Shown: positions 1-44,532 of the stretch, in pieces | Layout of the letters: the number at the start of each line of letters is the position of its first letter | Position numbering within the stretch: the stretch's first letter is position 1 | Source: a virus | Length of the DNA: 44,532 nt | IMG/VR virus record: IMGVR_UViG_3300035156_000361 | Span: 1-44,532 of that record | Direction: 5' to 3' (one strand) | The notes under the pieces: generated by a model | Database searches by the model: none | What the model was told of the DNA's origin: nothing | Seen by the model: the letters and a program-made list of their open reading frames with translations, nothing else | Position numbers and translations under genes: made by a program

Positions 1-1677
1 ATGACCGAATACAGCATCGTCCGTGAACCTGGGCTCGATGAGACCCCGTACCTGGTCGCCGACTACCGCTACCTCACAGTCGGCAAGCCTACCCACGGCT
101 CATACCGCTATGCGACCTTCGACGACGCGGCGAGCTACGCCGCCGAGCTGAACGGAGAATACCGCGGCTACTACCACCGGGTCATCCCCTTCGGCACACC
201 GATGGACGCCCCAGCCGGCTGGCAGGATCGCGAGCTCCGCCGGTTTGCTCTCGGCGAATACGCCGCGACGCCTTGGGACCTGGAGCCTTGGTATGCCACC
301 AAGCGCAACGAGCACTTCTGCCACATGTCGGCGAAGCAGCCGGGCATGGTCGCCTACACCGAGAACGAGGCTAAGGGCGCGGCCGACCGCCAGACCCAGA
401 CCCGTGCCGGGCGCTACCTCACCAAGTTCTTCTCGGACGTGCTCACGGCCAACGAGATCGAGGCCTGGGCGGCGAAGGTGTCCGTCGAGGCGGGCGAGCG
501 CCAGCTCCACATCACGCAGGATGCCGACGAAATCGAGGCCGTGTACGTCAGCGGGCCGAACTCCTGCATGTCCTACGAGGCCCGCCACTTCTCCGGCCAC
601 TGCCACCCGGTTCGGGTCTATGCCGGTCCTGACCTGGCTCTGGCCTACACCGGCGCCATCGACGACGCGAAGGGCCGCGCCCTAGTGTGGCCTGCGAAGA
701 AGCAGTACGGCCGCATCTACGGCGACGAGAGCCGCATGAAGCTACTGCTGGCAGCCGAGGGCTATGAGCCCGGCAACTTCACCGGCGCGCAGCTCCGCCG
801 CATCCAGGACAGCAACGGGCAGGGGCTCATCATGCCTTATGTCGACCGGGTGCCCGTCTATGACGACGGCGAGACGCTGGTGATCGGCGACAGCTCGCAT
901 GGTTACCCGATCGAGACCGACAACCAGCGCGGCCTCGCTGACAACGCCCGCGACGACCGGCCTAGCTGCGACCACTGCGGCGACCCTTACGAGGAGGACG
1001 ACGGCGAGTATCTGGATCACCGGGACGAATACTGGTGCTCCCACTGCGCCGACAACTACGCCAGCCGGTGCGAGTACGACAACAACCTCTATGCCATCAA
1101 CTCCGTGTCGCTGGTCGAGGTGCATTCAAGCAACACCTACAGCCGCTTCACCTCAACCTCCTACGTGCATCCCGGCAACCTGGATGACTATGGCGCGGTG
1201 CTGACCCGGAGCGGGGACTACTGGCACCAGGACCACACCTACTTCTGCGACGAGTTGCAGGAGGATTGCTCGGTCCACGACGACGGCGAGCCCATCGACT
1301 GGGACGGGGATACCCTGTGCCTAGAGGGCGCTGAGAAGCGCATGGCCGAGCAGGACGCCGACGAGGTGCCGATTGCGCACATCGAAGCATACCGGGCGCT
1401 GCCGCGGCCTGCTCCGGCTCAGCCGGTGGTCACTCCGGTGGTGGTCGACTTCGCCGCCCGCAATGAGCCGGTGCCTACCCTTTGGGAGGTGATGCTCACC
1501 CGTGAGGACGGCGACACCGCGCTCTGTACCATGTGGAACACGAGGGGCCGGGTAAGCCCACGCGATGAGGCGGAACGGACGAGGCGGGAGCTGTCCCTCA
1601 TGTACCCTCGATGCACCTACACCGTGCAGCCCGCCGGCACCTTCGCAGCAAGCCAGCAACTCGCCCTCGCGGCATAA
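1..1677 (+). CDS. Large Cys-motif protein of unknown function
   Basis: Protein of 558 residues that I cannot assign to a named family. Two CxxC pairs, C323/C326 and C346/C349, lie in an acidic stretch and could form a zinc ribbon or treble-clef finger. The central part (about 175-300) has a mixed alpha/beta look with several short conserved-looking blocks, and the C-terminal third is Pro/Ala rich and probably flexible. It opens the early accessory block and is followed 15 bases later by the peptidase gene with an AAGGGA ribosome site. The start at base 1 has no upstream sequence in the window, but joining the window ends puts GGAG (44523-44526) six bases before this ATG, which supports the start. 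Similar large unknown proteins occur in podophage early regions; a regulatory or DNA-binding role is only a guess. Confidence 0.8.
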   Translation: MTEYSIVREPGLDETPYLVADYRYLTVGKPTHGSYRYATFDDAASYAAELNGEYRGYYHRVIPFGTPMDAPAGWQDRELRRFALGEYAATPWDLEPWYATKRNEHFCHMSAKQPGMVAYTENEAKGAADRQTQTRAGRYLTKFFSDVLTANEIEAWAAKVSVEAGERQLHITQDADEIEAVYVSGPNSCMSYEARHFSGHCHPVRVYAGPDLALAYTGAIDDAKGRALVWPAKKQYGRIYGDESRMKLLLAAEGYEPGNFTGAQLRRIQDSNGQGLIMPYVDRVPVYDDGETLVIGDSSHGYPIETDNQRGLADNARDDRPSCDHCGDPYEEDDGEYLDHRDEYWCSHCADNYASRCEYDNNLYAINSVSLVEVHSSNTYSRFTSTSYVHPGNLDDYGAVLTRSGDYWHQDHTYFCDELQEDCSVHDDGEPIDWDGDTLCLEGAEKRMAEQDADEVPIAHIEAYRALPRPAPAQPVVTPVVVDFAARNEPVPTLWEVMLTREDGDTALCTMWNTRGRVSPRDEAERTRRELSLMYPRCTYTVQPAGTFAASQQLALAA

Positions 1678-1692
1678 CCAAGGGACATCGCC

Positions 1693-2700
1693 ATGACCTA
1701 TTACCCTGCGGGCCGTGAAGGCCTGCTGGAAGTGCTGTCCTGGGCGCGTCCCCACGATAGCGAGACCGAGCGTCGCTTCTGCCGGGAGTACCTCGACAAG
1801 GTGCCCGGCATGACGGCGGACGCCTTCGGGAACCGGATGCTCCGTATCGGCGATGCCCCGGTGATGTGGTCCTGCCACGTCGACACCGTGGCGTCCAAGT
1901 GTGGGCCGCAGCTCCTGGACTTCGATCCGGTAACGGAAATCGTCGGCCTAGCTGGCGGCAAGGCGGGGCAAAGCCTGGGCGCCGACGACGGCACCGGCGT
2001 GTGGATCATGCTCAACATGATCGCCGCCCGCCGCCCCGGCCTCTACCTGTTCCACCGCGGCGAGGAGCGGGGCTGCCTCGGCTCCTCGTGGCTCAAGGAG
2101 AACACCCCGGAGGTGCTCGAAGGCCTCCAGGCAGCCGTCGCCTTTGACCGGGCCGGCTACTCGGATGTCATCACGCACCAGTCCTATGGCCGCACCTGCT
2201 CCGACGCCTTCGCCAAGTCCGTGGCGGCGCAGCTCAACGCCTGCTGGCCGGACTTCGACTACCAGCCGGACGACGGCGGCATCTACACGGACACGAACGA
2301 GTATGCCGGGATGATCCCGGAATGCTCCAACCTGTCGGTGGGCTACTACGGCCAGCACGGCCCGCGCGAGACGCAGGATGTCGCCCATGCCGAGCGCCTG
2401 CTGGCAGCCATGCTCGTGTTCGACTTCGACCAATGCGTGATCGACCGTGACCCCGCCGTCATCGACGCCGATGATCGCTGGGGCTGGATGAAGGACGACT
2501 GGCGCGCGCCTAAACGCAAGCCGTCGAAGGACGACATGAACGCCTATACCGAGGCCGTGGAGGAGAGCCCGCACGTTGCGGCCCTGCTCCTCGCCGAGCT
2601 GGGCATCAGCCTCGACGACTTCCTCGACGAGGCCTGGGCCAGCGACCGCTTCGGCGATGATCGCTGGCAGGACGACTACCGCCCGATGGCCACGGCTTAG
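1693..2700 (+). CDS. M20/M28-like zinc metallopeptidase
   Basis: Protein of 335 residues with the signature of co-catalytic di-zinc exopeptidases. H62 and D64 lie in the HVDTV box (first metal ligand), D98-D99 in GADDGTG (bridging Asp), and E124-E125 in [11 protein letters not shown] (catalytic Glu plus metal ligand). A downstream [14 protein letters not shown] block probably gives the last His. The order and spacing fit M20/M28/M42 families, with M28-like GEE and M20-like HxDT features. No signal peptide is visible, so it should act in the cytoplasm. The C-terminal 80 residues are acidic and Trp-rich and have no obvious peptidase role. The substrate is unknown; peptide recycling or cleavage of a host peptide or amide metabolite are possible. 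Family-level assignment is firm, exact family is not. Confidence 0.85.
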
Positions 2701-2767
2701 GCCGGGCCTCTCCCACTCAACGACCTGTGACCCCGGACGCGATGCGAGCCGGGGCGAGGAGACGCAT

Positions 2768-3427
2768 GTGAAAATCTCAAAGACCGAGTTGGCCGCTATG
2801 ATCGCGGCTCACGCACTCTGGATCGCCTGCGATCCGAGTGGCTCCAGGGCGGACCTCTCCGGGGCGAACCTCTCCAGGGCGGACCTCTCCGGGGCGAACC
2901 TCTCCGGGGCGGACCTCTACGGGGCGAACCTCTCCGGGGCGAACCTCTCCGGGGCGAACCTCTCCGGGGCGGACCTCTACGGGGCGAACCTCTCCGGGGC
3001 GGACCTCTACGGGGCGAACCTCTCCGGGGCGAACCTCTCCGGGGCGAACCTCTCCGGGGCGAACCTCTCCGGGGCGAACCTCTCCGGGGCGGACCTCTCC
3101 GGGGCGGACCTCTCCGGGGCGCGCAACCTCTGGTTCCAGGTCCCGCAGGAGGGCGAGCTGATCGTCTGGAAGAAGCTCAAGGGAGGCGTCATCGCCAAGC
3201 TCCGGGTTCCGCCAGAGGCCCGTCGAACCGCTACCCCAGTCGGTCGCAAGTGCCGCGCAGAGTTCGTCGAGGTGATCGAAGGCGAAGGCGTGTCCATGCA
3301 CGACGGCGTGACCATCTACTCGGCGGGTCAAACAGTCCGTCCAGACCGCTTCGACGACGACGTTCGAGCGGAGTGCCGCCCTGGCATCCACTTCTTCCTG
3401 ACCCGTGAAGAAGCGGAGGCATACTGA
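2768..3427 (+). CDS. Pentapeptide-repeat protein with DUF5758-like C-terminus
   Basis: Protein of 219 residues. I chose the GTG at 2768 because GAGGA lies seven bases upstream; the open frame runs further up only without a ribosome site. Residues about 27-120 are some 18 consecutive A(D/N)LSG-type pentapeptides, predicted to form a right-handed quadrilateral beta-helix. The remaining roughly 95 residues end in [13 protein letters not shown], which resembles the DUF5758-type tail found on other phage pentapeptide proteins. Some members of this fold (Qnr, MfpA) mimic DNA and bind gyrase; whether this one does is inference. At DNA level the repeats are almost identical 15-mers, a sign of recent expansion. 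It overlaps the next ORF by one base (TGATG). Confidence 0.88.
2849..3123 (+). repeat. Tandem 15-bp repeat array inside the pentapeptide gene
   Basis: About 18 head-to-tail copies of a 15-base unit of the form GGGGCGAACCTCTCC, with GAACC/GGACC and CTC-TCC/CTC-TAC variants. It encodes the pentapeptide repeats. Near-identity including third codon positions points to slippage or recombination rather than old divergence, so copy number may vary between isolates and assembly of this stretch may be unreliable. Confidence 0.9.
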
Positions 3428-3579
3428 TGTTCTACAACGTCTACCGTACGGCCTCGGGCCGTACCCACGTCACCTCCTACGGGTGGGATACCCCGGACGA
3501 GGCCCGCCGCTGGCGCAGCACCAACGCCGACCTGACACCCATCGGCGTGTGCCGGTTCAAAGACGGGCGGACGCTCTGA
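3427..3579 (+). CDS. Small hypothetical protein (50 aa)
   Basis: ATG overlaps the previous stop (TGATG) and the ORF ends on a TGA that overlaps the next ATG, so it sits in a translationally coupled chain. The product, beginning [17 protein letters not shown], looks like a small compact domain with a possible beta hairpin and no membrane segment. Function unknown. Confidence 0.65.
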   Translation: MFYNVYRTASGRTHVTSYGWDTPDEARRWRSTNADLTPIGVCRFKDGRTL

Positions 3580-3797
3580 TGGCCCCGTCAAATACACCCT
3601 TACGGCTTTGCGACTGCGACTTGGAGCAGGATGACGACGGCGATTGGGTCCTGATCCCGCCCGTCGACCGCACGATCTTCACCGTGCCGGGCGAAGGCTG
3701 GCTTGTCACTGACTACTACATGCGCGGCCGAGACTGGGACTGTCGAGCCGACGTAGAGGCGGCCTGTTCCGAATACCTCGCCGGGATCGCCGTCTGA
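3579..3797 (+). CDS. Small acidic hypothetical protein (72 aa)
   Basis: Begins at the ATG of a TGATG overlap with the preceding ORF and ends in another TGATG overlap with the next one. The protein is acidic, with CDCDLEQDDDGDW near the start and three Trp. Two N-terminal Cys and two later ones could bind metal, but no standard motif is clear. Function unknown; coupling suggests co-expression with its neighbours in the early block. Confidence 0.65.
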   Translation: MAPSNTPLRLCDCDLEQDDDGDWVLIPPVDRTIFTVPGEGWLVTDYYMRGRDWDCRADVEAACSEYLAGIAV

Positions 3798-4030
3798 TGG
3801 CCGCCCACCTCAACTTCCGCGGCGTCCAGCAGTCGCTGGCCGGGCGCGGCATCCGCATCGACCGGGACGGGAGCTACCCTGATGGGCGCTCCCGCTACGC
3901 CGTCTGGCCGCAGGGGACCATCCGGCTCCTGGCCCGGCGCACCGACGACATCGACATGGCCTACATCGCCGGCCTTCGCATGGCGACCAAGCGTGACAGC
4001 GGGCTCGGGGGAGCGCCGGCTTACGCTTGA
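3797..4030 (+). CDS. Small basic hypothetical protein (77 aa)
   Basis: Start ATG overlaps the previous stop. The 77-residue product is Arg-rich with alternating polar/hydrophobic segments (RYAVWPQGTIRLLARR) suggesting a small beta-rich fold. No motif recognised. It lies directly before the kinase-like gene. Confidence 0.65.
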   Translation: MAAHLNFRGVQQSLAGRGIRIDRDGSYPDGRSRYAVWPQGTIRLLARRTDDIDMAYIAGLRMATKRDSGLGGAPAYA

Positions 4031-4034
4031 TGGA

Positions 4035-4823
4035 ATGCGGCCGGGCAGCGGCCCGGCCGACCTCTCATCGAAAGCGAGTGACTTGAGCAACGTCGTAAGT
4101 CTGGCGGGGCGTTTCGACGCCGCTGCCTTGGAGGCGCTCTGCGTGGACAACGCGGCGCCTGAGTTCGGGGAAATCAAGACCGCGAAGGATCAGATGACGG
4201 CCCTCGTGTTGGCCGTGTCCGAGCTGATCGCGGACCATCCTGTGCGCCCTAGCGGCTATGTCCGGGAGCAGTCCGCGTTCAGGCCGGTGTGCGACCTGAT
4301 GCGCCGCTCGGGCTGGACCTTCTGCGGGTCCGGCTACTACTCCGCCGCCTTCTACCGCAACGGGCTCGCCATGAAGATCGGGTTCAAGCCCGAGGACAGC
4401 GGCCTTATGTACGCTGCCTGGTGCCGAGCCAATCAGCGCCGCGCCGGAGTGCCCATCGTCCACAAGCTGCTCAGCAAGGGCCTCTGCTACGCCGTCCTCA
4501 TGGATCGGCTGGAGGCAATCGCCGGGGAGCTGTCGCCGGGCGATCCGATGTACGACCCACAGCTCGCTGCCGAGGTGGACTCCGTGAAGGAGACCATCAA
4601 CCTCGGCATCGACGGCTGGGGCCGCCACATGGACCTCTGCCGCACCGCCATCGACATCCGGGAGTTCTTCTCGGACATCGCCAATTTTGACATCCATGAA
4701 GCCAATGTGATGCTTGATCGTTACGGCAACGTCGTAATCACAGACCCGGTTAGCTTCGTGGGCGATTACCAGTCTTTCGCTCCCTCCTCGGGAGACGTAA
4801 GCACCTATAGGCGTTACGGCTGA
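4035..4823 (+). CDS. Protein kinase-like protein
   Basis: Protein of 262 residues from ATG 4035 (TTG 4083 is an alternative start; neither has a strong ribosome site). A kinase-like core is visible: K114 in GLAMKIGF fits the ATP-binding Lys; D219 and N224 in FDIHEANVMLDRYGN fit the catalytic loop pattern D-x4-N; D237 in VVITDP replaces the DFG metal-binding Asp. The spacing from catalytic loop to TDP is that of bacterial and phage kinase-like proteins. In T7 the early gp0.7 kinase phosphorylates host transcription and RNA-processing proteins, and this gene sits in the equivalent early block. I infer a host-takeover kinase or a pseudokinase; no substrate can be read from sequence. Confidence 0.65.
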   Translation: MRPGSGPADLSSKASDLSNVVSLAGRFDAAALEALCVDNAAPEFGEIKTAKDQMTALVLAVSELIADHPVRPSGYVREQSAFRPVCDLMRRSGWTFCGSGYYSAAFYRNGLAMKIGFKPEDSGLMYAAWCRANQRRAGVPIVHKLLSKGLCYAVLMDRLEAIAGELSPGDPMYDPQLAAEVDSVKETINLGIDGWGRHMDLCRTAIDIREFFSDIANFDIHEANVMLDRYGNVVITDPVSFVGDYQSFAPSSGDVSTYRRYG

Positions 4824-4846
4824 CGCCTAGAACTACGGGAGACCTT

Positions 4847-5212
4847 ATGCCGACCAACGATAAGAAGCCCGCAAAGGGACGACAGACCACCGAACAGAAG
4901 CTCAACGCGGCTAGGGTCCGCGTTGCCCAGCTCGAAGCTCTGCTCCGCGAGGAGCAAGAGAAGTCGGTGGACGTAGGCGACGAGGTAGTTTTCCGCTTCG
5001 GCCGTGCTGGCATTGGCGGCGGCCCCCGTAACATGCGCGGCACAGTTGCCGGAGTGGTGAACACCTCCCAAGGCATGGTCGTAGCCGTGACCGTAAACGG
5101 CGACTTGGGCTTGCCCGACATCAAGCGGGTGAACATCAAGAGCATCATATCCACCAAGCGCAAGTCGGCGCGCACTCCCCGTTACGCTGGGGAAATGGAA
5201 CCGGCCCGCTAA
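4847..5212 (+). CDS. Hypothetical protein with coiled-coil and small beta domain
   Basis: Protein of 121 residues with GGGAGA eight bases before the ATG. Residues 15-42 (EQKLNAARVRVAQLEALLRE) form a heptad-like coiled coil. Residues about 45-110 are Gly/Val-rich and look like a small beta barrel (KOW/SH3-like: VGDEVVFRFG, then GTVAGVV). The basic tail could contact nucleic acid. No named family recognised. It ends just before two strong hairpins that close the early block. Confidence 0.7.
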   Translation: MPTNDKKPAKGRQTTEQKLNAARVRVAQLEALLREEQEKSVDVGDEVVFRFGRAGIGGGPRNMRGTVAGVVNTSQGMVVAVTVNGDLGLPDIKRVNIKSIISTKRKSARTPRYAGEMEPAR

Positions 5213-5218
5213 CGAGTT

Positions 5219-5261
5219 ACCGGCCTGAGCCGGTTAGCGCCGGGGCAACCCGCCCCGGCGC
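5219..5261 (+). promoter_or_regulatory. Two consecutive hairpins between early and replication blocks
   Basis: ACCGGC (5219-5224) pairs with GCCGGT (5229-5234) over a 4-base loop. Two bases later GCGCCGGGGC (5237-5246) pairs perfectly with GCCCCGGCGC (5252-5261) over a 5-base loop. No T-run follows, so this is not a standard intrinsic terminator; it could be an RNase III-type processing site, a pause/attenuator, or an mRNA stabiliser. It lies at the boundary of two gene blocks. Confidence 0.6.
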
Positions 5262-5299
5262 CTGAACCCGTGCGCCCTGAGCGCCTCATTAGGATCAAC

Positions 5300-5593
5300 A
5301 TGAAGTACGTTCTCAACATCACGCGGCGCGTGGTGGCCCTTGTCACGTCCCTCCACCTCGCAGCCCTGCTCCGCGCCATGGCCGGTCAGGACAAGCGCAT
5401 CATCAAGGCCGCCGTCATCGTCGACAAGGCGGGCGCCGCCCTCGACGCGGCCTTCGACACCGTGAGCTACGCCAGCAAGCGCCTGTCCGACGCCGGCCTC
5501 ATCAAGGCCCAGACCGAGGCACAGGCTGCGGCCTTCAAGGCAGCGGCGCAGGCCGAGGCCGACATGCTGCGCCCCGGCGCCATCGCGCTCTGA
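5300..5593 (+). CDS. Small Ala-rich helical protein (97 aa)
   Basis: I chose ATG 5300 because AGGA lies six bases before it; an in-frame ATG at 5270 has no ribosome site and lies near the hairpin. The protein starts MKYVLNITRRVVALVTSLH, a moderately hydrophobic helix, and then is Ala/Lys/Asp-rich with a strong helical pattern (AQAAAFKAAAQAEADML). It may be a peripheral or singly anchored membrane protein. No family recognised. Confidence 0.65.
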   Translation: MKYVLNITRRVVALVTSLHLAALLRAMAGQDKRIIKAAVIVDKAGAALDAAFDTVSYASKRLSDAGLIKAQTEAQAAAFKAAAQAEADMLRPGAIAL

Positions 5594-5609
5594 GGATCGG
5601 CCACACACT

Positions 5610-5768
5610 TTGCTCGATCCCGATTTCGACGACGACTACCCGTACTCTGACACCCGCGCCATTGAGGCGCACGGCTACGACCCTCGCACCACCCCGGTGG
5701 ACACGCTGATGGCCGGCCCGGTGCAAATGCACTTCGACTTCGCTGACGACATGGGCGCCTTCGACTAA
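5610..5768 (+). CDS. Small acidic hypothetical protein (52 aa)
   Basis: TTG start inferred; it gives MLDPDFDDDYPYSDTRAIEA and runs to a TAA that overlaps the primase ATG (TAATG). GAGGA at 5592-5596 is 13 bases away, which is long, so the start is uncertain. The product is strongly acidic with many Asp and Tyr, which is typical of small phage inhibitors that mimic DNA, but nothing specific is recognised. Confidence 0.45.
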   Translation: MLDPDFDDDYPYSDTRAIEAHGYDPRTTPVDTLMAGPVQMHFDFADDMGAFD

Positions 5769-6559
5769 TGGCGCTGGACCCTGCGGGGTGGCTTAGCCGG
5801 GCTCAAGAGCTTGCGCTAGGCGGACGCCGCAGGGTCGACCACGACTGCGGCTCCGGTCGCACCATGATCGTGGACCACAATGATCGGGGCTGGTCAGCCT
5901 ATTGCTGGCGCTGCTCCGATCAGGGGTTCGTACCCCGACCGCAGCCGAGCTTGGCCGAGCGCCTTGCCCGGCTGCGGACAGTGGCTGATGCCGAGGCGGA
6001 AGCCGAAGCTGATCCGCGGCCACCTATGCCTGCCGAGTTTGACCCAGGGCAGTGGCCGCTGGCCGCCAGAGCTTGGGTTTATAAGGCGGGCCTGAGTAAT
6101 GATACCCTCTCCCGCAAAGGCATCTACTGGTGCCCGCGCCTTGCCCGAGTAGTGCTGCCGGTTTTCCAAGAGGGCCGGCTCATCTATTGGCAGGCTAGGA
6201 GCCTGGACCCATCCCGGCCCAAGTATATCAACCCGCCCATCGACAAGCCCGTGTTCAAGCAGGGCTCAGGCCCGGTGCTGGTCCTCTGTGAGGACATGCT
6301 CAGCACCATCCGGGTGGGCGAGGTGACGGAAGCGTGGTGCGCGATGGGCACCAGCCTGTCGGACACCGCAATCACCGACATCCTGGCCATGGCCAAGCCG
6401 GTCAAGGTCTGGCTCGACCCGGATGGGGCAGGGGTGAAGGGACGCCGCAAGTACGTCCCCAAGCTCCGCGCCTACGGGATTGAGGCCACGGCGATCCGCT
6501 CCGAGCGTGATCCGAAGTTCCACTCAAAAGAGGAGATAGCTAAGTTTCTCTCGATATGA
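5768..6559 (+). CDS. DNA primase (zinc-binding and TOPRIM domains)
   Basis: Protein of 263 residues corresponding to the primase half of T7 gp4. An N-terminal zinc finger is formed by C27, C46 and C49 with a nearby His/Cys, in HDCGSG...YCWRC. A linker rich in Ala/Glu follows, then a TOPRIM-like region with LVLCEDML (metal-binding Glu) and VWLDPDGAG (DxD-type acidic motif). It would make RNA primers for the lagging strand. The gene ends in an ATGA overlap with the helicase, so the two activities fused in T7 are separate here but translationally coupled. Confidence 0.85.
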   Translation: MALDPAGWLSRAQELALGGRRRVDHDCGSGRTMIVDHNDRGWSAYCWRCSDQGFVPRPQPSLAERLARLRTVADAEAEAEADPRPPMPAEFDPGQWPLAARAWVYKAGLSNDTLSRKGIYWCPRLARVVLPVFQEGRLIYWQARSLDPSRPKYINPPIDKPVFKQGSGPVLVLCEDMLSTIRVGEVTEAWCAMGTSLSDTAITDILAMAKPVKVWLDPDGAGVKGRRKYVPKLRAYGIEATAIRSERDPKFHSKEEIAKFLSI

Positions 6560-7839
6560 CCCTGCTCCGCCTGCTGCGGACGCGGGAGCGGTACGAGAAG
6601 CTGCGCCGGGCAGTGCCTGACGCCGTACTCGACCTGAAAACCAAGACGATCCTCGACGACTTCGGCAAATACTTCCGAGAGTTCACCGACGTAACCCGGA
6701 TCGAGCAGGAGCCCTTCTGGCTGTGGTTCCGATCTTTCGCCCACCCCAAGCTCAACGACGAGCAGCGGGCGCTATACCACGGCCTGCTCAAGCAGGTGCA
6801 GGAGCCTGTCGACCCGGCCCTGGAGGCCGGGCTGATGGCCCGCATGGTGGCCGCCAAGACGGCCTCCGATCTGCTCGGGCTCATCGAGCGGTTCAACGAG
6901 GGCGAGGAGCTGGACTTCGGCTCGCAGCTCCGGTCCACCATCGAGCAGTTCGAGCTGGACACCAACCGCAAGGTCAAGACGCCCTGGGTTCAGGACGACA
7001 TCAACGACCTGCTGGCCGAGGATGCCAACGACACCGGCTTTCACTGGCGGCTTGACGAGCTGAACCTGGCCATGCGCCCGCTTCGATCCGGGGACTTCGG
7101 CATCATCGCCGCCCGGCCGGACGTGGGCAAGACGAGTTTCCTTACCGACCAGCTTAGCCATATGGCGGCGCAGGTCGACACCCTGTTCCCCGACGAGAAG
7201 CGGACCATCCTGTGGTTCAACAACGAGGGGCCGGGCAACCGCATCGTCAAGCGCCTGTTCCAATCGGCGCTGAACGAGACCGCCTCCGGGCTGGTCGCTC
7301 GCAGCCAGGCCGGCACCATCGGCCGAGACTATGTGACCACGACGGGCGGCAGGCCGCACATCCTCCGGGTGTTCGACATCCACGACTTCTGGAACCACGA
7401 GGTCGAGGACATCATCCGGCAATTCCCGCCGGCGCTCATCGTGCTGGACATGGTGGACAACATCAAGTTCGGCGGCGCCGTCTCCAACAACGGCCAGCGC
7501 ACCGACCAGCTTCTCGAAGCGATGTACCAGTGGGCGCGCGTCCAGGCGGTCAAGCATGACTGCCCCGTGCTGGCGACCAGCCAGATCAGCGCCGACGGCG
7601 AGAACCTCTGCTACCCAACCCTGTCGATGCTCAAGGACAGCAAGACGGGGAAGCAGGGCGCAGCCGATTTCATCCTGACGGTCGGCTACAACGCGGACTT
7701 CCCGAGCAGCCGCTACCTCGGGCTCACCAAGAACAAGCTGGCCCGCGAAGGTGGGCCGAAGCAGCTCAAGGCCGAGGTCGTCTTTGACGGCCAGCGCGGC
7801 CGCTACGTCACCCCATCCCAGTTCAACGGAGCCGCATAA
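6556..7839 (+). CDS. Replicative DNA helicase (DnaB/gp4 type)
   Basis: Protein of 427 residues; ATG overlaps the primase stop by four bases. The RecA-like core begins near residue 170: Walker A ARPDVGKTS with K192, Walker B-type segment PALIVLDMVDNI, and a later CPVLATSQIS sensor strand. The N-terminal 150 residues, including several helices, probably replace the primase-linker region and could carry the primase contact. It should form a hexamer that unwinds DNA at the fork and work with the polymerase at 9345. The next ORF overlaps by one base (TAATG). Confidence 0.88.
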   Translation: MTLLRLLRTRERYEKLRRAVPDAVLDLKTKTILDDFGKYFREFTDVTRIEQEPFWLWFRSFAHPKLNDEQRALYHGLLKQVQEPVDPALEAGLMARMVAAKTASDLLGLIERFNEGEELDFGSQLRSTIEQFELDTNRKVKTPWVQDDINDLLAEDANDTGFHWRLDELNLAMRPLRSGDFGIIAARPDVGKTSFLTDQLSHMAAQVDTLFPDEKRTILWFNNEGPGNRIVKRLFQSALNETASGLVARSQAGTIGRDYVTTTGGRPHILRVFDIHDFWNHEVEDIIRQFPPALIVLDMVDNIKFGGAVSNNGQRTDQLLEAMYQWARVQAVKHDCPVLATSQISADGENLCYPTLSMLKDSKTGKQGAADFILTVGYNADFPSSRYLGLTKNKLAREGGPKQLKAEVVFDGQRGRYVTPSQFNGAA

Positions 7840-8114
7840 TGGGTTTCCTCTTACTGCCTCGCAGGACCGAGCCGGACGACAGCCAGGAGGCTCGCCGTTG
7901 GCGGCCGGTCACTAACCCCCCGCATGTCGGAGGAAGCTATGTCGTGGGCGGGTACATCGACGACGGCACACTGCCACGGCGCTTCGAGCGCACGTTCGCG
8001 ACCTGCATCAGGACACTCGACGGCCCTGAATGGTCGCACAGCCGCCGCGCAGACACGTCGGTGCCCATCGAATACTGGTTCGACACCGGACCTCACCCGG
8101 AGGTGCGCGCATGA
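7839..8114 (+). CDS. Small hypothetical protein (91 aa)
   Basis: ATG overlaps the helicase stop and the ORF ends in an ATGA overlap with the next gene. The protein is Arg/Pro-rich with a central GGSYVVGGYIDDG segment; no motif recognised. Coupling to the helicase suggests a replication-linked role, which is inference. Confidence 0.6.
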   Translation: MGFLLLPRRTEPDDSQEARRWRPVTNPPHVGGSYVVGGYIDDGTLPRRFERTFATCIRTLDGPEWSHSRRADTSVPIEYWFDTGPHPEVRA

Positions 8115-8416
8115 CCGTGCAAGCCACGTCCATCGCCGCTTACAACGACAACGCCGCGGCCTTCGCCACCATGGGCGACCGCATTATGGCCTTCATGCGC
8201 AGCCACGGGGAAACCCGGACACGCGCCGAGATTGCCGACCAGCTCGACATCCCCACCGCCACCATGTCCGGTCGGGTCCACGACCTGCTCGGCAAGGGCC
8301 TCCTGGTGGAGGAGACCGGTCGGTTCGAGTGCCGGGTCACCGGCAACATGGTGAGGGGCGTCAGTGCCCCAGACGCGCAGTTTAGGTGCGTGTTTGTGGA
8401 GAGTGGCGCTGCGTGA
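8111..8416 (+). CDS. Winged-helix DNA-binding protein
   Basis: Protein of 101 residues; the ATG overlaps the upstream stop (ATGA). Residues about 25-75 show a winged helix-turn-helix: TRAEIADQLDIPTATMSGRV is a clear HTH, with the wing at GKGLLVEETGRF. Such proteins in phages are usually small transcription regulators or replication accessory proteins. It lies between helicase and spanin genes. Its role as a regulator of early transcription or lysogeny is possible but not shown. Confidence 0.75.
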   Translation: MTVQATSIAAYNDNAAAFATMGDRIMAFMRSHGETRTRAEIADQLDIPTATMSGRVHDLLGKGLLVEETGRFECRVTGNMVRGVSAPDAQFRCVFVESGAA

Positions 8417-8600
8417 CCCGATTGCGCTGGCCGCCGCGTTCGGCCTGCTGCTGATTACCGACGAGCTGGGCAAGGCCCGGCCAAGCTACATCACCAACGA
8501 CCTCACCCCGCGCAGCGTCCTTCCGAAGCTAGGCCCCGGCCATTGGCGTGTGCGCCGCTTCGACGAGCCGCCCCGCCTCATCCCAAGGACAGCGGTATGA
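8364..8600 (+). CDS. Small hypothetical protein with hydrophobic N-terminus
   Basis: Reading frame is open through to TGA 8598-8600, which overlaps the next ATG. GTG 8364 has GAGGGG five bases upstream but overlaps the previous gene by 53 bases; GTG 8403 is an alternative that gives about 65 residues. The part DPIALAAAFGLLLITDEL is hydrophobic, and the C-terminal half is basic (WRVRRFDEPP). It directly precedes the spanin pair. Possible small membrane protein; no family recognised. Confidence 0.45.
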   Translation: MPQTRSLGACLWRVALRDPIALAAAFGLLLITDELGKARPSYITNDLTPRSVLPKLGPGHWRVRRFDEPPRLIPRTAV

Positions 8601-9013
8601 CCCGCCCCGAACTGGCCCGCCGCCTCGGCGTGGCCGCTGGTGCCCTGCTGCTTCTGTTCGCAGCCTGGTACTTCCTCACCGCCCCGAGCCGCGCCCGCAA
8701 GGACGCCGCCAAGGCGAACGCCACCGCCGTGACCGCCGACGCCTCCAAGCAGGCCGCGCAGGACTCGGTACGCATCCTCGTCGACACCCAGGCCGCGCAC
8801 GGCCGCATTGATGTCGTCACCTCGGAGAACCGCAATGCAATCCTCGCTGCTCCCGGCGCTGCCGAGGCGGTCGGCTCTGGCGTCCATGACGCTGGCCTTC
8901 GCGCTCTCTGCCTGCGTGACGCCTATCGCCTACAACCGACCTGCCGCGGACTGCTCGACGCTGGTGCCGCAGGTGCTGCGCCGGCCGACACCGGGGGCAC
9001 CGCTCCCCGCTGA
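8597..9013 (+). CDS. Rz: Inner-membrane spanin subunit (Rz-like)
   Basis: Protein of 139 residues starting at the ATGA overlap. It has one N-terminal transmembrane segment (about 11-28, VAAGALLLLFAAWYFL) followed by an Ala/Lys/Asp-rich helical periplasmic domain and a C-terminal ALCLRDAYR-x-QPTC block common in Rz-like proteins of alphaproteobacterial phages. A lipoprotein gene is nested in its 3' half in another frame, the classic Rz/Rz1 arrangement. i-Spanins join with the outer-membrane lipoprotein to fuse inner and outer membranes in the last lysis step. Unusually, the pair lies within the replication block rather than beside holin, terminase or endolysin. Confidence 0.82.
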   Translation: MTRPELARRLGVAAGALLLLFAAWYFLTAPSRARKDAAKANATAVTADASKQAAQDSVRILVDTQAAHGRIDVVTSENRNAILAAPGAAEAVGSGVHDAGLRALCLRDAYRLQPTCRGLLDAGAAGAAPADTGGTAPR

Positions 9014-9179
9014 GCCGACGGTCGGCGCCTGGGTGGTATTCGGCGATGCCCAGACCGGCCAGCTCGACAAGGCCAACGTCAACGGCGCCGCCAGCATGGC
9101 CATCGTCGAGGCCTGCGAGGCCCGTGACAGGGCAGCCGACAAGAAGATCACCAAGCGCCCCTGGTGGGCGATCCTGTGA
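8835..9179 (+). CDS. Rz1: Outer-membrane lipoprotein spanin subunit (Rz1-like)
   Basis: Protein of 114 residues; GGAGA lies six bases before the ATG. It has a signal peptide with basic n-region (PRR), hydrophobic core and lipobox LSAC, so Cys26 should be lipidated. A Pro-rich stretch after the lipobox (RRPTPGAPLPAEP) is typical of Rz1. The first 179 bases lie inside the Rz-like gene in another frame, and the gene continues about 166 bases past it, making it longer than most Rz1 proteins. Partner of the product at 8597. Confidence 0.82.
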   Translation: MQSSLLPALPRRSALASMTLAFALSACVTPIAYNRPAADCSTLVPQVLRRPTPGAPLPAEPTVGAWVVFGDAQTGQLDKANVNGAASMAIVEACEARDRAADKKITKRPWWAIL

Positions 9180-9189
9180 GGAGCGCACT

Positions 9190-9348
9190 ATGAGCGAGGA
9201 GGACTACGGGGAGCTGGTCGAGCGTACCTTCGCTAAGCGCCTCGCGATGTTGCTGCATAATCGTGGCCTTCTGGGCTCCAGCGACCTGAATGCTCTGGAG
9301 TACCCGTCAGTCGACGAGTGCCACGAAGCCGAGGCCATGTTCCTGTGA
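9190..9348 (+). CDS. Small acidic hypothetical protein (52 aa)
   Basis: ATG with GAGGAG seven bases upstream, overlapping the end of the Rz1-like gene. Product is acidic and helical (EEDYGELVERTFAKRLAML) and ends in a GTGA overlap with the polymerase start. No family recognised; coupling with DNA polymerase suggests a replication accessory or a translational lead-in. Confidence 0.6.
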   Translation: MSEEDYGELVERTFAKRLAMLLHNRGLLGSSDLNALEYPSVDECHEAEAMFL

Positions 9349-11681
9349 GCTACGTCGTGTGGGACGTGGAGACCAGCATCCGCGCCAGCTTCAAGCGCAA
9401 GGCCAACCCGTTCGACCCCGAAAACTTCGTGGTCATGTCGGGGTGGCAGCGCAAGGGCGGCAAGGTCGTCGGCGAATACTTCGGCAACGGCGACCGCCCG
9501 TTCGACTGGTTCTCCAAGCTGCTGGACGGCACGACCCTGCTGATCGGGCAGAACATCAAGTTCGACCTGCTCTACGCGCTCCGCGAGCCGCACAACCGCG
9601 AGGCCTGGATGCGCTACGTCGCAGCCGGCGGCAACGTCTGGGACTGCCAGCTCGCTGAGTACCTGCTGGAGGGCATGGACCCCGCGCATCACATGCTCAG
9701 CATGGACGAGCTGGCGCCCCGCTACGGCGGCAACACCAAGTTCGACGAGGTGAAATCCCTCTGGCAAGCGGGCGTGTCCACCGAGGACATCAACCCAGAC
9801 CTGCTGCGCCGCTACCTGTGCGGCACCCAGGCCACCGACGGCACCCCGCTGGAGCACGGCGACATCGGCAACACCGAGGCGATCTTCCTCGGCCAGCTCG
9901 AACGCGCCCGTGCCTGCGGCCAGGTGAAGTCCATCCTGCTCAACATGGGCGCGCTGCTCTGCACCACGGAAATGGAGCTGAACGGCATGGCCGTGAACGT
10001 CTCCCGTGGGCTGGAGCTGGCCAAGGACCTGGAGGCCGAGCTGGCCGAGCTGTCCCTCAGCCTCTCAGGCTACATCCCCGCCGACTGCCCGTTCGACTTC
10101 AACTGGGGCAGCGGCTTGCAGAAGTCCGCCCTCATCTTCGGCGGCAAGGTCAAGTACCAGGCCCGCACCTTCCTCACCGACCAGCACGGCAAGCAGCTCT
10201 ACGCTCAGAAGGAGGAGCGCCAGCCGATCCTGGACGACGCAGGCGAGCCCGTCCGGTTCAAGTCCGGCAAGAACGCTGGCGAGGTCAAGACGCGGGTGGT
10301 CAAGCTCGACGACCTGGACAAGCCCAAGTCCCGCATGGAGGATTACTGGTACGCCTTCCCCGGCTACACCAAGCCCAAGCCGAAGTGGGCAGGGGCGACG
10401 CCGGGGGTTTACTCGACTTCGGCCGAGGTGATCGCCGAGCTGGGCGACCGGGACATCCCGTTTCTCCAGACGCTCGGCAAGGTGACGGGGCTCCGCAAGG
10501 ACCTGACCACCTACTACCTCGTCACCGACCCGGATACGGGCGAGCAGACGGGGATGCTGACGCTGGTTCAGGCCGACGGCATCATCCACCACATGCTCAA
10601 CCACACGTCCACGGTGACGGCCCGGTTCAGCAGCTCCAACCCCAACCTCCAGAACCTGCCCAAGGGCGGCAAGTCGGATGTGAAGTCCATCTTCCACTCC
10701 CGCTTCGGCGCCGAGGGCAAGATCATCCAGTCCGATTTCACCGCGCTGGAGGTCTACATCCAGGCCATCCTGACCAAGTGCTCGCAGCTCATCGCCGATC
10801 TGCAAGCCGGCCTCGACATGCACTGCGTCCGCGTGGGCCAGAAGGAGGGTATCCCCTATGAGGAGGCCTTCCGGCTCTGCAAGACGGAGGCGATCCCCGA
10901 GTGGGACGCCAAGCGTACCAAGGCCAAGGTGTTCTCCTTCCAGCGCGCTTACGGCGCCGGGGCCGCGACCATCAGCGACAAGGCCAAGATACCCCTGGAG
11001 GAAGTCGAGGCCCTGATCGAGGCGGAGAACGCCCGCTACCCGGAAATCGAGAAGTTCTACACCGGGCCGGGTGGGCTGACTGAGCAGATCAAGGCCAGCT
11101 CAATCCCGACGGGCAAGTTCTTCCAGCACAGCCTGATCCCAGGCCTCTCGTGCAACCCGCGCAAGGGCTACTACCGGACGCCGGACAACAAGCTCTACAC
11201 CTTCCGCGAGAGCGAGAGCCCGGACTTCCTGGCCAAGCGCGGCCAGTCCACCAGCTTCTCGCCGACCGAAGTGAAGAACTACCCGGTGCAGGGTGGGGGC
11301 GGGGAGTGGGCCAAGGCCGCCATGTGGCTGGCCGTCCGCGCCTTCTACGCCCGGCGCAACTTCGACGGGCAGGCGCTCCTGGTCAACCAGGTCCACGACG
11401 CGCTCTACGCCGACGCCCACACGGACATCGCCCTGGACGCCGCGGCCCTGCTTCATGCCTGCATGGAGGAGGCCTCGACCTTCATGGAATGGTACTTCGC
11501 CTGGGACATCCCGGTGCCGGTGCCGAGCGACACCTCATGGGGCGCCAACATGCTGGAGGAGGGCAAGATGCCCCCCGAGTTCCCAGCCCGCGTCTCCCGA
11601 GCACGGGCCAAGGTCCGCGCCGATTACATCCACAGTTACGAACCGAGCTGCGAACGCAGCCAGCTAAAGGAAGCCGCATAA
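9345..11681 (+). CDS. DNA polymerase, family A (T7 gp5 type)
   Basis: Protein of 778 residues; GTG start overlaps the previous stop (GTGA). The N-terminal 3'-5' exonuclease has motif I D7/E9 (WDVETS), motif II in GQNIKFDLL and motif III in the YLCGTQATD region. The polymerase domain has motif A with D464 (SDFTALEVY), the O-helix/motif B region near KVFSFQRAYGAG and motif C with D685 (NQVHDALYAD). This is a complete proofreading replicative polymerase. Its size exceeds T7 gp5 by about 70 residues, with an insertion around 270-370 that is Lys-rich. The TAATG overlap couples it to the next gene. Confidence 0.95.
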   Translation: MSYVVWDVETSIRASFKRKANPFDPENFVVMSGWQRKGGKVVGEYFGNGDRPFDWFSKLLDGTTLLIGQNIKFDLLYALREPHNREAWMRYVAAGGNVWDCQLAEYLLEGMDPAHHMLSMDELAPRYGGNTKFDEVKSLWQAGVSTEDINPDLLRRYLCGTQATDGTPLEHGDIGNTEAIFLGQLERARACGQVKSILLNMGALLCTTEMELNGMAVNVSRGLELAKDLEAELAELSLSLSGYIPADCPFDFNWGSGLQKSALIFGGKVKYQARTFLTDQHGKQLYAQKEERQPILDDAGEPVRFKSGKNAGEVKTRVVKLDDLDKPKSRMEDYWYAFPGYTKPKPKWAGATPGVYSTSAEVIAELGDRDIPFLQTLGKVTGLRKDLTTYYLVTDPDTGEQTGMLTLVQADGIIHHMLNHTSTVTARFSSSNPNLQNLPKGGKSDVKSIFHSRFGAEGKIIQSDFTALEVYIQAILTKCSQLIADLQAGLDMHCVRVGQKEGIPYEEAFRLCKTEAIPEWDAKRTKAKVFSFQRAYGAGAATISDKAKIPLEEVEALIEAENARYPEIEKFYTGPGGLTEQIKASSIPTGKFFQHSLIPGLSCNPRKGYYRTPDNKLYTFRESESPDFLAKRGQSTSFSPTEVKNYPVQGGGGEWAKAAMWLAVRAFYARRNFDGQALLVNQVHDALYADAHTDIALDAAALLHACMEEASTFMEWYFAWDIPVPVPSDTSWGANMLEEGKMPPEFPARVSRARAKVRADYIHSYEPSCERSQLKEAA

Positions 11682-12526
11682 TGTTCGATGTCCAAAGCGC
11701 CATCGCCGCCGCCGTCGAGACCGGCCCCGACATGACCCAAGCCAAGGCCGCCGGGGGCAACTTCGATCCGCCCGCCGCCGGCCCCGTTCGCCTCCGCCTC
11801 GTCAGCTACATCGAGCTGGGCGTGGTCGAGGACGAATGGAAGGGTCAGAAGCGGATGAAGGAAAAGGTGGCGCTCCAGTTCGAGTGCTCCGGCCCCAAGC
11901 ACCCCTCTCGTCAGCTCGATGACGGCCGCAAGATGGCGGACCTAATCACGATCAACCTGAACCTGTCGCTCTCCGAGAAGGCCGGCTTCTACAAGCTGTT
12001 CCAGCGCCTGAACCACACCGGCGAATACAAGCATTTCGCCCAACTCCTGGGCAAGCCGTTCATTGGCACGATCATCCACAATGAGAAGGAGGGCAAGACC
12101 TACGCCAACCTCCAGGATGCCGAGGGCGCCTTCACGATCCGGCCCCCGTTCCGCGAGGACTTCGACACCGGGGAGTCCGTGCCGGTCCCCGTCGACGAGC
12201 CGGTGACGCCGCTCAAGTGCTTCATCTGGGGCGCTCCCGAGGCGGCGCTCAAAGGGATGTGGGACAGCATCTTCATCGACGGCCGCCACGACGACAAGAA
12301 GGACGAGAAAACGGGGGAGGTGACGCCCGGACGCTCCAAGAACTACTGGCAGGACCGGATCAAGGCAGCGACCAACTTCCCCGGCTCGCCAATCGCCGAG
12401 CTGCTGTTCGCCGGTGGTGCCATCGACCTGCCCGAGGCGGAGAAGCCGGCGCGCAAGAGCGCGGACGTGCAGGCCTCGGCCGACGCCAAGGCCGGCGCTG
12501 ACGCCGATCCGCTGGCGGGACTGTGA
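11681..12526 (+). CDS. Putative ssDNA-binding protein (gp2.5-like role)
   Basis: Protein of 281 residues, coupled to the polymerase by a TAATG overlap. It begins with a beta-rich domain (PVRLRLVSYIELGVVEDEWKG and on) of the kind found next to polymerases in many podophages, followed by a Lys-rich middle and an Ala/Asp-rich C-terminal tail ending DADPLAGL. An acidic, flexible C-terminus after a beta domain is the general plan of phage SSBs, but I see no diagnostic motif, so the call rests on position and architecture. An annealing protein is an alternative. Confidence 0.55.
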   Translation: MFDVQSAIAAAVETGPDMTQAKAAGGNFDPPAAGPVRLRLVSYIELGVVEDEWKGQKRMKEKVALQFECSGPKHPSRQLDDGRKMADLITINLNLSLSEKAGFYKLFQRLNHTGEYKHFAQLLGKPFIGTIIHNEKEGKTYANLQDAEGAFTIRPPFREDFDTGESVPVPVDEPVTPLKCFIWGAPEAALKGMWDSIFIDGRHDDKKDEKTGEVTPGRSKNYWQDRIKAATNFPGSPIAELLFAGGAIDLPEAEKPARKSADVQASADAKAGADADPLAGL

Positions 12527-12527
12527 G

Positions 12528-12707
12528 GTGGAGCGGTTTGCCTACCTCGTCACTGAGCGCGAAGCTCTGTGCTCTATTGCTGTCAGCCTCAAGCGCATCG
12601 CTGACGCGCAGGAGCGACAAGCTGACCGCATGGACGCCTTGGACAATCCGCCGTCCCTGGAACAGCAGCTTGCAGCAGTGCGGAGCTTAATGCCCGCGCG
12701 AACCTAG
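12528..12707 (+). CDS. Small helical hypothetical protein (59 aa)
   Basis: GTG start one base after the previous stop, with GGCGGGA seven bases upstream. The product contains a long amphipathic helix (IAVSLKRIADAQERQADRMDAL) suited to coiled-coil pairing. It is the last gene before an intrinsic terminator. Function unknown. Confidence 0.6.
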   Translation: MERFAYLVTEREALCSIAVSLKRIADAQERQADRMDALDNPPSLEQQLAAVRSLMPART

Positions 12708-12741
12708 CGCACTCGACGACCTGAACACGAACAACTGACGC

Positions 12742-12772
12742 AAGGCCGGGCTCACCCCCGGCCTTTTCTTTT
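12742..12772 (+). terminator. Rho-independent terminator after the polymerase/SSB block
   Basis: AAGGCCGGG (12742-12750) pairs perfectly with CCCGGCCTT (12757-12765) over a 6-base loop, followed by TTTTCTTTT. It sits between the small helical gene and the exonuclease gene, whose ribosome site begins right after the T-run. Partial read-through would reduce expression of the exonuclease and later early genes. Confidence 0.88.
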
Positions 12773-12785
12773 GGAGGAGACGTGC

Positions 12786-13808
12786 ATGTTTGACGCCGCA
12801 ATCGCCGCTATTGCCGAGGCCCAGCCACACCGGGCCGAAGTCCTGCCGATGACGCCGGGCCTCGTTGCTCATATCGACGGGGACTACCTGGCCTACTACG
12901 CCAGCGGTAACGACGAGACCGAGCCAGGGCAGGCCCGGCAGAACGCCATCGACCTGATCCAGGCCTTCGCAGCCCGGATCGGCGCGGAGAGCGTCGTGGT
13001 CCACAACACGGCCAACGGCTGCCACAAGGGCGAGCGATACCTCGTCGCCACCGTCCGGCCCTACCAGGGGCAGCGCAAGGGCGACCGCAAGCCGAAGAAC
13101 CACGCCTACCTCCAGGATTGGCTCCAGTCCTACGAGGGCAGCCTGTTCCTGGCCAAGAACTGGACCAGCCGCGAGGCCGACGACGGCATTGCCGCCTGCG
13201 CCCACTTCGCCATCGGCAAGTCCCCCGGCTACGCCGGCATCGCCACGCGGGACAAGGACCTGCGGATGCTGCCAGGCCTCCACGTCAACTGGATGACCCG
13301 GCAGGTCACGCGGGTCGAACCCGGTGACTACGAGGTGATCGGAGAGGACGGGAAGCTCTACGGCCTCAAATGGTTCTTCGCCCAGATGCTGATGGGCGAC
13401 GACGCCGATCACTGCCCCGGCCTGGAACGCTACCTCGACGGCGACCGCTTCAAGCCCTGCGGCGAAAAGACGGCGCTCAAGCTGCTCGCCGGCTGCGCCT
13501 CTACCGAGGACGCCTGCCGCGCCGTCATGCAGCTCTACCGGGACGGCTACCGCGAAAGCGGTGCCACCTACGCCGACGATCGCTTCTGCGAACAGGCCGC
13601 GCTCCTCTGGATGCGGCTCGGCAACGAGGCCCCGGTCGCCGACTTCGCCCGACACGCGGGCTTCTCCAGGATCAACCACGCCTTCGACCCCGCCCTGTGG
13701 GCCGCCGTCGAACGCTTAGAGGAACGAGTTTCCAATTCTCGCAAACAGATTGACGCATTCGGCAGTGGCGGTGATCCGCCAGCAGCAGATTGCGGGTCAG
13801 GGGGGTAA
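12786..13808 (+). CDS. 5'-3' exonuclease (T7 gp6 type)
   Basis: Protein of 340 residues; ATG 12786 has GGAGGAGA five bases upstream, preferred over the TTG at 12771. FEN-type acidic metal sites are visible: HIDGDYLAYY near the start, READDGIAA, ATRDKDLRML and MGDDADHCPGL, followed by the helix-hairpin-helix-like region with EKTALKLLAG. It should remove RNA primers and degrade host DNA. The 3' end overlaps the likely TTG start of the endonuclease VII gene by 59 bases. The last 25 residues (Gly/Asp-rich) look dispensable. Confidence 0.88.
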   Translation: MFDAAIAAIAEAQPHRAEVLPMTPGLVAHIDGDYLAYYASGNDETEPGQARQNAIDLIQAFAARIGAESVVVHNTANGCHKGERYLVATVRPYQGQRKGDRKPKNHAYLQDWLQSYEGSLFLAKNWTSREADDGIAACAHFAIGKSPGYAGIATRDKDLRMLPGLHVNWMTRQVTRVEPGDYEVIGEDGKLYGLKWFFAQMLMGDDADHCPGLERYLDGDRFKPCGEKTALKLLAGCASTEDACRAVMQLYRDGYRESGATYADDRFCEQAALLWMRLGNEAPVADFARHAGFSRINHAFDPALWAAVERLEERVSNSRKQIDAFGSGGDPPAADCGSGG

Positions 13809-14121
13809 GTGCGCCCTCTGCGGATTGCCGGGCCTCATCAAGGACCCGGTGCTCGACCATGACCACACGACGGGGGCGGTGCGGGGCACCCTGCATCGCT
13901 CCTGCAACGCCCTCCTGGGCAAGCTGGAGAACAACCACGCGCGCTTCGGGGTGAGCGGGGACAACCTCCCCGCCTTCCTCCACGGCGCCGCGGGCTACCT
14001 CCAGAAGCACAAGACGAACATCACCGGGCTGCTCCATCCGACGCACAAGACGGACGATGAGAAGCGCCTCGCCAAGAACAAGCGCGCCGTCGTGAGACGT
14101 GCCGCCGCTAAGAAGGCCTGA
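13750..14121 (+). CDS. Recombination endonuclease VII-like nuclease
   Basis: Up to 123 residues from TTG 13750; GTG codons at 13765 or 13771 are alternatives, and the start is uncertain because it overlaps the exonuclease gene. The core has zinc-binding CALC, then DHDHTTGAVRG and LHRSCNALLGKLENN, the signature of the His-Me finger endonuclease VII family (T4 gp49). The C-terminus is Lys/Arg/Ala-rich and likely binds DNA. In T7 the resolvase role belongs to the unrelated gp3; here an endo VII-type enzyme would resolve branched DNA before packaging. Confidence 0.9.
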   Translation: MTHSAVAVIRQQQIAGQGGKCALCGLPGLIKDPVLDHDHTTGAVRGTLHRSCNALLGKLENNHARFGVSGDNLPAFLHGAAGYLQKHKTNITGLLHPTHKTDDEKRLAKNKRAVVRRAAAKKA

Positions 14122-14195
14122 CCCTGACCACCATCATCGAATGCCCCTTCTCACACGCTGAGATTACGGCGGCCGTCAACGCCCATCCCCGGTCA

Positions 14196-15329
14196 ATGCC
14201 GCGCGCCGCGCGAGCCCTGACCGAGCATGGCAAGGGCGAAGTGACGGCCCAGCTCCTCCGCGTCTGGCTCCGGCGCATGGACTCCACCGACTTCGCCACC
14301 GGGTTCGACCGGGCGAAGGAGCTGGTCCGCTCGCGGAACTTCTCGACGGAGAACAACAAGCTCCGCGCCGATGTGCGCTCCCTTTCCGATGCGGTCGGCA
14401 CCCGCGAGGCTTTCCTCGACGCCGCCGCCCAGATCGTCGCCGACCTGCCCGAGCGCGAGCCGGTGGACTTCCGGCCCTTCATGGGCACCCAGGCCGGCAC
14501 CCCGATGACCGTCGAGCTGCTGCTGTCCGACCTCCAGATCGGTAAGCTCAGCCCCGGCTACAACACCGCCGTCGCCCGCAAGCGCCTGTTCGAGTACGGC
14601 CGCGCCGCGGCGTTCCAAATCGAGCAAAAGGCCAGCGTCGGCTACCGCATCGAGCGCCTGGTCCTCGCCTTGCTCGGCGACATCATCGAGTCCGACAAGA
14701 AGCACAAGAACTCGGCGCGGGCGACCGACACCGGCACCGCCGAGCAGATATACGACGCCACCGAGGGCCTGTTCCTGTTCGTGATCGAGCCGCTGGCCCG
14801 CCTCGGCATCCCCGTCGAGGTGGTCTGCATCACCGGCAATCACGACCACGACGACCACGGCATCAACATGTTTCAGCCCGGCCGCCAGCACCTGTCCTGG
14901 CCGCTTTACCGGACGCTGGAGCTGCTGACCAAGCGGGCCGGCTACGGCAACGTCAGCTACGAAATCCCCGAGGGCTCCTACGCCGTCGCCGAGTTCTACG
15001 GCCAGGCCGCGCTCTACGAGCATGGCGTCGGCGTCTCCGTGACCGAGGCGTCCATGACCGCCCACAAGATCAAGCGCGCCGAGCAGGAGAAGCGCCACGT
15101 CACCTACTTCCGCATGGGCGACAAGCACACCGTCACCGGCTTCAACGCCGGGCAGCTTGTCGTCAATGGCGCCTTCTTTGGGGCTACCGCCGGAGGGGCC
15201 GAGTATTCTGGCATTGCTGGCTATAGCAGCCTGCCTGCTCAGTGGATGGGCTTCCACGTCCCTCGCCGGGATAGCCGGCTGAGCCTCTACGACAGCTTCA
15301 CCATCCAGCTCGATCACATCCGCGAGTGA
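14196..15329 (+). CDS. Metallophosphoesterase (calcineurin-like)
   Basis: Protein of 377 residues from ATG 14196. Motifs in order: LSDLQIG (metal-binding Asp), ALLGDIIES (GDxxx), TGNHDHDDH (GNHD) and a late MGDKHTVT / NGAFFGA region (His ligands). The N-terminal 110 residues are a helical domain with no assigned role. The frame is open upstream to CTG 14118 and CTG 14124; AAGAAGG lies seven bases before CTG 14124, and the added residues read TTIIECPFSHAEITAAVNAH, so the true start may be this CTG. Members of this group in phages may be DNA-repair or nucleotide phosphatases; the substrate is unknown. Confidence 0.85.
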   Translation: MPRAARALTEHGKGEVTAQLLRVWLRRMDSTDFATGFDRAKELVRSRNFSTENNKLRADVRSLSDAVGTREAFLDAAAQIVADLPEREPVDFRPFMGTQAGTPMTVELLLSDLQIGKLSPGYNTAVARKRLFEYGRAAAFQIEQKASVGYRIERLVLALLGDIIESDKKHKNSARATDTGTAEQIYDATEGLFLFVIEPLARLGIPVEVVCITGNHDHDDHGINMFQPGRQHLSWPLYRTLELLTKRAGYGNVSYEIPEGSYAVAEFYGQAALYEHGVGVSVTEASMTAHKIKRAEQEKRHVTYFRMGDKHTVTGFNAGQLVVNGAFFGATAGGAEYSGIAGYSSLPAQWMGFHVPRRDSRLSLYDSFTIQLDHIRE

Positions 15330-15703
15330 CGAGCCGCTTCTGCCCGCACCCGTTCCGGTGCTCTGTGATCCCATGCGCCGGGGCCTGCGCCCGCGCCTAC
15401 CTCGAACAGGACTCTATGGAACCCGTTACCACATCGCCTAATCTCGGCGACACCCTAGCCCAGCGCGGCACCCGCTACGGCGAGTTCAAGGACCAGGCCG
15501 TCTACGCCCAGGGCATGGCCGACCTCGCCCGCACGTCGCCCAACTGGAACCGGATGGCCCCGGATCAACGCGAGGGCCTGTCGATCATCTTCAACAAGGT
15601 CGCCCGCATCCTCAACGGCGACCCGGATTACTCGGATAGCTGGCACGACATCGCCGGCTACGCCACGCTGGTCGACAAGCGCCTCAAGGCCGAAGGCAAG
15701 TGA
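15326..15703 (+). CDS. DUF6378-like hypothetical protein
   Basis: GTG 15326 overlaps the previous stop (GTGA) and gives 125 residues; ATG 15416 is an alternative giving 95. The conserved part reads TRYGEFKDQA, then MAPDQREGLSIIFNKVARIL and DSWHDIAGYATL, which I recognise as the DUF6378 type widespread in phages. The upstream extension has four Cys in a short stretch (CPHPFRCSVIPCAGAC) that may bind metal. The function of this family is not known to me. Confidence 0.75.
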   Translation: MTSRFCPHPFRCSVIPCAGACARAYLEQDSMEPVTTSPNLGDTLAQRGTRYGEFKDQAVYAQGMADLARTSPNWNRMAPDQREGLSIIFNKVARILNGDPDYSDSWHDIAGYATLVDKRLKAEGK

Positions 15704-15963
15704 TCCAGCTCCTAGCCCTGGCGGCCATCAGCCTGGTCCAGGTGTTCGCGATGGCGTTCCAGTCCAAGAGCATCAACGGCGGGCACTACGTTCTCGCTGC
15801 TGTGGGCTCCATCTTCATCGGCTTCTCTCAGGCATATGTCTGGAAGGCGGTCGCCTCGCTCCACGCAGGCATCACCGAGACCATGGTGTACGCTGTCTCC
15901 GGCGGCGCGGGCTGTGTGCTGGCCATGCTGGCGCATCGCAGGTTCGTGAGGGCGATCAACTAA
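15700..15963 (+). CDS. Small three-span membrane protein (holin-like)
   Basis: GTG start overlaps the previous stop (GTGA); 87 residues. Three hydrophobic segments are visible at about 3-20, 29-47 and 60-79, with a basic C-terminus (HRRFVRAIN). The topology and length match class I holins, but it lies before the RNA polymerase, far from the endolysin, and a better T7-type holin candidate exists at 36153. It could be a second holin, an antiholin or an unrelated membrane protein. Confidence 0.65.
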   Translation: MIQLLALAAISLVQVFAMAFQSKSINGGHYVLAAVGSIFIGFSQAYVWKAVASLHAGITETMVYAVSGGAGCVLAMLAHRRFVRAIN

Positions 15964-15965
15964 GC

Positions 15966-18500
15966 TTGCACGATCTGGTCGACGCTGCCGTGTCGGCCGG
16001 GGCAACCCACGAGGTTCCCCGGCTGACGCAGGTTCAGCTTGAGGAAGAAATGTACGCCTTCGGCCGCGCGCGAACGCAGCGCATGATGTCCCGCAACGAG
16101 GAAGGCGGCCGAGCCAACAATAACCCCTATGCCCAGGCGATCTACCGGCGCTTCGTGCTGCCGCTCGCCGCGATCATCAAGGAGGACACAGACACCAAGA
16201 AGCCCGGCCGTCGCAAGGCGCACACCGCGCTGCTCCTGCCGATGGACCCCGAGGCCGTCGCCTACCTCGCCGTCAGAAACGTGCTCAACACCCTGATGAA
16301 CGGCACCGACACCGCTTCTGGCGGCGCGAGCACGGGTCAGCACCCCAGCGACCACGGAAGCGCCGTCGGCGCGTCGGCGCGGGGCGTCGTGAACGCAGTG
16401 GGCAAGGCGGTCTACCACGAGCTGCTGCTCGGCCTGTTCGAGACGGCGGCGCCGGACCTGTTCTTTACCCTGGTCAACGACCTTGGCCGCCGCATGTCAA
16501 AGTCCGAGCGGCACCGCATGACGGTGTTTAAGCTCCAGGCCAAGGATAACGGCATCCCGTTCCCGGAATGGGGGACGGCTGGCGTACAGCAGGTCGGCGC
16601 CTACCTCGTGGACCAGCTTGAGCAGCTCGGCCTGGTTGAGACTTCGACGCTCACCATCGGCGCGTCGCGAGCCAGCGCCTTGCGGACTCGCATCGACGTG
16701 CGGCTGACGGGAGACGTGCTGGAGCTGATCGGACAGATCAAGGGGCACATCGTCGAGACGACGCCCTACTATCTACCGTGCATCGAGCCCCCGTGCGACT
16801 GGACGAGCATCCGGGATGGTGGCTTTCATACAAACGCCATGCGCCGGATGCAGCCCTTTGCAGTGCGCTCCCATGGCGGTTGGAGTGAGTTCGACGACTA
16901 TGACATCGGCACGATCCTTGCCGCCATCAACTCGCTCCAGCGGGTGTCTTGGCGCATCAACGGCGCCGTGCTCGACGTGGTTCGCCAAGCGGCTCGGCAC
17001 TTCGATATGGAGGAAATCCTCAGCCAGGCGGAGTTCCCGGCGCCCCCCAGACCCGTTTTCCTCACCGACCGTCCGGACCTAAAACAGGAACAGATGACGC
17101 CAGACGAGCTGGCCGCGTTCATCGACTGGAAGCGAGCCAAGTCGCAATGGTTCACGGAAATGAAGCTACGGGGCACCAAGTACGGTCGCTTCTACACGGC
17201 CACCACCGTAGCAGATAAGTTCCGAGGCTTCTCGGCAATCCATTTCGTCTACTTCGCCGACTTCCGGGGGAGGCTCTACGCGCAGACCACCGGCGTCAGC
17301 CCGCAGGGCTCCGACATGCAGAAGGCACTGTTACACTTCGCCGACGGCAAGCCGCTTGACACGGTGGAGGCCGAGCACTGGTTTATGATCCACGGTGCCA
17401 ACAAGTGGGGCCAGGACAAGCTCCCGTTACAAGATCGGATAGCGTACATCCGCAAGTATGACCGGCAAATCCTAGAGTTTGCGGCCGACCCTATTGGCTG
17501 CAATGACTGGCGCGGCGCAGACAAGCCTCTACAGTTCCTTGCGTGGTGCCTCGAATACGCAGAGTGGCGCCGCTCTCCACATACCTTCGTGAGCCGACTT
17601 CCGATTGGAATGGACGGCTCTTGCAACGGCCTCCAGAACTTCTCCGCGATGCTGCGCGACGAGGTGGGCGGAAAGGCGACCAACCTGGTCCCGGCTGCGA
17701 TACCCCACGACATCTACCAGATGGTCGCCGACGTGACCGCGCTGGGCCTGCGCCGAGCCGAACCTGACGAGCACGGCTACCGGGACCGTTGGCTGGCGCA
17801 CGGCATCGGCCGCTCCCTGGTAAAACGGTCGGTGATGACGCTTCCTTACGGCTCGACCCGGTTCTCCTGTGCAGACTTCATCGTCGACGACTACCTCAAG
17901 CAGGGCAAGGCAACCCAGTTCGCCCGAGAGGAGTATCGGCCGGCAGCGCAATACCTGTCCCACTTCGTTTGGGATGCCATAGCCGAGGTGGTGGTCAAGG
18001 CCCGTGAGGCGATGACTTGGCTACAGGCAGGTGCCCGGCAGATCATCAGGGCAGGGCAGGGGAGTGTGCGTTGGGTCACTCCAGCCGGCTTTCCTGTAAC
18101 CCAGTATTACCAGGAGCAGGACAACCACCGCATCCGCACGAGCCTGTGTGGCAACGCCTTCCTCCGGCTGTCGGTCGACAACGACACCCCCGACGGACAC
18201 CGGCACCGTAACGGCATCGCACCGAACTTCGTCCACAGCTACGACGCGGCTCACCTCCACCTCGTCACGGTGGTGGCGACGGCCGAGGGGCTGAACCTCG
18301 CGATGATACACGACGACTACGGCACCCACGCAGCCGATGCTGCGCGACTCTACCGGATTATACGCGAGGTGTTCGTGGCCATGTACGAGAGCTGTGACCC
18401 GCTCGCCCAGTTCGCCGAGACCTATGATCTGCCGGCGCCACCCGCGCGCGGCGCCCTCGATCTGCGGCAGGTGCTGGACTCACCCTACTTCTTCTCGTGA
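15966..18500 (+). CDS. Single-subunit DNA-directed RNA polymerase (T7 type)
   Basis: Protein of 844 residues. The TTG at 15966 is taken as start because the following block VQLEEEMYAFGRAR is typical of this family's N-terminus; no strong ribosome site is visible. All catalytic motifs are present: D550 in MDGSCNGLQNFSAML (motif A, T7 D537), R616, K620 and Y628 in RSLVKRSVMTLPYGS (motif B, T7 R627/K631/Y639), and D783 in MIHDDYGTHA (motif C, T7 D812). It lies directly upstream of the virion genes, the phiKMV-type position, and is followed within one base by a phage promoter motif. It should transcribe the structural and lysis genes from that motif. Confidence 0.96.
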   Translation: MHDLVDAAVSAGATHEVPRLTQVQLEEEMYAFGRARTQRMMSRNEEGGRANNNPYAQAIYRRFVLPLAAIIKEDTDTKKPGRRKAHTALLLPMDPEAVAYLAVRNVLNTLMNGTDTASGGASTGQHPSDHGSAVGASARGVVNAVGKAVYHELLLGLFETAAPDLFFTLVNDLGRRMSKSERHRMTVFKLQAKDNGIPFPEWGTAGVQQVGAYLVDQLEQLGLVETSTLTIGASRASALRTRIDVRLTGDVLELIGQIKGHIVETTPYYLPCIEPPCDWTSIRDGGFHTNAMRRMQPFAVRSHGGWSEFDDYDIGTILAAINSLQRVSWRINGAVLDVVRQAARHFDMEEILSQAEFPAPPRPVFLTDRPDLKQEQMTPDELAAFIDWKRAKSQWFTEMKLRGTKYGRFYTATTVADKFRGFSAIHFVYFADFRGRLYAQTTGVSPQGSDMQKALLHFADGKPLDTVEAEHWFMIHGANKWGQDKLPLQDRIAYIRKYDRQILEFAADPIGCNDWRGADKPLQFLAWCLEYAEWRRSPHTFVSRLPIGMDGSCNGLQNFSAMLRDEVGGKATNLVPAAIPHDIYQMVADVTALGLRRAEPDEHGYRDRWLAHGIGRSLVKRSVMTLPYGSTRFSCADFIVDDYLKQGKATQFAREEYRPAAQYLSHFVWDAIAEVVVKAREAMTWLQAGARQIIRAGQGSVRWVTPAGFPVTQYYQEQDNHRIRTSLCGNAFLRLSVDNDTPDGHRHRNGIAPNFVHSYDAAHLHLVTVVATAEGLNLAMIHDDYGTHAADAARLYRIIREVFVAMYESCDPLAQFAETYDLPAPPARGALDLRQVLDSPYFFS

Positions 18501-18521
18501 TTTGATACCGTCCTGCACAAG
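18501..18521 (+). promoter_or_regulatory. Phage RNA polymerase promoter, copy 1 (structural block)
   Basis: TTTGATACCGTCCTGCACA followed by AG, immediately after the RNA polymerase stop codon. The same 19-base core recurs at 33594 (identical) and 41237 (one change, G to C). It precedes the small ORF at 18534 and the virion genes. Assignment as a promoter for the phage polymerase is inference from recurrence, orientation and position. Confidence 0.8.
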
Positions 18522-18533
18522 GAGCATCATCTA

Positions 18534-18713
18534 TTGCCCTCGGGTAAATCCCAGGATGTGATCCGGCTGACGCCGGAAGTGTACGCCCAGCTCGAAAGAC
18601 AGTTGGTTCCTCTGCACGTCGACAACACCACCACGGACCTGCAAGCCGGCTACCAGCTCGGTATCCAGAAGGTCCTCCGCATGGTCCGGGATGGGTTCAC
18701 CATCGGCGCGTAA
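18534..18713 (+). CDS. Small hypothetical protein (59 aa)
   Basis: TTG start with AAGGAG ten bases upstream. The product begins MPSGKSQDVIRLTPEVY and contains a central LQAGYQLGIQKVLRMVRDG helix. It is the first ORF behind promoter copy 1 and overlaps the acetyltransferase-like gene by 23 bases. Other phages of this layout also carry small unknown genes here. Function unknown. Confidence 0.6.
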   Translation: MPSGKSQDVIRLTPEVYAQLERQLVPLHVDNTTTDLQAGYQLGIQKVLRMVRDGFTIGA

Positions 18714-19128
18714 GATTGGCCCGGCCGACTTCGGCCTAATCCAGTCTGCGCTCACAAGCCTCGTCTCGGGGCTTCGGGACAACCGCTCCAAGGCGATCTT
18801 CCAGATACTCGACGTCCCGGCTGCCATGCGCAGCCTGCGGGACTTCGATCATGCATACATCGTCGAGGATGCCTTCCTGGTCGTCTACGAGCTGACCGTC
18901 CCCTGGTACTCGGACGCGCTGCTCCTCCAAGAACTGCTCATCCTGCGCCTGCTGCCGGGACCGGACTTCGCCATCGTGCCGGAGTTCCTGGTCCAGGCGG
19001 CGCAGACAGCGGGAGCTCGCCTCGTCGTCGCCGGCACTGCGCTGGCCACATCAGACCGGGCGCTCTCCCGTTTATATCGCTCCAGCGGCTTCTCCGAGGC
19101 CGCCCTCACACTCACCAAGGAAATCTAG
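18691..19128 (+). CDS. GNAT acetyltransferase-like protein
   Basis: Protein of 145 residues. A GNAT-like arrangement is visible: a beta strand with FLVVYELTVPW, a helix/strand region, then RLVVAGTALATSDRALSRLYRSSGF, which matches the C-terminal GNAT pattern of a Tyr/Phe-containing helix and final strand. The Q/R-x-x-G-x-G/A cofactor loop is not clear, so catalytic activity is uncertain. Acetyltransferase-like genes occur at this place, just ahead of the portal, in several T7/phiKMV relatives. The start ATG overlaps the previous gene by 23 bases. Confidence 0.6.
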   Translation: MGSPSARKIGPADFGLIQSALTSLVSGLRDNRSKAIFQILDVPAAMRSLRDFDHAYIVEDAFLVVYELTVPWYSDALLLQELLILRLLPGPDFAIVPEFLVQAAQTAGARLVVAGTALATSDRALSRLYRSSGFSEAALTLTKEI

Positions 19129-19131
19129 CCC

Positions 19132-19449
19132 ATGGGCTTTCTCGGCCTTGGCGGCGGCAAGAAGGCCGCCAAAATCCAAGCGGCGGCCACCATCAAGTCC
19201 GCCGAAATGCAGGCAGGGTCCGACCGCCTCACCGCCCAGGCAGCCCAATCGGCTCAAGAGACCATGCTGGCGCAGACCCGCGCCTCCGAGCGCGCGTCCG
19301 AAATCCTCTCGGTCCCGCAGGAGAAGGTCGACGTGCAGCTTGCAACGGACGCCACCCCCTCGGAAATCGACCCAGGCACCGGCCGCCGCAAGACGGCCAG
19401 GTCGCCGTTCATGGCGCAGGGCCAAGCCAGCGCGGGCGTCCGGCTCTAA
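19132..19449 (+). CDS. Small virion-region protein, Gly/Ala-rich (105 aa)
   Basis: ATG three bases after the previous stop. The N-terminus MGFLGLGGGKKAAKIQAAA is glycine/lysine-rich and followed by a long Ala/Gln/Ser helix (residues about 12-60). This resembles the small helical structural or scaffold-associated proteins found before the portal in phiKMV relatives. No enzymatic motif. Probably a minor virion or assembly protein. Confidence 0.65.
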   Translation: MGFLGLGGGKKAAKIQAAATIKSAEMQAGSDRLTAQAAQSAQETMLAQTRASERASEILSVPQEKVDVQLATDATPSEIDPGTGRRKTARSPFMAQGQASAGVRL

Positions 19450-19737
19450 GTGCCGGGCGTCTACGCGGAATACTTCTTCCCCGACACGCAGCCCGATTTC
19501 GACAATGGCAGCGGCGGGGGAGGGGGCTCCGCCGGCACGGGCCAAGCGCCCACCATCGTGCTCGGTCTCCCGACCGCCGCGGCGCCGCCCTTCCAGCGCA
19601 ATGACGAGCCGACGCCTGCACCCGAGCCCGTCAAGGCTCAGGCCGACCGCGACGCGCGGAACCGGCAGCGGCTGGCTCGACAACGCTTCATGGCCTCCGG
19701 GCCGCGCCAATCCGGCGTCAACATCAAAGGAACCTAA
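19450..19737 (+). CDS. Small Pro/Gly-rich protein before portal (95 aa)
   Basis: GTG start falls immediately after the previous TAA and the stop overlaps the portal ATG (TAATG). The sequence has a Gly-run (GGGGG) and Pro/Ala-rich linkers with an Arg-rich C-terminal helix (RDARNRQRLARQRFMASG), so it is likely largely disordered. A minor head or assembly protein is plausible from position; nothing more can be said. Confidence 0.6.
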   Translation: MPGVYAEYFFPDTQPDFDNGSGGGGGSAGTGQAPTIVLGLPTAAAPPFQRNDEPTPAPEPVKAQADRDARNRQRLARQRFMASGPRQSGVNIKGT

Positions 19738-21260
19738 TGGCCGCAGCGGGCAACGCAGCGGGTCGGTGGTCCCAACTGAACGGCCAGCGTCGCGGGTTTA
19801 TCCGCCGCTGTGAAACCTATGCCGGCTACACGCTCCCCAAGATTTGCACCCCCGAAGGGTACAAGCAGGAGAACGACGAGCTAAGCCACGACTTCCAATC
19901 GGTAGGCGCACAGGCCGTCAACCACCTCGCAAACAAGGTCATGCTGGCCCTGTTCGCGCCGTCCCGGCCGTTCTTCCGGCTGGACGCCACGCCGGGCATG
20001 AAAGCCCAGCTCAGCGAGCTTCGCGCCAGTGCCGCCGACATCGAAGGCATGATGGCGCAAGCCGAAAAGGAGGCCGTCCGCACCCTGGACCGTCTCGCCC
20101 TTCGGCCCAAGCTCTACGAGGGCGTCAAGCACCTGATCGTCACCGGGAACGTCCTGCTATGTCTGGAGGACGGCTTCCGCGTGGTTGGCTTGAAGCGTTA
20201 CTGCGCTCGCCGATCCACTTCCGGCAAACTGCTGGAACTACTCATTGCCGACCCCGTGCAGTTCGACGAGCTGGACGAGGACGTGCAGGCCGTGTGCCGG
20301 CGCTATCAGCGGTATCAGTCGGACCACAAGGTCACGCACTACCGCTGGATCACCCGCCGGGCAGATGGCGATTACGTCCTCTCCCAGTGGGTCGACAACT
20401 ACCAGCTCCCCAAGGAGTTCGCGGGCAAATGGCCCGAGGACAAGCTGCCCTACCGTGTGCTGACCTGGGACCTCTCGGACGATGCCCACTACGGCACCGG
20501 CCTGGTCGAGGACTACAAGGGCGACTTCGCCGGCCTCTCTGCGCTTTCCAAGTCGCAGGTGATGGGCGCGGTGCTCGCCTCCGAGTTCCGCTGGCTGGTC
20601 AACCCCGCTGGCATGACCAAGCCCGAGGACCTGCAACGCTCGCCCAACGGCGCGGCGCTGCCCGGCAACAAGGACGATGTGGTACTGGTCGAGTCCGGCA
20701 AGAGCCGCGACCTCCAGGTCACGCTCAACATGACCGCCGAGTACGTCAACCGGATCGGCCGCGGCTTCCTTCTAGGCGCCACGCAGATCCGCAACGCCGA
20801 GCGCGTCACGCGGGAGGAAATCCTCCTCGTTGCAAACGAGCTGGAGACCTCTCTGGGCGGCGCCTACTCGCGCCTGGCCGCGGACTTTCAGCTTCCGCTC
20901 GCCTATTGGCTCATGGCCCTCATCAAGCTCGACATCGACGGCTCCGGCTTCGTGCCCTCCGTCGTCACCGGCTTGGAGGCGCTGTCCCGTACCGGCGACT
21001 TGGAGGACTTGAAGCTCTGGCTTGGCGACATGGCTGCCATCGCGCAGCTCCCGCCGACCCTCCAGGCCACGCTCAAGATGCGCGACCTAGCGGTTGCCCT
21101 CGCAGCGCCACGGCGCGTCGACGTGGGCGCCTACCTGAAATCCGACGAACAGATTGCCCAGGAACAGGCCGCCGCAAGGCAGGCCGAAATGGAGCAGACC
21201 GCCACTGAGGCGGGGATCACTGCGGCGGTGGACAGCACCGTCAATCAAGGAAACCAGTAA
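19737..21260 (+). CDS. Portal / head-tail connector protein (T7 gp8)
   Basis: Protein of 507 residues; AAAGGA lies eight bases before the ATG. Length and layout match the T7 gp8 family (about 535). Recognisable blocks include FQSVGAQAVNHLANKVMLALF near residue 60 and the TREEILLVANELETSLGG segment in the crown/stem region, followed by helices at the C-terminus (EQAAARQAEMEQ). Twelve copies would form the DNA entry vertex that binds terminase and the tail. It is followed by the scaffold gene in standard T7 order. Confidence 0.92.
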   Translation: MAAAGNAAGRWSQLNGQRRGFIRRCETYAGYTLPKICTPEGYKQENDELSHDFQSVGAQAVNHLANKVMLALFAPSRPFFRLDATPGMKAQLSELRASAADIEGMMAQAEKEAVRTLDRLALRPKLYEGVKHLIVTGNVLLCLEDGFRVVGLKRYCARRSTSGKLLELLIADPVQFDELDEDVQAVCRRYQRYQSDHKVTHYRWITRRADGDYVLSQWVDNYQLPKEFAGKWPEDKLPYRVLTWDLSDDAHYGTGLVEDYKGDFAGLSALSKSQVMGAVLASEFRWLVNPAGMTKPEDLQRSPNGAALPGNKDDVVLVESGKSRDLQVTLNMTAEYVNRIGRGFLLGATQIRNAERVTREEILLVANELETSLGGAYSRLAADFQLPLAYWLMALIKLDIDGSGFVPSVVTGLEALSRTGDLEDLKLWLGDMAAIAQLPPTLQATLKMRDLAVALAAPRRVDVGAYLKSDEQIAQEQAAARQAEMEQTATEAGITAAVDSTVNQGNQ

Positions 21261-21263
21261 AGC

Positions 21264-22037
21264 ATGACCGTTGAGGTCACTGGCGAAAACCAGAACCAGA
21301 ACACCCCGGCCGTAGACGCGAACACGCCCCCGGCGTCCGCACCGGCCACGCCGCCCGCAGCCCCGGTCATCGACCCGAAGCTGAGCACGGACCCGACCCC
21401 GCCTGCCACCCCGCAGACTCCCTCCGGCCCCGAGGCCGTCACCTACGAGACCACCGGCGACGCCGGCCTCGACGTGGCGCTGTCCTTCGTCGGCAACCTC
21501 GGCATCGGCCCGGAGCATCCGGCCATGGTGGCTACGGCCAAGGGCGACTTCTCGCTGATCGAGGCGCACCTCGCCACCCTCGGCGACAAGGCCACCGGCT
21601 ACCAGCAGATGGTCCAGCTCGCGAAGGACGCCTACGGGCGTAGCGAGGCGACCAAGGCCGCCACCGCCCAGAAGGTCAGCGCAGCCGTGCTCGCCGTCGC
21701 CGGCGGGCAGGAGCAGTGGGACGCCGTGAAGGCGTGGGCCGGCAAGGAAGCCAGCCCCGAAGAAAAGACCGCGCTGAACGCCATGTTCGACGCCGGCCCC
21801 GTCCAGGCTCGTGCGGCAGCCATGCTGCTCACCACGATGTACCGCGACGCTTCCGGCACCACGGTCAATCCTAAGAAGGCAGTGGGCCAAGGCTCCGCCG
21901 GCACCCAAGTTCCCAGCGACGGTCCCCTGAACCCCAGGGAGTACCACGCTGCCGTCCAACAGCTCCGCACCACCCTCGGTTCGCGGATGGACGCTTCCCC
22001 CGAATACGCCGCGCTGCGCGCCCGGCTCCGCCGCTAA
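21264..22037 (+). CDS. Scaffolding protein (T7 gp9)
   Basis: Protein of 257 residues, the expected length. The N-terminus is Pro/Ala/Thr-rich and disordered, the middle is acidic and helical, and the C-terminus contains REYHAAVQQLRTTLG, typical of the part that binds the capsid protein. AAGGA precedes the ATG. Position between portal and major capsid gene fits T7 order. Confidence 0.88.
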   Translation: MTVEVTGENQNQNTPAVDANTPPASAPATPPAAPVIDPKLSTDPTPPATPQTPSGPEAVTYETTGDAGLDVALSFVGNLGIGPEHPAMVATAKGDFSLIEAHLATLGDKATGYQQMVQLAKDAYGRSEATKAATAQKVSAAVLAVAGGQEQWDAVKAWAGKEASPEEKTALNAMFDAGPVQARAAAMLLTTMYRDASGTTVNPKKAVGQGSAGTQVPSDGPLNPREYHAAVQQLRTTLGSRMDASPEYAALRARLRR

Positions 22038-22067
22038 CCGCGGCCGTCAATCACCTCCAAGGATTAA

Positions 22068-23084
22068 ATGCCTCTTTTCGACGACGCCGGTAACATCCCG
22101 GCGAACACCATCGTTCGTCCCGGTCAGCTCGACCAGACGGGCGACATCAACGCGGCGGCTGTCACCGAGTATCAGCAGCATGTCGAGCACACCATCGAGC
22201 GCAAGTCCAAGCTGCATGGCTGGGTTCCTGTTCGTCCGGTGCGCGGCACCAACAAGATCGGCTCGTTCGGCTTCGGCGAGAGTTCGGTCCAGAAGCTGAC
22301 CGTCGGCGAAGCGCCGCCCGCCACGCCCATCGACATCGGCCGCAACACGCTGACCGTCGATACGGTCGTGCTGACCCGCCACGCCGTCCCGATGCTGGAA
22401 GTGTTCCAGACCCAGTACGACGCGCGCCAGGAGATTGGTGTCGAGGACGGCCGCACGATGGCCAAGTTCATCGACCAGTCCTACTTCATCCAGGCCGCCA
22501 AGGCCGCGATGACCGCGAACTCGAAGTATTCCGCGACCGCGAACAAGCCAGCGGGCTTCAAGGGCGGCTCAACCAAGGTGCTCAGCGCCGCGGGCGACAA
22601 GACCGACCCGGCCAAGCTGTACGCTGCCATCCGCGACCTGTTCGTCACGATGGAAGGCAAGGATGTCACTCCGCAGGAGGACGACATCATGCTGTGCTTC
22701 CGCCCCGAGCAGTTCTACTCGCTCCAGGACGCCGAGCAGATCATCAACGGCAACTATGTGACCGCCTCTGGCACTCGCATGGAGAACGTGGCGATCTTCA
22801 AGGCATTCGGTTGCCCGGTCGTGTCCAGCAACAACATGCCGAACTCGAACATCGCCGGCCACTTCCTGTCGAACGCCGGCAACGGCAACGCCTACGACGG
22901 CGACTTCACCAAGCTGGTCGGCCTGGCCTTCTCGCCGCGCGCCCTGCTCGCCGGTGAGACCATTCCGCTGGAGTCGGACCTGTTCTGGGACAAGCTCTAC
23001 AAGAGCTGGTTCGTCGACTCGCACTGCTCCTACGGCGTGACCGTGGACCGCGCCGAGTACGCTGGCGCCATCCTGCTCCCGTAA
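22068..23084 (+). CDS. Major capsid protein (T7 gp10 type, HK97 fold)
   Basis: Protein of 338 residues, with AAGGA seven bases before the ATG. It has the N-arm (LDQTGDINAAAVTEYQQHVE), an E-loop region (VRPVRGTNKIGSFGFGES) and the P-domain helix around QTQYDARQEIG, all of which are typical of gp10 proteins. The codon choice is biased to C-ending codons, consistent with high expression. An intrinsic terminator follows directly, as in T7. Confidence 0.93.
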   Translation: MPLFDDAGNIPANTIVRPGQLDQTGDINAAAVTEYQQHVEHTIERKSKLHGWVPVRPVRGTNKIGSFGFGESSVQKLTVGEAPPATPIDIGRNTLTVDTVVLTRHAVPMLEVFQTQYDARQEIGVEDGRTMAKFIDQSYFIQAAKAAMTANSKYSATANKPAGFKGGSTKVLSAAGDKTDPAKLYAAIRDLFVTMEGKDVTPQEDDIMLCFRPEQFYSLQDAEQIINGNYVTASGTRMENVAIFKAFGCPVVSSNNMPNSNIAGHFLSNAGNGNAYDGDFTKLVGLAFSPRALLAGETIPLESDLFWDKLYKSWFVDSHCSYGVTVDRAEYAGAILLP

Positions 23085-23102
23085 GCCTGTAGTCAGGCAC
23101 TG

Positions 23103-23137
23103 GCCCCGCCTTCCTTCACCGGAGGGCGGGGCTTTTT
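23103..23137 (+). terminator. Rho-independent terminator behind the capsid gene
   Basis: GCCCCGCC (23103-23110) pairs perfectly with GGCGGGGC (23125-23132), with further TCC/GGA pairing inside, followed by TTTTT. It lies 18 bases after the capsid stop, the place of T-phi in T7, and would limit tail and ejection gene expression relative to capsid. Confidence 0.93.
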
Positions 23138-23156
23138 CGCGTTTCAGGAACCTCGC

Positions 23157-23756
23157 ATGACCTTTCTCACCCGCCTCGACGTGGTGAATGAAATGCTCGC
23201 CTCCATGGGCGAAGCACCACTCAACACCGAGGACGAGGGCCACCCCCTCTACCCGCAGGCCAGCCGAATGCTCGACGTGGCCTCCTACCGCACCCAGGCC
23301 CGCGCCTGGTGGTTCAACACCGAGCTGCTCCAGCTCTCCCCCGACGCGGCCTCCAGCTTCGTCTACCTGCCAGACGACACCATCCGGGTGGACCCGCGCG
23401 AGCCCAGCCTGAACTACGTCCAGCGTGGCCGCCGTCTCTACAACCCGGCCGGCTTTCCCAACCAGGACCCCTACAAGTTCTCGGCTCCGGTGACGGTGTG
23501 GCTGGTCCGGCACCTGCCGTTCGGCGACCTCCCGGTCCCGGCGCAGCTCGCCGTCTCCTACGCCGCGCAGGTGGACTTCCAGCGCAGCTTCGACGCTGAC
23601 CCCAACAAGTATCAGCAGCTCGTGCTCCAGGCGCGTGAGGCCATGCTCCACCTCAACGCCGATCACATCCGCAACCAGAACGTGAACCTCCTGCACACGC
23701 CGTCCGTGGTCGAAACCATGAACCGCGTCGCGCCTCGCGGGCTCACCTACCGCTAA
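23157..23756 (+). CDS. Tail tubular protein A (T7 gp11)
   Basis: Protein of 199 residues, the family's usual length. Start is ATG with AGGA upstream. It opens with LDVVNEMLASMGEAPLNT, a segment highly typical of tail tube A proteins, and has YRTQARAWWFNTE and AVSYAAQVDFQRSF later. It forms the 12-fold ring between portal and nozzle. Confidence 0.93.
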   Translation: MTFLTRLDVVNEMLASMGEAPLNTEDEGHPLYPQASRMLDVASYRTQARAWWFNTELLQLSPDAASSFVYLPDDTIRVDPREPSLNYVQRGRRLYNPAGFPNQDPYKFSAPVTVWLVRHLPFGDLPVPAQLAVSYAAQVDFQRSFDADPNKYQQLVLQAREAMLHLNADHIRNQNVNLLHTPSVVETMNRVAPRGLTYR

Positions 23757-23771
23757 GGAACAGCAGCCCGC

Positions 23772-26294
23772 GTGGCAAAAGTCTCAGGCTCCTACGAGAG
23801 CGTCATTCGGGGCGTGTCCGAGCAGGTCCCTTGGGATCGCCGCTCGGGCCAGCACTCCGAGCAGATCAACATGATTTCCGACCCCGTGCGCGGCCTTGTC
23901 CGGCGCCACGGGTCCGTCACCCAGGACGAGAAGGTGATCGCGCCCGCCTCGGCCTTTGCCGGGCTGCTGGCCGATACCCTGCATCACCGGGCAATCCCCT
24001 TCTCCGTCGCCGGGGTGGACTACGACCTCGTAGCCCGCACCCGCGCCGGGTCCGGGACCACCGGCTTCGCCTGGGCGCTCAACCGCGCCACCGCCAAGTT
24101 CATCCCCATCGTGTACGCCGCTGGCGACCCGGTGCTCGATCAGCTCGTGGCGGGCGGCGTGTCCGCGGCCACCAACCTCGGGCGCTACCTCATCCTGGCC
24201 GGCAACAGCATCGTGCCCGCGCACACGCGCACCGACGCATGGGCGGCAGTGGGCAACCAGCGGTTCGCCGCGATCTGGGTACGGGGCGGCGCCTTCGCGC
24301 GCACCTTCGCTGCCACCGTCACCCGCCTCGACGGTACCAAAGTGACGGCCACCTACAAGACCAAGGCCTCCAGCTATCCCGAGCTGCTGAGCACGACGGA
24401 CCTCCTGGCCTCGGACCCCGAGTACCAGAAAAAGGTCAACGACCGGGTGAACGCCTACAACTCGGCCGCGACCGCCTGGATCGGCCAAGCCGCCGAGGAC
24501 ATCACGCCCGAGAACATCGCGCAGAAGCTGCTCGAAAGCTTCGTGGCGCAGGGCGTCACCGGCGTCACCCGCCAGCGCGGCACCGTCCTGATCGACCTAG
24601 CGGACCTCAAGGAGGTCTCGGCCGAGGACGGCGGCGACAACTCGCTGATCCACTCGGTCGGCAACGAGGTGACGGCGGCCGAGCTGGTCAGCACGATCCA
24701 CAGGGTTGGCAAGATCGTCCGGGTCCGCCCCAAGCGCGCGTCCGGTGACGACGCCTTCTATCTGGAGGCGGTTGCCAAAGAGGCCGGCTCGACCGGCTGG
24801 GCGCCCGTGTATTGGCGTGAGACGGCCGGGACGCAGCTCAAGGTCACATCCGCATTCGTGCTTGGCACCGTGGTCGGCGGGACGCTCTACCTCGCCTCCA
24901 CCGTCGCTGGACTGACCGCCCTGACGGGCCTCTCCGACGTGCCGGCTTTCAAGCCCCGCGCCGCCGGTGACGACCTCACCGCGCCCATTCCGTACTTCCT
25001 GGGCAAGCGCATCGACTACCTCGGCACGTTCCAGGACCGGCTGGTGGTAGGCGCCGACGCGGTGCTGCTATTCTCGCGCACCGGCGACTACTTCAACTGG
25101 TTCCGGCAATCGGTCCTCACCATGGCCGACGACGATCCCGTGGAGCAGTTCGCACTCGGCTCCGAGGACGACGTAATCACGGGCTCCGCGGACTTCGACC
25201 GCAGCAAAATCTACTTCGGCCGCAAGTGCTGGTACAGCGTAAGCGGGGCCGCCCCCATGACGCCCAAGACGGCGAGCGTGGTCAAGCTCCGGCAAGAGCC
25301 AGGCGCGACCGCGGCGCCGCCACAGGCATCCGACAACCTCGTGTTCTACTGCAAGGCGAGCGGCGAGCCGGGCGCCCGGTCCACCAAGCTGCATCAGCTC
25401 CAGGCCGGGCTACTGGCAGACAGTCCCGAGGGCACCGACATCGCCGCCCAGCTCGACGCCTATGTCGTCGGCGAGCCGCTGGAGGTGCTGCCCGTCACGT
25501 CCCCCAACACCGTGTTCGTCAGGACCACCGGCAGCCGGCAGACGCTCTACGTCTATGCCTACCTCGACGCCGACCAGGGCGGGCAGCGCCTGTTCGACGC
25601 CTGGAACAAGTGGGTCATCGCGCCCCAGACCGGCCACGTCGTCGGGCTCAGCCGGGACGGTTCGGGCATCCTCGTCTACCTGCTCCGGCAGGACGCGACG
25701 AGCACCTGGATCGCCTGCGAGCGGTTCACGCTGGCGAGCGTCCTGTCGCCCCGCCCATACCTCGACTGCCTCCGTCCCCTCGCCAGTAGCGGCTACGTCA
25801 CCGCGGCTCTGGGCACGGCAGGGGCTGTCGCCCACGACACCACCAGCCCCTATCGCTTCGTCGGCACCACGCTGGACAAGCTCGCGCAGTTCACCGCGGC
25901 CTTCCCCGGAGCACCCTCCGCGTGGGCCGGCGTCGGCTATCCCGCCAGCGTCACGCCCACCAACCCCTTCGTGCTCGATCGCAATGGCCGTGCCGTCGTC
26001 AACGGCCGGCTCACGCTGGGTCGGGTGGACATCGGCGTGGCGGACACCGGCGCGGCGACCATCAGCGTCACCAGCAAGGCCGGCACCCAGCAGGTGCGCG
26101 AGTTCTCCGGCCGCGTGATCGGCGACAAGCAGCCCATCGGCACCCAGCCTGTGGTCGACACCACGGTATCGGCCGCGATTGGCCGAGAGGTCCGCGAGTG
26201 CAGCTACACCGTCGCGGCGGTCGGCTGGCTCCCCCTCACCGTGTCCGGCATCCAGTGGTCCGGGCAATACTTCAACAACACCCGCAGGATTTAA
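23772..26294 (+). CDS. Tail tubular protein B (T7 gp12), nozzle
   Basis: Protein of 840 residues from GTG 23772; the nearest AAGGA is 13 bases away, so the ribosome site is weak. The N-terminal SYESVIRGVSEQVPWDRRSGQ and the segment KRIDYLGTFQDRLVVGADAVLLFSR are typical of gp12 nozzle proteins, as is SVLTMADDDPVE. Six copies would form the tail nozzle. Length is close to T7 gp12 (about 794). Confidence 0.93.
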   Translation: MAKVSGSYESVIRGVSEQVPWDRRSGQHSEQINMISDPVRGLVRRHGSVTQDEKVIAPASAFAGLLADTLHHRAIPFSVAGVDYDLVARTRAGSGTTGFAWALNRATAKFIPIVYAAGDPVLDQLVAGGVSAATNLGRYLILAGNSIVPAHTRTDAWAAVGNQRFAAIWVRGGAFARTFAATVTRLDGTKVTATYKTKASSYPELLSTTDLLASDPEYQKKVNDRVNAYNSAATAWIGQAAEDITPENIAQKLLESFVAQGVTGVTRQRGTVLIDLADLKEVSAEDGGDNSLIHSVGNEVTAAELVSTIHRVGKIVRVRPKRASGDDAFYLEAVAKEAGSTGWAPVYWRETAGTQLKVTSAFVLGTVVGGTLYLASTVAGLTALTGLSDVPAFKPRAAGDDLTAPIPYFLGKRIDYLGTFQDRLVVGADAVLLFSRTGDYFNWFRQSVLTMADDDPVEQFALGSEDDVITGSADFDRSKIYFGRKCWYSVSGAAPMTPKTASVVKLRQEPGATAAPPQASDNLVFYCKASGEPGARSTKLHQLQAGLLADSPEGTDIAAQLDAYVVGEPLEVLPVTSPNTVFVRTTGSRQTLYVYAYLDADQGGQRLFDAWNKWVIAPQTGHVVGLSRDGSGILVYLLRQDATSTWIACERFTLASVLSPRPYLDCLRPLASSGYVTAALGTAGAVAHDTTSPYRFVGTTLDKLAQFTAAFPGAPSAWAGVGYPASVTPTNPFVLDRNGRAVVNGRLTLGRVDIGVADTGAATISVTSKAGTQQVREFSGRVIGDKQPIGTQPVVDTTVSAAIGREVRECSYTVAAVGWLPLTVSGIQWSGQYFNNTRRI

Positions 26295-26298
26295 GATC

Positions 26299-27063
26299 AT
26301 GGGCTCACTGCTATACGCAGATGCAATCCACATCCGCGAGCAGTCCAAGATCGACGCTGCGCGGATCACTCAGAAGTCCGGCAACGAGCTGCGGGGCGCC
26401 CAGACGGCGCTCCAGCAGTTCTCGGCTACGCTCGCCAACCGGAGGGCGATGACCGCCGCCGGCAAGCAGGCGGACGCACATGCCTCCAACATCGCCAAGA
26501 ACCTGGACGCCACGGCGGCCGGCACCTTCGGAGGCCGCGTCCGCGCAGCCGAGGAGCTGGGCGCCAGCGTCGCCATGGCGGCGGCATCCGGCGTCGGCGG
26601 CTCGACCGTGGACACCTACAACCGCACCCTCCGGCTCCATCAGGCTATGGCCGAGGAAAGCCAGGAGCGCGCGAGCGCACAGGACCTGTTCGGCGCATCG
26701 GAGGCGAGGGGAGACACCCTCGTCAACGCCGTCGGCGGCCTCGACAACAACGTCTACCGCGCCAACCTGGACTTCACCCAGTACGTCGACCACAAAAAGA
26801 TGGGCGGACTGGAGCGAATGCTCTGGCTCGGCACCGCTGCCGCCGCCACCGTGTTCGGCGGGCCGCAGGCCGGCACGGCCGTCATCGGTCTCGCTGAGTC
26901 CAAGAACGCTGCGAACAACGGCGACTTTGCAACTGCAAGCACCTCGCTCACGGGCGCGTTCAAGGACGCGACTTCGGCATACAAGGACACCCGCTCGACG
27001 GGCGGCAACTACTGGCGATCTACGCAGCAGGCGGGCGCCCCCAGCAACATCAAATTGAAATAA
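26299..27063 (+). CDS. Internal virion protein, gp14-like
   Basis: Protein of 254 residues from ATG 26299 (AGGA about nine bases upstream). It is Ala-rich and helical with a hydrophobic segment near 180-205 (MLWLGTAAAATVFGGPQAGTAV). In T7, gp14 is the first ejection protein and inserts in the outer membrane. Position after the nozzle gene and before two larger core proteins fits that role; sequence alone would not prove it. Confidence 0.75.
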   Translation: MGSLLYADAIHIREQSKIDAARITQKSGNELRGAQTALQQFSATLANRRAMTAAGKQADAHASNIAKNLDATAAGTFGGRVRAAEELGASVAMAAASGVGGSTVDTYNRTLRLHQAMAEESQERASAQDLFGASEARGDTLVNAVGGLDNNVYRANLDFTQYVDHKKMGGLERMLWLGTAAAATVFGGPQAGTAVIGLAESKNAANNGDFATASTSLTGAFKDATSAYKDTRSTGGNYWRSTQQAGAPSNIKLK

Positions 27064-27071
27064 GGATACCA

Positions 27072-29432
27072 ATGGCGACTGGTTACGACCGGCGACAGCC
27101 CACGCGCGAGACCTTCGCGTTCGAGCCTGCTACTCCGGCGCAGGCGCGGCCCCAACTCTCGGGCCAAAGCCGGGGAGCCCAAGTCGTCGGCGGCGAAAGC
27201 CAGGGCGGCGTAGTAGCGGCCGGTCCCCAGACGGATGCGGCGCCCGTCGCCGCTGGCCTTGGTCAGTTCGTCGAGGAGTTCATGCGCCCTCACGTTCAGC
27301 GGCGCCAGCAGGAGGAGTTCTTCAAGGGCTTCGCTGAGGCGCAGTCCGGCGTAGCGGTTGAGGAGATTGCCAAGTCCCACGGCGGCTTCTCCAAGGTGTT
27401 CGGCCCCACGTCCTACCTCCAGGGCGCCGAGTTCTTCACGGCCAAGGCCAAGATCGACGAGTGGACCACCGCCCGGTACGCCGAGCTGGACACGCTCAAG
27501 AAGATGCCGCCGCCGGAGTTCGCCAAGCTCATGGCGCGCACCAGCCAGGAAATGCTCACCGGCGACCCCTATGCCAATCAGGCGATCCAGGCCGGTCTGA
27601 TCGAAGCGTCGGCCCCGCTGATGAACGCGGTCAGCAAGGCCCGCTACTCCTGGCAGCAGGGCGAAGCGGCCAACGCTTACACCCAGTCCGGCGACAAGGC
27701 CGCAGGGGCGCTCCAGGCCGCCGCCGTGGCTCAGGCCAAGCTGTCCGACCCGAGTGACGAGGACGGCAGCGCCTTCGTGGCGCAGGGGCAGGCCTTCCTC
27801 GGCAGCTTGGTCAAGCCCGAGGGTATGGCGGACGAGACCTACAAGAAGTCCCTCTACAGCCTGTTCAAAGGCTCGATGCAGAGCGGCAACTTCTATGCCG
27901 TCAAGCTCATGCGCCAGGCAGGTATCGACAAGGTGTTCTCCGAGGACGAGCTGACCAAGCTGGAAGATGCTGAGCACAAATACGGCAACCGCGTGCTGGA
28001 ACAGTTCACCGCCGACGATCCCGAGTTCGGCAAGCTCGTCATGGAATATGAGCAGGCGCGCGGGGACATCCGGGCGGGCGCCCAGGGTGCCAAGACCCCG
28101 ATGCAGATGGCTCAGCTTGTCGGCCGCCTGAACGCACATGTGCGCGCGCGCACCGGCATCGACCGCGACGTATTCGACGCCAAGGAGCTGCGCGGCGAGG
28201 TTCGCTCGCTAGTAGACCTGTCCGTGTCGGCCCGGCAGCGGGCGCAGGATCACGTCTGGCAGATTGAGGACCGTGAGGACCGCCAGCAATTCGAGCGCGA
28301 GGAAGATGAGCGGGACGACCGGGAAGCCGCCGCTTCGGCGGGCGTCGCATGGTCCAGCGGCGACTGGAACGCTGCCTTCGCCGGCGGCGTCGAGCGCAAG
28401 CACTTCGAGGCCTTAGCTCTGCGGGACTTCCGCGGCGGCAAGCTGGACGGCTTGGCTCGCGCCTTCCGCGTTAGCCACGAGGTCTCCAATTCGGTCAAGA
28501 GCGACATCCTCGCGGGCGTAGAGGGCTCGATTGACGAGCAGTACGGCAAGAACTTCCAGACCGCGCATACGCGCTGGCAAAGCATGTATAGAGCTAACCC
28601 CGGCATGACCGCCGCCTACTACGGCGAGTGGCACGAGAAGATGCGTACGTTTGACACGCTCTCCCGCCAGCTCGGCCCTGCCAGCGCGTTCACCCGCGCC
28701 TTCGGTGACAGCGCCCGCTACAGCGCCGCCCGGCTCGACCCGGCCGTGCGCAAGACTGCCGACACAGCCATCAAAGACGCCGTTGCCGACCGGCAGCCGT
28801 CATGGTGGAACCCTTGGGGCGGCCCGACCTTCAACGACAACGCCGTGGCCGTGATGCAGAACGTCCTGCGCGAGCGCGTGGCGATGGGGATGCAGAACAG
28901 CGACACCCAGCCCGGCGTCCTGGCCAATGAGGCGCTCACCGCCGCCCTCGCAGACGGCAGCCTCCAAGTCGCCGCCGGTCAGGCATGGCGCGCGGCACCG
29001 GGCTCCAAGCCCTTCCGCAATCAGATCGGCTTGCAGCAGGATGAGGCCGACGACGTGTTCGACACCCTCGTCAACGACCGCCTCAAGAGGGCAGGCTTCC
29101 AGGCCGGCACCTCCGGGCACCTCGACATCAACTACATCAACACGCCCAAGGGCGACACCGCGCTGCACATCGTTGGCCGCGACGACGAGGGCCACCGGGC
29201 AAGCGTCATCATCGGCATCCCGGACTTCAAGGCCGCGGCCGCCAATCGCTCCCGCGCTGAGGTGGCCGGCAATCAGCCGAGCCCGGCCGCAGTCGCGGCC
29301 AAGCAGGCGGTAGCCGCGGGCCTTGACCCCAATCGCCGCATCAAGGGCGAGAAGGGCTGGCAGCGCGTCAAGCGCATCAACCTCGAAACCAAGGCTCGGG
29401 GCCTTCCCCGCACCACCTTCCGCAACAACTAA
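27072..29432 (+). CDS. Internal virion core protein, gp15-like
   Basis: Protein of 786 residues; AAGGA precedes the ATG. It is mostly alpha-helical with charged stretches such as EDREDRQQFEREEDERDDRE and no enzymatic motif. T7 gp15 (747 residues) is the periplasmic tunnel part of the ejectosome, and length and place match. The last segment is basic. Assignment is by order and size. Confidence 0.8.
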   Translation: MATGYDRRQPTRETFAFEPATPAQARPQLSGQSRGAQVVGGESQGGVVAAGPQTDAAPVAAGLGQFVEEFMRPHVQRRQQEEFFKGFAEAQSGVAVEEIAKSHGGFSKVFGPTSYLQGAEFFTAKAKIDEWTTARYAELDTLKKMPPPEFAKLMARTSQEMLTGDPYANQAIQAGLIEASAPLMNAVSKARYSWQQGEAANAYTQSGDKAAGALQAAAVAQAKLSDPSDEDGSAFVAQGQAFLGSLVKPEGMADETYKKSLYSLFKGSMQSGNFYAVKLMRQAGIDKVFSEDELTKLEDAEHKYGNRVLEQFTADDPEFGKLVMEYEQARGDIRAGAQGAKTPMQMAQLVGRLNAHVRARTGIDRDVFDAKELRGEVRSLVDLSVSARQRAQDHVWQIEDREDRQQFEREEDERDDREAAASAGVAWSSGDWNAAFAGGVERKHFEALALRDFRGGKLDGLARAFRVSHEVSNSVKSDILAGVEGSIDEQYGKNFQTAHTRWQSMYRANPGMTAAYYGEWHEKMRTFDTLSRQLGPASAFTRAFGDSARYSAARLDPAVRKTADTAIKDAVADRQPSWWNPWGGPTFNDNAVAVMQNVLRERVAMGMQNSDTQPGVLANEALTAALADGSLQVAAGQAWRAAPGSKPFRNQIGLQQDEADDVFDTLVNDRLKRAGFQAGTSGHLDINYINTPKGDTALHIVGRDDEGHRASVIIGIPDFKAAAANRSRAEVAGNQPSPAAVAAKQAVAAGLDPNRRIKGEKGWQRVKRINLETKARGLPRTTFRNN

Positions 29433-29440
29433 GGACTAAC

Positions 29441-32400
29441 ATGCCAGAAAGCCGCAGGGGCCAGTCCCGTCCCGGCCACAGCTTCCGCGATCCCGTTTAC
29501 GACGAGGTGGAGGCCAAATATGAGAAAATGTACGGCCTGCCTGCGGGCGGTATGAAGGCCATCCGCACCCGCGGCGAGCGGTCGAATGCCGACCAGGTTT
29601 CGCCGGTCGGCGCCCGCACCGTGTACCAGATCATGCCCAAGACGCGCGGCGCCTTCCAGAAGCGGTACAAGGTCGACGCCTACGCGGACATCGACTCCGC
29701 CGCCCATGTCGCCGCGCTGCACCTCCGTGACGACTTGAAGCGCACCGGCTCCTGGGAAGGGGCCGTGCGCGGCTACATCGGCGGTCCCGACCCCCGCCAA
29801 CACGGCAAGGTCACTCGGGCCTACGTCAGCCGCGTTACCGGCAACCGCGTCACGGCGCGCGCTGACGTTCCCGCCAGCCCCGGTGTTCACACCGACGGGA
29901 AGGCGCTCCAAGCGGGCGAGGTCAACTGGCTCGGCACCAGCACGGGCGACTACGCTTGGGCAGAGCGCCCCCTTGGCCCCGAGGCACCAAACCCCAAGGA
30001 CACGCCTTCGGGCAAGCGCCTCTCCGGGCTGCTGGCGGTGGTCGGCGCAGGGGGCATTCCCGGCAAAGTGGACACGCCGAACACACCCGTCATCGCGACG
30101 GAGCTTGCCGAGCAGCAGCAAGGTGAAGCTACTGAGGCTCGCCGGATTGAACTCGGCAAGGCGGGTTTCTTCGGCCGAGCCCAAGCCGCTACTGACGAGA
30201 ACTGGTTACTCGCTGAGGTTGGCCGGTCGATGGATCGCGCCCAACCCGAAGCGGAGGAGGGTTATACCCCTTGGTACATGGCTAACCGCGAGGACATCGA
30301 AGCCTTCGCCCAGACGCCACATGAGCGCACCCAGCTCCGCCAGACCACCAGCAAGGCGGGGCTCGCCCAGGTCAAGCTGGACATCGGTCGGGAGCGGCAG
30401 AACTGGGAAATCGCGGACGCCACCGGCCACGGCACGGCGTTCTCGCTGATTGCCGGCCTCGCCGATCCCGCAGGTTGGGTCGCTGGCTACGGCGTCGGCA
30501 AGGCCTTTCAGGTGGCCGGCATCGGCTCCCGCGTTCTGGCGCAGTCCGGCCGCGTCGCCGGGGCAGTCGCCTCCGCAGGCGCCGAGGGCATGATCGGCAA
30601 TGTGGGCTTCACCGCCCTGCTCGATGCCGCTGGGCGCACCACCACGTCCGAGGATTACGCCATGAGCGCGGGCCTCGGCCTGGGGATCGGGCTCGGCCTG
30701 TCTCCCCTGACGCTACGCGGCCGCGCTGAGCCACAGCTCCCGGCTTCGGCCGAGCGCGTGGTCCAGGCAGCTCAGGAGGCCCAGGGCGCCCGTCTCGCGC
30801 AAGCGTCGCGCGTCCTGGGGGAGGGCGCCACCCCCGAGCAGATCGCGACCGAGGCCAAGCGCCTCGACGCCCGCGACCAGCGGAACTTCGTCCTGTCCGC
30901 GCTAGGGGACATCCCTGACACCGAGCGGCTGCTGCACTCCGATCCGGAGAAGCTGCTCACCCGCGATCCTGCGGTCAAGCAGGGGGTCACCGACCGCTAC
31001 AACCTGTCGGCCGCGGTGGCTGACGACGCGGAGCGGGACCTGCTAGCGGAGCACCTTGCTCGCGCCGAGGCGATCGTTGCTGCCAACCCGGTCGACGAGA
31101 AGGCCCTCAACACGATCCTGCGCGCGGGTGGCTGGGAAAGCACGGGCTTGCGCCTGCTGCGCTCCGAGAGCCCGGTGGCAAAGGCGGTGGGCACCGTGCT
31201 GCTGGAAAGCACCACCGGCGCGGCCGGACGCCGCCCGACGGCGGCCCTGGCTATGGCCACGCGGCAGCGCATGTACCTGCGGACCTTCTACGGGTTCGAC
31301 GGGCTCTACCACCAGTTCCGACGCTCCGAGGGAGCCGGCCTGGTCTCCGAGGCCGTAACCGGCAAGGTCCGGCGCCGCTTCGACGAGCGCGTGTTCGATG
31401 AGGTCGAGGCCCGGTCGGGCAGCCCCGAGGGGCAATACTTCGACGCTAACCCGTTCGTGCGCGAGGCCGCTGACCTTTGGGAACGCGGCATGAACCAGAT
31501 GCGTACCGAAATGCAGCACGTCGACACCGTGGGGGCGGCCCGGCTCGGCAACACCAGCCGCGGCTACATGACCCACAAGCTCGATGCTCGGAAGGTGGTC
31601 GCCCTGACCGGCGCCCAGCGCACACAGGTGCGCGACATCCTCTCCGCCCAGTTCATCGACCCCGACAACGGGTTCAGCCCGGAGTTCTCCAAGAAGCTCG
31701 CCACCAAGTATCTGGAGCGGGCGGAGGACGCGGCCAAGGGCGGATACGACGTGCCGATGAACCTCCGCAGCCCAGAAGCGGCGCAGATCGTGCGCGACGC
31801 CCTGGAGGCCATGAGCATCCCCTCCGAGGAGCTGGACAAGCTCATGGGCAAGTTCTCGCGCGGCGGGGCGAACTTCACCAAGCAGCGCCTGCGCCTCAAC
31901 CTCCAGGCGGACATCGGGGACGGCATGGTCCTGCGGGACCTGTTCACTACTGACCTCGCCTCCATGTACCGCAGCTACGCTCGGCGCGTGGCCGGGGAGG
32001 TGGCGCTGGCTCAGTACGGCGTCATGGGCAAGAAGGGTCTCAACGAGCTGCGCAAGGCGATCAGCGCCAGCGGCGGCTCCGTCGATGACATGAAGGCTTA
32101 CGACCAGATCGCGGCCGAGTTCCTGAATACGCCCTTCGGCGAGCACAATCACCGCTTCATGGACAACCTCCGGGTCGCCACGGGCGCGGCGCGGCTCGGC
32201 GGCATGGGGTTCACCCAGTTTGCCGAGTACGGCAACGGCCTTGCGGCGCTGGGCGTCCAGCGGGTGTTCGCCGCCATCGGCGCGCTGCCCCGGCTGGTCC
32301 GGGAGGTGGGCCACCTCAAGGCAGGTGGCACCTCCAAGAACCCGATCCTGGGCAGCCTCGACCTGCTCGGCGGCGACATTGGCATGGACGAGTACCAGCT

Positions 32401-33361
32401 CACCAGGTTCTTCGACGTGAAGGACTCGGACATCCAGGTCTACAGCTCCGAGAACATCGGGCTCGGCAGCCGCGCGCTGCGCGGGGCGGCTCACGCCCAG
32501 GCGGTCCTCACCGGGCAGCGCCTCATTACCGCCGTGCAGACGCGCGGCATGGCCGAGCAGATCGCCCGCAAGGCGATGAAGTTCATCCGATCCGGCAACG
32601 AGGATGAGGCCTTGGCCGACATGGGCTTCACGCCAGAGCTGGCCGAGGCGATCCGCGGCGACCTCCCGAACGTCGCCCGTTTCGACGGGGACAGGCTAGT
32701 GGAGCTGGGTCTCACCAAGTCCAAGCTGCCTGGCTACCAGCTCGCGCAGCTACGGGACGCGGTGGAGCGCGGTGCGAGCCAGATCATCCAGCGTACCTAC
32801 GTCGGCGAGACCGGCAAGTGGGCGCACGACGGCTTCCTCAAGATGCTCGCCCAGTTCCGCACCTTCGGTGTCACCGCCGTCGAGAAGCAGTGGGGCAGGG
32901 GCGTCCGCAACCACGGCGCGATTAAGTCCGCGATGTACCTGCTTGGCTCCATGAGCTTTGCGGTGCCCGTCCACATCGCGCGGGTGCAGGCCAAGATGAC
33001 GGGCATGTCCCGCTCCGAGCGGGAGAAGTACGCAGATCAGAACCTGTCCGTGGGAGCGCTCGGTCGCGCCAGCCTTAACTACGCCTCGGCCTCTGGCCTC
33101 CTCGGCGACATCATCGACGTGGGCGGGGGCTTCGCCTCCAGCTTTGGCGGCGACGGCGGCGAGGAGCTGGCCAAGCAGATCGGCGTCCGCGGCACCAAGG
33201 GGCAGTCGCAGCTCATCGGCGGCGTCATCGCCCCCGGTGTCGGGCTAGTAGAGGATGTCTGGGACGGTGTGCATGGCGACGGCAAGAAGCTGGTCAAGAT
33301 AATGCCGGGGGCGAACCTGCCCTATGCCCAGCCGATCATCAACGCCGTGTCGGCAGATTAG
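29441..33361 (+). CDS. Internal virion protein with lytic transglycosylase domain, gp16-like
   Basis: Protein of 1306 residues (T7 gp16: 1318). Residues about 15-130 are a transglycosylase SLT domain: E46 in RTRGERSNAD is the likely catalytic Glu, followed by SPVGARTVYQIMPKT and a GAVRGYIGG loop. The rest is helical with hydrophobic stretches, as expected for a protein that crosses the inner membrane during ejection. Residues about 209-233 (KVDTPNTPVIATELAEQ) recur in a leftward small gene at 33358-33552. The stop overlaps that gene's stop on the other strand. Confidence 0.92.
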   Translation: MPESRRGQSRPGHSFRDPVYDEVEAKYEKMYGLPAGGMKAIRTRGERSNADQVSPVGARTVYQIMPKTRGAFQKRYKVDAYADIDSAAHVAALHLRDDLKRTGSWEGAVRGYIGGPDPRQHGKVTRAYVSRVTGNRVTARADVPASPGVHTDGKALQAGEVNWLGTSTGDYAWAERPLGPEAPNPKDTPSGKRLSGLLAVVGAGGIPGKVDTPNTPVIATELAEQQQGEATEARRIELGKAGFFGRAQAATDENWLLAEVGRSMDRAQPEAEEGYTPWYMANREDIEAFAQTPHERTQLRQTTSKAGLAQVKLDIGRERQNWEIADATGHGTAFSLIAGLADPAGWVAGYGVGKAFQVAGIGSRVLAQSGRVAGAVASAGAEGMIGNVGFTALLDAAGRTTTSEDYAMSAGLGLGIGLGLSPLTLRGRAEPQLPASAERVVQAAQEAQGARLAQASRVLGEGATPEQIATEAKRLDARDQRNFVLSALGDIPDTERLLHSDPEKLLTRDPAVKQGVTDRYNLSAAVADDAERDLLAEHLARAEAIVAANPVDEKALNTILRAGGWESTGLRLLRSESPVAKAVGTVLLESTTGAAGRRPTAALAMATRQRMYLRTFYGFDGLYHQFRRSEGAGLVSEAVTGKVRRRFDERVFDEVEARSGSPEGQYFDANPFVREAADLWERGMNQMRTEMQHVDTVGAARLGNTSRGYMTHKLDARKVVALTGAQRTQVRDILSAQFIDPDNGFSPEFSKKLATKYLERAEDAAKGGYDVPMNLRSPEAAQIVRDALEAMSIPSEELDKLMGKFSRGGANFTKQRLRLNLQADIGDGMVLRDLFTTDLASMYRSYARRVAGEVALAQYGVMGKKGLNELRKAISASGGSVDDMKAYDQIAAEFLNTPFGEHNHRFMDNLRVATGAARLGGMGFTQFAEYGNGLAALGVQRVFAAIGALPRLVREVGHLKAGGTSKNPILGSLDLLGGDIGMDEYQLTRFFDVKDSDIQVYSSENIGLGSRALRGAAHAQAVLTGQRLITAVQTRGMAEQIARKAMKFIRSGNEDEALADMGFTPELAEAIRGDLPNVARFDGDRLVELGLTKSKLPGYQLAQLRDAVERGASQIIQRTYVGETGKWAHDGFLKMLAQFRTFGVTAVEKQWGRGVRNHGAIKSAMYLLGSMSFAVPVHIARVQAKMTGMSRSEREKYADQNLSVGALGRASLNYASASGLLGDIIDVGGGFASSFGGDGGEELAKQIGVRGTKGQSQLIGGVIAPGVGLVEDVWDGVHGDGKKLVKIMPGANLPYAQPIINAVSAD

Positions 33362-33552
33362 CGCCAAAGAGAGCGCCACCAAGTCCTCCAGGGGTGCTTG
33401 GTGGCCTCCGCCCTTCTACGGGCCTCAGCAGCCTCTCCCAAGCGCTGCTCCCTAAGCTCTGCGGTTATGATCGGAGTGTTCGGCGTATCCAGTTTGGGCG
33501 GGATGACCACCGGCGGTGCAGCGGTTTGGAGGAGCAGGGCAGCGATCAGCAT
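33358..33552 (-). CDS. Leftward small membrane-anchored protein sharing an ejection-protein segment
   Basis: Protein of 64 residues read leftward, the only convincing minus-strand gene. It begins MLIAALLLQTAAPPVVIPP, a hydrophobic signal or anchor without a lipobox, then KLDTPNTPIITAELREQRLG and a Trp/Arg-rich basic end (HPWRTWWRSLW). Across 25 codons it aligns without gaps to residues 209-233 of the gp16-like protein, with 17 identical residues but only 53 of 75 bases equal; at least seven differences are synonymous, which argues that it is or was translated. Its stop overlaps the gp16-like stop tail to tail. I see no strong ribosome site or leftward promoter. Function unknown; a role in the lysogen, such as superinfection exclusion, is a hypothesis. 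Confidence 0.6.
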   Translation of the reverse strand: MLIAALLLQTAAPPVVIPPKLDTPNTPIITAELREQRLGEAAEARRRAEATKHPWRTWWRSLWR

Positions 33553-33593
33553 ACGCTGAGTCTGCCGAGCGCCCTCCGCCGGGTCAATTCCCT

Positions 33594-33614
33594 TTTGATA
33601 CCGTCCTGCACAAG
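33594..33614 (+). promoter_or_regulatory. Phage RNA polymerase promoter, copy 2 (tail/lysis block)
   Basis: TTTGATACCGTCCTGCACA, identical over 19 bases to the copy at 18501, then AG. It lies 45 bases before the tailspike start, in a gap between the leftward small gene and the tailspike. Followed by a GC-alternating stretch and AT-rich CATTTATAGG, which contains the tailspike ribosome site. Confidence 0.8.
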
Positions 33615-33659
33615 CGCGCCCGCGCGCGATCAACCCATTTATAGGAGACCGGCCAGACC

Positions 33660-36122
33660 GTGCCGACGCCTGACCCGAACTACAAGTTCAGCATCAACCA
33701 ATACACCGGCGACGGCAGCCAGACGATCTGGCCGATCAGCTTCCAAGGCGGCTTCATCAGCCGCAGTCACGTCAAGGCCAGCCTGGTCGCCGGCGACGGC
33801 GCTGCCTCCACGCTTACTTTCACCTGGATCAATGACCAGAGCGTCCAGATCACGCCGGCCGTCGCCGCCGGTCAGACGTTCCGCGTCTACCGGGACACCC
33901 CCAAGGACGCAGCTCTGGTCGAGTTCGCCGACGGCGCTTTCCTCTCTGAGCAGAACCTGGACAAGAACGCCCGTCAGGCCGTGCTCCTCGCTGGTGAGGC
34001 CGCTGACGCTCTGACCGACGCTTCGATCAATGGCGGTGCCGTGGGACTTGCCGACGCGCCAAACGACGGCACCCCCTACCTCCGCCAAGGTGGGGACTGG
34101 GTAGAGGCGACGCTCACCGAAGGCGGGCTCCCCGAGGCTCCTGCGGACGGCAAGCAGTACGTTCGCAAGAACCAGACCTGGGCCGAGGTGATCGCCGCCG
34201 CAGCCATCGCTGCGGCCGGCACGATCATGCCGCTTGGAACAATGGCGGCAGCCATGGCCACGCCGCCCGCCATTCCGGCGAACGTCCGCATGGTGCAGAC
34301 CTCCGGCTATGCAGTGCAGGGCGTTGGCCCGGCGCTCTATGTGGAAGCGCCTGCGGTCAACTCAGCCTACGTCGCCGCAAACCCGCGCAGTTGCTTCCTC
34401 GCCGCAGACGGCCGCGGCTTTCGCATCATTGAGCCGGTTCTTCGCCCGTCGATGTTCGGCACGGCGAACGATGGGGTTACCAACGAAACCCTAGCGTTCG
34501 TTGCGATGTCGCGAGAAGTTCGCCGCCGAAATGGCGGCGTCATTCTTCTCGACCGGACCGTTTACATGGTTGGCCTTCAAGACGCAGCAAACACGAATAC
34601 GGGCAACGCTTTTGGGGTGGGCGTCGGCCCGTCGCCGCTCGACTTCAGCAATATGAGCGGGCGCGTTCAGATCATCGGGAACGGTGCAATCTTTCGCACT
34701 GTGTCGGGGCTCAAATACGGTTCGTTCAATCCGGCCACGGGTGCTGCGCGAACCACGATCAGCACAACGCCAACCGACGCTGCATCCCCCTTCGAGGGCG
34801 TGGTTCGCTGGGTGGATTGCTCCGGCGACCTCACGCTTGAAGGCTTTCGGTGCGAAGGGCAAAACCATACCTTCGTTCTGGGCGGTGAGTATGGCGACAC
34901 CGGCCGACAAGTTTCCAACTATGGCCTCTACATCGTGCGCGCGACCGGCCGGATCAGCGGTGTGGATTTCGACGCGGTACGCATGGGCCTTGATGGCGGC
35001 GCGGCGCAGCTCACCACGACAGCGACGAGCCCCAAGCGCCCGCTGACCATGACGCGATGCTTTTTCGACGAAAACGGTCGGCAGGGCTTCTCTCAAGTCG
35101 GTGGTCGCGGCGCGCGCTATGTTGATTGCCGCTTCAACCGCACGGGGCGCGGGGGCGTCTCAAGCGCGCCATGTTCCGGCTTCGACATGGAGGCGGAGGG
35201 TGCGAACCTCAATCGCGATACCGTCTTCGACGGGTGCGAGTTCGTCGACAATGTTGGTACTGCCATGGTCGCCGATAGCGGCGACAGCGCGGACGCAACC
35301 TTCCGGCGATGCAAGTTCATCGGCACGACCAATTGGGCGGTGTGGGCCAACAAGCCCGGAATGGTCTTTGAGGACTGCAAGATCATCGGCGCGGTGGTCA
35401 ATCCCTACCCCGACGCGAGCGGCAAGCTGTCCAACCGCTTTATCCGGTGCCTCTTCACCGACGACCCCGCACTATCCCCGACTGGCCTGGTGTACGGTCC
35501 CCGCGTCGTAGAGACGGTGCCCGCCACCGGTACGCTGTTCGACGACTGCGACTTTACACTCGTTGGCGCAATGACGCTTCCGTACACCCCGAACGGGGTC
35601 CGTTATCGCGACTGTCGCCTGTCGCAGGCCACTGCGACTGCAACAATCATGACCGGCACCTTTACCGGCCTGAATGTCATCAGTGCGCCGGCGAACGCGG
35701 TCAACCTGGCAAACTCGAACTATGTGTCGGGGATCGTCAACCTCAACGGCGCGGTGGTCAGTTCGGCCGGCGGAGAGCCGTGGGACTTCTACACGCCGGC
35801 CATCACAGTCGGGTCCGGTGCGCTGACCACGTTCTCAACGTACGGTAAGTGGAAGCAGGTGGGCAAGACCGTCCACTTCATGTTGACGATCCGCATAAAT
35901 GACAACGGTACTGGCGCAGATACGCTGACAGCGACGCTCCCGGTGGCGGCGTCCAATTACAATTCGTTCGCCGGGCGCGAGGTAATCTCCGCTGGGTTCG
36001 GGCTCTCGTGCCATAACCCGGTCGCAAGCAGCAACATCGCCATCGCCAAGTACGATGGCACCTATCCGGGCGGAACCACCAATTATCGGCTGGTCGTCAG
36101 CGGGTCCTACGAAGCGGCCTGA
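33660..36122 (+). CDS. Tailspike/tail fibre with T7 tail-fibre N-terminus and beta-helix
   Basis: Protein of 820 residues; GTG start with AGGAGA eleven bases upstream. Residues 1-120 match the T7 gp17-type virion-attachment domain (YKFSINQYTGDGSQTIWPIS, then FLSEQNLDKNARQAVLLAGE). From about 250 to 650 the repeats of short strands with Gly/Asn turns (GRVQIIGNGAIFRTV, RFNRTGRGGVSSAP, FDGCEFVDNVGTAMVAD) suggest a right-handed parallel beta-helix, as in polysaccharide-degrading tailspikes. The C-terminus is beta-rich and probably trimerises. Base use in the beta-helix part is less GC-rich than the flanks, suggesting exchange. Catalytic residues cannot be identified. Confidence 0.88.
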   Translation: MPTPDPNYKFSINQYTGDGSQTIWPISFQGGFISRSHVKASLVAGDGAASTLTFTWINDQSVQITPAVAAGQTFRVYRDTPKDAALVEFADGAFLSEQNLDKNARQAVLLAGEAADALTDASINGGAVGLADAPNDGTPYLRQGGDWVEATLTEGGLPEAPADGKQYVRKNQTWAEVIAAAAIAAAGTIMPLGTMAAAMATPPAIPANVRMVQTSGYAVQGVGPALYVEAPAVNSAYVAANPRSCFLAADGRGFRIIEPVLRPSMFGTANDGVTNETLAFVAMSREVRRRNGGVILLDRTVYMVGLQDAANTNTGNAFGVGVGPSPLDFSNMSGRVQIIGNGAIFRTVSGLKYGSFNPATGAARTTISTTPTDAASPFEGVVRWVDCSGDLTLEGFRCEGQNHTFVLGGEYGDTGRQVSNYGLYIVRATGRISGVDFDAVRMGLDGGAAQLTTTATSPKRPLTMTRCFFDENGRQGFSQVGGRGARYVDCRFNRTGRGGVSSAPCSGFDMEAEGANLNRDTVFDGCEFVDNVGTAMVADSGDSADATFRRCKFIGTTNWAVWANKPGMVFEDCKIIGAVVNPYPDASGKLSNRFIRCLFTDDPALSPTGLVYGPRVVETVPATGTLFDDCDFTLVGAMTLPYTPNGVRYRDCRLSQATATATIMTGTFTGLNVISAPANAVNLANSNYVSGIVNLNGAVVSSAGGEPWDFYTPAITVGSGALTTFSTYGKWKQVGKTVHFMLTIRINDNGTGADTLTATLPVAASNYNSFAGREVISAGFGLSCHNPVASSNIAIAKYDGTYPGGTTNYRLVVSGSYEAA

Positions 36123-36152
36123 GCCGCTCAACAACATCAAAGGAGGTACGGC

Positions 36153-36395
36153 GTGAGCCTACCGAACAACGTCCAGGAGTATATCCTGGATGCAGGGAAG
36201 CTCGCGCCCCCGGCCGTAGTAACTACTGCGGCTAGTGCGGGCCTAACCTTAGAGCATTGGGTGATGGTCCTAACCATCATCTACACCGTCATCCAGATTG
36301 CACTCACCCTCTACAAGACGGCGCGCGATTACTCGGCTCGCAGGGCTCGGCGCCTCGCGCGAGAGCTGTGTCGGAACAAGTCTCGTGGCGGCTGA
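36153..36395 (+). CDS. Holin (T7 gp17.5-like, single transmembrane segment)
   Basis: Protein of 80 residues; GTG start with AAAGGAGG six bases upstream. One transmembrane segment (about 34-54, HWVMVLTIIYTVIQIALTLY) is followed by a strongly basic tail. The place between tail fibre and small terminase is exactly that of T7 gene 17.5, a class II type holin. It would release or activate the endolysin at 40254 by depolarising the inner membrane. Confidence 0.8.
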   Translation: MSLPNNVQEYILDAGKLAPPAVVTTAASAGLTLEHWVMVLTIIYTVIQIALTLYKTARDYSARRARRLARELCRNKSRGG

Positions 36396-36714
36396 CGAGA
36401 CCGCGCTAGGCAACCTTCACACCAAGGTTGCCGAAGTGCTCACCGACCTACTCGACGGCACCCCGCTACCTACCGGCGAGACCGACGGCGACGGCAACGA
36501 GATTACCCAGACGATGCCGCCTTCGGCGGCGACCCTGACCGCGGCGATCCAGTTCCTCAAGAACAACAACATCACCTGCACCCCGGCCAAAGACAATGCA
36601 CTCGGCGCGCTCGAAGCCAAGATGGCCGAGCGCAAGGCCAAGATGCGCGCTGGCCGGGCCGACCTGGCAGTGGCGACCGAGGGTGCGGCGTTCATGGCGG
36701 GCCTGCCTAACTGA
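36385..36714 (+). CDS. terS: Terminase small subunit (T7 gp18)
   Basis: Protein of 109 residues from GTG 36385, overlapping the holin gene by 11 bases. The block SAATLTAAIQFLKNNNI is characteristic of the gp18 family. The N-terminal helix and the middle acidic insert (ETDGDGNEITQTM) are seen in relatives. It should recognise the concatemer and load the large subunit. The stop overlaps the terL ATG (TGATG). Confidence 0.88.
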   Translation: MAADETALGNLHTKVAEVLTDLLDGTPLPTGETDGDGNEITQTMPPSAATLTAAIQFLKNNNITCTPAKDNALGALEAKMAERKAKMRAGRADLAVATEGAAFMAGLPN

Positions 36715-38486
36715 TGGCAACCCGCGAGAGCGCGGACGAGGCCCTACTACGCTGGCGGAAGCTGGAGCTGCTCCAGCGGGAGTACGCGCAATTCGCGCTA
36801 TTCCTGGAAGCGGCCATGCTGCACCTCGGGTTCAGCACCAGCCCCGTCCAGCACGACATCGGCCAGTTCCTGAGCCACGGTCCGCAGTACCTGATGATCC
36901 AGGCGCAGCGCGGCCAGGCCAAGACGACCATCACCGCGATCTTCGCCGTGTGGTGCCTGATCCACAACCCGTCCTACCGCATCCTGATCCTCTCGGCCGG
37001 CGGCCGGCAGGCCAACGAAATCAGCACCCTCATCGTCCGCCTCATCATGACGATGGAGGAACTGGAGTGCCTGGCCCCGGACCCGACCAATGGCGACCGC
37101 ACCTCGGTCGAAGCCTTCGATGTCCACTACGTCCTCAAGGGCGTCGACAAGTCGCCCAGCGTGGCCTGCGTCGGCATCACCGGCAACCTCCAGGGCAAGC
37201 GCGCCGACCTTCTCGTGGCCGACGACATCGAGAGCCAGAAGAACGCGCGCACGGCGACCATGCGGGAAATCCTGCTAGAGCTGACGCGGGACTTCACCTC
37301 GATCTGCGCCACCGGGCGCATCGTCTACCTGGGCACCCCGCAGAGTCAGGAGTCCATTTATAACACGCTGCCGGCGCGTGGCTTCACCGTCCGCATCTGG
37401 CCCGGCCGTTTCCCCACGTCGGCGCAGACCGAGAACTACGGCAACATGCTGGCCCCCTACATAAGCCAGCGCCTCGCCATGAACCCTCGGCTTGCCTTCG
37501 GTGGGGGGATGCTGGGAGACCAGGGCCAGCCTGTCGACCCCGATTACCTCGGCGAGGAAGTCCTCCAGAAGAAGGAACTCGATCAGGGGCCGAGCTACTT
37601 CCAGCTCCAGCACATGCTGAACACCCGGCTGGTGGACGCCATGCGCTACCCGCTCAAGACCGAGGACCTCGTGGTCATGCGGCTGGGCGGGGACCAGTTC
37701 CCGATGTCCGTCACCCGCGGTTTCGGCGGCGCCGCCCTTCGGCCCGTCAGCGTTCATTCCGCTAGCTATCACGTCTCGACGCCGCACGAGCTGTCGCCCG
37801 AAACGGCGAAGCTCCAGGGCGTCATCATGTATGTGGACCCGGCCGGCGGCGGTAAGAACGGGGACGAGACCGCCTACGCCGTAACAGGCTTCCTCAACGG
37901 CAATGTCTACCTGCTTTCAGCGGGCGGTTTGCCGGGCGGCTACGCCACCACCGTCATGCAGGCCCTCGCGGGGATCGCCAAGCGATGGGCCGTGCAGCGC
38001 GTCATCATCGAGCAGAACTTCGGCTACGGCGCCTTCAAGGAGGTGTGGCTTCCGATCCTTCGGGGCGAGCACACCTGCGCGGTCGACGACGATTACGTCC
38101 ACGGCCAGAAGGAAACCCGGATAATCGAGACGCTGGAGCCTGTCATGGCTCGCGGCGCCTTGATTGTGAACGAGGCCGTGATCGAGGAAGATCGCGACAC
38201 CTCCGCCGGGTACGACCCGAGCAAGCGCGGGCTCTACTCGCTGTTCCACCAGCTCTCGAAGATGACCCGAGAGAAGGGCGCGCTGTTCCATGACGACCGC
38301 GCCGACGCCCTGGAAGGGGCGGTCCGCTATTGGGTCGCACAGCTCGCCATCGACCAGGACAAGGCTGTCCAGTTCCAGCGCGAGCGCGAGTTCCGCGAAC
38401 TTATGGCCGATCCCCTCGGCCGCAATCGCTTCAACGCCCCGTCATCCGGCGGGGTCTCTCTCTTTTCCAAGTATCTCAGGACCTAA
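36714..38486 (+). CDS. terL: Terminase large subunit (T7 gp19)
   Basis: Protein of 590 residues, the expected size. The ATPase has Walker A in QAQRGQAKTT with K70, Walker B in LLVADDIES and the coupling motif region ICATGRIVYLGTPQ. The nuclease part has GVIMYVDPAGGGKNGDETA (first acidic site), RVIIEQNFGYG and HDDRADALEGA near the end. It drives DNA packaging and cuts the concatemer at the terminal repeats. Full length and apparently intact. Confidence 0.96.
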   Translation: MATRESADEALLRWRKLELLQREYAQFALFLEAAMLHLGFSTSPVQHDIGQFLSHGPQYLMIQAQRGQAKTTITAIFAVWCLIHNPSYRILILSAGGRQANEISTLIVRLIMTMEELECLAPDPTNGDRTSVEAFDVHYVLKGVDKSPSVACVGITGNLQGKRADLLVADDIESQKNARTATMREILLELTRDFTSICATGRIVYLGTPQSQESIYNTLPARGFTVRIWPGRFPTSAQTENYGNMLAPYISQRLAMNPRLAFGGGMLGDQGQPVDPDYLGEEVLQKKELDQGPSYFQLQHMLNTRLVDAMRYPLKTEDLVVMRLGGDQFPMSVTRGFGGAALRPVSVHSASYHVSTPHELSPETAKLQGVIMYVDPAGGGKNGDETAYAVTGFLNGNVYLLSAGGLPGGYATTVMQALAGIAKRWAVQRVIIEQNFGYGAFKEVWLPILRGEHTCAVDDDYVHGQKETRIIETLEPVMARGALIVNEAVIEEDRDTSAGYDPSKRGLYSLFHQLSKMTREKGALFHDDRADALEGAVRYWVAQLAIDQDKAVQFQREREFRELMADPLGRNRFNAPSSGGVSLFSKYLRT

Positions 38487-38491
38487 CGCAC

Positions 38492-38704
38492 ATGCGTGAT
38501 ACCGACCTGCCCTCGCCGAACATCGGTTCGCGAGGCCACCACCTTCGCCGCGTCGCCTCCCAGGCGATCAGCCAGCTCCAGATCGCCGCACCCGGCTACG
38601 GCGGCACCCACCCGGCAGCGACCAGCCTCCGCGCGTTCTTCTCGGCCGCGGCTGACGCGCTCATCCCGCTCGACGCGACGCCGGCAAACGAGAACGACGC
38701 CTAA
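38492..38704 (+). CDS. Small hypothetical protein (70 aa)
   Basis: ATG with AGGA about ten bases upstream, just after terL. The product (MRDTDLPSPNIGSRGHHL start) is Ala/Ser-rich with no clear motif. Its first codons overlap a sequence (38497-38511) that matches the phage promoter core at 13 of 15 positions, which may be chance. Stop is followed directly by the next ATG. Confidence 0.6.
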   Translation: MRDTDLPSPNIGSRGHHLRRVASQAISQLQIAAPGYGGTHPAATSLRAFFSAAADALIPLDATPANENDA

Positions 38705-38983
38705 ATGGCCGCGTCCTATGCGCAGACTACTGTTACGCTGAGTGCGGGACAGGCAGCCGGGACGGCGCCCCTGATCGCCGCCAACCGTGATCGCCGGGCG
38801 CTCCAGCTCGGCGCGGCGGTGGACTTCAAGGTCGCCCTTTCAGCAAGCGCAACCGACGGAATGCGCGTCTACGCTTCGGCGCGGGACGGCTTTGAGGGGG
38901 CGCTCTGTCCCGCCGGGGAGCTCTACCTCGTTGCCGGCAGCGGATTGTCTACGGGCAACGCTGTGGTGGTGTGGGAGGCCTGA
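38705..38983 (+). CDS. Small beta-rich protein, possible virion decoration (92 aa)
   Basis: ATG immediately after the previous TAA. The sequence alternates short strands (TTVTLSAGQAAGTAPLIAAN, then LYLVAGSGLSTGNAVVVWEA) and looks like a small beta-sandwich. Similar small proteins sit beside tail or receptor-binding genes, so a minor tail or head component is plausible. No family recognised with confidence. Confidence 0.6.
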   Translation: MAASYAQTTVTLSAGQAAGTAPLIAANRDRRALQLGAAVDFKVALSASATDGMRVYASARDGFEGALCPAGELYLVAGSGLSTGNAVVVWEA

Positions 38984-38985
38984 AC

Positions 38986-40236
38986 ATGAGTGCCGCCCTC
39001 GGTCTGGCCGTCGCTGTGAAAGCACATGCGGCGCGCAACCGGACGATCGACACTCTGCGCCGCTCAATGGCCAGCACGGGCCTGCGCCTCCCCTCCATTA
39101 TGGCTAACCCGCCGACCATTGGAGCGCCCACCACAGCGACGGCAATCGCTGTCGGCACGACATGGCTTTACAACAGTCACGCCCTGCAAATCCCGGTGCG
39201 CTACACGCTGCTGGGGGGCACCGCGACTTTGCCGACTGGCTTTCCCGGCGGCGAGCTGGTGTCGATCACGTCCGTCACCTCGACGGGTACGACACGGGTT
39301 CCGGCGGGTGGCCGTATCCGCTTCACCAGCTACGCGCCAGCGTTCGAAATCCTCTTCATGGGGGGTTCGGGAAAGATGCGGATCAAGGTCGATGGCGAGT
39401 ATGTGAGCACGACGAGCTTTGGCGTTCCCGGTCAGCCGCTCAGCCCAAGTGGCGCGATCGCCAATGGTGTCTACCCGTATTTTCTCCCGATCCAGTGGGG
39501 CGATGGTTCGGCGTCCCAGCGAAAGCTTCGGCGTTACGAACTCGAGATGTCGAGCAACGGCAACGTCTACTTCGCCGGCCTTCGCGCGAGCAATCTATAC
39601 CCCCCTTCGCCTTGGCCGGTCGAGGACCATGTGCGCGTAATCGTGCACGGAGACAGCATAGTCGAAGGTGCAGGCGACGATCCGCACGGCACTGTCGGCA
39701 ATGCGCTGGGCAACATGCTGGGCCAGCCCGACACTTGGGCTTCTGGATCGGGCGGCACCGGGTACATCGCCAGCCTTGGCGGCACGAAGCACACGTTCAT
39801 TCAGCGTGTGCAGGCGGACATCATTGCTCCGGCGCCGGACTTTATCTTCGAGTGCGGCGGGCTGAATGACACAGCCAACCCCCAGACGACGATCCAGGCC
39901 AAGGTCGAGGAGTGGCTGGCGGCGGTGACAAGCGCGCTCCCGGCCGTGACGATCTTCATGGCCGGTCCGCTGGTCCCGAACGACACGGCAAGCGCGGCGA
40001 TCGTCGCTTGCCGTGACGCAAAGAAAGCTGCCGCCGCCGTGTTCAGCAAGAACACTTTTTTCCTCGATAACATCGCGGATAAGTGGGTAACCGGAAACGG
40101 CAAGGCCACGACGCCGAATGGCACCGGGAACGCAGACTGGATCACCTCCGGCGACAGCGTCCACCCGACGCTGGAGGGAAGTGTGTACCACGCATCCCGC
40201 CTAGCAGCCGGCGCCGCGGCAGTGCTCAACCGCTGA
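38986..40236 (+). CDS. SGNH/GDSL hydrolase, probable polysaccharide esterase
   Basis: Protein of 416 residues; ATG 38986 with GGGAGG eight bases upstream, preferred over GTG 38971. The C-terminal SGNH domain is complete: block I GDSIVEGAG with S224, block II Gly in GSGGTGY, block III GGLNDT with Asn, and block V D390/H393 in DSVHP. The N-terminal 215 residues form a beta-rich domain (strand repeats such as RIRFTSYAPAFEILFMGGS) that may attach to the virion or bind sugar. Such esterases remove acetyl groups from capsule or O-antigen; here it would complement the tailspike. A secreted or lysis-time role cannot be excluded. Confidence 0.88.
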   Translation: MSAALGLAVAVKAHAARNRTIDTLRRSMASTGLRLPSIMANPPTIGAPTTATAIAVGTTWLYNSHALQIPVRYTLLGGTATLPTGFPGGELVSITSVTSTGTTRVPAGGRIRFTSYAPAFEILFMGGSGKMRIKVDGEYVSTTSFGVPGQPLSPSGAIANGVYPYFLPIQWGDGSASQRKLRRYELEMSSNGNVYFAGLRASNLYPPSPWPVEDHVRVIVHGDSIVEGAGDDPHGTVGNALGNMLGQPDTWASGSGGTGYIASLGGTKHTFIQRVQADIIAPAPDFIFECGGLNDTANPQTTIQAKVEEWLAAVTSALPAVTIFMAGPLVPNDTASAAIVACRDAKKAAAAVFSKNTFFLDNIADKWVTGNGKATTPNGTGNADWITSGDSVHPTLEGSVYHASRLAAGAAAVLNR

Positions 40237-40253
40237 TCCATAGGAGCAACACC

Positions 40254-40757
40254 ATAAAGAAGATCGTCGTCTCGGCGGTGGCTGCGGCCATCGTCGGGGC
40301 AGCCGGCCTCTCGCTCACAATGACGAGCGAGGGGAAGGTCAACCGCGTCTACCGCGATCCGGTAGGCATCCTCACCGCCTGCTACGGCCACACAGGGCCA
40401 GAGCTGCGGATGGGGCAGACATTCACCGACGCGCAGTGCCAGGCGCTCCTCCGGGCTGATCTGGCCTCTCACCAGGCTTACGTCCGGTCGGGCTCGCCGC
40501 GGAACTGCATCAGCAACGTCCTGCTGAACCAGAACCAGCTGGACGCCGTGACGGACTTCGTTTTCAACGTAGGCCCCACCGCGTTTTGTAAGAGCACCTT
40601 GGCCGCGCGCCTCCGGCTTAGGGACTACCCCGGCGCTGCCGCTCAGTTTCCCAAGTGGGTCTACGCTCGTAAGAACGGCCAAGCCGTGCGTCTACCGGGC
40701 CTAGTCATCAGGCGGGACCGGGAGCGACGGTTGTTCCTAACTTCCGTCAATGCTTAG
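40254..40757 (+). CDS. SAR endolysin (GH24 muramidase), probable ATA start
   Basis: Protein of 167 residues. AGGAG (40242-40246) stands seven bases before ATA 40254; no ATG, GTG or TTG lies in the right place, and the next codons AAG-AAG start a typical signal-anchor (KKIVVSAVAAAIVGAAGLSL), so I take ATA as start. The active site E26, D35, T41 (E-x8-D-x5-T) has exactly the spacing of T4 lysozyme and P1 Lyz. Four further Cys may regulate activity through disulphides, as in P1-type SAR endolysins. The signal-arrest-release anchor means export by Sec and activation on membrane depolarisation by the holin. Confidence 0.85.
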   Translation: MKKIVVSAVAAAIVGAAGLSLTMTSEGKVNRVYRDPVGILTACYGHTGPELRMGQTFTDAQCQALLRADLASHQAYVRSGSPRNCISNVLLNQNQLDAVTDFVFNVGPTAFCKSTLAARLRLRDYPGAAAQFPKWVYARKNGQAVRLPGLVIRRDRERRLFLTSVNA

Positions 40758-40798
40758 GAATTATTTGATCTAGCAGGAACCAAGCCTGCTACCAAGTG

Positions 40799-40828
40799 TT
40801 GACTCCGGTTGGCCCTCATGCCTATAAG
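40799..40828 (+). promoter_or_regulatory. Sigma70-like promoter
   Basis: TTGACT and TATAAG, five of six matches each to the -35 and -10 consensus, separated by 18 bases; a start is expected near 40835. It reads rightward into the non-coding region toward the early genes. It overlaps a long hairpin, so opening of the DNA and folding of read-through RNA could interfere with each other. Confidence 0.55.
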
Positions 40829-40890
40829 CTCCCTGTGCCCAGATGGCACCCAGATGGAGCTGAGAGGCACCGTCAGGCTCAACCGGAGTC
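40801..40890 (+). other. 90-base extended stem-loop
   Basis: Nested pairs: GACTCCGGTTG (40801-40811) with CAACCGGAGTC (40880-40890); GCC (40812) with GGC (40876); TGCCT (40819) with AGGCA (40865); AGCTCC (40827) with GGAGCT (40856); GTGCC (40835) with GGCAC (40845) over loop CAGAT. About 30 base pairs in 90 bases, with no T-run at the end. Could be an RNase III-type site, a stable RNA or a DNA cruciform signal behind the late genes. Confidence 0.7.
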
Positions 40891-40960
40891 ATCCGGGGCT
40901 AACCTCCTCGCCGTGCTGGATCGGCTGCCTACGGGGCTAAAATCGGCATCATCGCGGTCG

Positions 40961-41011
40961 CTCGGATTGTAACCGAGTCCAGCCGGGCTAAGCGCAATGC
41001 TCAACCCGGCT
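40961..41011 (+). other. Two adjacent hairpins
   Basis: CTCGG (40961-40965) pairs with CCGAG (40973-40977). Four bases on, AGCCGGG (40981-40987) pairs perfectly with CCCGGCT (41005-41011), with an inner AGC/GCT pair. Neither has a T-run. They continue the hairpin-rich pattern of the region. Confidence 0.55.
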
Positions 41012-41236
41012 ACGGCCTGATTTTGATGTGCTGGTGAGAGGGGGCAACTCCGACTGTCAAAGACCGTAATCACCCCCGTGGGGGCCTGGGCGCGTCCGCG
41101 TTTGCGCGTGGATTAACTCCGGGCAGGCGCGTGGGCGCTCCCGGTTTCCGCTCAGGGTTAGGCCAATGGCTTAGCCGGAGTGGGGCAGGGTAGGCGCGGG
41201 GCCGATCTGTCTCGTTTGCCTGATGCTTAGCGGGGT

Positions 41237-41257
41237 TTTGATACCCTCCTGCACAGG
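41237..41257 (+). promoter_or_regulatory. Phage RNA polymerase promoter, copy 3 (non-coding region)
   Basis: TTTGATACCCTCCTGCACA followed by GG; differs from the other two copies by one base in the core. It reads rightward into non-coding sequence about 0.9 kb upstream of the first early gene at 42174. This placement suggests either a non-coding transcript, a primer for replication, or middle-time transcription of the early block. Confidence 0.75.
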
Positions 41258-41274
41258 CAAGCCGCATCTATTTG

Positions 41275-41294
41275 TCCGGGGTAATCCGGGGTTA
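41275..41294 (+). repeat. Tandem 10-base repeat
   Basis: TCCGGGGTAA is followed directly by TCCGGGGTTA. One mismatch. It lies 18 bases downstream of promoter copy 3 and could be a protein-binding site. Confidence 0.6.
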
Positions 41295-41426
41295 GAGCAC
41301 AGGCTAAGCCTTGGGTCGCGGTAGGGGTGTGATACCCGGATGATACACTCCCTGGTAACATGAACAGGGACCGGGGAACCTACAGGATTAGACCGGATGC
41401 AACGGGGATCGGCACTAGCCCAACCC

Positions 41427-41467
41427 CGACTAAGCCCGGCTATCAGCGCCACGGTAGCGACTAAGCC
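41427..41467 (+). repeat. Direct repeat CGACTAAGCC, two perfect copies
   Basis: Copies at 41427-41436 and 41458-41467, starting 31 bases apart, roughly three helical turns. Related CTAAGCC/GGCTTAG forms occur at 40984, 41167, 41302 and 41637. They could be arm-type integrase sites or packaging repeats analogous to the short repeats next to the T7 ends. Confidence 0.55.
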
Positions 41468-41745
41468 AATTAAGGGGCTTGCAATCAAGCCTGAGACGTG
41501 GGACAACAATGGGGACGGCGGCGATACGGGCTTACAGCCTAGCCGGGGTCAAGGTTCCCGCCAACGGGGCCGGATCGAATAGGTGACAGGTGCAAGAGGC
41601 TAGGCCTCCTCTCCCCTAAGAACCCGGATCATCCGGATTAAGCCTTGCCCTAGTGCAGTAGCGCCAATGTCGAGTGACGGGCCAAAGAGCCCGCACATAC
41701 CGGGTTCCTTTCAGGGACCAGCCGCAAGGCAACGGCTCATTGTGA

Positions 41746-41766
41746 GTGACAGCGCATGACTGTCAC
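41746..41766. promoter_or_regulatory. Perfect 7-bp inverted repeat GTGACAG/CTGTCAC
   Basis: GTGACAG (41746-41752) and CTGTCAC (41760-41766) with a 7-base spacer. Related half-sites GTGACAG at 41583 and GTGACGG at 41674 lie upstream. The spacing of half-sites suggests an operator or recombinase-binding site. Confidence 0.5.
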
Positions 41767-41814
41767 CGTCCCTACGGGGGACGCCTAGCGGGCAATCCGG
41801 CAAGCTAACTGTTC

Positions 41815-41855
41815 GCCATGCTGTAAGTGGCGGGACTTGAACGGACCCTTTGCGG
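41815..41855 (-). other. Possible attP core resembling a tRNA 3' end
   Basis: Read leftward, GTTCAAGTCCCGCC matches the T-loop and 3' T-stem of many bacterial tRNAs. The 5' strand of the T-stem does not pair (GTCCG against CCCGC) and no acceptor partner exists upstream, so it is not a full tRNA gene. Tyrosine integrases often use tRNA 3' ends, and the integrase lies about 1.5 kb away, hence the attP suggestion. Confidence 0.35.
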
Positions 41856-42002
41856 GGTGCGGCAGGCTCCTGGTGCTAGGTGAATAGAGCGTAGGGCAAG
41901 GGGAGCACCCCTAATAGCGACGGGCTGGCATAGCCTGGTAGCAGTCCCTGTAGATAGAGCTGGCGGCGACTGACTGCGCCGTGTCCGCTCTACTAGCCTG
42001 AC

Positions 42003-42057
42003 AGTGCCTAGTCTGTCCGGTCCTTGTGACCGGGTGCGAACAGATACACTAGGCACT
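42003..42057 (+). other. 55-base structured element
   Basis: AGTGCCTAGT (42003-42012) pairs perfectly with ACTAGGCACT (42048-42057); inside, CTGT (42013) pairs with ACAG (42040) and CCGGTC (42017-42022) with GACCGG (42028-42033) over loop CTTGT. Twenty pairs in 55 bases. It is a strong candidate for a folded RNA or a cruciform upstream of the first early gene. Confidence 0.65.
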
Positions 42058-42066
42058 AGCAGTGGT

Positions 42067-42096
42067 GGCTGGGCGGTCCTTCGGGATAGCCCTGCC
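42067..42096 (+). other. Stable hairpin with TTCG tetraloop
   Basis: GGGC (42071-42074) pairs with GCCC (42089-42092) and GTCC (42076-42079) with GGAT (42084-42087) around a TTCG loop; the stem can extend by GGC/GCC past a T-T mismatch. It lies 78 bases before the 42174 start. UUCG loops give very stable RNA hairpins, so a 5' leader or processing role is likely. Confidence 0.6.
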
Positions 42097-42173
42097 AAGC
42101 GCCATTCATGTAACAGCGCACCGTCCATCCTCCACTCCTAGTGCTTTCGCTAGGTGACATAGGAGTATGTGAC

Positions 42174-42740
42174 ATGGCCACGACCAAGATCGACATGACC
42201 AATCCGGCCCTCGTGCTGGAGAGCCTCAAGTCCCGCGATACCAATGGTTACGACACGGGTCTGCTCAAGACCTCGATCCGCACCATTGCCACCGCTGGCT
42301 CGAAGCTCGACGCTCGCATTCATGCCACCGCCTGTGCTCTCTTGGAGCGCGCTGCGGATCATCGTGACTGCTCGCTGGTCCCGTCGCTGGTCGAGGCGAT
42401 GCCCAAGTCCTCGCGCCGTAAGGCGTTGATCGCCTGGTTCCATGCCTACTCCAACGTCCGCATTGTCGTAAGCCCGAAGGGCGAGGTGACGGCTGGCGTA
42501 CCCAAGGTAGATAGCAAGCTGTACGTCGAGCCTCGCTCGGCCGATGCCTTCGCCAAGCCCTTCTGGTCGGTTGAGGAAAAGGAAACCGATCCTCGTGCCT
42601 TCGACGACGCCGCCTTCGCCAAGGCTGTGCAGTCCCTGATTGCTCGTGCCAAGTCCGATGCAGCCAGCCTTTCGCCTGCTGCTGCCGCTGCACTCGCCGA
42701 CCTGTCCTTGGTCGGACAGAAGCTGGCGCCTGCTGCCTAA
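42174..42740 (+). CDS. Early protein of unknown function (188 aa)
   Basis: ATG 42174 with AGGAG eight bases upstream, preferred over GTG 42141, whose first codons include a hairpin. The product is helical and Ala/Ser/Lys-rich, with SRRKALIAWFHAYSNVRI in the middle and an Ala-rich C-terminal helix. Codon use is less GC3-rich than in the virion genes. Such small helical proteins at the head of the early region with their own terminator occur in several podophages. It is the first gene after the non-coding region and is followed by an intrinsic terminator, so it is probably expressed strongly and first. No family recognised. Confidence 0.8.
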   Translation: MATTKIDMTNPALVLESLKSRDTNGYDTGLLKTSIRTIATAGSKLDARIHATACALLERAADHRDCSLVPSLVEAMPKSSRRKALIAWFHAYSNVRIVVSPKGEVTAGVPKVDSKLYVEPRSADAFAKPFWSVEEKETDPRAFDDAAFAKAVQSLIARAKSDAASLSPAAAAALADLSLVGQKLAPAA

Positions 42741-42760
42741 CCTCGATCAACCCTGCTCAA

Positions 42761-42790
42761 CCCCTCGCTAATCATGGCGAGGGGTTTGTT
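42761..42790 (+). terminator. Rho-independent terminator after the first early gene
   Basis: CCCCTCGC (42761-42768) pairs perfectly with GCGAGGGG (42777-42784) over an 8-base loop and is followed by TTTGTT. The T-run is interrupted, so termination may be partial, allowing some transcription into the integrase block. Confidence 0.8.
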
Positions 42791-42813
42791 GCGCATTTTA
42801 TACGGAGGCGATG

Positions 42814-42975
42814 ATGCAACGTGAATACGCTTGGCGCGTGAACGTCTGGCTTTGCCGGAACCGAGCCTATGCACGGTGGCAGGCCGGACGCTCCATAGCT
42901 GACCTGCTGCCCGTGATGCGCTGGCTGTCGTTCGACATGTTCGACTTGGAAGTAAACTCTACCAAGCCTCTATAG
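42814..42975 (+). CDS. Small Trp/Arg-rich protein (53 aa)
   Basis: ATG 42814 is five bases from GGAGG; ATG 42811 is only two bases away and less likely. The product, with WRVNVWLCRNRAYARWQAGR and LLPVMRWLSFDMFDLE, has five Trp and a basic first half, as in small phage inhibitors of host proteins. No family recognised. Confidence 0.6.
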   Translation: MQREYAWRVNVWLCRNRAYARWQAGRSIADLLPVMRWLSFDMFDLEVNSTKPL

Positions 42976-43031
42976 CGCCTCGACGCACTCTGCGGCCTGT
43001 CCTCGTGTTCGTGGTGCGCGCTTGTGCCGTC

Positions 43032-43040
43032 TTATCCACA
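43032..43040 (+). promoter_or_regulatory. Perfect DnaA box
   Basis: TTATCCACA matches the 9-base DnaA consensus exactly. It lies in the 130-base gap before the excisionase-like gene. A single box could be chance, but this 9-mer is rare in such GC-rich DNA. It could link integrase expression to host DnaA level or mark a replication start. Confidence 0.4.
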
Positions 43041-43105
43041 GCTCACGTTCCGCCTGTTCTCTTTTCGTTCTTGCATTCTACGGTTTTCCATACGAGACCT
43101 TGCCC

Positions 43106-43456
43106 ATGATTAGTGCCGCGTCTGTCGAGTCGCTTGCGCCGCAGGTCAGCCCTCGGGCGATGACCGTCGCCCAGGTGGCTGCCCTCTGGGGGGTCTCCGA
43201 CACCTTCATCTATGACCTGTGCAATGGGGGGCACCTCCCCGGCGCATTCAAGCTGGGGCGCAAGCTCTGGCGCATCCCGCCTTGGGCTGTGGAGGAGTAC
43301 GAATGTCGAGCCAACAGTGGCGCCTTGGAAAGCTCACCCGAGGGCGAACCGATGGTTCCGCCTATTGGAGCTGGTGCATCATCTGGAACAAATCAGACGG
43401 CGGGCGAGGACGTGTCTCGCTTGGCACGACTGACAAGGCAGCCGCGCAGACGCTAG
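43106..43456 (+). CDS. Excisionase-like HTH protein
   Basis: Up to 116 residues from ATG 43106; ATG 43160 is an alternative. Residues about 19-68 form a MerR/HTH_17-type winged helix: MTVAQVAALWGVSDTFIYDL, then GHLPGAFKLGRKLWRIP and AVEEYE, the pattern of excisionases and other small DNA-bending proteins. The C-terminal 50 residues overlap the integrase gene by 154 bases in another frame and look low in complexity, so they may matter little. It should direct the integrase to excision or regulate the lysogeny genes. The overlap suggests tight coupling with the integrase. Confidence 0.8.
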   Translation: MISAASVESLAPQVSPRAMTVAQVAALWGVSDTFIYDLCNGGHLPGAFKLGRKLWRIPPWAVEEYECRANSGALESSPEGEPMVPPIGAGASSGTNQTAGEDVSRLARLTRQPRRR

Positions 43457-44346
43457 CTCGGGAGTTCTGGTCGAAGCTCACGCTGTCCTCGGTCGAGACT
43501 GTGGGGCAGGTGATCGACGCCTATCTGGCGACGCTTCCCGATCCGAGGGCGAAGCCGGACATGAACACGGCGTCGGCTATCAAGGGCAGCTTTCGCAAGC
43601 ATACCTCGTGGAAGGCAGCCAAGCCCTTCTGGGGCAACCTCACGATGGATCAGATCGACGAGCAAACCAGCGGCGATTACGTCGACTGGCGCAAACGCGC
43701 CTCGAACACGCTCCGCAACGAGCTGGGGCTGATCCGCACGGCGCTCAACTGGGCGGCCAAGCGCAAGCTGATCCCGTCTGCGCCTCGCATCGTCCTGCCC
43801 GCCATGCCCGAGAGCACGGTCGAGCACCTGTCGAAGCCGCAGTTCCGCAAGTTCCTCGCAGGTTGCCGTGCGCCGCATGTCGTCCTGTTCGCTCAGCTCG
43901 CCGTCCTTACGGGTGGCCGGGCCAAGGCTCTGTTGGAGCTGACCTGGGACCGTGTTGACCTTGAGCGGGGGCTACTCACGCTCAACCCACCGGGCCGGGT
44001 GCAGAAGGCGAACAAGACGCGCGCCACCGTGCCACTCAACGACCGCGCTATGAGCTTGCTCGGCGAGGCGAGGGCAGGGGCCACGTCTGACTTCGTGATC
44101 GAGCATAACGGCGGGCCTATCGGCGACATCAAGAAGGGCATCCTGGCTGCGAGCCAGCGATCCGGCGTTCACGCCAGCCCGCATGTCTTCCGGCACTCGG
44201 CGGCCGTATGGATGGCCGAGGATCGGACGCCGATGGACGAGATTGCTCGCTTCCTCGGGCACACGGACACCCGCATCACGAGCCGGGTCTACGCCAAGTT
44301 CAGCCCGGACTACCTGCGCCGGGCCGCGAAGTCCCTGGACTGGTAG
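43303..44346 (+). CDS. int: Tyrosine integrase
   Basis: Protein of 347 residues from ATG 43303, which has GGAGGAG six bases upstream. A short basic N-terminal arm-binding-type segment is followed by a core-binding domain (about 60-170, SAM-like, with QVIDAYLATLPDP and WAAKRKLIP). The catalytic domain has R206 (TGGRAKALLEL), H294 and R297 (HVFRH), H320 (FLGHTD) and Y330 (SRVYAKF), the full R-H-x-x-R-H-Y set. It should insert the phage at an attB site; the candidate attP lies about 1.5 kb upstream. Integrases are uncommon in this phage group and imply a temperate life style. Confidence 0.95.
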   Translation: MSSQQWRLGKLTRGRTDGSAYWSWCIIWNKSDGGRGRVSLGTTDKAAAQTLAREFWSKLTLSSVETVGQVIDAYLATLPDPRAKPDMNTASAIKGSFRKHTSWKAAKPFWGNLTMDQIDEQTSGDYVDWRKRASNTLRNELGLIRTALNWAAKRKLIPSAPRIVLPAMPESTVEHLSKPQFRKFLAGCRAPHVVLFAQLAVLTGGRAKALLELTWDRVDLERGLLTLNPPGRVQKANKTRATVPLNDRAMSLLGEARAGATSDFVIEHNGGPIGDIKKGILAASQRSGVHASPHVFRHSAAVWMAEDRTPMDEIARFLGHTDTRITSRVYAKFSPDYLRRAAKSLDW

Positions 44347-44352
44347 GAGAGC

Positions 44353-44532
44353 ATGATGAAGCACGACGTAGCCTGGGCCGTCGCCCAGCTTCGGCAGCAG
44401 GCCGCAGCTTTCCGCGACGAGGCCGAAAGGCAGGGAAAGAAGCCCGGCAAGCTCGCCGCGGCATACGAGGAAGCAGCCGCTTACCTCGACGCTATCACCG
44501 ATCCCCGGTTCAACCGAACCTGGGAGCAATAG
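44353..44532 (+). CDS. Small helical hypothetical protein (59 aa)
   Basis: ATG 44353 or 44356 follows AGGAGA directly after the integrase stop; 44356 has the better spacing. The product is a charged Ala-rich helix pair (LRQQAAAFRDEAERQGKKPG, then AAAYEEAAAYLDAI). Its TAG ends exactly at the window end, and GGAG six bases from the joined ends would serve gene 1. Confidence 0.65.
   Translation: MMKHDVAWAVAQLRQQAAAFRDEAERQGKKPGKLAAAYEEAAAYLDAITDPRFNRTWEQ

What the first reader, a model, noticed from the sequence alone, without database searches (positions are those of the whole stretch)
33358..33552. Leftward small gene carries a copy of an ejection-protein segment
The only good minus-strand gene encodes a 64-residue protein with a hydrophobic N-terminus and a 25-residue stretch aligning without gaps to residues 209-233 of the phage's own gp16-like ejection protein (17 of 25 identical; 53 of 75 bases). 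At least seven differences are synonymous, so both copies seem to be selected as protein. A membrane-anchored mimic of an ejectosome segment, encoded against late transcription in a phage with an integrase, could be a prophage-expressed superinfection exclusion factor that blocks genome ejection of related phages. The function is hypothesis; the duplication is visible.
Basis: partly seen in the sequence, partly recalled or inferred. Interest (0 to 1): 0.85.

Follow-up and report, generated by a model that had tools for sequence, protein, structure and literature searches.

The report
Exported copy of phage injection-protein segment
An integrase-carrying T7-like phage has a small backwards gene, apparently driven by a bacterial promoter, for a protein with an export-signal-like start fused to a copy of part of its own DNA-injection protein; four relatives carry different backwards genes of this kind at the same spot, so it looks like a slot for prophage genes that might keep rival phages out, a role nobody has tested.

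Summary
The leftward 64-aa ORF (33358-33552) contains a 30-residue, 90-nt inverted copy of gp16 residues 206-235 (21/30 identical, shuffle p about 1e-10); it is by far the longest inverted repeat in the window. New evidence: 57 relatives' loci without the gene have only 13-99 nt between gp16 and the tail-fibre gene. Five phages, including the window, have 298-472 nt there, and all five hold a leftward ORF with a hydrophobic, signal-like N-terminus, different mature parts, and a TTGAC box 9-14 nt beyond the inverted phage promoter (2 of 57 controls have TTGAC anywhere in the gap). The integrase is present in all three gene-bearing contigs long enough to show it and in 0 of 28 near-complete contigs without the gene. 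So this is a moron slot of an integrase-bearing T7-like lineage, probably of sphingomonads. The copied segment falls by position in the region that in T7 is gp16's 'molecular tape', which binds gp15 in the periplasmic tunnel. Best reading: a lysogen-expressed exported protein, in this phage possibly jamming gp15-gp16 assembly of incoming relatives. Exclusion is inferred, the other slot proteins do not mimic gp16, and no expression data exist.

The parts
33358..33552 (-). leftward ORF, 64 aa, ATG start, TAA stop overlapping the gp16 stop codon
33505..33552 (-). hydrophobic N-terminus MLIAALLLQTAAPPVV, signal-peptide-like
   Evidence: hydropathy: 9-mer mean 2.41; only 2.3% of 87 leftward ATG ORFs of the window reach 2.3
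33415..33504 (-). 30-codon copy of the gp16 linker segment (ORF residues 17-46)
   Evidence: (inverted repeat arm 33419-33508)
30056..30145 (+). source segment in gp16, residues 206-235; by position in the region of the T7 gp16 'molecular tape'
   Evidence: T7 alignment (low local confidence); PMC8954989
33582..33587 (-). -35-like box TTGACC of a leftward host-type promoter
   Evidence: TTGAC at the same place in all five phages with the leftward gene; anywhere in the gap in 2 of 57 controls
33559..33564 (-). -10-like hexamer CAGACT, 17 nt from the -35 box and 6 nt from the ATG (leaderless geometry; weak match to TATAAT)
   Evidence: same geometry in L053 and L003; no site at the strict cut-off of the consensus scan
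33593..33612 (+). phage-RNA-polymerase-type promoter of the tail-fibre gene (TTTTGATACCGTCCTGCACA)
   Evidence: three copies in the window, 0.01 expected; similar motif before the tail fibre in relatives
33375..33405 (.). 9-bp inverted repeat GCCACCAAG/CTTGGTGGC, 13-nt loop, just after gp16; possible terminator, lies inside the 3' end of the leftward ORF
   Evidence: sequence; relatives have a hairpin directly after gp16
29441..33361 (+). gp16-like ejection protein with transglycosylase domain
   Evidence: PHROG 342 E 1e-207, PF01464
27072..29432 (+). internal virion protein in the gp15 position, suspected target of the mimic
   Evidence: PHROG 3883; target role inferred
33660..36122 (+). tail-fibre gene, right neighbour of the slot
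   Evidence: PHROG tail-fibre matches
43303..44346 (+). tyrosine integrase
   Evidence: PF00589 E 5e-18; 73% and 54% identical in L053's and L030's contigs

Best explanation
The ORF is a moron (a cargo gene with its own host-type promoter, inserted between two late genes) of a temperate T7-like phage. Shown by sequence: it sits in a slot between gp16 and the tail-fibre gene that in five related phages, integrase-bearing where this can be checked, holds different leftward genes whose products start with a signal-like N-terminus, each behind a TTGAC promoter box beside the phage late promoter. Inferred: host RNA polymerase transcribes it leftward in the lysogen, and activity of the adjacent phage promoter shuts it off in lytic growth; the product is exported to the periplasm or its membrane face. 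In this phage the mature part was made from an inverted copy of the gp16 segment that follows the transglycosylase domain. Because that region in T7 is the 'molecular tape' that cements gp15 into the periplasmic tunnel, the exported copy most likely binds gp15 of a superinfecting relative and blocks tunnel assembly, giving superinfection exclusion. Rough confidences: real leftward moron gene 0.85; exported 0.75; exclusion function of any kind 0.45; exclusion by occupying the gp16-tape site on gp15 0.3.
For: Gap of 298 nt here and 300, 427, 472, 304 in L053, L051, L030, L003, against 13-99 nt elsewhere. All five large gaps carry leftward ORFs with hydrophobic N-termini. TTGAC at corresponding positions in all five, anywhere in 2 of 57 control gaps. 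Integrase in the window and the L053 and L030 contigs, none in 36 contigs without the gene, 28 of which are 39 kb or longer; the L051 and L003 contigs end before the place of the integrase. The five are not one clade on the gp16 tree: the label needs 3 changes, at least 2 forced, so gene and integrase seem to come or go together more than once. The window begins at an ATG and ends at a TAG, as trimmed proviruses do, and L053's contig begins at the integrase stop codon. The copy is strongly non-random and graded with phylogeny (own gp16 p 1e-10, L053 gp16 3e-6, L030 gp16 8e-4), which points to gp16 as the source. Tape role of T7 gp16 157-228: PMC8954989. Precedents: SieA lies between genes 16 and 9 of P22-like prophages and acts on ejection proteins (PMC10883804); Ltp is an exported prophage protein whose repeat domains act on the tape measure protein (PMC3952083).
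Against: The other four slot proteins do not significantly resemble their own gp16, so mimicry is not the rule of the slot. The KxDTPNTP motif is in no other gp16 relative examined and no homologue of the small protein was found, although the contig searches used exact 8-mers and are not sensitive. Codon usage is atypical, as expected for cargo but also for a non-gene. The low pN with saturated pS could come from gp16 of other phages before a recent capture. Alignment of this region to T7 gp16 is of low confidence. The -10 match is weak. Pasto and HTVC019P have an integrase but no gene in this gap. No expression, localisation or phenotype data.
Confidence: 0.4

Rival explanations
1. The slot encodes exported lysogenic-conversion proteins with envelope functions unrelated to ejection, for instance masking the receptor used by the adjacent tail fibre or changing the host envelope; the gp16 segment was only raw material for a new gene.
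For: The other slot proteins have unrelated mature parts. L030's protein has a homologue on a Sphingopyxis plasmid (31%, E 2e-6; shared C-terminal GFPxRKF), so that one is a general accessory protein. The slot also abuts the tail-fibre gene.
Against: Does not explain why a segment of the ejection protein, rather than any other sequence, is retained in frame behind a signal-like N-terminus.
Confidence: 0.3
2. The gp16-like stretch is a recent, possibly neutral capture of DNA from a diverged relative's gp16, inserted in reverse into the slot, and the ORF has no selected function.
For: Unique to this phage; atypical codon usage; ORF length not unusual for the gap; the divergence pattern is explained by selection on gp16 alone if the capture was recent.
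Against: Promoter box, hydrophobic N-terminus and leftward orientation are shared with four relatives; the captured stretch is in frame with no stop.
Confidence: 0.17
3. The inverted repeat works as RNA: rightward late transcripts that run through the gap fold back onto the gp16 coding region and tune gp16 or tail-fibre expression.
For: Predicted duplex of -110 kcal/mol against -57 for shuffled arms.
Against: Differences concentrate at third codon positions (9/4/16), as protein constraint predicts and pairing constraint does not; relatives with the same slot have no such repeat.
Confidence: 0.06
4. The product belongs to host lysis (spanin-like) or virion assembly.
For: Small exported protein next to late genes.
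Against: No lipobox cysteine in the window protein, transcription opposite to the late genes, absent from the relatives without integrase examined, no PHROG or Pfam lysis match.
Confidence: 0.03

Closest known systems
SieA superinfection exclusion protein of P22-like prophages
   Same: Extra gene between the last ejection-protein gene (16) and the tailspike or tail-fibre gene; present only in part of the group; several dissimilar types; envelope protein; known target is the ejection conduit (PMC10883804).
   Different: SieA is a polytopic inner-membrane protein with no reported copy of an ejection protein; here the proteins are small, with one signal-like N-terminus (L003 has two hydrophobic stretches), in T7-like rather than P22-like phages; exclusion is unproven.
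Ltp-type exclusion lipoproteins (Streptococcus phage TP-J34)
   Same: Prophage-expressed exported protein; repeat domains reported to act on the DNA-delivery (tape measure) protein of incoming phages (PMC3952083).
   Different: Ltp is a lipoprotein of Gram-positive hosts encoded in the lysogeny module; the window protein has no cysteine and carries a copy of the delivery protein itself.
gp16-N 'molecular tape' of T7
   Same: The copied segment lies by position in this region, between the transglycosylase domain and the rest of gp16.
   Different: Detached, fused to an export-type N-terminus and encoded leftward.
Temperate T7-like phages Pasto, HTVC019P, LUZ100
   Same: T7-like genome with a tyrosine integrase.
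   Different: Their integrase lies beside the RNA polymerase gene; Pasto and HTVC019P have 43 and 48 nt between gp16 and tail fibre and no leftward gene there.

Membership tests
Moron (prophage cargo gene) | Extra gene between two genes that are adjacent in relatives | tested here: met
   298 nt against 13-99 nt in 57 control loci
Moron (prophage cargo gene) | Own promoter, independent of phage late transcription | tested here: inconclusive
   Leftward TTGAC box conserved in five phages, weak -10, no strict consensus hit
Moron (prophage cargo gene) | Composition different from the resident genes | tested here: met
   Codon score -0.15 against +0.09 to +0.46; GC3 0.72 against 0.86
Moron (prophage cargo gene) | Expressed from the prophage | not testable with these tools
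   No transcriptome held
SieA family | Sequence homology to SieA types A, B or C | not tested
   SieA was not compared directly; no Pfam or PHROG family matched the window protein
SieA family | Polytopic inner-membrane protein | tested here: not met
   One hydrophobic N-terminal stretch only
SieA family | Gene between ejection gene 16 and tailspike or tail-fibre gene | tested here: met
SieA family | Blocks DNA ejection of related phages | not testable with these tools
   Needs an infection assay
Ltp-type lipoprotein | Lipobox cysteine after the signal sequence | tested here: not met
   No cysteine in the 64 residues
gp16 tape segment | Significant similarity to gp16 between the transglycosylase domain and the next conserved domain | tested here: met
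   p about 1e-10 with own gp16, 3e-6 with L053 gp16
gp16 tape segment | Binds gp15 | not testable with these tools
   Inferred from T7 (PMC8954989); local alignment to T7 of low confidence

The most novel reading that the evidence does not exclude
A prophage exports a copy of its own ejection-protein tape to the periplasm, where it binds gp15 and jams the DNA tunnel of incoming relatives: superinfection exclusion by self-mimicry of the injection machine, in a cargo slot that integrase-bearing T7-like phages lose when they lose the integrase.
Probability: 0.27. Interest if true: 0.88.

Novelty: new variant of a known kind. Interest (0 to 1): 0.62.

Why it matters
If true, it would be, to my knowledge, the first exclusion protein made from a segment of the phage's own ejectosome; it would make gp15-gp16 tape binding testable with a 30-residue peptide, and it would show that integrase-bearing T7-like phages carry a leftward cargo slot at the same place where P22-like prophages keep sieA. 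Even without the mimic mechanism, the slot is a findable source of small exported phage proteins of unknown function.

Tried and rejected
Homologues of the 64-aa protein in IMG/VR, GTDB contigs, phages and plasmids: none. Two viral contigs with a DTPNTP pattern are chance matches. Prophages in GTDB could not be reached: gp16 8-mers gave nothing, and the genome search does not draw relatives for a virus record or accept a plasmid locus as centre. A wider integrase search brought no further T7-like phage with a slot. The idea that every slot protein mimics its own gp16 was tested and rejected (L053 p 0.03 is not significant after multiple tests; no DNA similarity except in the window). L224 as a relative of L030's protein looks spurious: its context is an unrelated genome. 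AlphaFold of the small protein alone (mean pLDDT 67, one main helix at 31-50) and of gp16 140-420 (mean pLDDT 68; helix at 218-239 covering the second half of the copied stretch) agree on an extended stretch plus helix, but confidence is too low to build on.

Full report
What was checked. The leftward ORF at 33358-33552 is exactly as described: MLIAALLLQTAAPPVVIPPKLDTPNTPIITAELREQRLGEAAEARRRAEATKHPWRTWWRSLWR. Its residues 17-46 align without gaps to residues 206-235 of the gp16-like ejection protein (21 of 30 identical), and the DNA forms the longest inverted repeat of the window, 90 nt at 70%, the next being 39 nt. Against composition-preserving shuffles the match to gp16 has p about 1.6e-10; the match to gp16 of the nearest relative, L053, has p about 3e-6 and to L030's 8e-4, while other window proteins score at background, the best being p 0.009. 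The gradation along the phylogeny indicates that gp16 is the source and the small ORF the copy. Differences fall 9/4/16 on the three codon positions; pN 0.18, pS 0.75. That means protein-level constraint along the path between the copies, but not necessarily in this ORF, because the copy could have been captured recently from another phage's gp16.

The slot. The window is a T7-like phage with an integrase. Its first base is the A of an ATG and its last three bases are TAG, which suggests a provirus trimmed at gene borders. In the loci of gp16 relatives collected from IMG/VR and GenBank, the distance from the gp16 stop to the tail-fibre start is 13-99 nt, in the ones inspected filled by a hairpin and mostly a phage-type promoter. 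Five phages depart: the window (298 nt), L053 (300), L051 (427), L030 (472) and L003 (304). Each has a leftward ORF in the gap: P0003 88 aa MIPALVFLMFSAAPADR..., P0004 107 aa MIAALLMMLPIPAD..., P0005 124 aa MIAAIALAAAALATPIAS..., P0006 96 aa MRIIRISLILAGFAWAAYWAL.... All five start with a hydrophobic stretch reached by 2.3% of leftward ATG ORFs in the window; the mature parts are not significantly alike.

Promoter. On the minus strand all five show TTGAC 9-14 nt beyond the inverted phage promoter motif (CGGTA). Of 57 control gaps two contain TTGAC on that strand, neither at this place. In the window, L053 and L003 the geometry TTGAC(C/G), 17 nt, hexamer, 6-7 nt, ATG fits a leaderless transcript; L051 and L030 have a longer leader with a purine-rich stretch before the ATG. 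The host-type box and the phage promoter are 5 nt apart, so host and phage polymerase could hardly use the place together; this suggests on in the lysogen, off in lytic growth (inference).

Link with the integrase. PF00589 is found in the contigs of L053 and L030 and in the window, and in none of 36 contigs without the gene, 28 of them 39 kb or longer. L051 and L003 end before the position of the integrase. The raw association is 3 of 3 against 0 of 28 (p about 2e-4 by counting, not corrected for kinship). On a gp16 tree the five are not one clade: three changes are needed, at least two forced, which fits an ancestral slot lost more than once together with the integrase, or repeated gain. Pasto and HTVC019P, temperate T7-like phages with the integrase beside the RNA polymerase, have no such gene, so the slot belongs to this lineage and not to all temperate T7-like phages.

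What the copied piece is. In T7, gp16 residues 1-156 hold the transglycosylase and 157-228 form an extended 'molecular tape' that cements gp15 in the periplasmic hexamer (PMC8954989). Here the transglycosylase domain is at 25-118 and the copied stretch, 206-235, lies between it and the next conserved domain; profile alignments place it at about T7 195-230, with low local confidence. A copy of this piece exported to the periplasm would be placed where gp15 of an incoming phage must assemble. This is the proposed mechanism; it is inference.

Comparison. SieA of P22-like prophages occupies the same position (between genes 16 and 9), exists in dissimilar types and acts on the ejection conduit (PMC10883804). 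Ltp of Streptococcus phages is an exported prophage protein whose repeat domains act on the tape measure protein (PMC3952083). The present gene works perhaps like these but is not a member of either: no polytopic membrane protein, no lipobox, no family match. No paper found in the held library describes this slot or an exported copy of an ejection protein, but the library is incomplete and the searches few.

Limits. The mimic is seen in one phage only. Other slot proteins do not mimic gp16; one, L030's, has a homologue on a Sphingopyxis plasmid, which argues that the slot carries mixed cargo and suggests a sphingomonad host. Expression, export and phenotype are untested.

Noticed in passing
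window 33593-33612, 18500-18519, 41236-41255 (+): Three copies of TTTTGATACC[GC]TCCTGCACA (0.01 expected): probable promoters of the phage's own RNA polymerase, before head genes, the tail fibre and in the right-end region.
   Followed up: partly
L030:5758-6132 (-), P0005: Slot protein of L030 is homologous to WP_212599184.1 on Sphingopyxis granuli plasmid pRW412b (31%, E 2e-6), with shared cysteines and C-terminal GFPxRKF: an accessory protein with an export-like N-terminus carried by both a phage and a plasmid.
   Followed up: partly
L051:9210-9260 and L030:6100-6150: The start codon of the leftward gene lies in an inverted repeat GGCGGCAA(T/C)CA...TGATTGCCGCC with a purine-rich stretch in the loop; perhaps the old terminator hairpin before the phage promoter was reused.
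   Followed up: no
window 33558-33562 (-): The -10-like region of the leftward promoter contains GACTC, a GANTC site of the alphaproteobacterial methylase CcrM.
   Followed up: no
window 2782-3186: About 19 or more head-to-tail copies of a 15-nt unit (5-residue repeats) in the ORF 2576-3427.
   Followed up: no
window 1-3 and 44530-44532; G001 contig start: The window starts with an ATG and ends with TAG, and L053's contig starts at the integrase stop codon: both look like proviruses cut out of host contigs at gene borders, which would be direct support for lysogeny in this lineage.
   Followed up: partly
window 43303-44346: Integrase lies after the lysis genes at the end of the record, not beside the RNA polymerase gene as in Pasto and HTVC019P.
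   Followed up: partly

What the first reader, a model, noticed from the sequence alone, without database searches (positions are those of the whole stretch)
40758..42173. 1.4 kb non-coding region dense in nested inverted repeats
In a genome where genes overlap by a few bases, 1.4 kb lacks any convincing gene. It holds a 90-base stem-loop with about 30 pairs, a 55-base element with 20 pairs, a TTCG hairpin, several perfect 5-7 bp hairpins and two promoters. This may be a structured non-coding RNA, a packaging/terminal-repeat region, an att region, or a mix. The nesting in the 90-base and 55-base elements is hard to explain by base composition alone.
Basis: partly seen in the sequence, partly recalled or inferred. 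Interest (0 to 1): 0.8.

Follow-up and report, generated by a model that had tools for sequence, protein, structure and literature searches.

The report
Switchable RNA leader in T7-like phage
The gene-free 1.4 kb is the ordinary end-and-start control region of a T7-like virus of bacteria, but its last 170 bases encode a conserved RNA whose helices compete with one another just in front of the first gene, and this RNA is not in the RNA library searched.

Summary
The window is a whole autographivirus (T7 group) genome, related to Caulobacter, Brevundimonas and Sphingomonas phages and carrying an integrase. The finding covers the junction of its genome ends, which is gene-free for about 0.9-1.75 kb in all relatives checked. 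By homology it holds a terminal repeat (~41046-41205) and one phage-RNAP promoter (41237-41257).

The strongest helix was missed: P2, 42053-42077 with 42120-42144. It lies 30 nt before the first early gene and covaries strongly across 13 phages (15 of 19 pairs with compensatory double changes, 0/500 shuffles). Its 5' arm is shared with the 55-base helix (P1), and its 3' arm with a small hairpin (P3) beside the ribosome-binding site. Rfam has no match.

Best reading: the 5' leader of the first early mRNA, positioned like T7's first RNase III site, and probably a folding switch (P1+P3 versus P2) that affects processing and translation of that gene. Structure and conservation are shown; function is inferred.

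A second conserved element (41571-41636) was found only in the three integrase-bearing phages. The 90-base hairpin is not conserved and remains unexplained. The att reading is unsupported.

The parts
40800..40891 (.). nested 90-base inverted repeat in the right-end stretch, about 200 bp left of the predicted terminal repeat
   Evidence: z -6.65 on + and -6.42 on -; no strong counterpart in L002 or L102; T7 has a palindrome at a similar distance from its repeat
41020..41045 (.). conserved motif at the left border of the terminal repeat (probable terminase cut region)
   Evidence: alignment by eye with Percy, Cd1, Scott, L002 and L102
41046..41205 (.). predicted direct terminal repeat, about 160 bp, present once in the assembled record
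   Evidence: borders match the annotated DTRs of Percy, KSC, BL198, BL199 and Lullwater
41237..41257 (+). phage-RNAP promoter (phiOL-like)
   Evidence: same motif at 18501 and 33594; 3 matches against 0.06 expected
41264..41274 (+). GCATCTATTTG box, conserved across genera, function unknown
41571..41636 (+). second conserved element, found only in the three integrase-bearing phages
42003..42011 (+). strand A: 5' arm of helix P1
   Evidence: fold z -3.27; P1 null p=0.003 in the window
42049..42057 (+). 3' arm of helix P1, overlapping strand B
42053..42077 (+). strand B: 5' arm of helix P2
   Evidence: covariation in 13 phages
42120..42144 (+). strand C: 3' arm of helix P2, contains ACTCCTA complementary to the Shine-Dalgarno region
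42137..42154 (+). hairpin P3 (CCTAG 42137-42141 with CTAGG 42150-42154), strands C and D
   Evidence: outer pair covaries C-G to A-U
42161..42165 (+). Shine-Dalgarno AGGAG of the first early gene
   Evidence: sequence, coordinates checked
42174..42740 (+). first early gene (phrog_1448, unknown function)
   Evidence: phrog_1448 E 3.7e-28; first or second gene at the left end of relatives

Best explanation
The region is the joined genome ends and early control region of a T7-type phage: right end, terminal repeat, phage promoter, early leader. Its last ~170 nt are the 5' leader of the first early mRNA, a conserved RNA with four strands A-B-C-D. These can pair either as A:B (P1) plus C:D (P3) around a shorter inner B:C helix, or as a full-length B:C helix (P2). 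Proposed action: transcribed early, the leader first makes P1 and then, once strand C is made, can rearrange to the long P2. P2 is a 20-25 bp, RNase III-sized duplex at the position of T7's first processing site, and it holds the CTCC-containing strand C away from the ribosome-binding site. When P2 is absent, strand C folds onto the Shine-Dalgarno side. So the leader sets when and how strongly the first early gene is processed and translated. Shown: the helices as covarying pairings, the sharing of strands, the position. Inferred: transcription, cleavage, and the direction of the effect on translation.
For: P2: 94.3% of cells paired against 72.3% in shuffles, 15/19 pairs and 57 cells with compensatory double changes, 0/500; slid controls far lower. 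Own-arm pairing 137 against a permuted mean of 94, 0/20000. A CTAG-helix-CTAG plus P3 scan of 913 kb, both strands, gives 12 hits, all in front of an early gene, with none of the full motif elsewhere. P3's outer pair covaries C-G to A-U; in the window's group the C of that pair is mismatched in P2, so P2 alone does not explain its conservation. P1 beats shuffles in 9 of 13 at p <= 0.003 and in a tenth at 0.043. The best long-range helix reaches 0/60 shuffles in 21 leaders, the 3' arm mostly 10-30 nt before the start codon. P1 and P2 folds lie within about 0.5-2 kcal/mol in window, L002, BL199 and L023. CTCC lies in the 3' arm of 12 of 13 against 12% of random NCR 17-mers. In the 3' fragment without strand B the SD is predicted less accessible than with P2 formed in L002 (0.25 vs 0.99), L022 (0.00 vs 0.38), L102 (0.00 vs 0.46), L023 (0.15 vs 1.00; SD placed by rule there) and L044 (0.10 vs 0.39). 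T7's leader hairpin 853-901 ends 24 nt before gene 0.3.
Against: In the window itself predicted SD accessibility hardly differs between states (0.17 vs 0.22), and in Percy, KSC, BL198, BL199, Lullwater and Cd1 there is little difference; L047 goes the other way (0.91 without strand B vs 0.27). P2 costs 4-8 kcal/mol against P1+P3 in KSC, Percy and BL198, so the balance is not conserved. P1 was not significant in L022, L044 and Cd1. Most of the aligned sequences were chosen by a scan that requires complementary arms, which biases the percentage paired. No transcript data were available for any member. T7 shows no helix of the long-loop type.
Confidence: 0.5

Rival explanations
1. A plain RNase III processing site in front of the first early gene, like the T7 site before gene 0.3. 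P2 is simply the duplex that is cut; P1 and P3 are by-products or 5'-end hairpins with no switching.
For: Position and size of P2; T7 hairpin at a similar distance from its first gene; the phage encodes a kinase of the T7 gene 0.7 kind, whose PHROG description mentions RNase III.
Against: Does not predict the conserved sharing of both P2 arms with P1 and P3, nor the covarying P3 outer pair.
Confidence: 0.3
2. DNA-level element: cruciform, replication origin or packaging signal; pairing matters in DNA, not RNA.
For: Palindromic CTAG cores; terminal repeat and short repeats close by.
Against: P2 keeps a position just in front of an early gene and not a fixed place relative to the terminal repeat, and its 3' arm carries anti-SD sequence.
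Confidence: 0.07
3. Transcription attenuator or terminator in the leader.
For: Competing hairpins as in attenuators.
Against: No T run; no terminator-like site found where 2.0 are expected by chance.
Confidence: 0.06
4. Attachment site (attP) of the phage integrase within the region.
For: Integrase gene 1.1 kb downstream; the 41571-41636 element is shared only by integrase-bearing relatives.
Against: No prophage or attB found; the P2/P3 element is also present in relatives in which no integrase is annotated, such as Percy.
Confidence: 0.04
5. Chance hairpins from base composition, or a missed gene.
For: High G+C; small hairpins are common and several 120-nt windows are within the shuffled range.
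Against: Covariation 0/500 and arm-swap 0/20000; no conserved ORF.
Confidence: 0.03

Closest known systems
T7 left end: terminal repeat, short repeats, phiOL, A1-A3, RNase III site in front of gene 0.3
   Same: Same order: terminal repeat, phage promoter, long gene-free leader, strong hairpin ending about 25-30 nt before the first gene.
   Different: Longer gene-free stretch; the hairpin has a long apical region (42 nt) and shares both arms with neighbouring helices; T7 has no helix of this type. RNase III cleavage untested here.
Left ends of Caulobacter phages Percy, KSC, BL198, BL199, Lullwater and Cd1
   Same: Same gene-free left end (1.26-1.55 kb), DTR motifs and P2/P3 leader element with covarying sequence.
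   Different: The 41571-41636 element was not found in them. The leader was not mentioned in the two papers consulted (PMC4661307 read; PMC11053796 searched by keyword).
Translational attenuators with competing hairpins (erm-type leaders; own knowledge)
   Same: 1:2 and 3:4 versus 2:3 pairing in front of a ribosome-binding site.
   Different: No leader peptide or inducer identified; predicted SD masking is not uniform.
LUZ100, an integrase-bearing T7-like phage (PMC10134795)
   Same: T7-like phage with an integrase near the early end and phage-specific promoters.
   Different: The passages viewed describe MarR-based control and no structured leader; 'intergenic', 'non-coding' and 'RNase III' do not occur in the paper.

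Membership tests
Autographiviridae (T7 group phages) | single-subunit phage RNA polymerase with T7-type gene order | tested here: met
   phrog_414 E 2e-282 at 15966-18500; 62-67% to Caulobacter, Brevundimonas and Sphingomonas phages
T7-type genome end region | direct terminal repeat between the last lysis gene and the first early gene | tested here: inconclusive
   borders predicted by homology to annotated DTRs; no read ends available
T7-type genome end region | phage-RNAP promoter near the left end | tested here: met
   motif repeated after the RNAP gene and before the tail fibre gene
T7-type genome end region | host sigma-70 promoters for early genes | tested here: inconclusive
   strict E. 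coli-type consensus scan finds none on the + strand; divergent alphaproteobacterial promoters are not covered by that scan
RNase III processing site | double-stranded stem of about two turns | tested here: met
   P2, about 20-25 pairs with one mismatch conserved in most
RNase III processing site | cleavage by RNase III | not testable with these tools
   needs RNA from infected cells
Translational attenuator | mutually exclusive helices, one masking the ribosome-binding site | tested here: inconclusive
   competing helices found; SD masking without strand B predicted in 5 of 13 only
Any Rfam family | match to a covariance model | tested here: not met
   no match at gathering score or at E<=1 in 40700-42250
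Intrinsic terminator | GC stem followed by a T run | tested here: not met
   0 found, 2.0 expected by chance
attP site | identity to a host attB, often the end of a tRNA gene | not testable with these tools

The most novel reading that the evidence does not exclude
A new class of phage leader RNA: a four-strand exchange (A:B + C:D to B:C) kept by covariation across several autographivirus genera, and by apparent replacement of the whole core (CTAG to CCTGC in L084), that times expression of the first early gene; in the integrase-bearing clade a second element (41571-41636) adds an input such as the lysis-lysogeny choice.
Probability: 0.25. Interest if true: 0.75.

Novelty: new variant of a known kind. 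Interest (0 to 1): 0.5.

Why it matters
In the records examined here, the gene-free left ends of T7-like phages are annotated only for promoters and terminal repeats. A covarying leader with competing helices in front of the first early gene gives a specific, testable RNA control point for phage takeover, in phages of a genetically tractable host (Caulobacter). The integrase-bearing relatives add a second candidate element that could bear on how T7-like phages choose between lysis and lysogeny.

Tried and rejected
Alignment search with eight divergent first-gene proteins: no pattern conserved enough. Integrase searches of viral contigs returned only L002, and of bacterial genomes nothing, so no prophage or attB was found. 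The exact pattern GTGCGAA..CTAGGCAC found L002 and two unrelated contigs (L015, L016), rejected as chance after inspection. L101 was judged a chance hairpin. The GCATCTRT motif was first taken for a genome-wide phage promoter and rejected: GCATCTAT occurs once in the window. The promoter motif is the TTTGATACC..TCCTGCACA one. The idea that 41571-41636 is a tRNA fragment (attP) was dropped because the conserved blocks do not extend into an acceptor stem (inspection). Blastn of the leader against phages: no match. A pattern search for the second element with a loose pattern gave 30 stretches, of which only L102 and L017 (the L002 contig) also match the stricter pattern; the other 28 were not inspected. 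No covariance model was built: the variable loops (37-114 nt) would make a shared model weak.

Full report
What the window is. The record is 44,532 bp, a virus record. It encodes a T7-type RNA polymerase (phrog_414, E 2e-282), DNA polymerase, exonuclease, connector, capsid, tail proteins, a protein kinase of the T7 gene 0.7 kind, terminase, endolysin and a tyrosine integrase. The polymerase is 62-67% identical to those of Caulobacter, Brevundimonas and Sphingomonas autographiviruses. The order is terminase, lysozyme (ending at 40757), the gene-free stretch, a phrog_1448 gene (42174-42740), integrase (43219-44346).

Why the stretch is gene-free. In many related isolates the phrog_1448 gene is among the first genes, usually 1.2-1.7 kb from the left end. 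Bases before the first annotated gene: Percy 1400, KSC 1319, BL199 1264, BL198 1395, Cd1 1509, BC 1418, Lullwater 1550, JG068 1210, UFV-P2 1204 (a podovirus not placed in Autographiviridae), Paso 1480, Sphaerotilus phage R1 959, Quill 1503, Petty 1335, phiKMV 1745, T7 924. The 1.4 kb is therefore the normal end-junction and early control region. No ORF is conserved through it in L002 or L102: hits are short fragments that largely follow the conserved DNA blocks.

Anatomy of the junction. Annotated terminal repeats of Percy, KSC, BL198 and BL199 end at GGGGCA or GGGACA followed by TCTATCTT, Lullwater's one or two bases away, and in Percy the repeat starts after GCGAGAGGGCC. The window has similar motifs at 41036-41045 and 41200-41206, giving a predicted repeat of about 160 bp. 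At 41237-41257 stands a phage-RNAP promoter motif that recurs just after the polymerase gene (18502) and before the tail fibre gene (33595), 3 matches against 0.06 expected.

The 90-base hairpin (40800-40891) folds at z -6.65 and -6.42 on the two strands but has no strong counterpart in L002 or L102. Its centre lies about 200 bp left of the predicted repeat. T7 has a palindrome (39568-39608) about 190 bp left of its own repeat, taking that repeat as 160 bp (own knowledge). That similarity is a lead, not a test. The 55-base element (P1) is real (z -3.27) and present in L002 with changed but still pairing sequence.

The missed element. Helix P2 joins 42053-42077 with 42120-42144. A scan for CTAG-helix-CTAG followed by a CTAG hairpin over 913 kb on both strands gave 12 places, all in front of an early gene, and none of the full motif elsewhere; one of them (L046) nearly repeats another. 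L102 came from a P3 sequence pattern, and Cd1 was added by inspection. On 13 sequences P2 has 19 pairs, 94.3% paired, 15 pairs with compensatory double changes, 57 such cells; no shuffle of 500 reached the paired percentage, the double-change cells or the covariation score, and slid controls fall to 32-52% paired. Swapping arms between 12 phages lowers pairing from 137 to a mean of 94 (0/20000). P3 has four invariant pairs and one that covaries C-G to A-U. Eleven of the 13 were found with a criterion of complementarity, so the percentage paired is biased upward; the position of the hits is not affected by that.

Competing helices. P1's 3' arm overlaps P2's 5' arm, and P3's 5' strand lies within P2's 3' arm. 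P1 beats shuffled upstream sequence at p <= 0.003 in 9 of 13 and at 0.043 in L047. Forced folds put P1+P3 and P2 within about 0.5-2 kcal/mol in window, L002, BL199 and L023, and 4-8 apart in KSC, Percy and BL198; the Cd1 value is not usable because the forced P1 register was poor. In the window's P2-forced fold a strand upstream of A pairs with strand D, so the whole can be read as a strand exchange. L084 shows the same layout with a CCTGC core in place of CTAG.

Link to translation. Strand C holds ACTCCTA (42134-42140), exactly complementary to TAGGAGT over the Shine-Dalgarno (42160-42166). CTCC occurs in the 3' arm in 12 of 13 phages against 12% of random 17-mers here. Predicted SD accessibility is lower without strand B than with P2 formed in L002, L022, L102, L023 and L044, much the same in the window and the Caulobacter phages, and higher in L047. 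So masking of the SD is supported in part of the family only.

Breadth. Of the first-gene leaders examined, 21 have a best long-range helix not reached in 60 shuffles; P14, JG068, UFV-P2, Petty and T7 have none of this type. Rfam gives no match.

Second element. At 41571-41636 the window, L002 and L102, the three integrase-bearing phages, share GGATCGAATAG and CCGGATCATCC exactly, with a hairpin between them that changes mostly by compensation; 6 of 18 pairs have double changes, 0/500. With three sequences this is suggestive only. On their own these 78-nt stretches do not fold better than shuffles (z 0.80, -0.83, 0.75), so the case rests on conservation and covariation. Its function is unknown.

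Judgement. The gene-free stretch is ordinary. The leader RNA element is conserved and, as far as the tools and the papers searched show, undescribed. Mechanism is inferred: processing and translation control of the first early gene by competing helices is preferred (0.5), plain RNase III processing is the main rival (0.3).

Noticed in passing
window 41571-41636; L081 10156-10220; L102 4050-4113: Conserved, covarying 66-nt element found only in the three integrase-bearing T7-like phages; not in Rfam.
   Followed up: partly
window 41264-41274: GCATCTATTTG box conserved just right of the terminal repeat across genera, with a related ATCTGTCTCG/ATCTATCTTG motif at the repeat's end; function unknown.
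   Followed up: partly
window 18501-18520 and 33594-33613: Phage-RNAP promoter motifs directly after the RNA polymerase gene and before the tail fibre gene, the same motif as in the gene-free region.
   Followed up: yes
L011 1542-1600 (Lullwater): The annotated start of the first gene lies inside the P2/P3 element; an ATG further downstream fits the other members better, so the start may be misannotated.
   Followed up: no
L084, L055, L048, L041, L064, L096 upstream of the first early gene: A CCTGC..GCAGG hairpin takes the place of the CTAG hairpin, in L084 with matching P1 and P2: apparent replacement of the whole core.
   Followed up: partly
window 42985-43009; L002 5784-5808: 25-bp island conserved with L002 in an otherwise diverged stretch upstream of the integrase; attP candidate, untested.
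   Followed up: no
window 40897-41640: Scattered GGCTAA/TAAGCC/ATCCGG short repeats strongly enriched over the rest of the genome, reminiscent of the short repeat arrays next to T7's terminal repeat.
   Followed up: partly
window 40758-41045: No spanin gene was seen between the lysozyme and the predicted right end, where related isolates carry Rz/Rz1.
   Followed up: no
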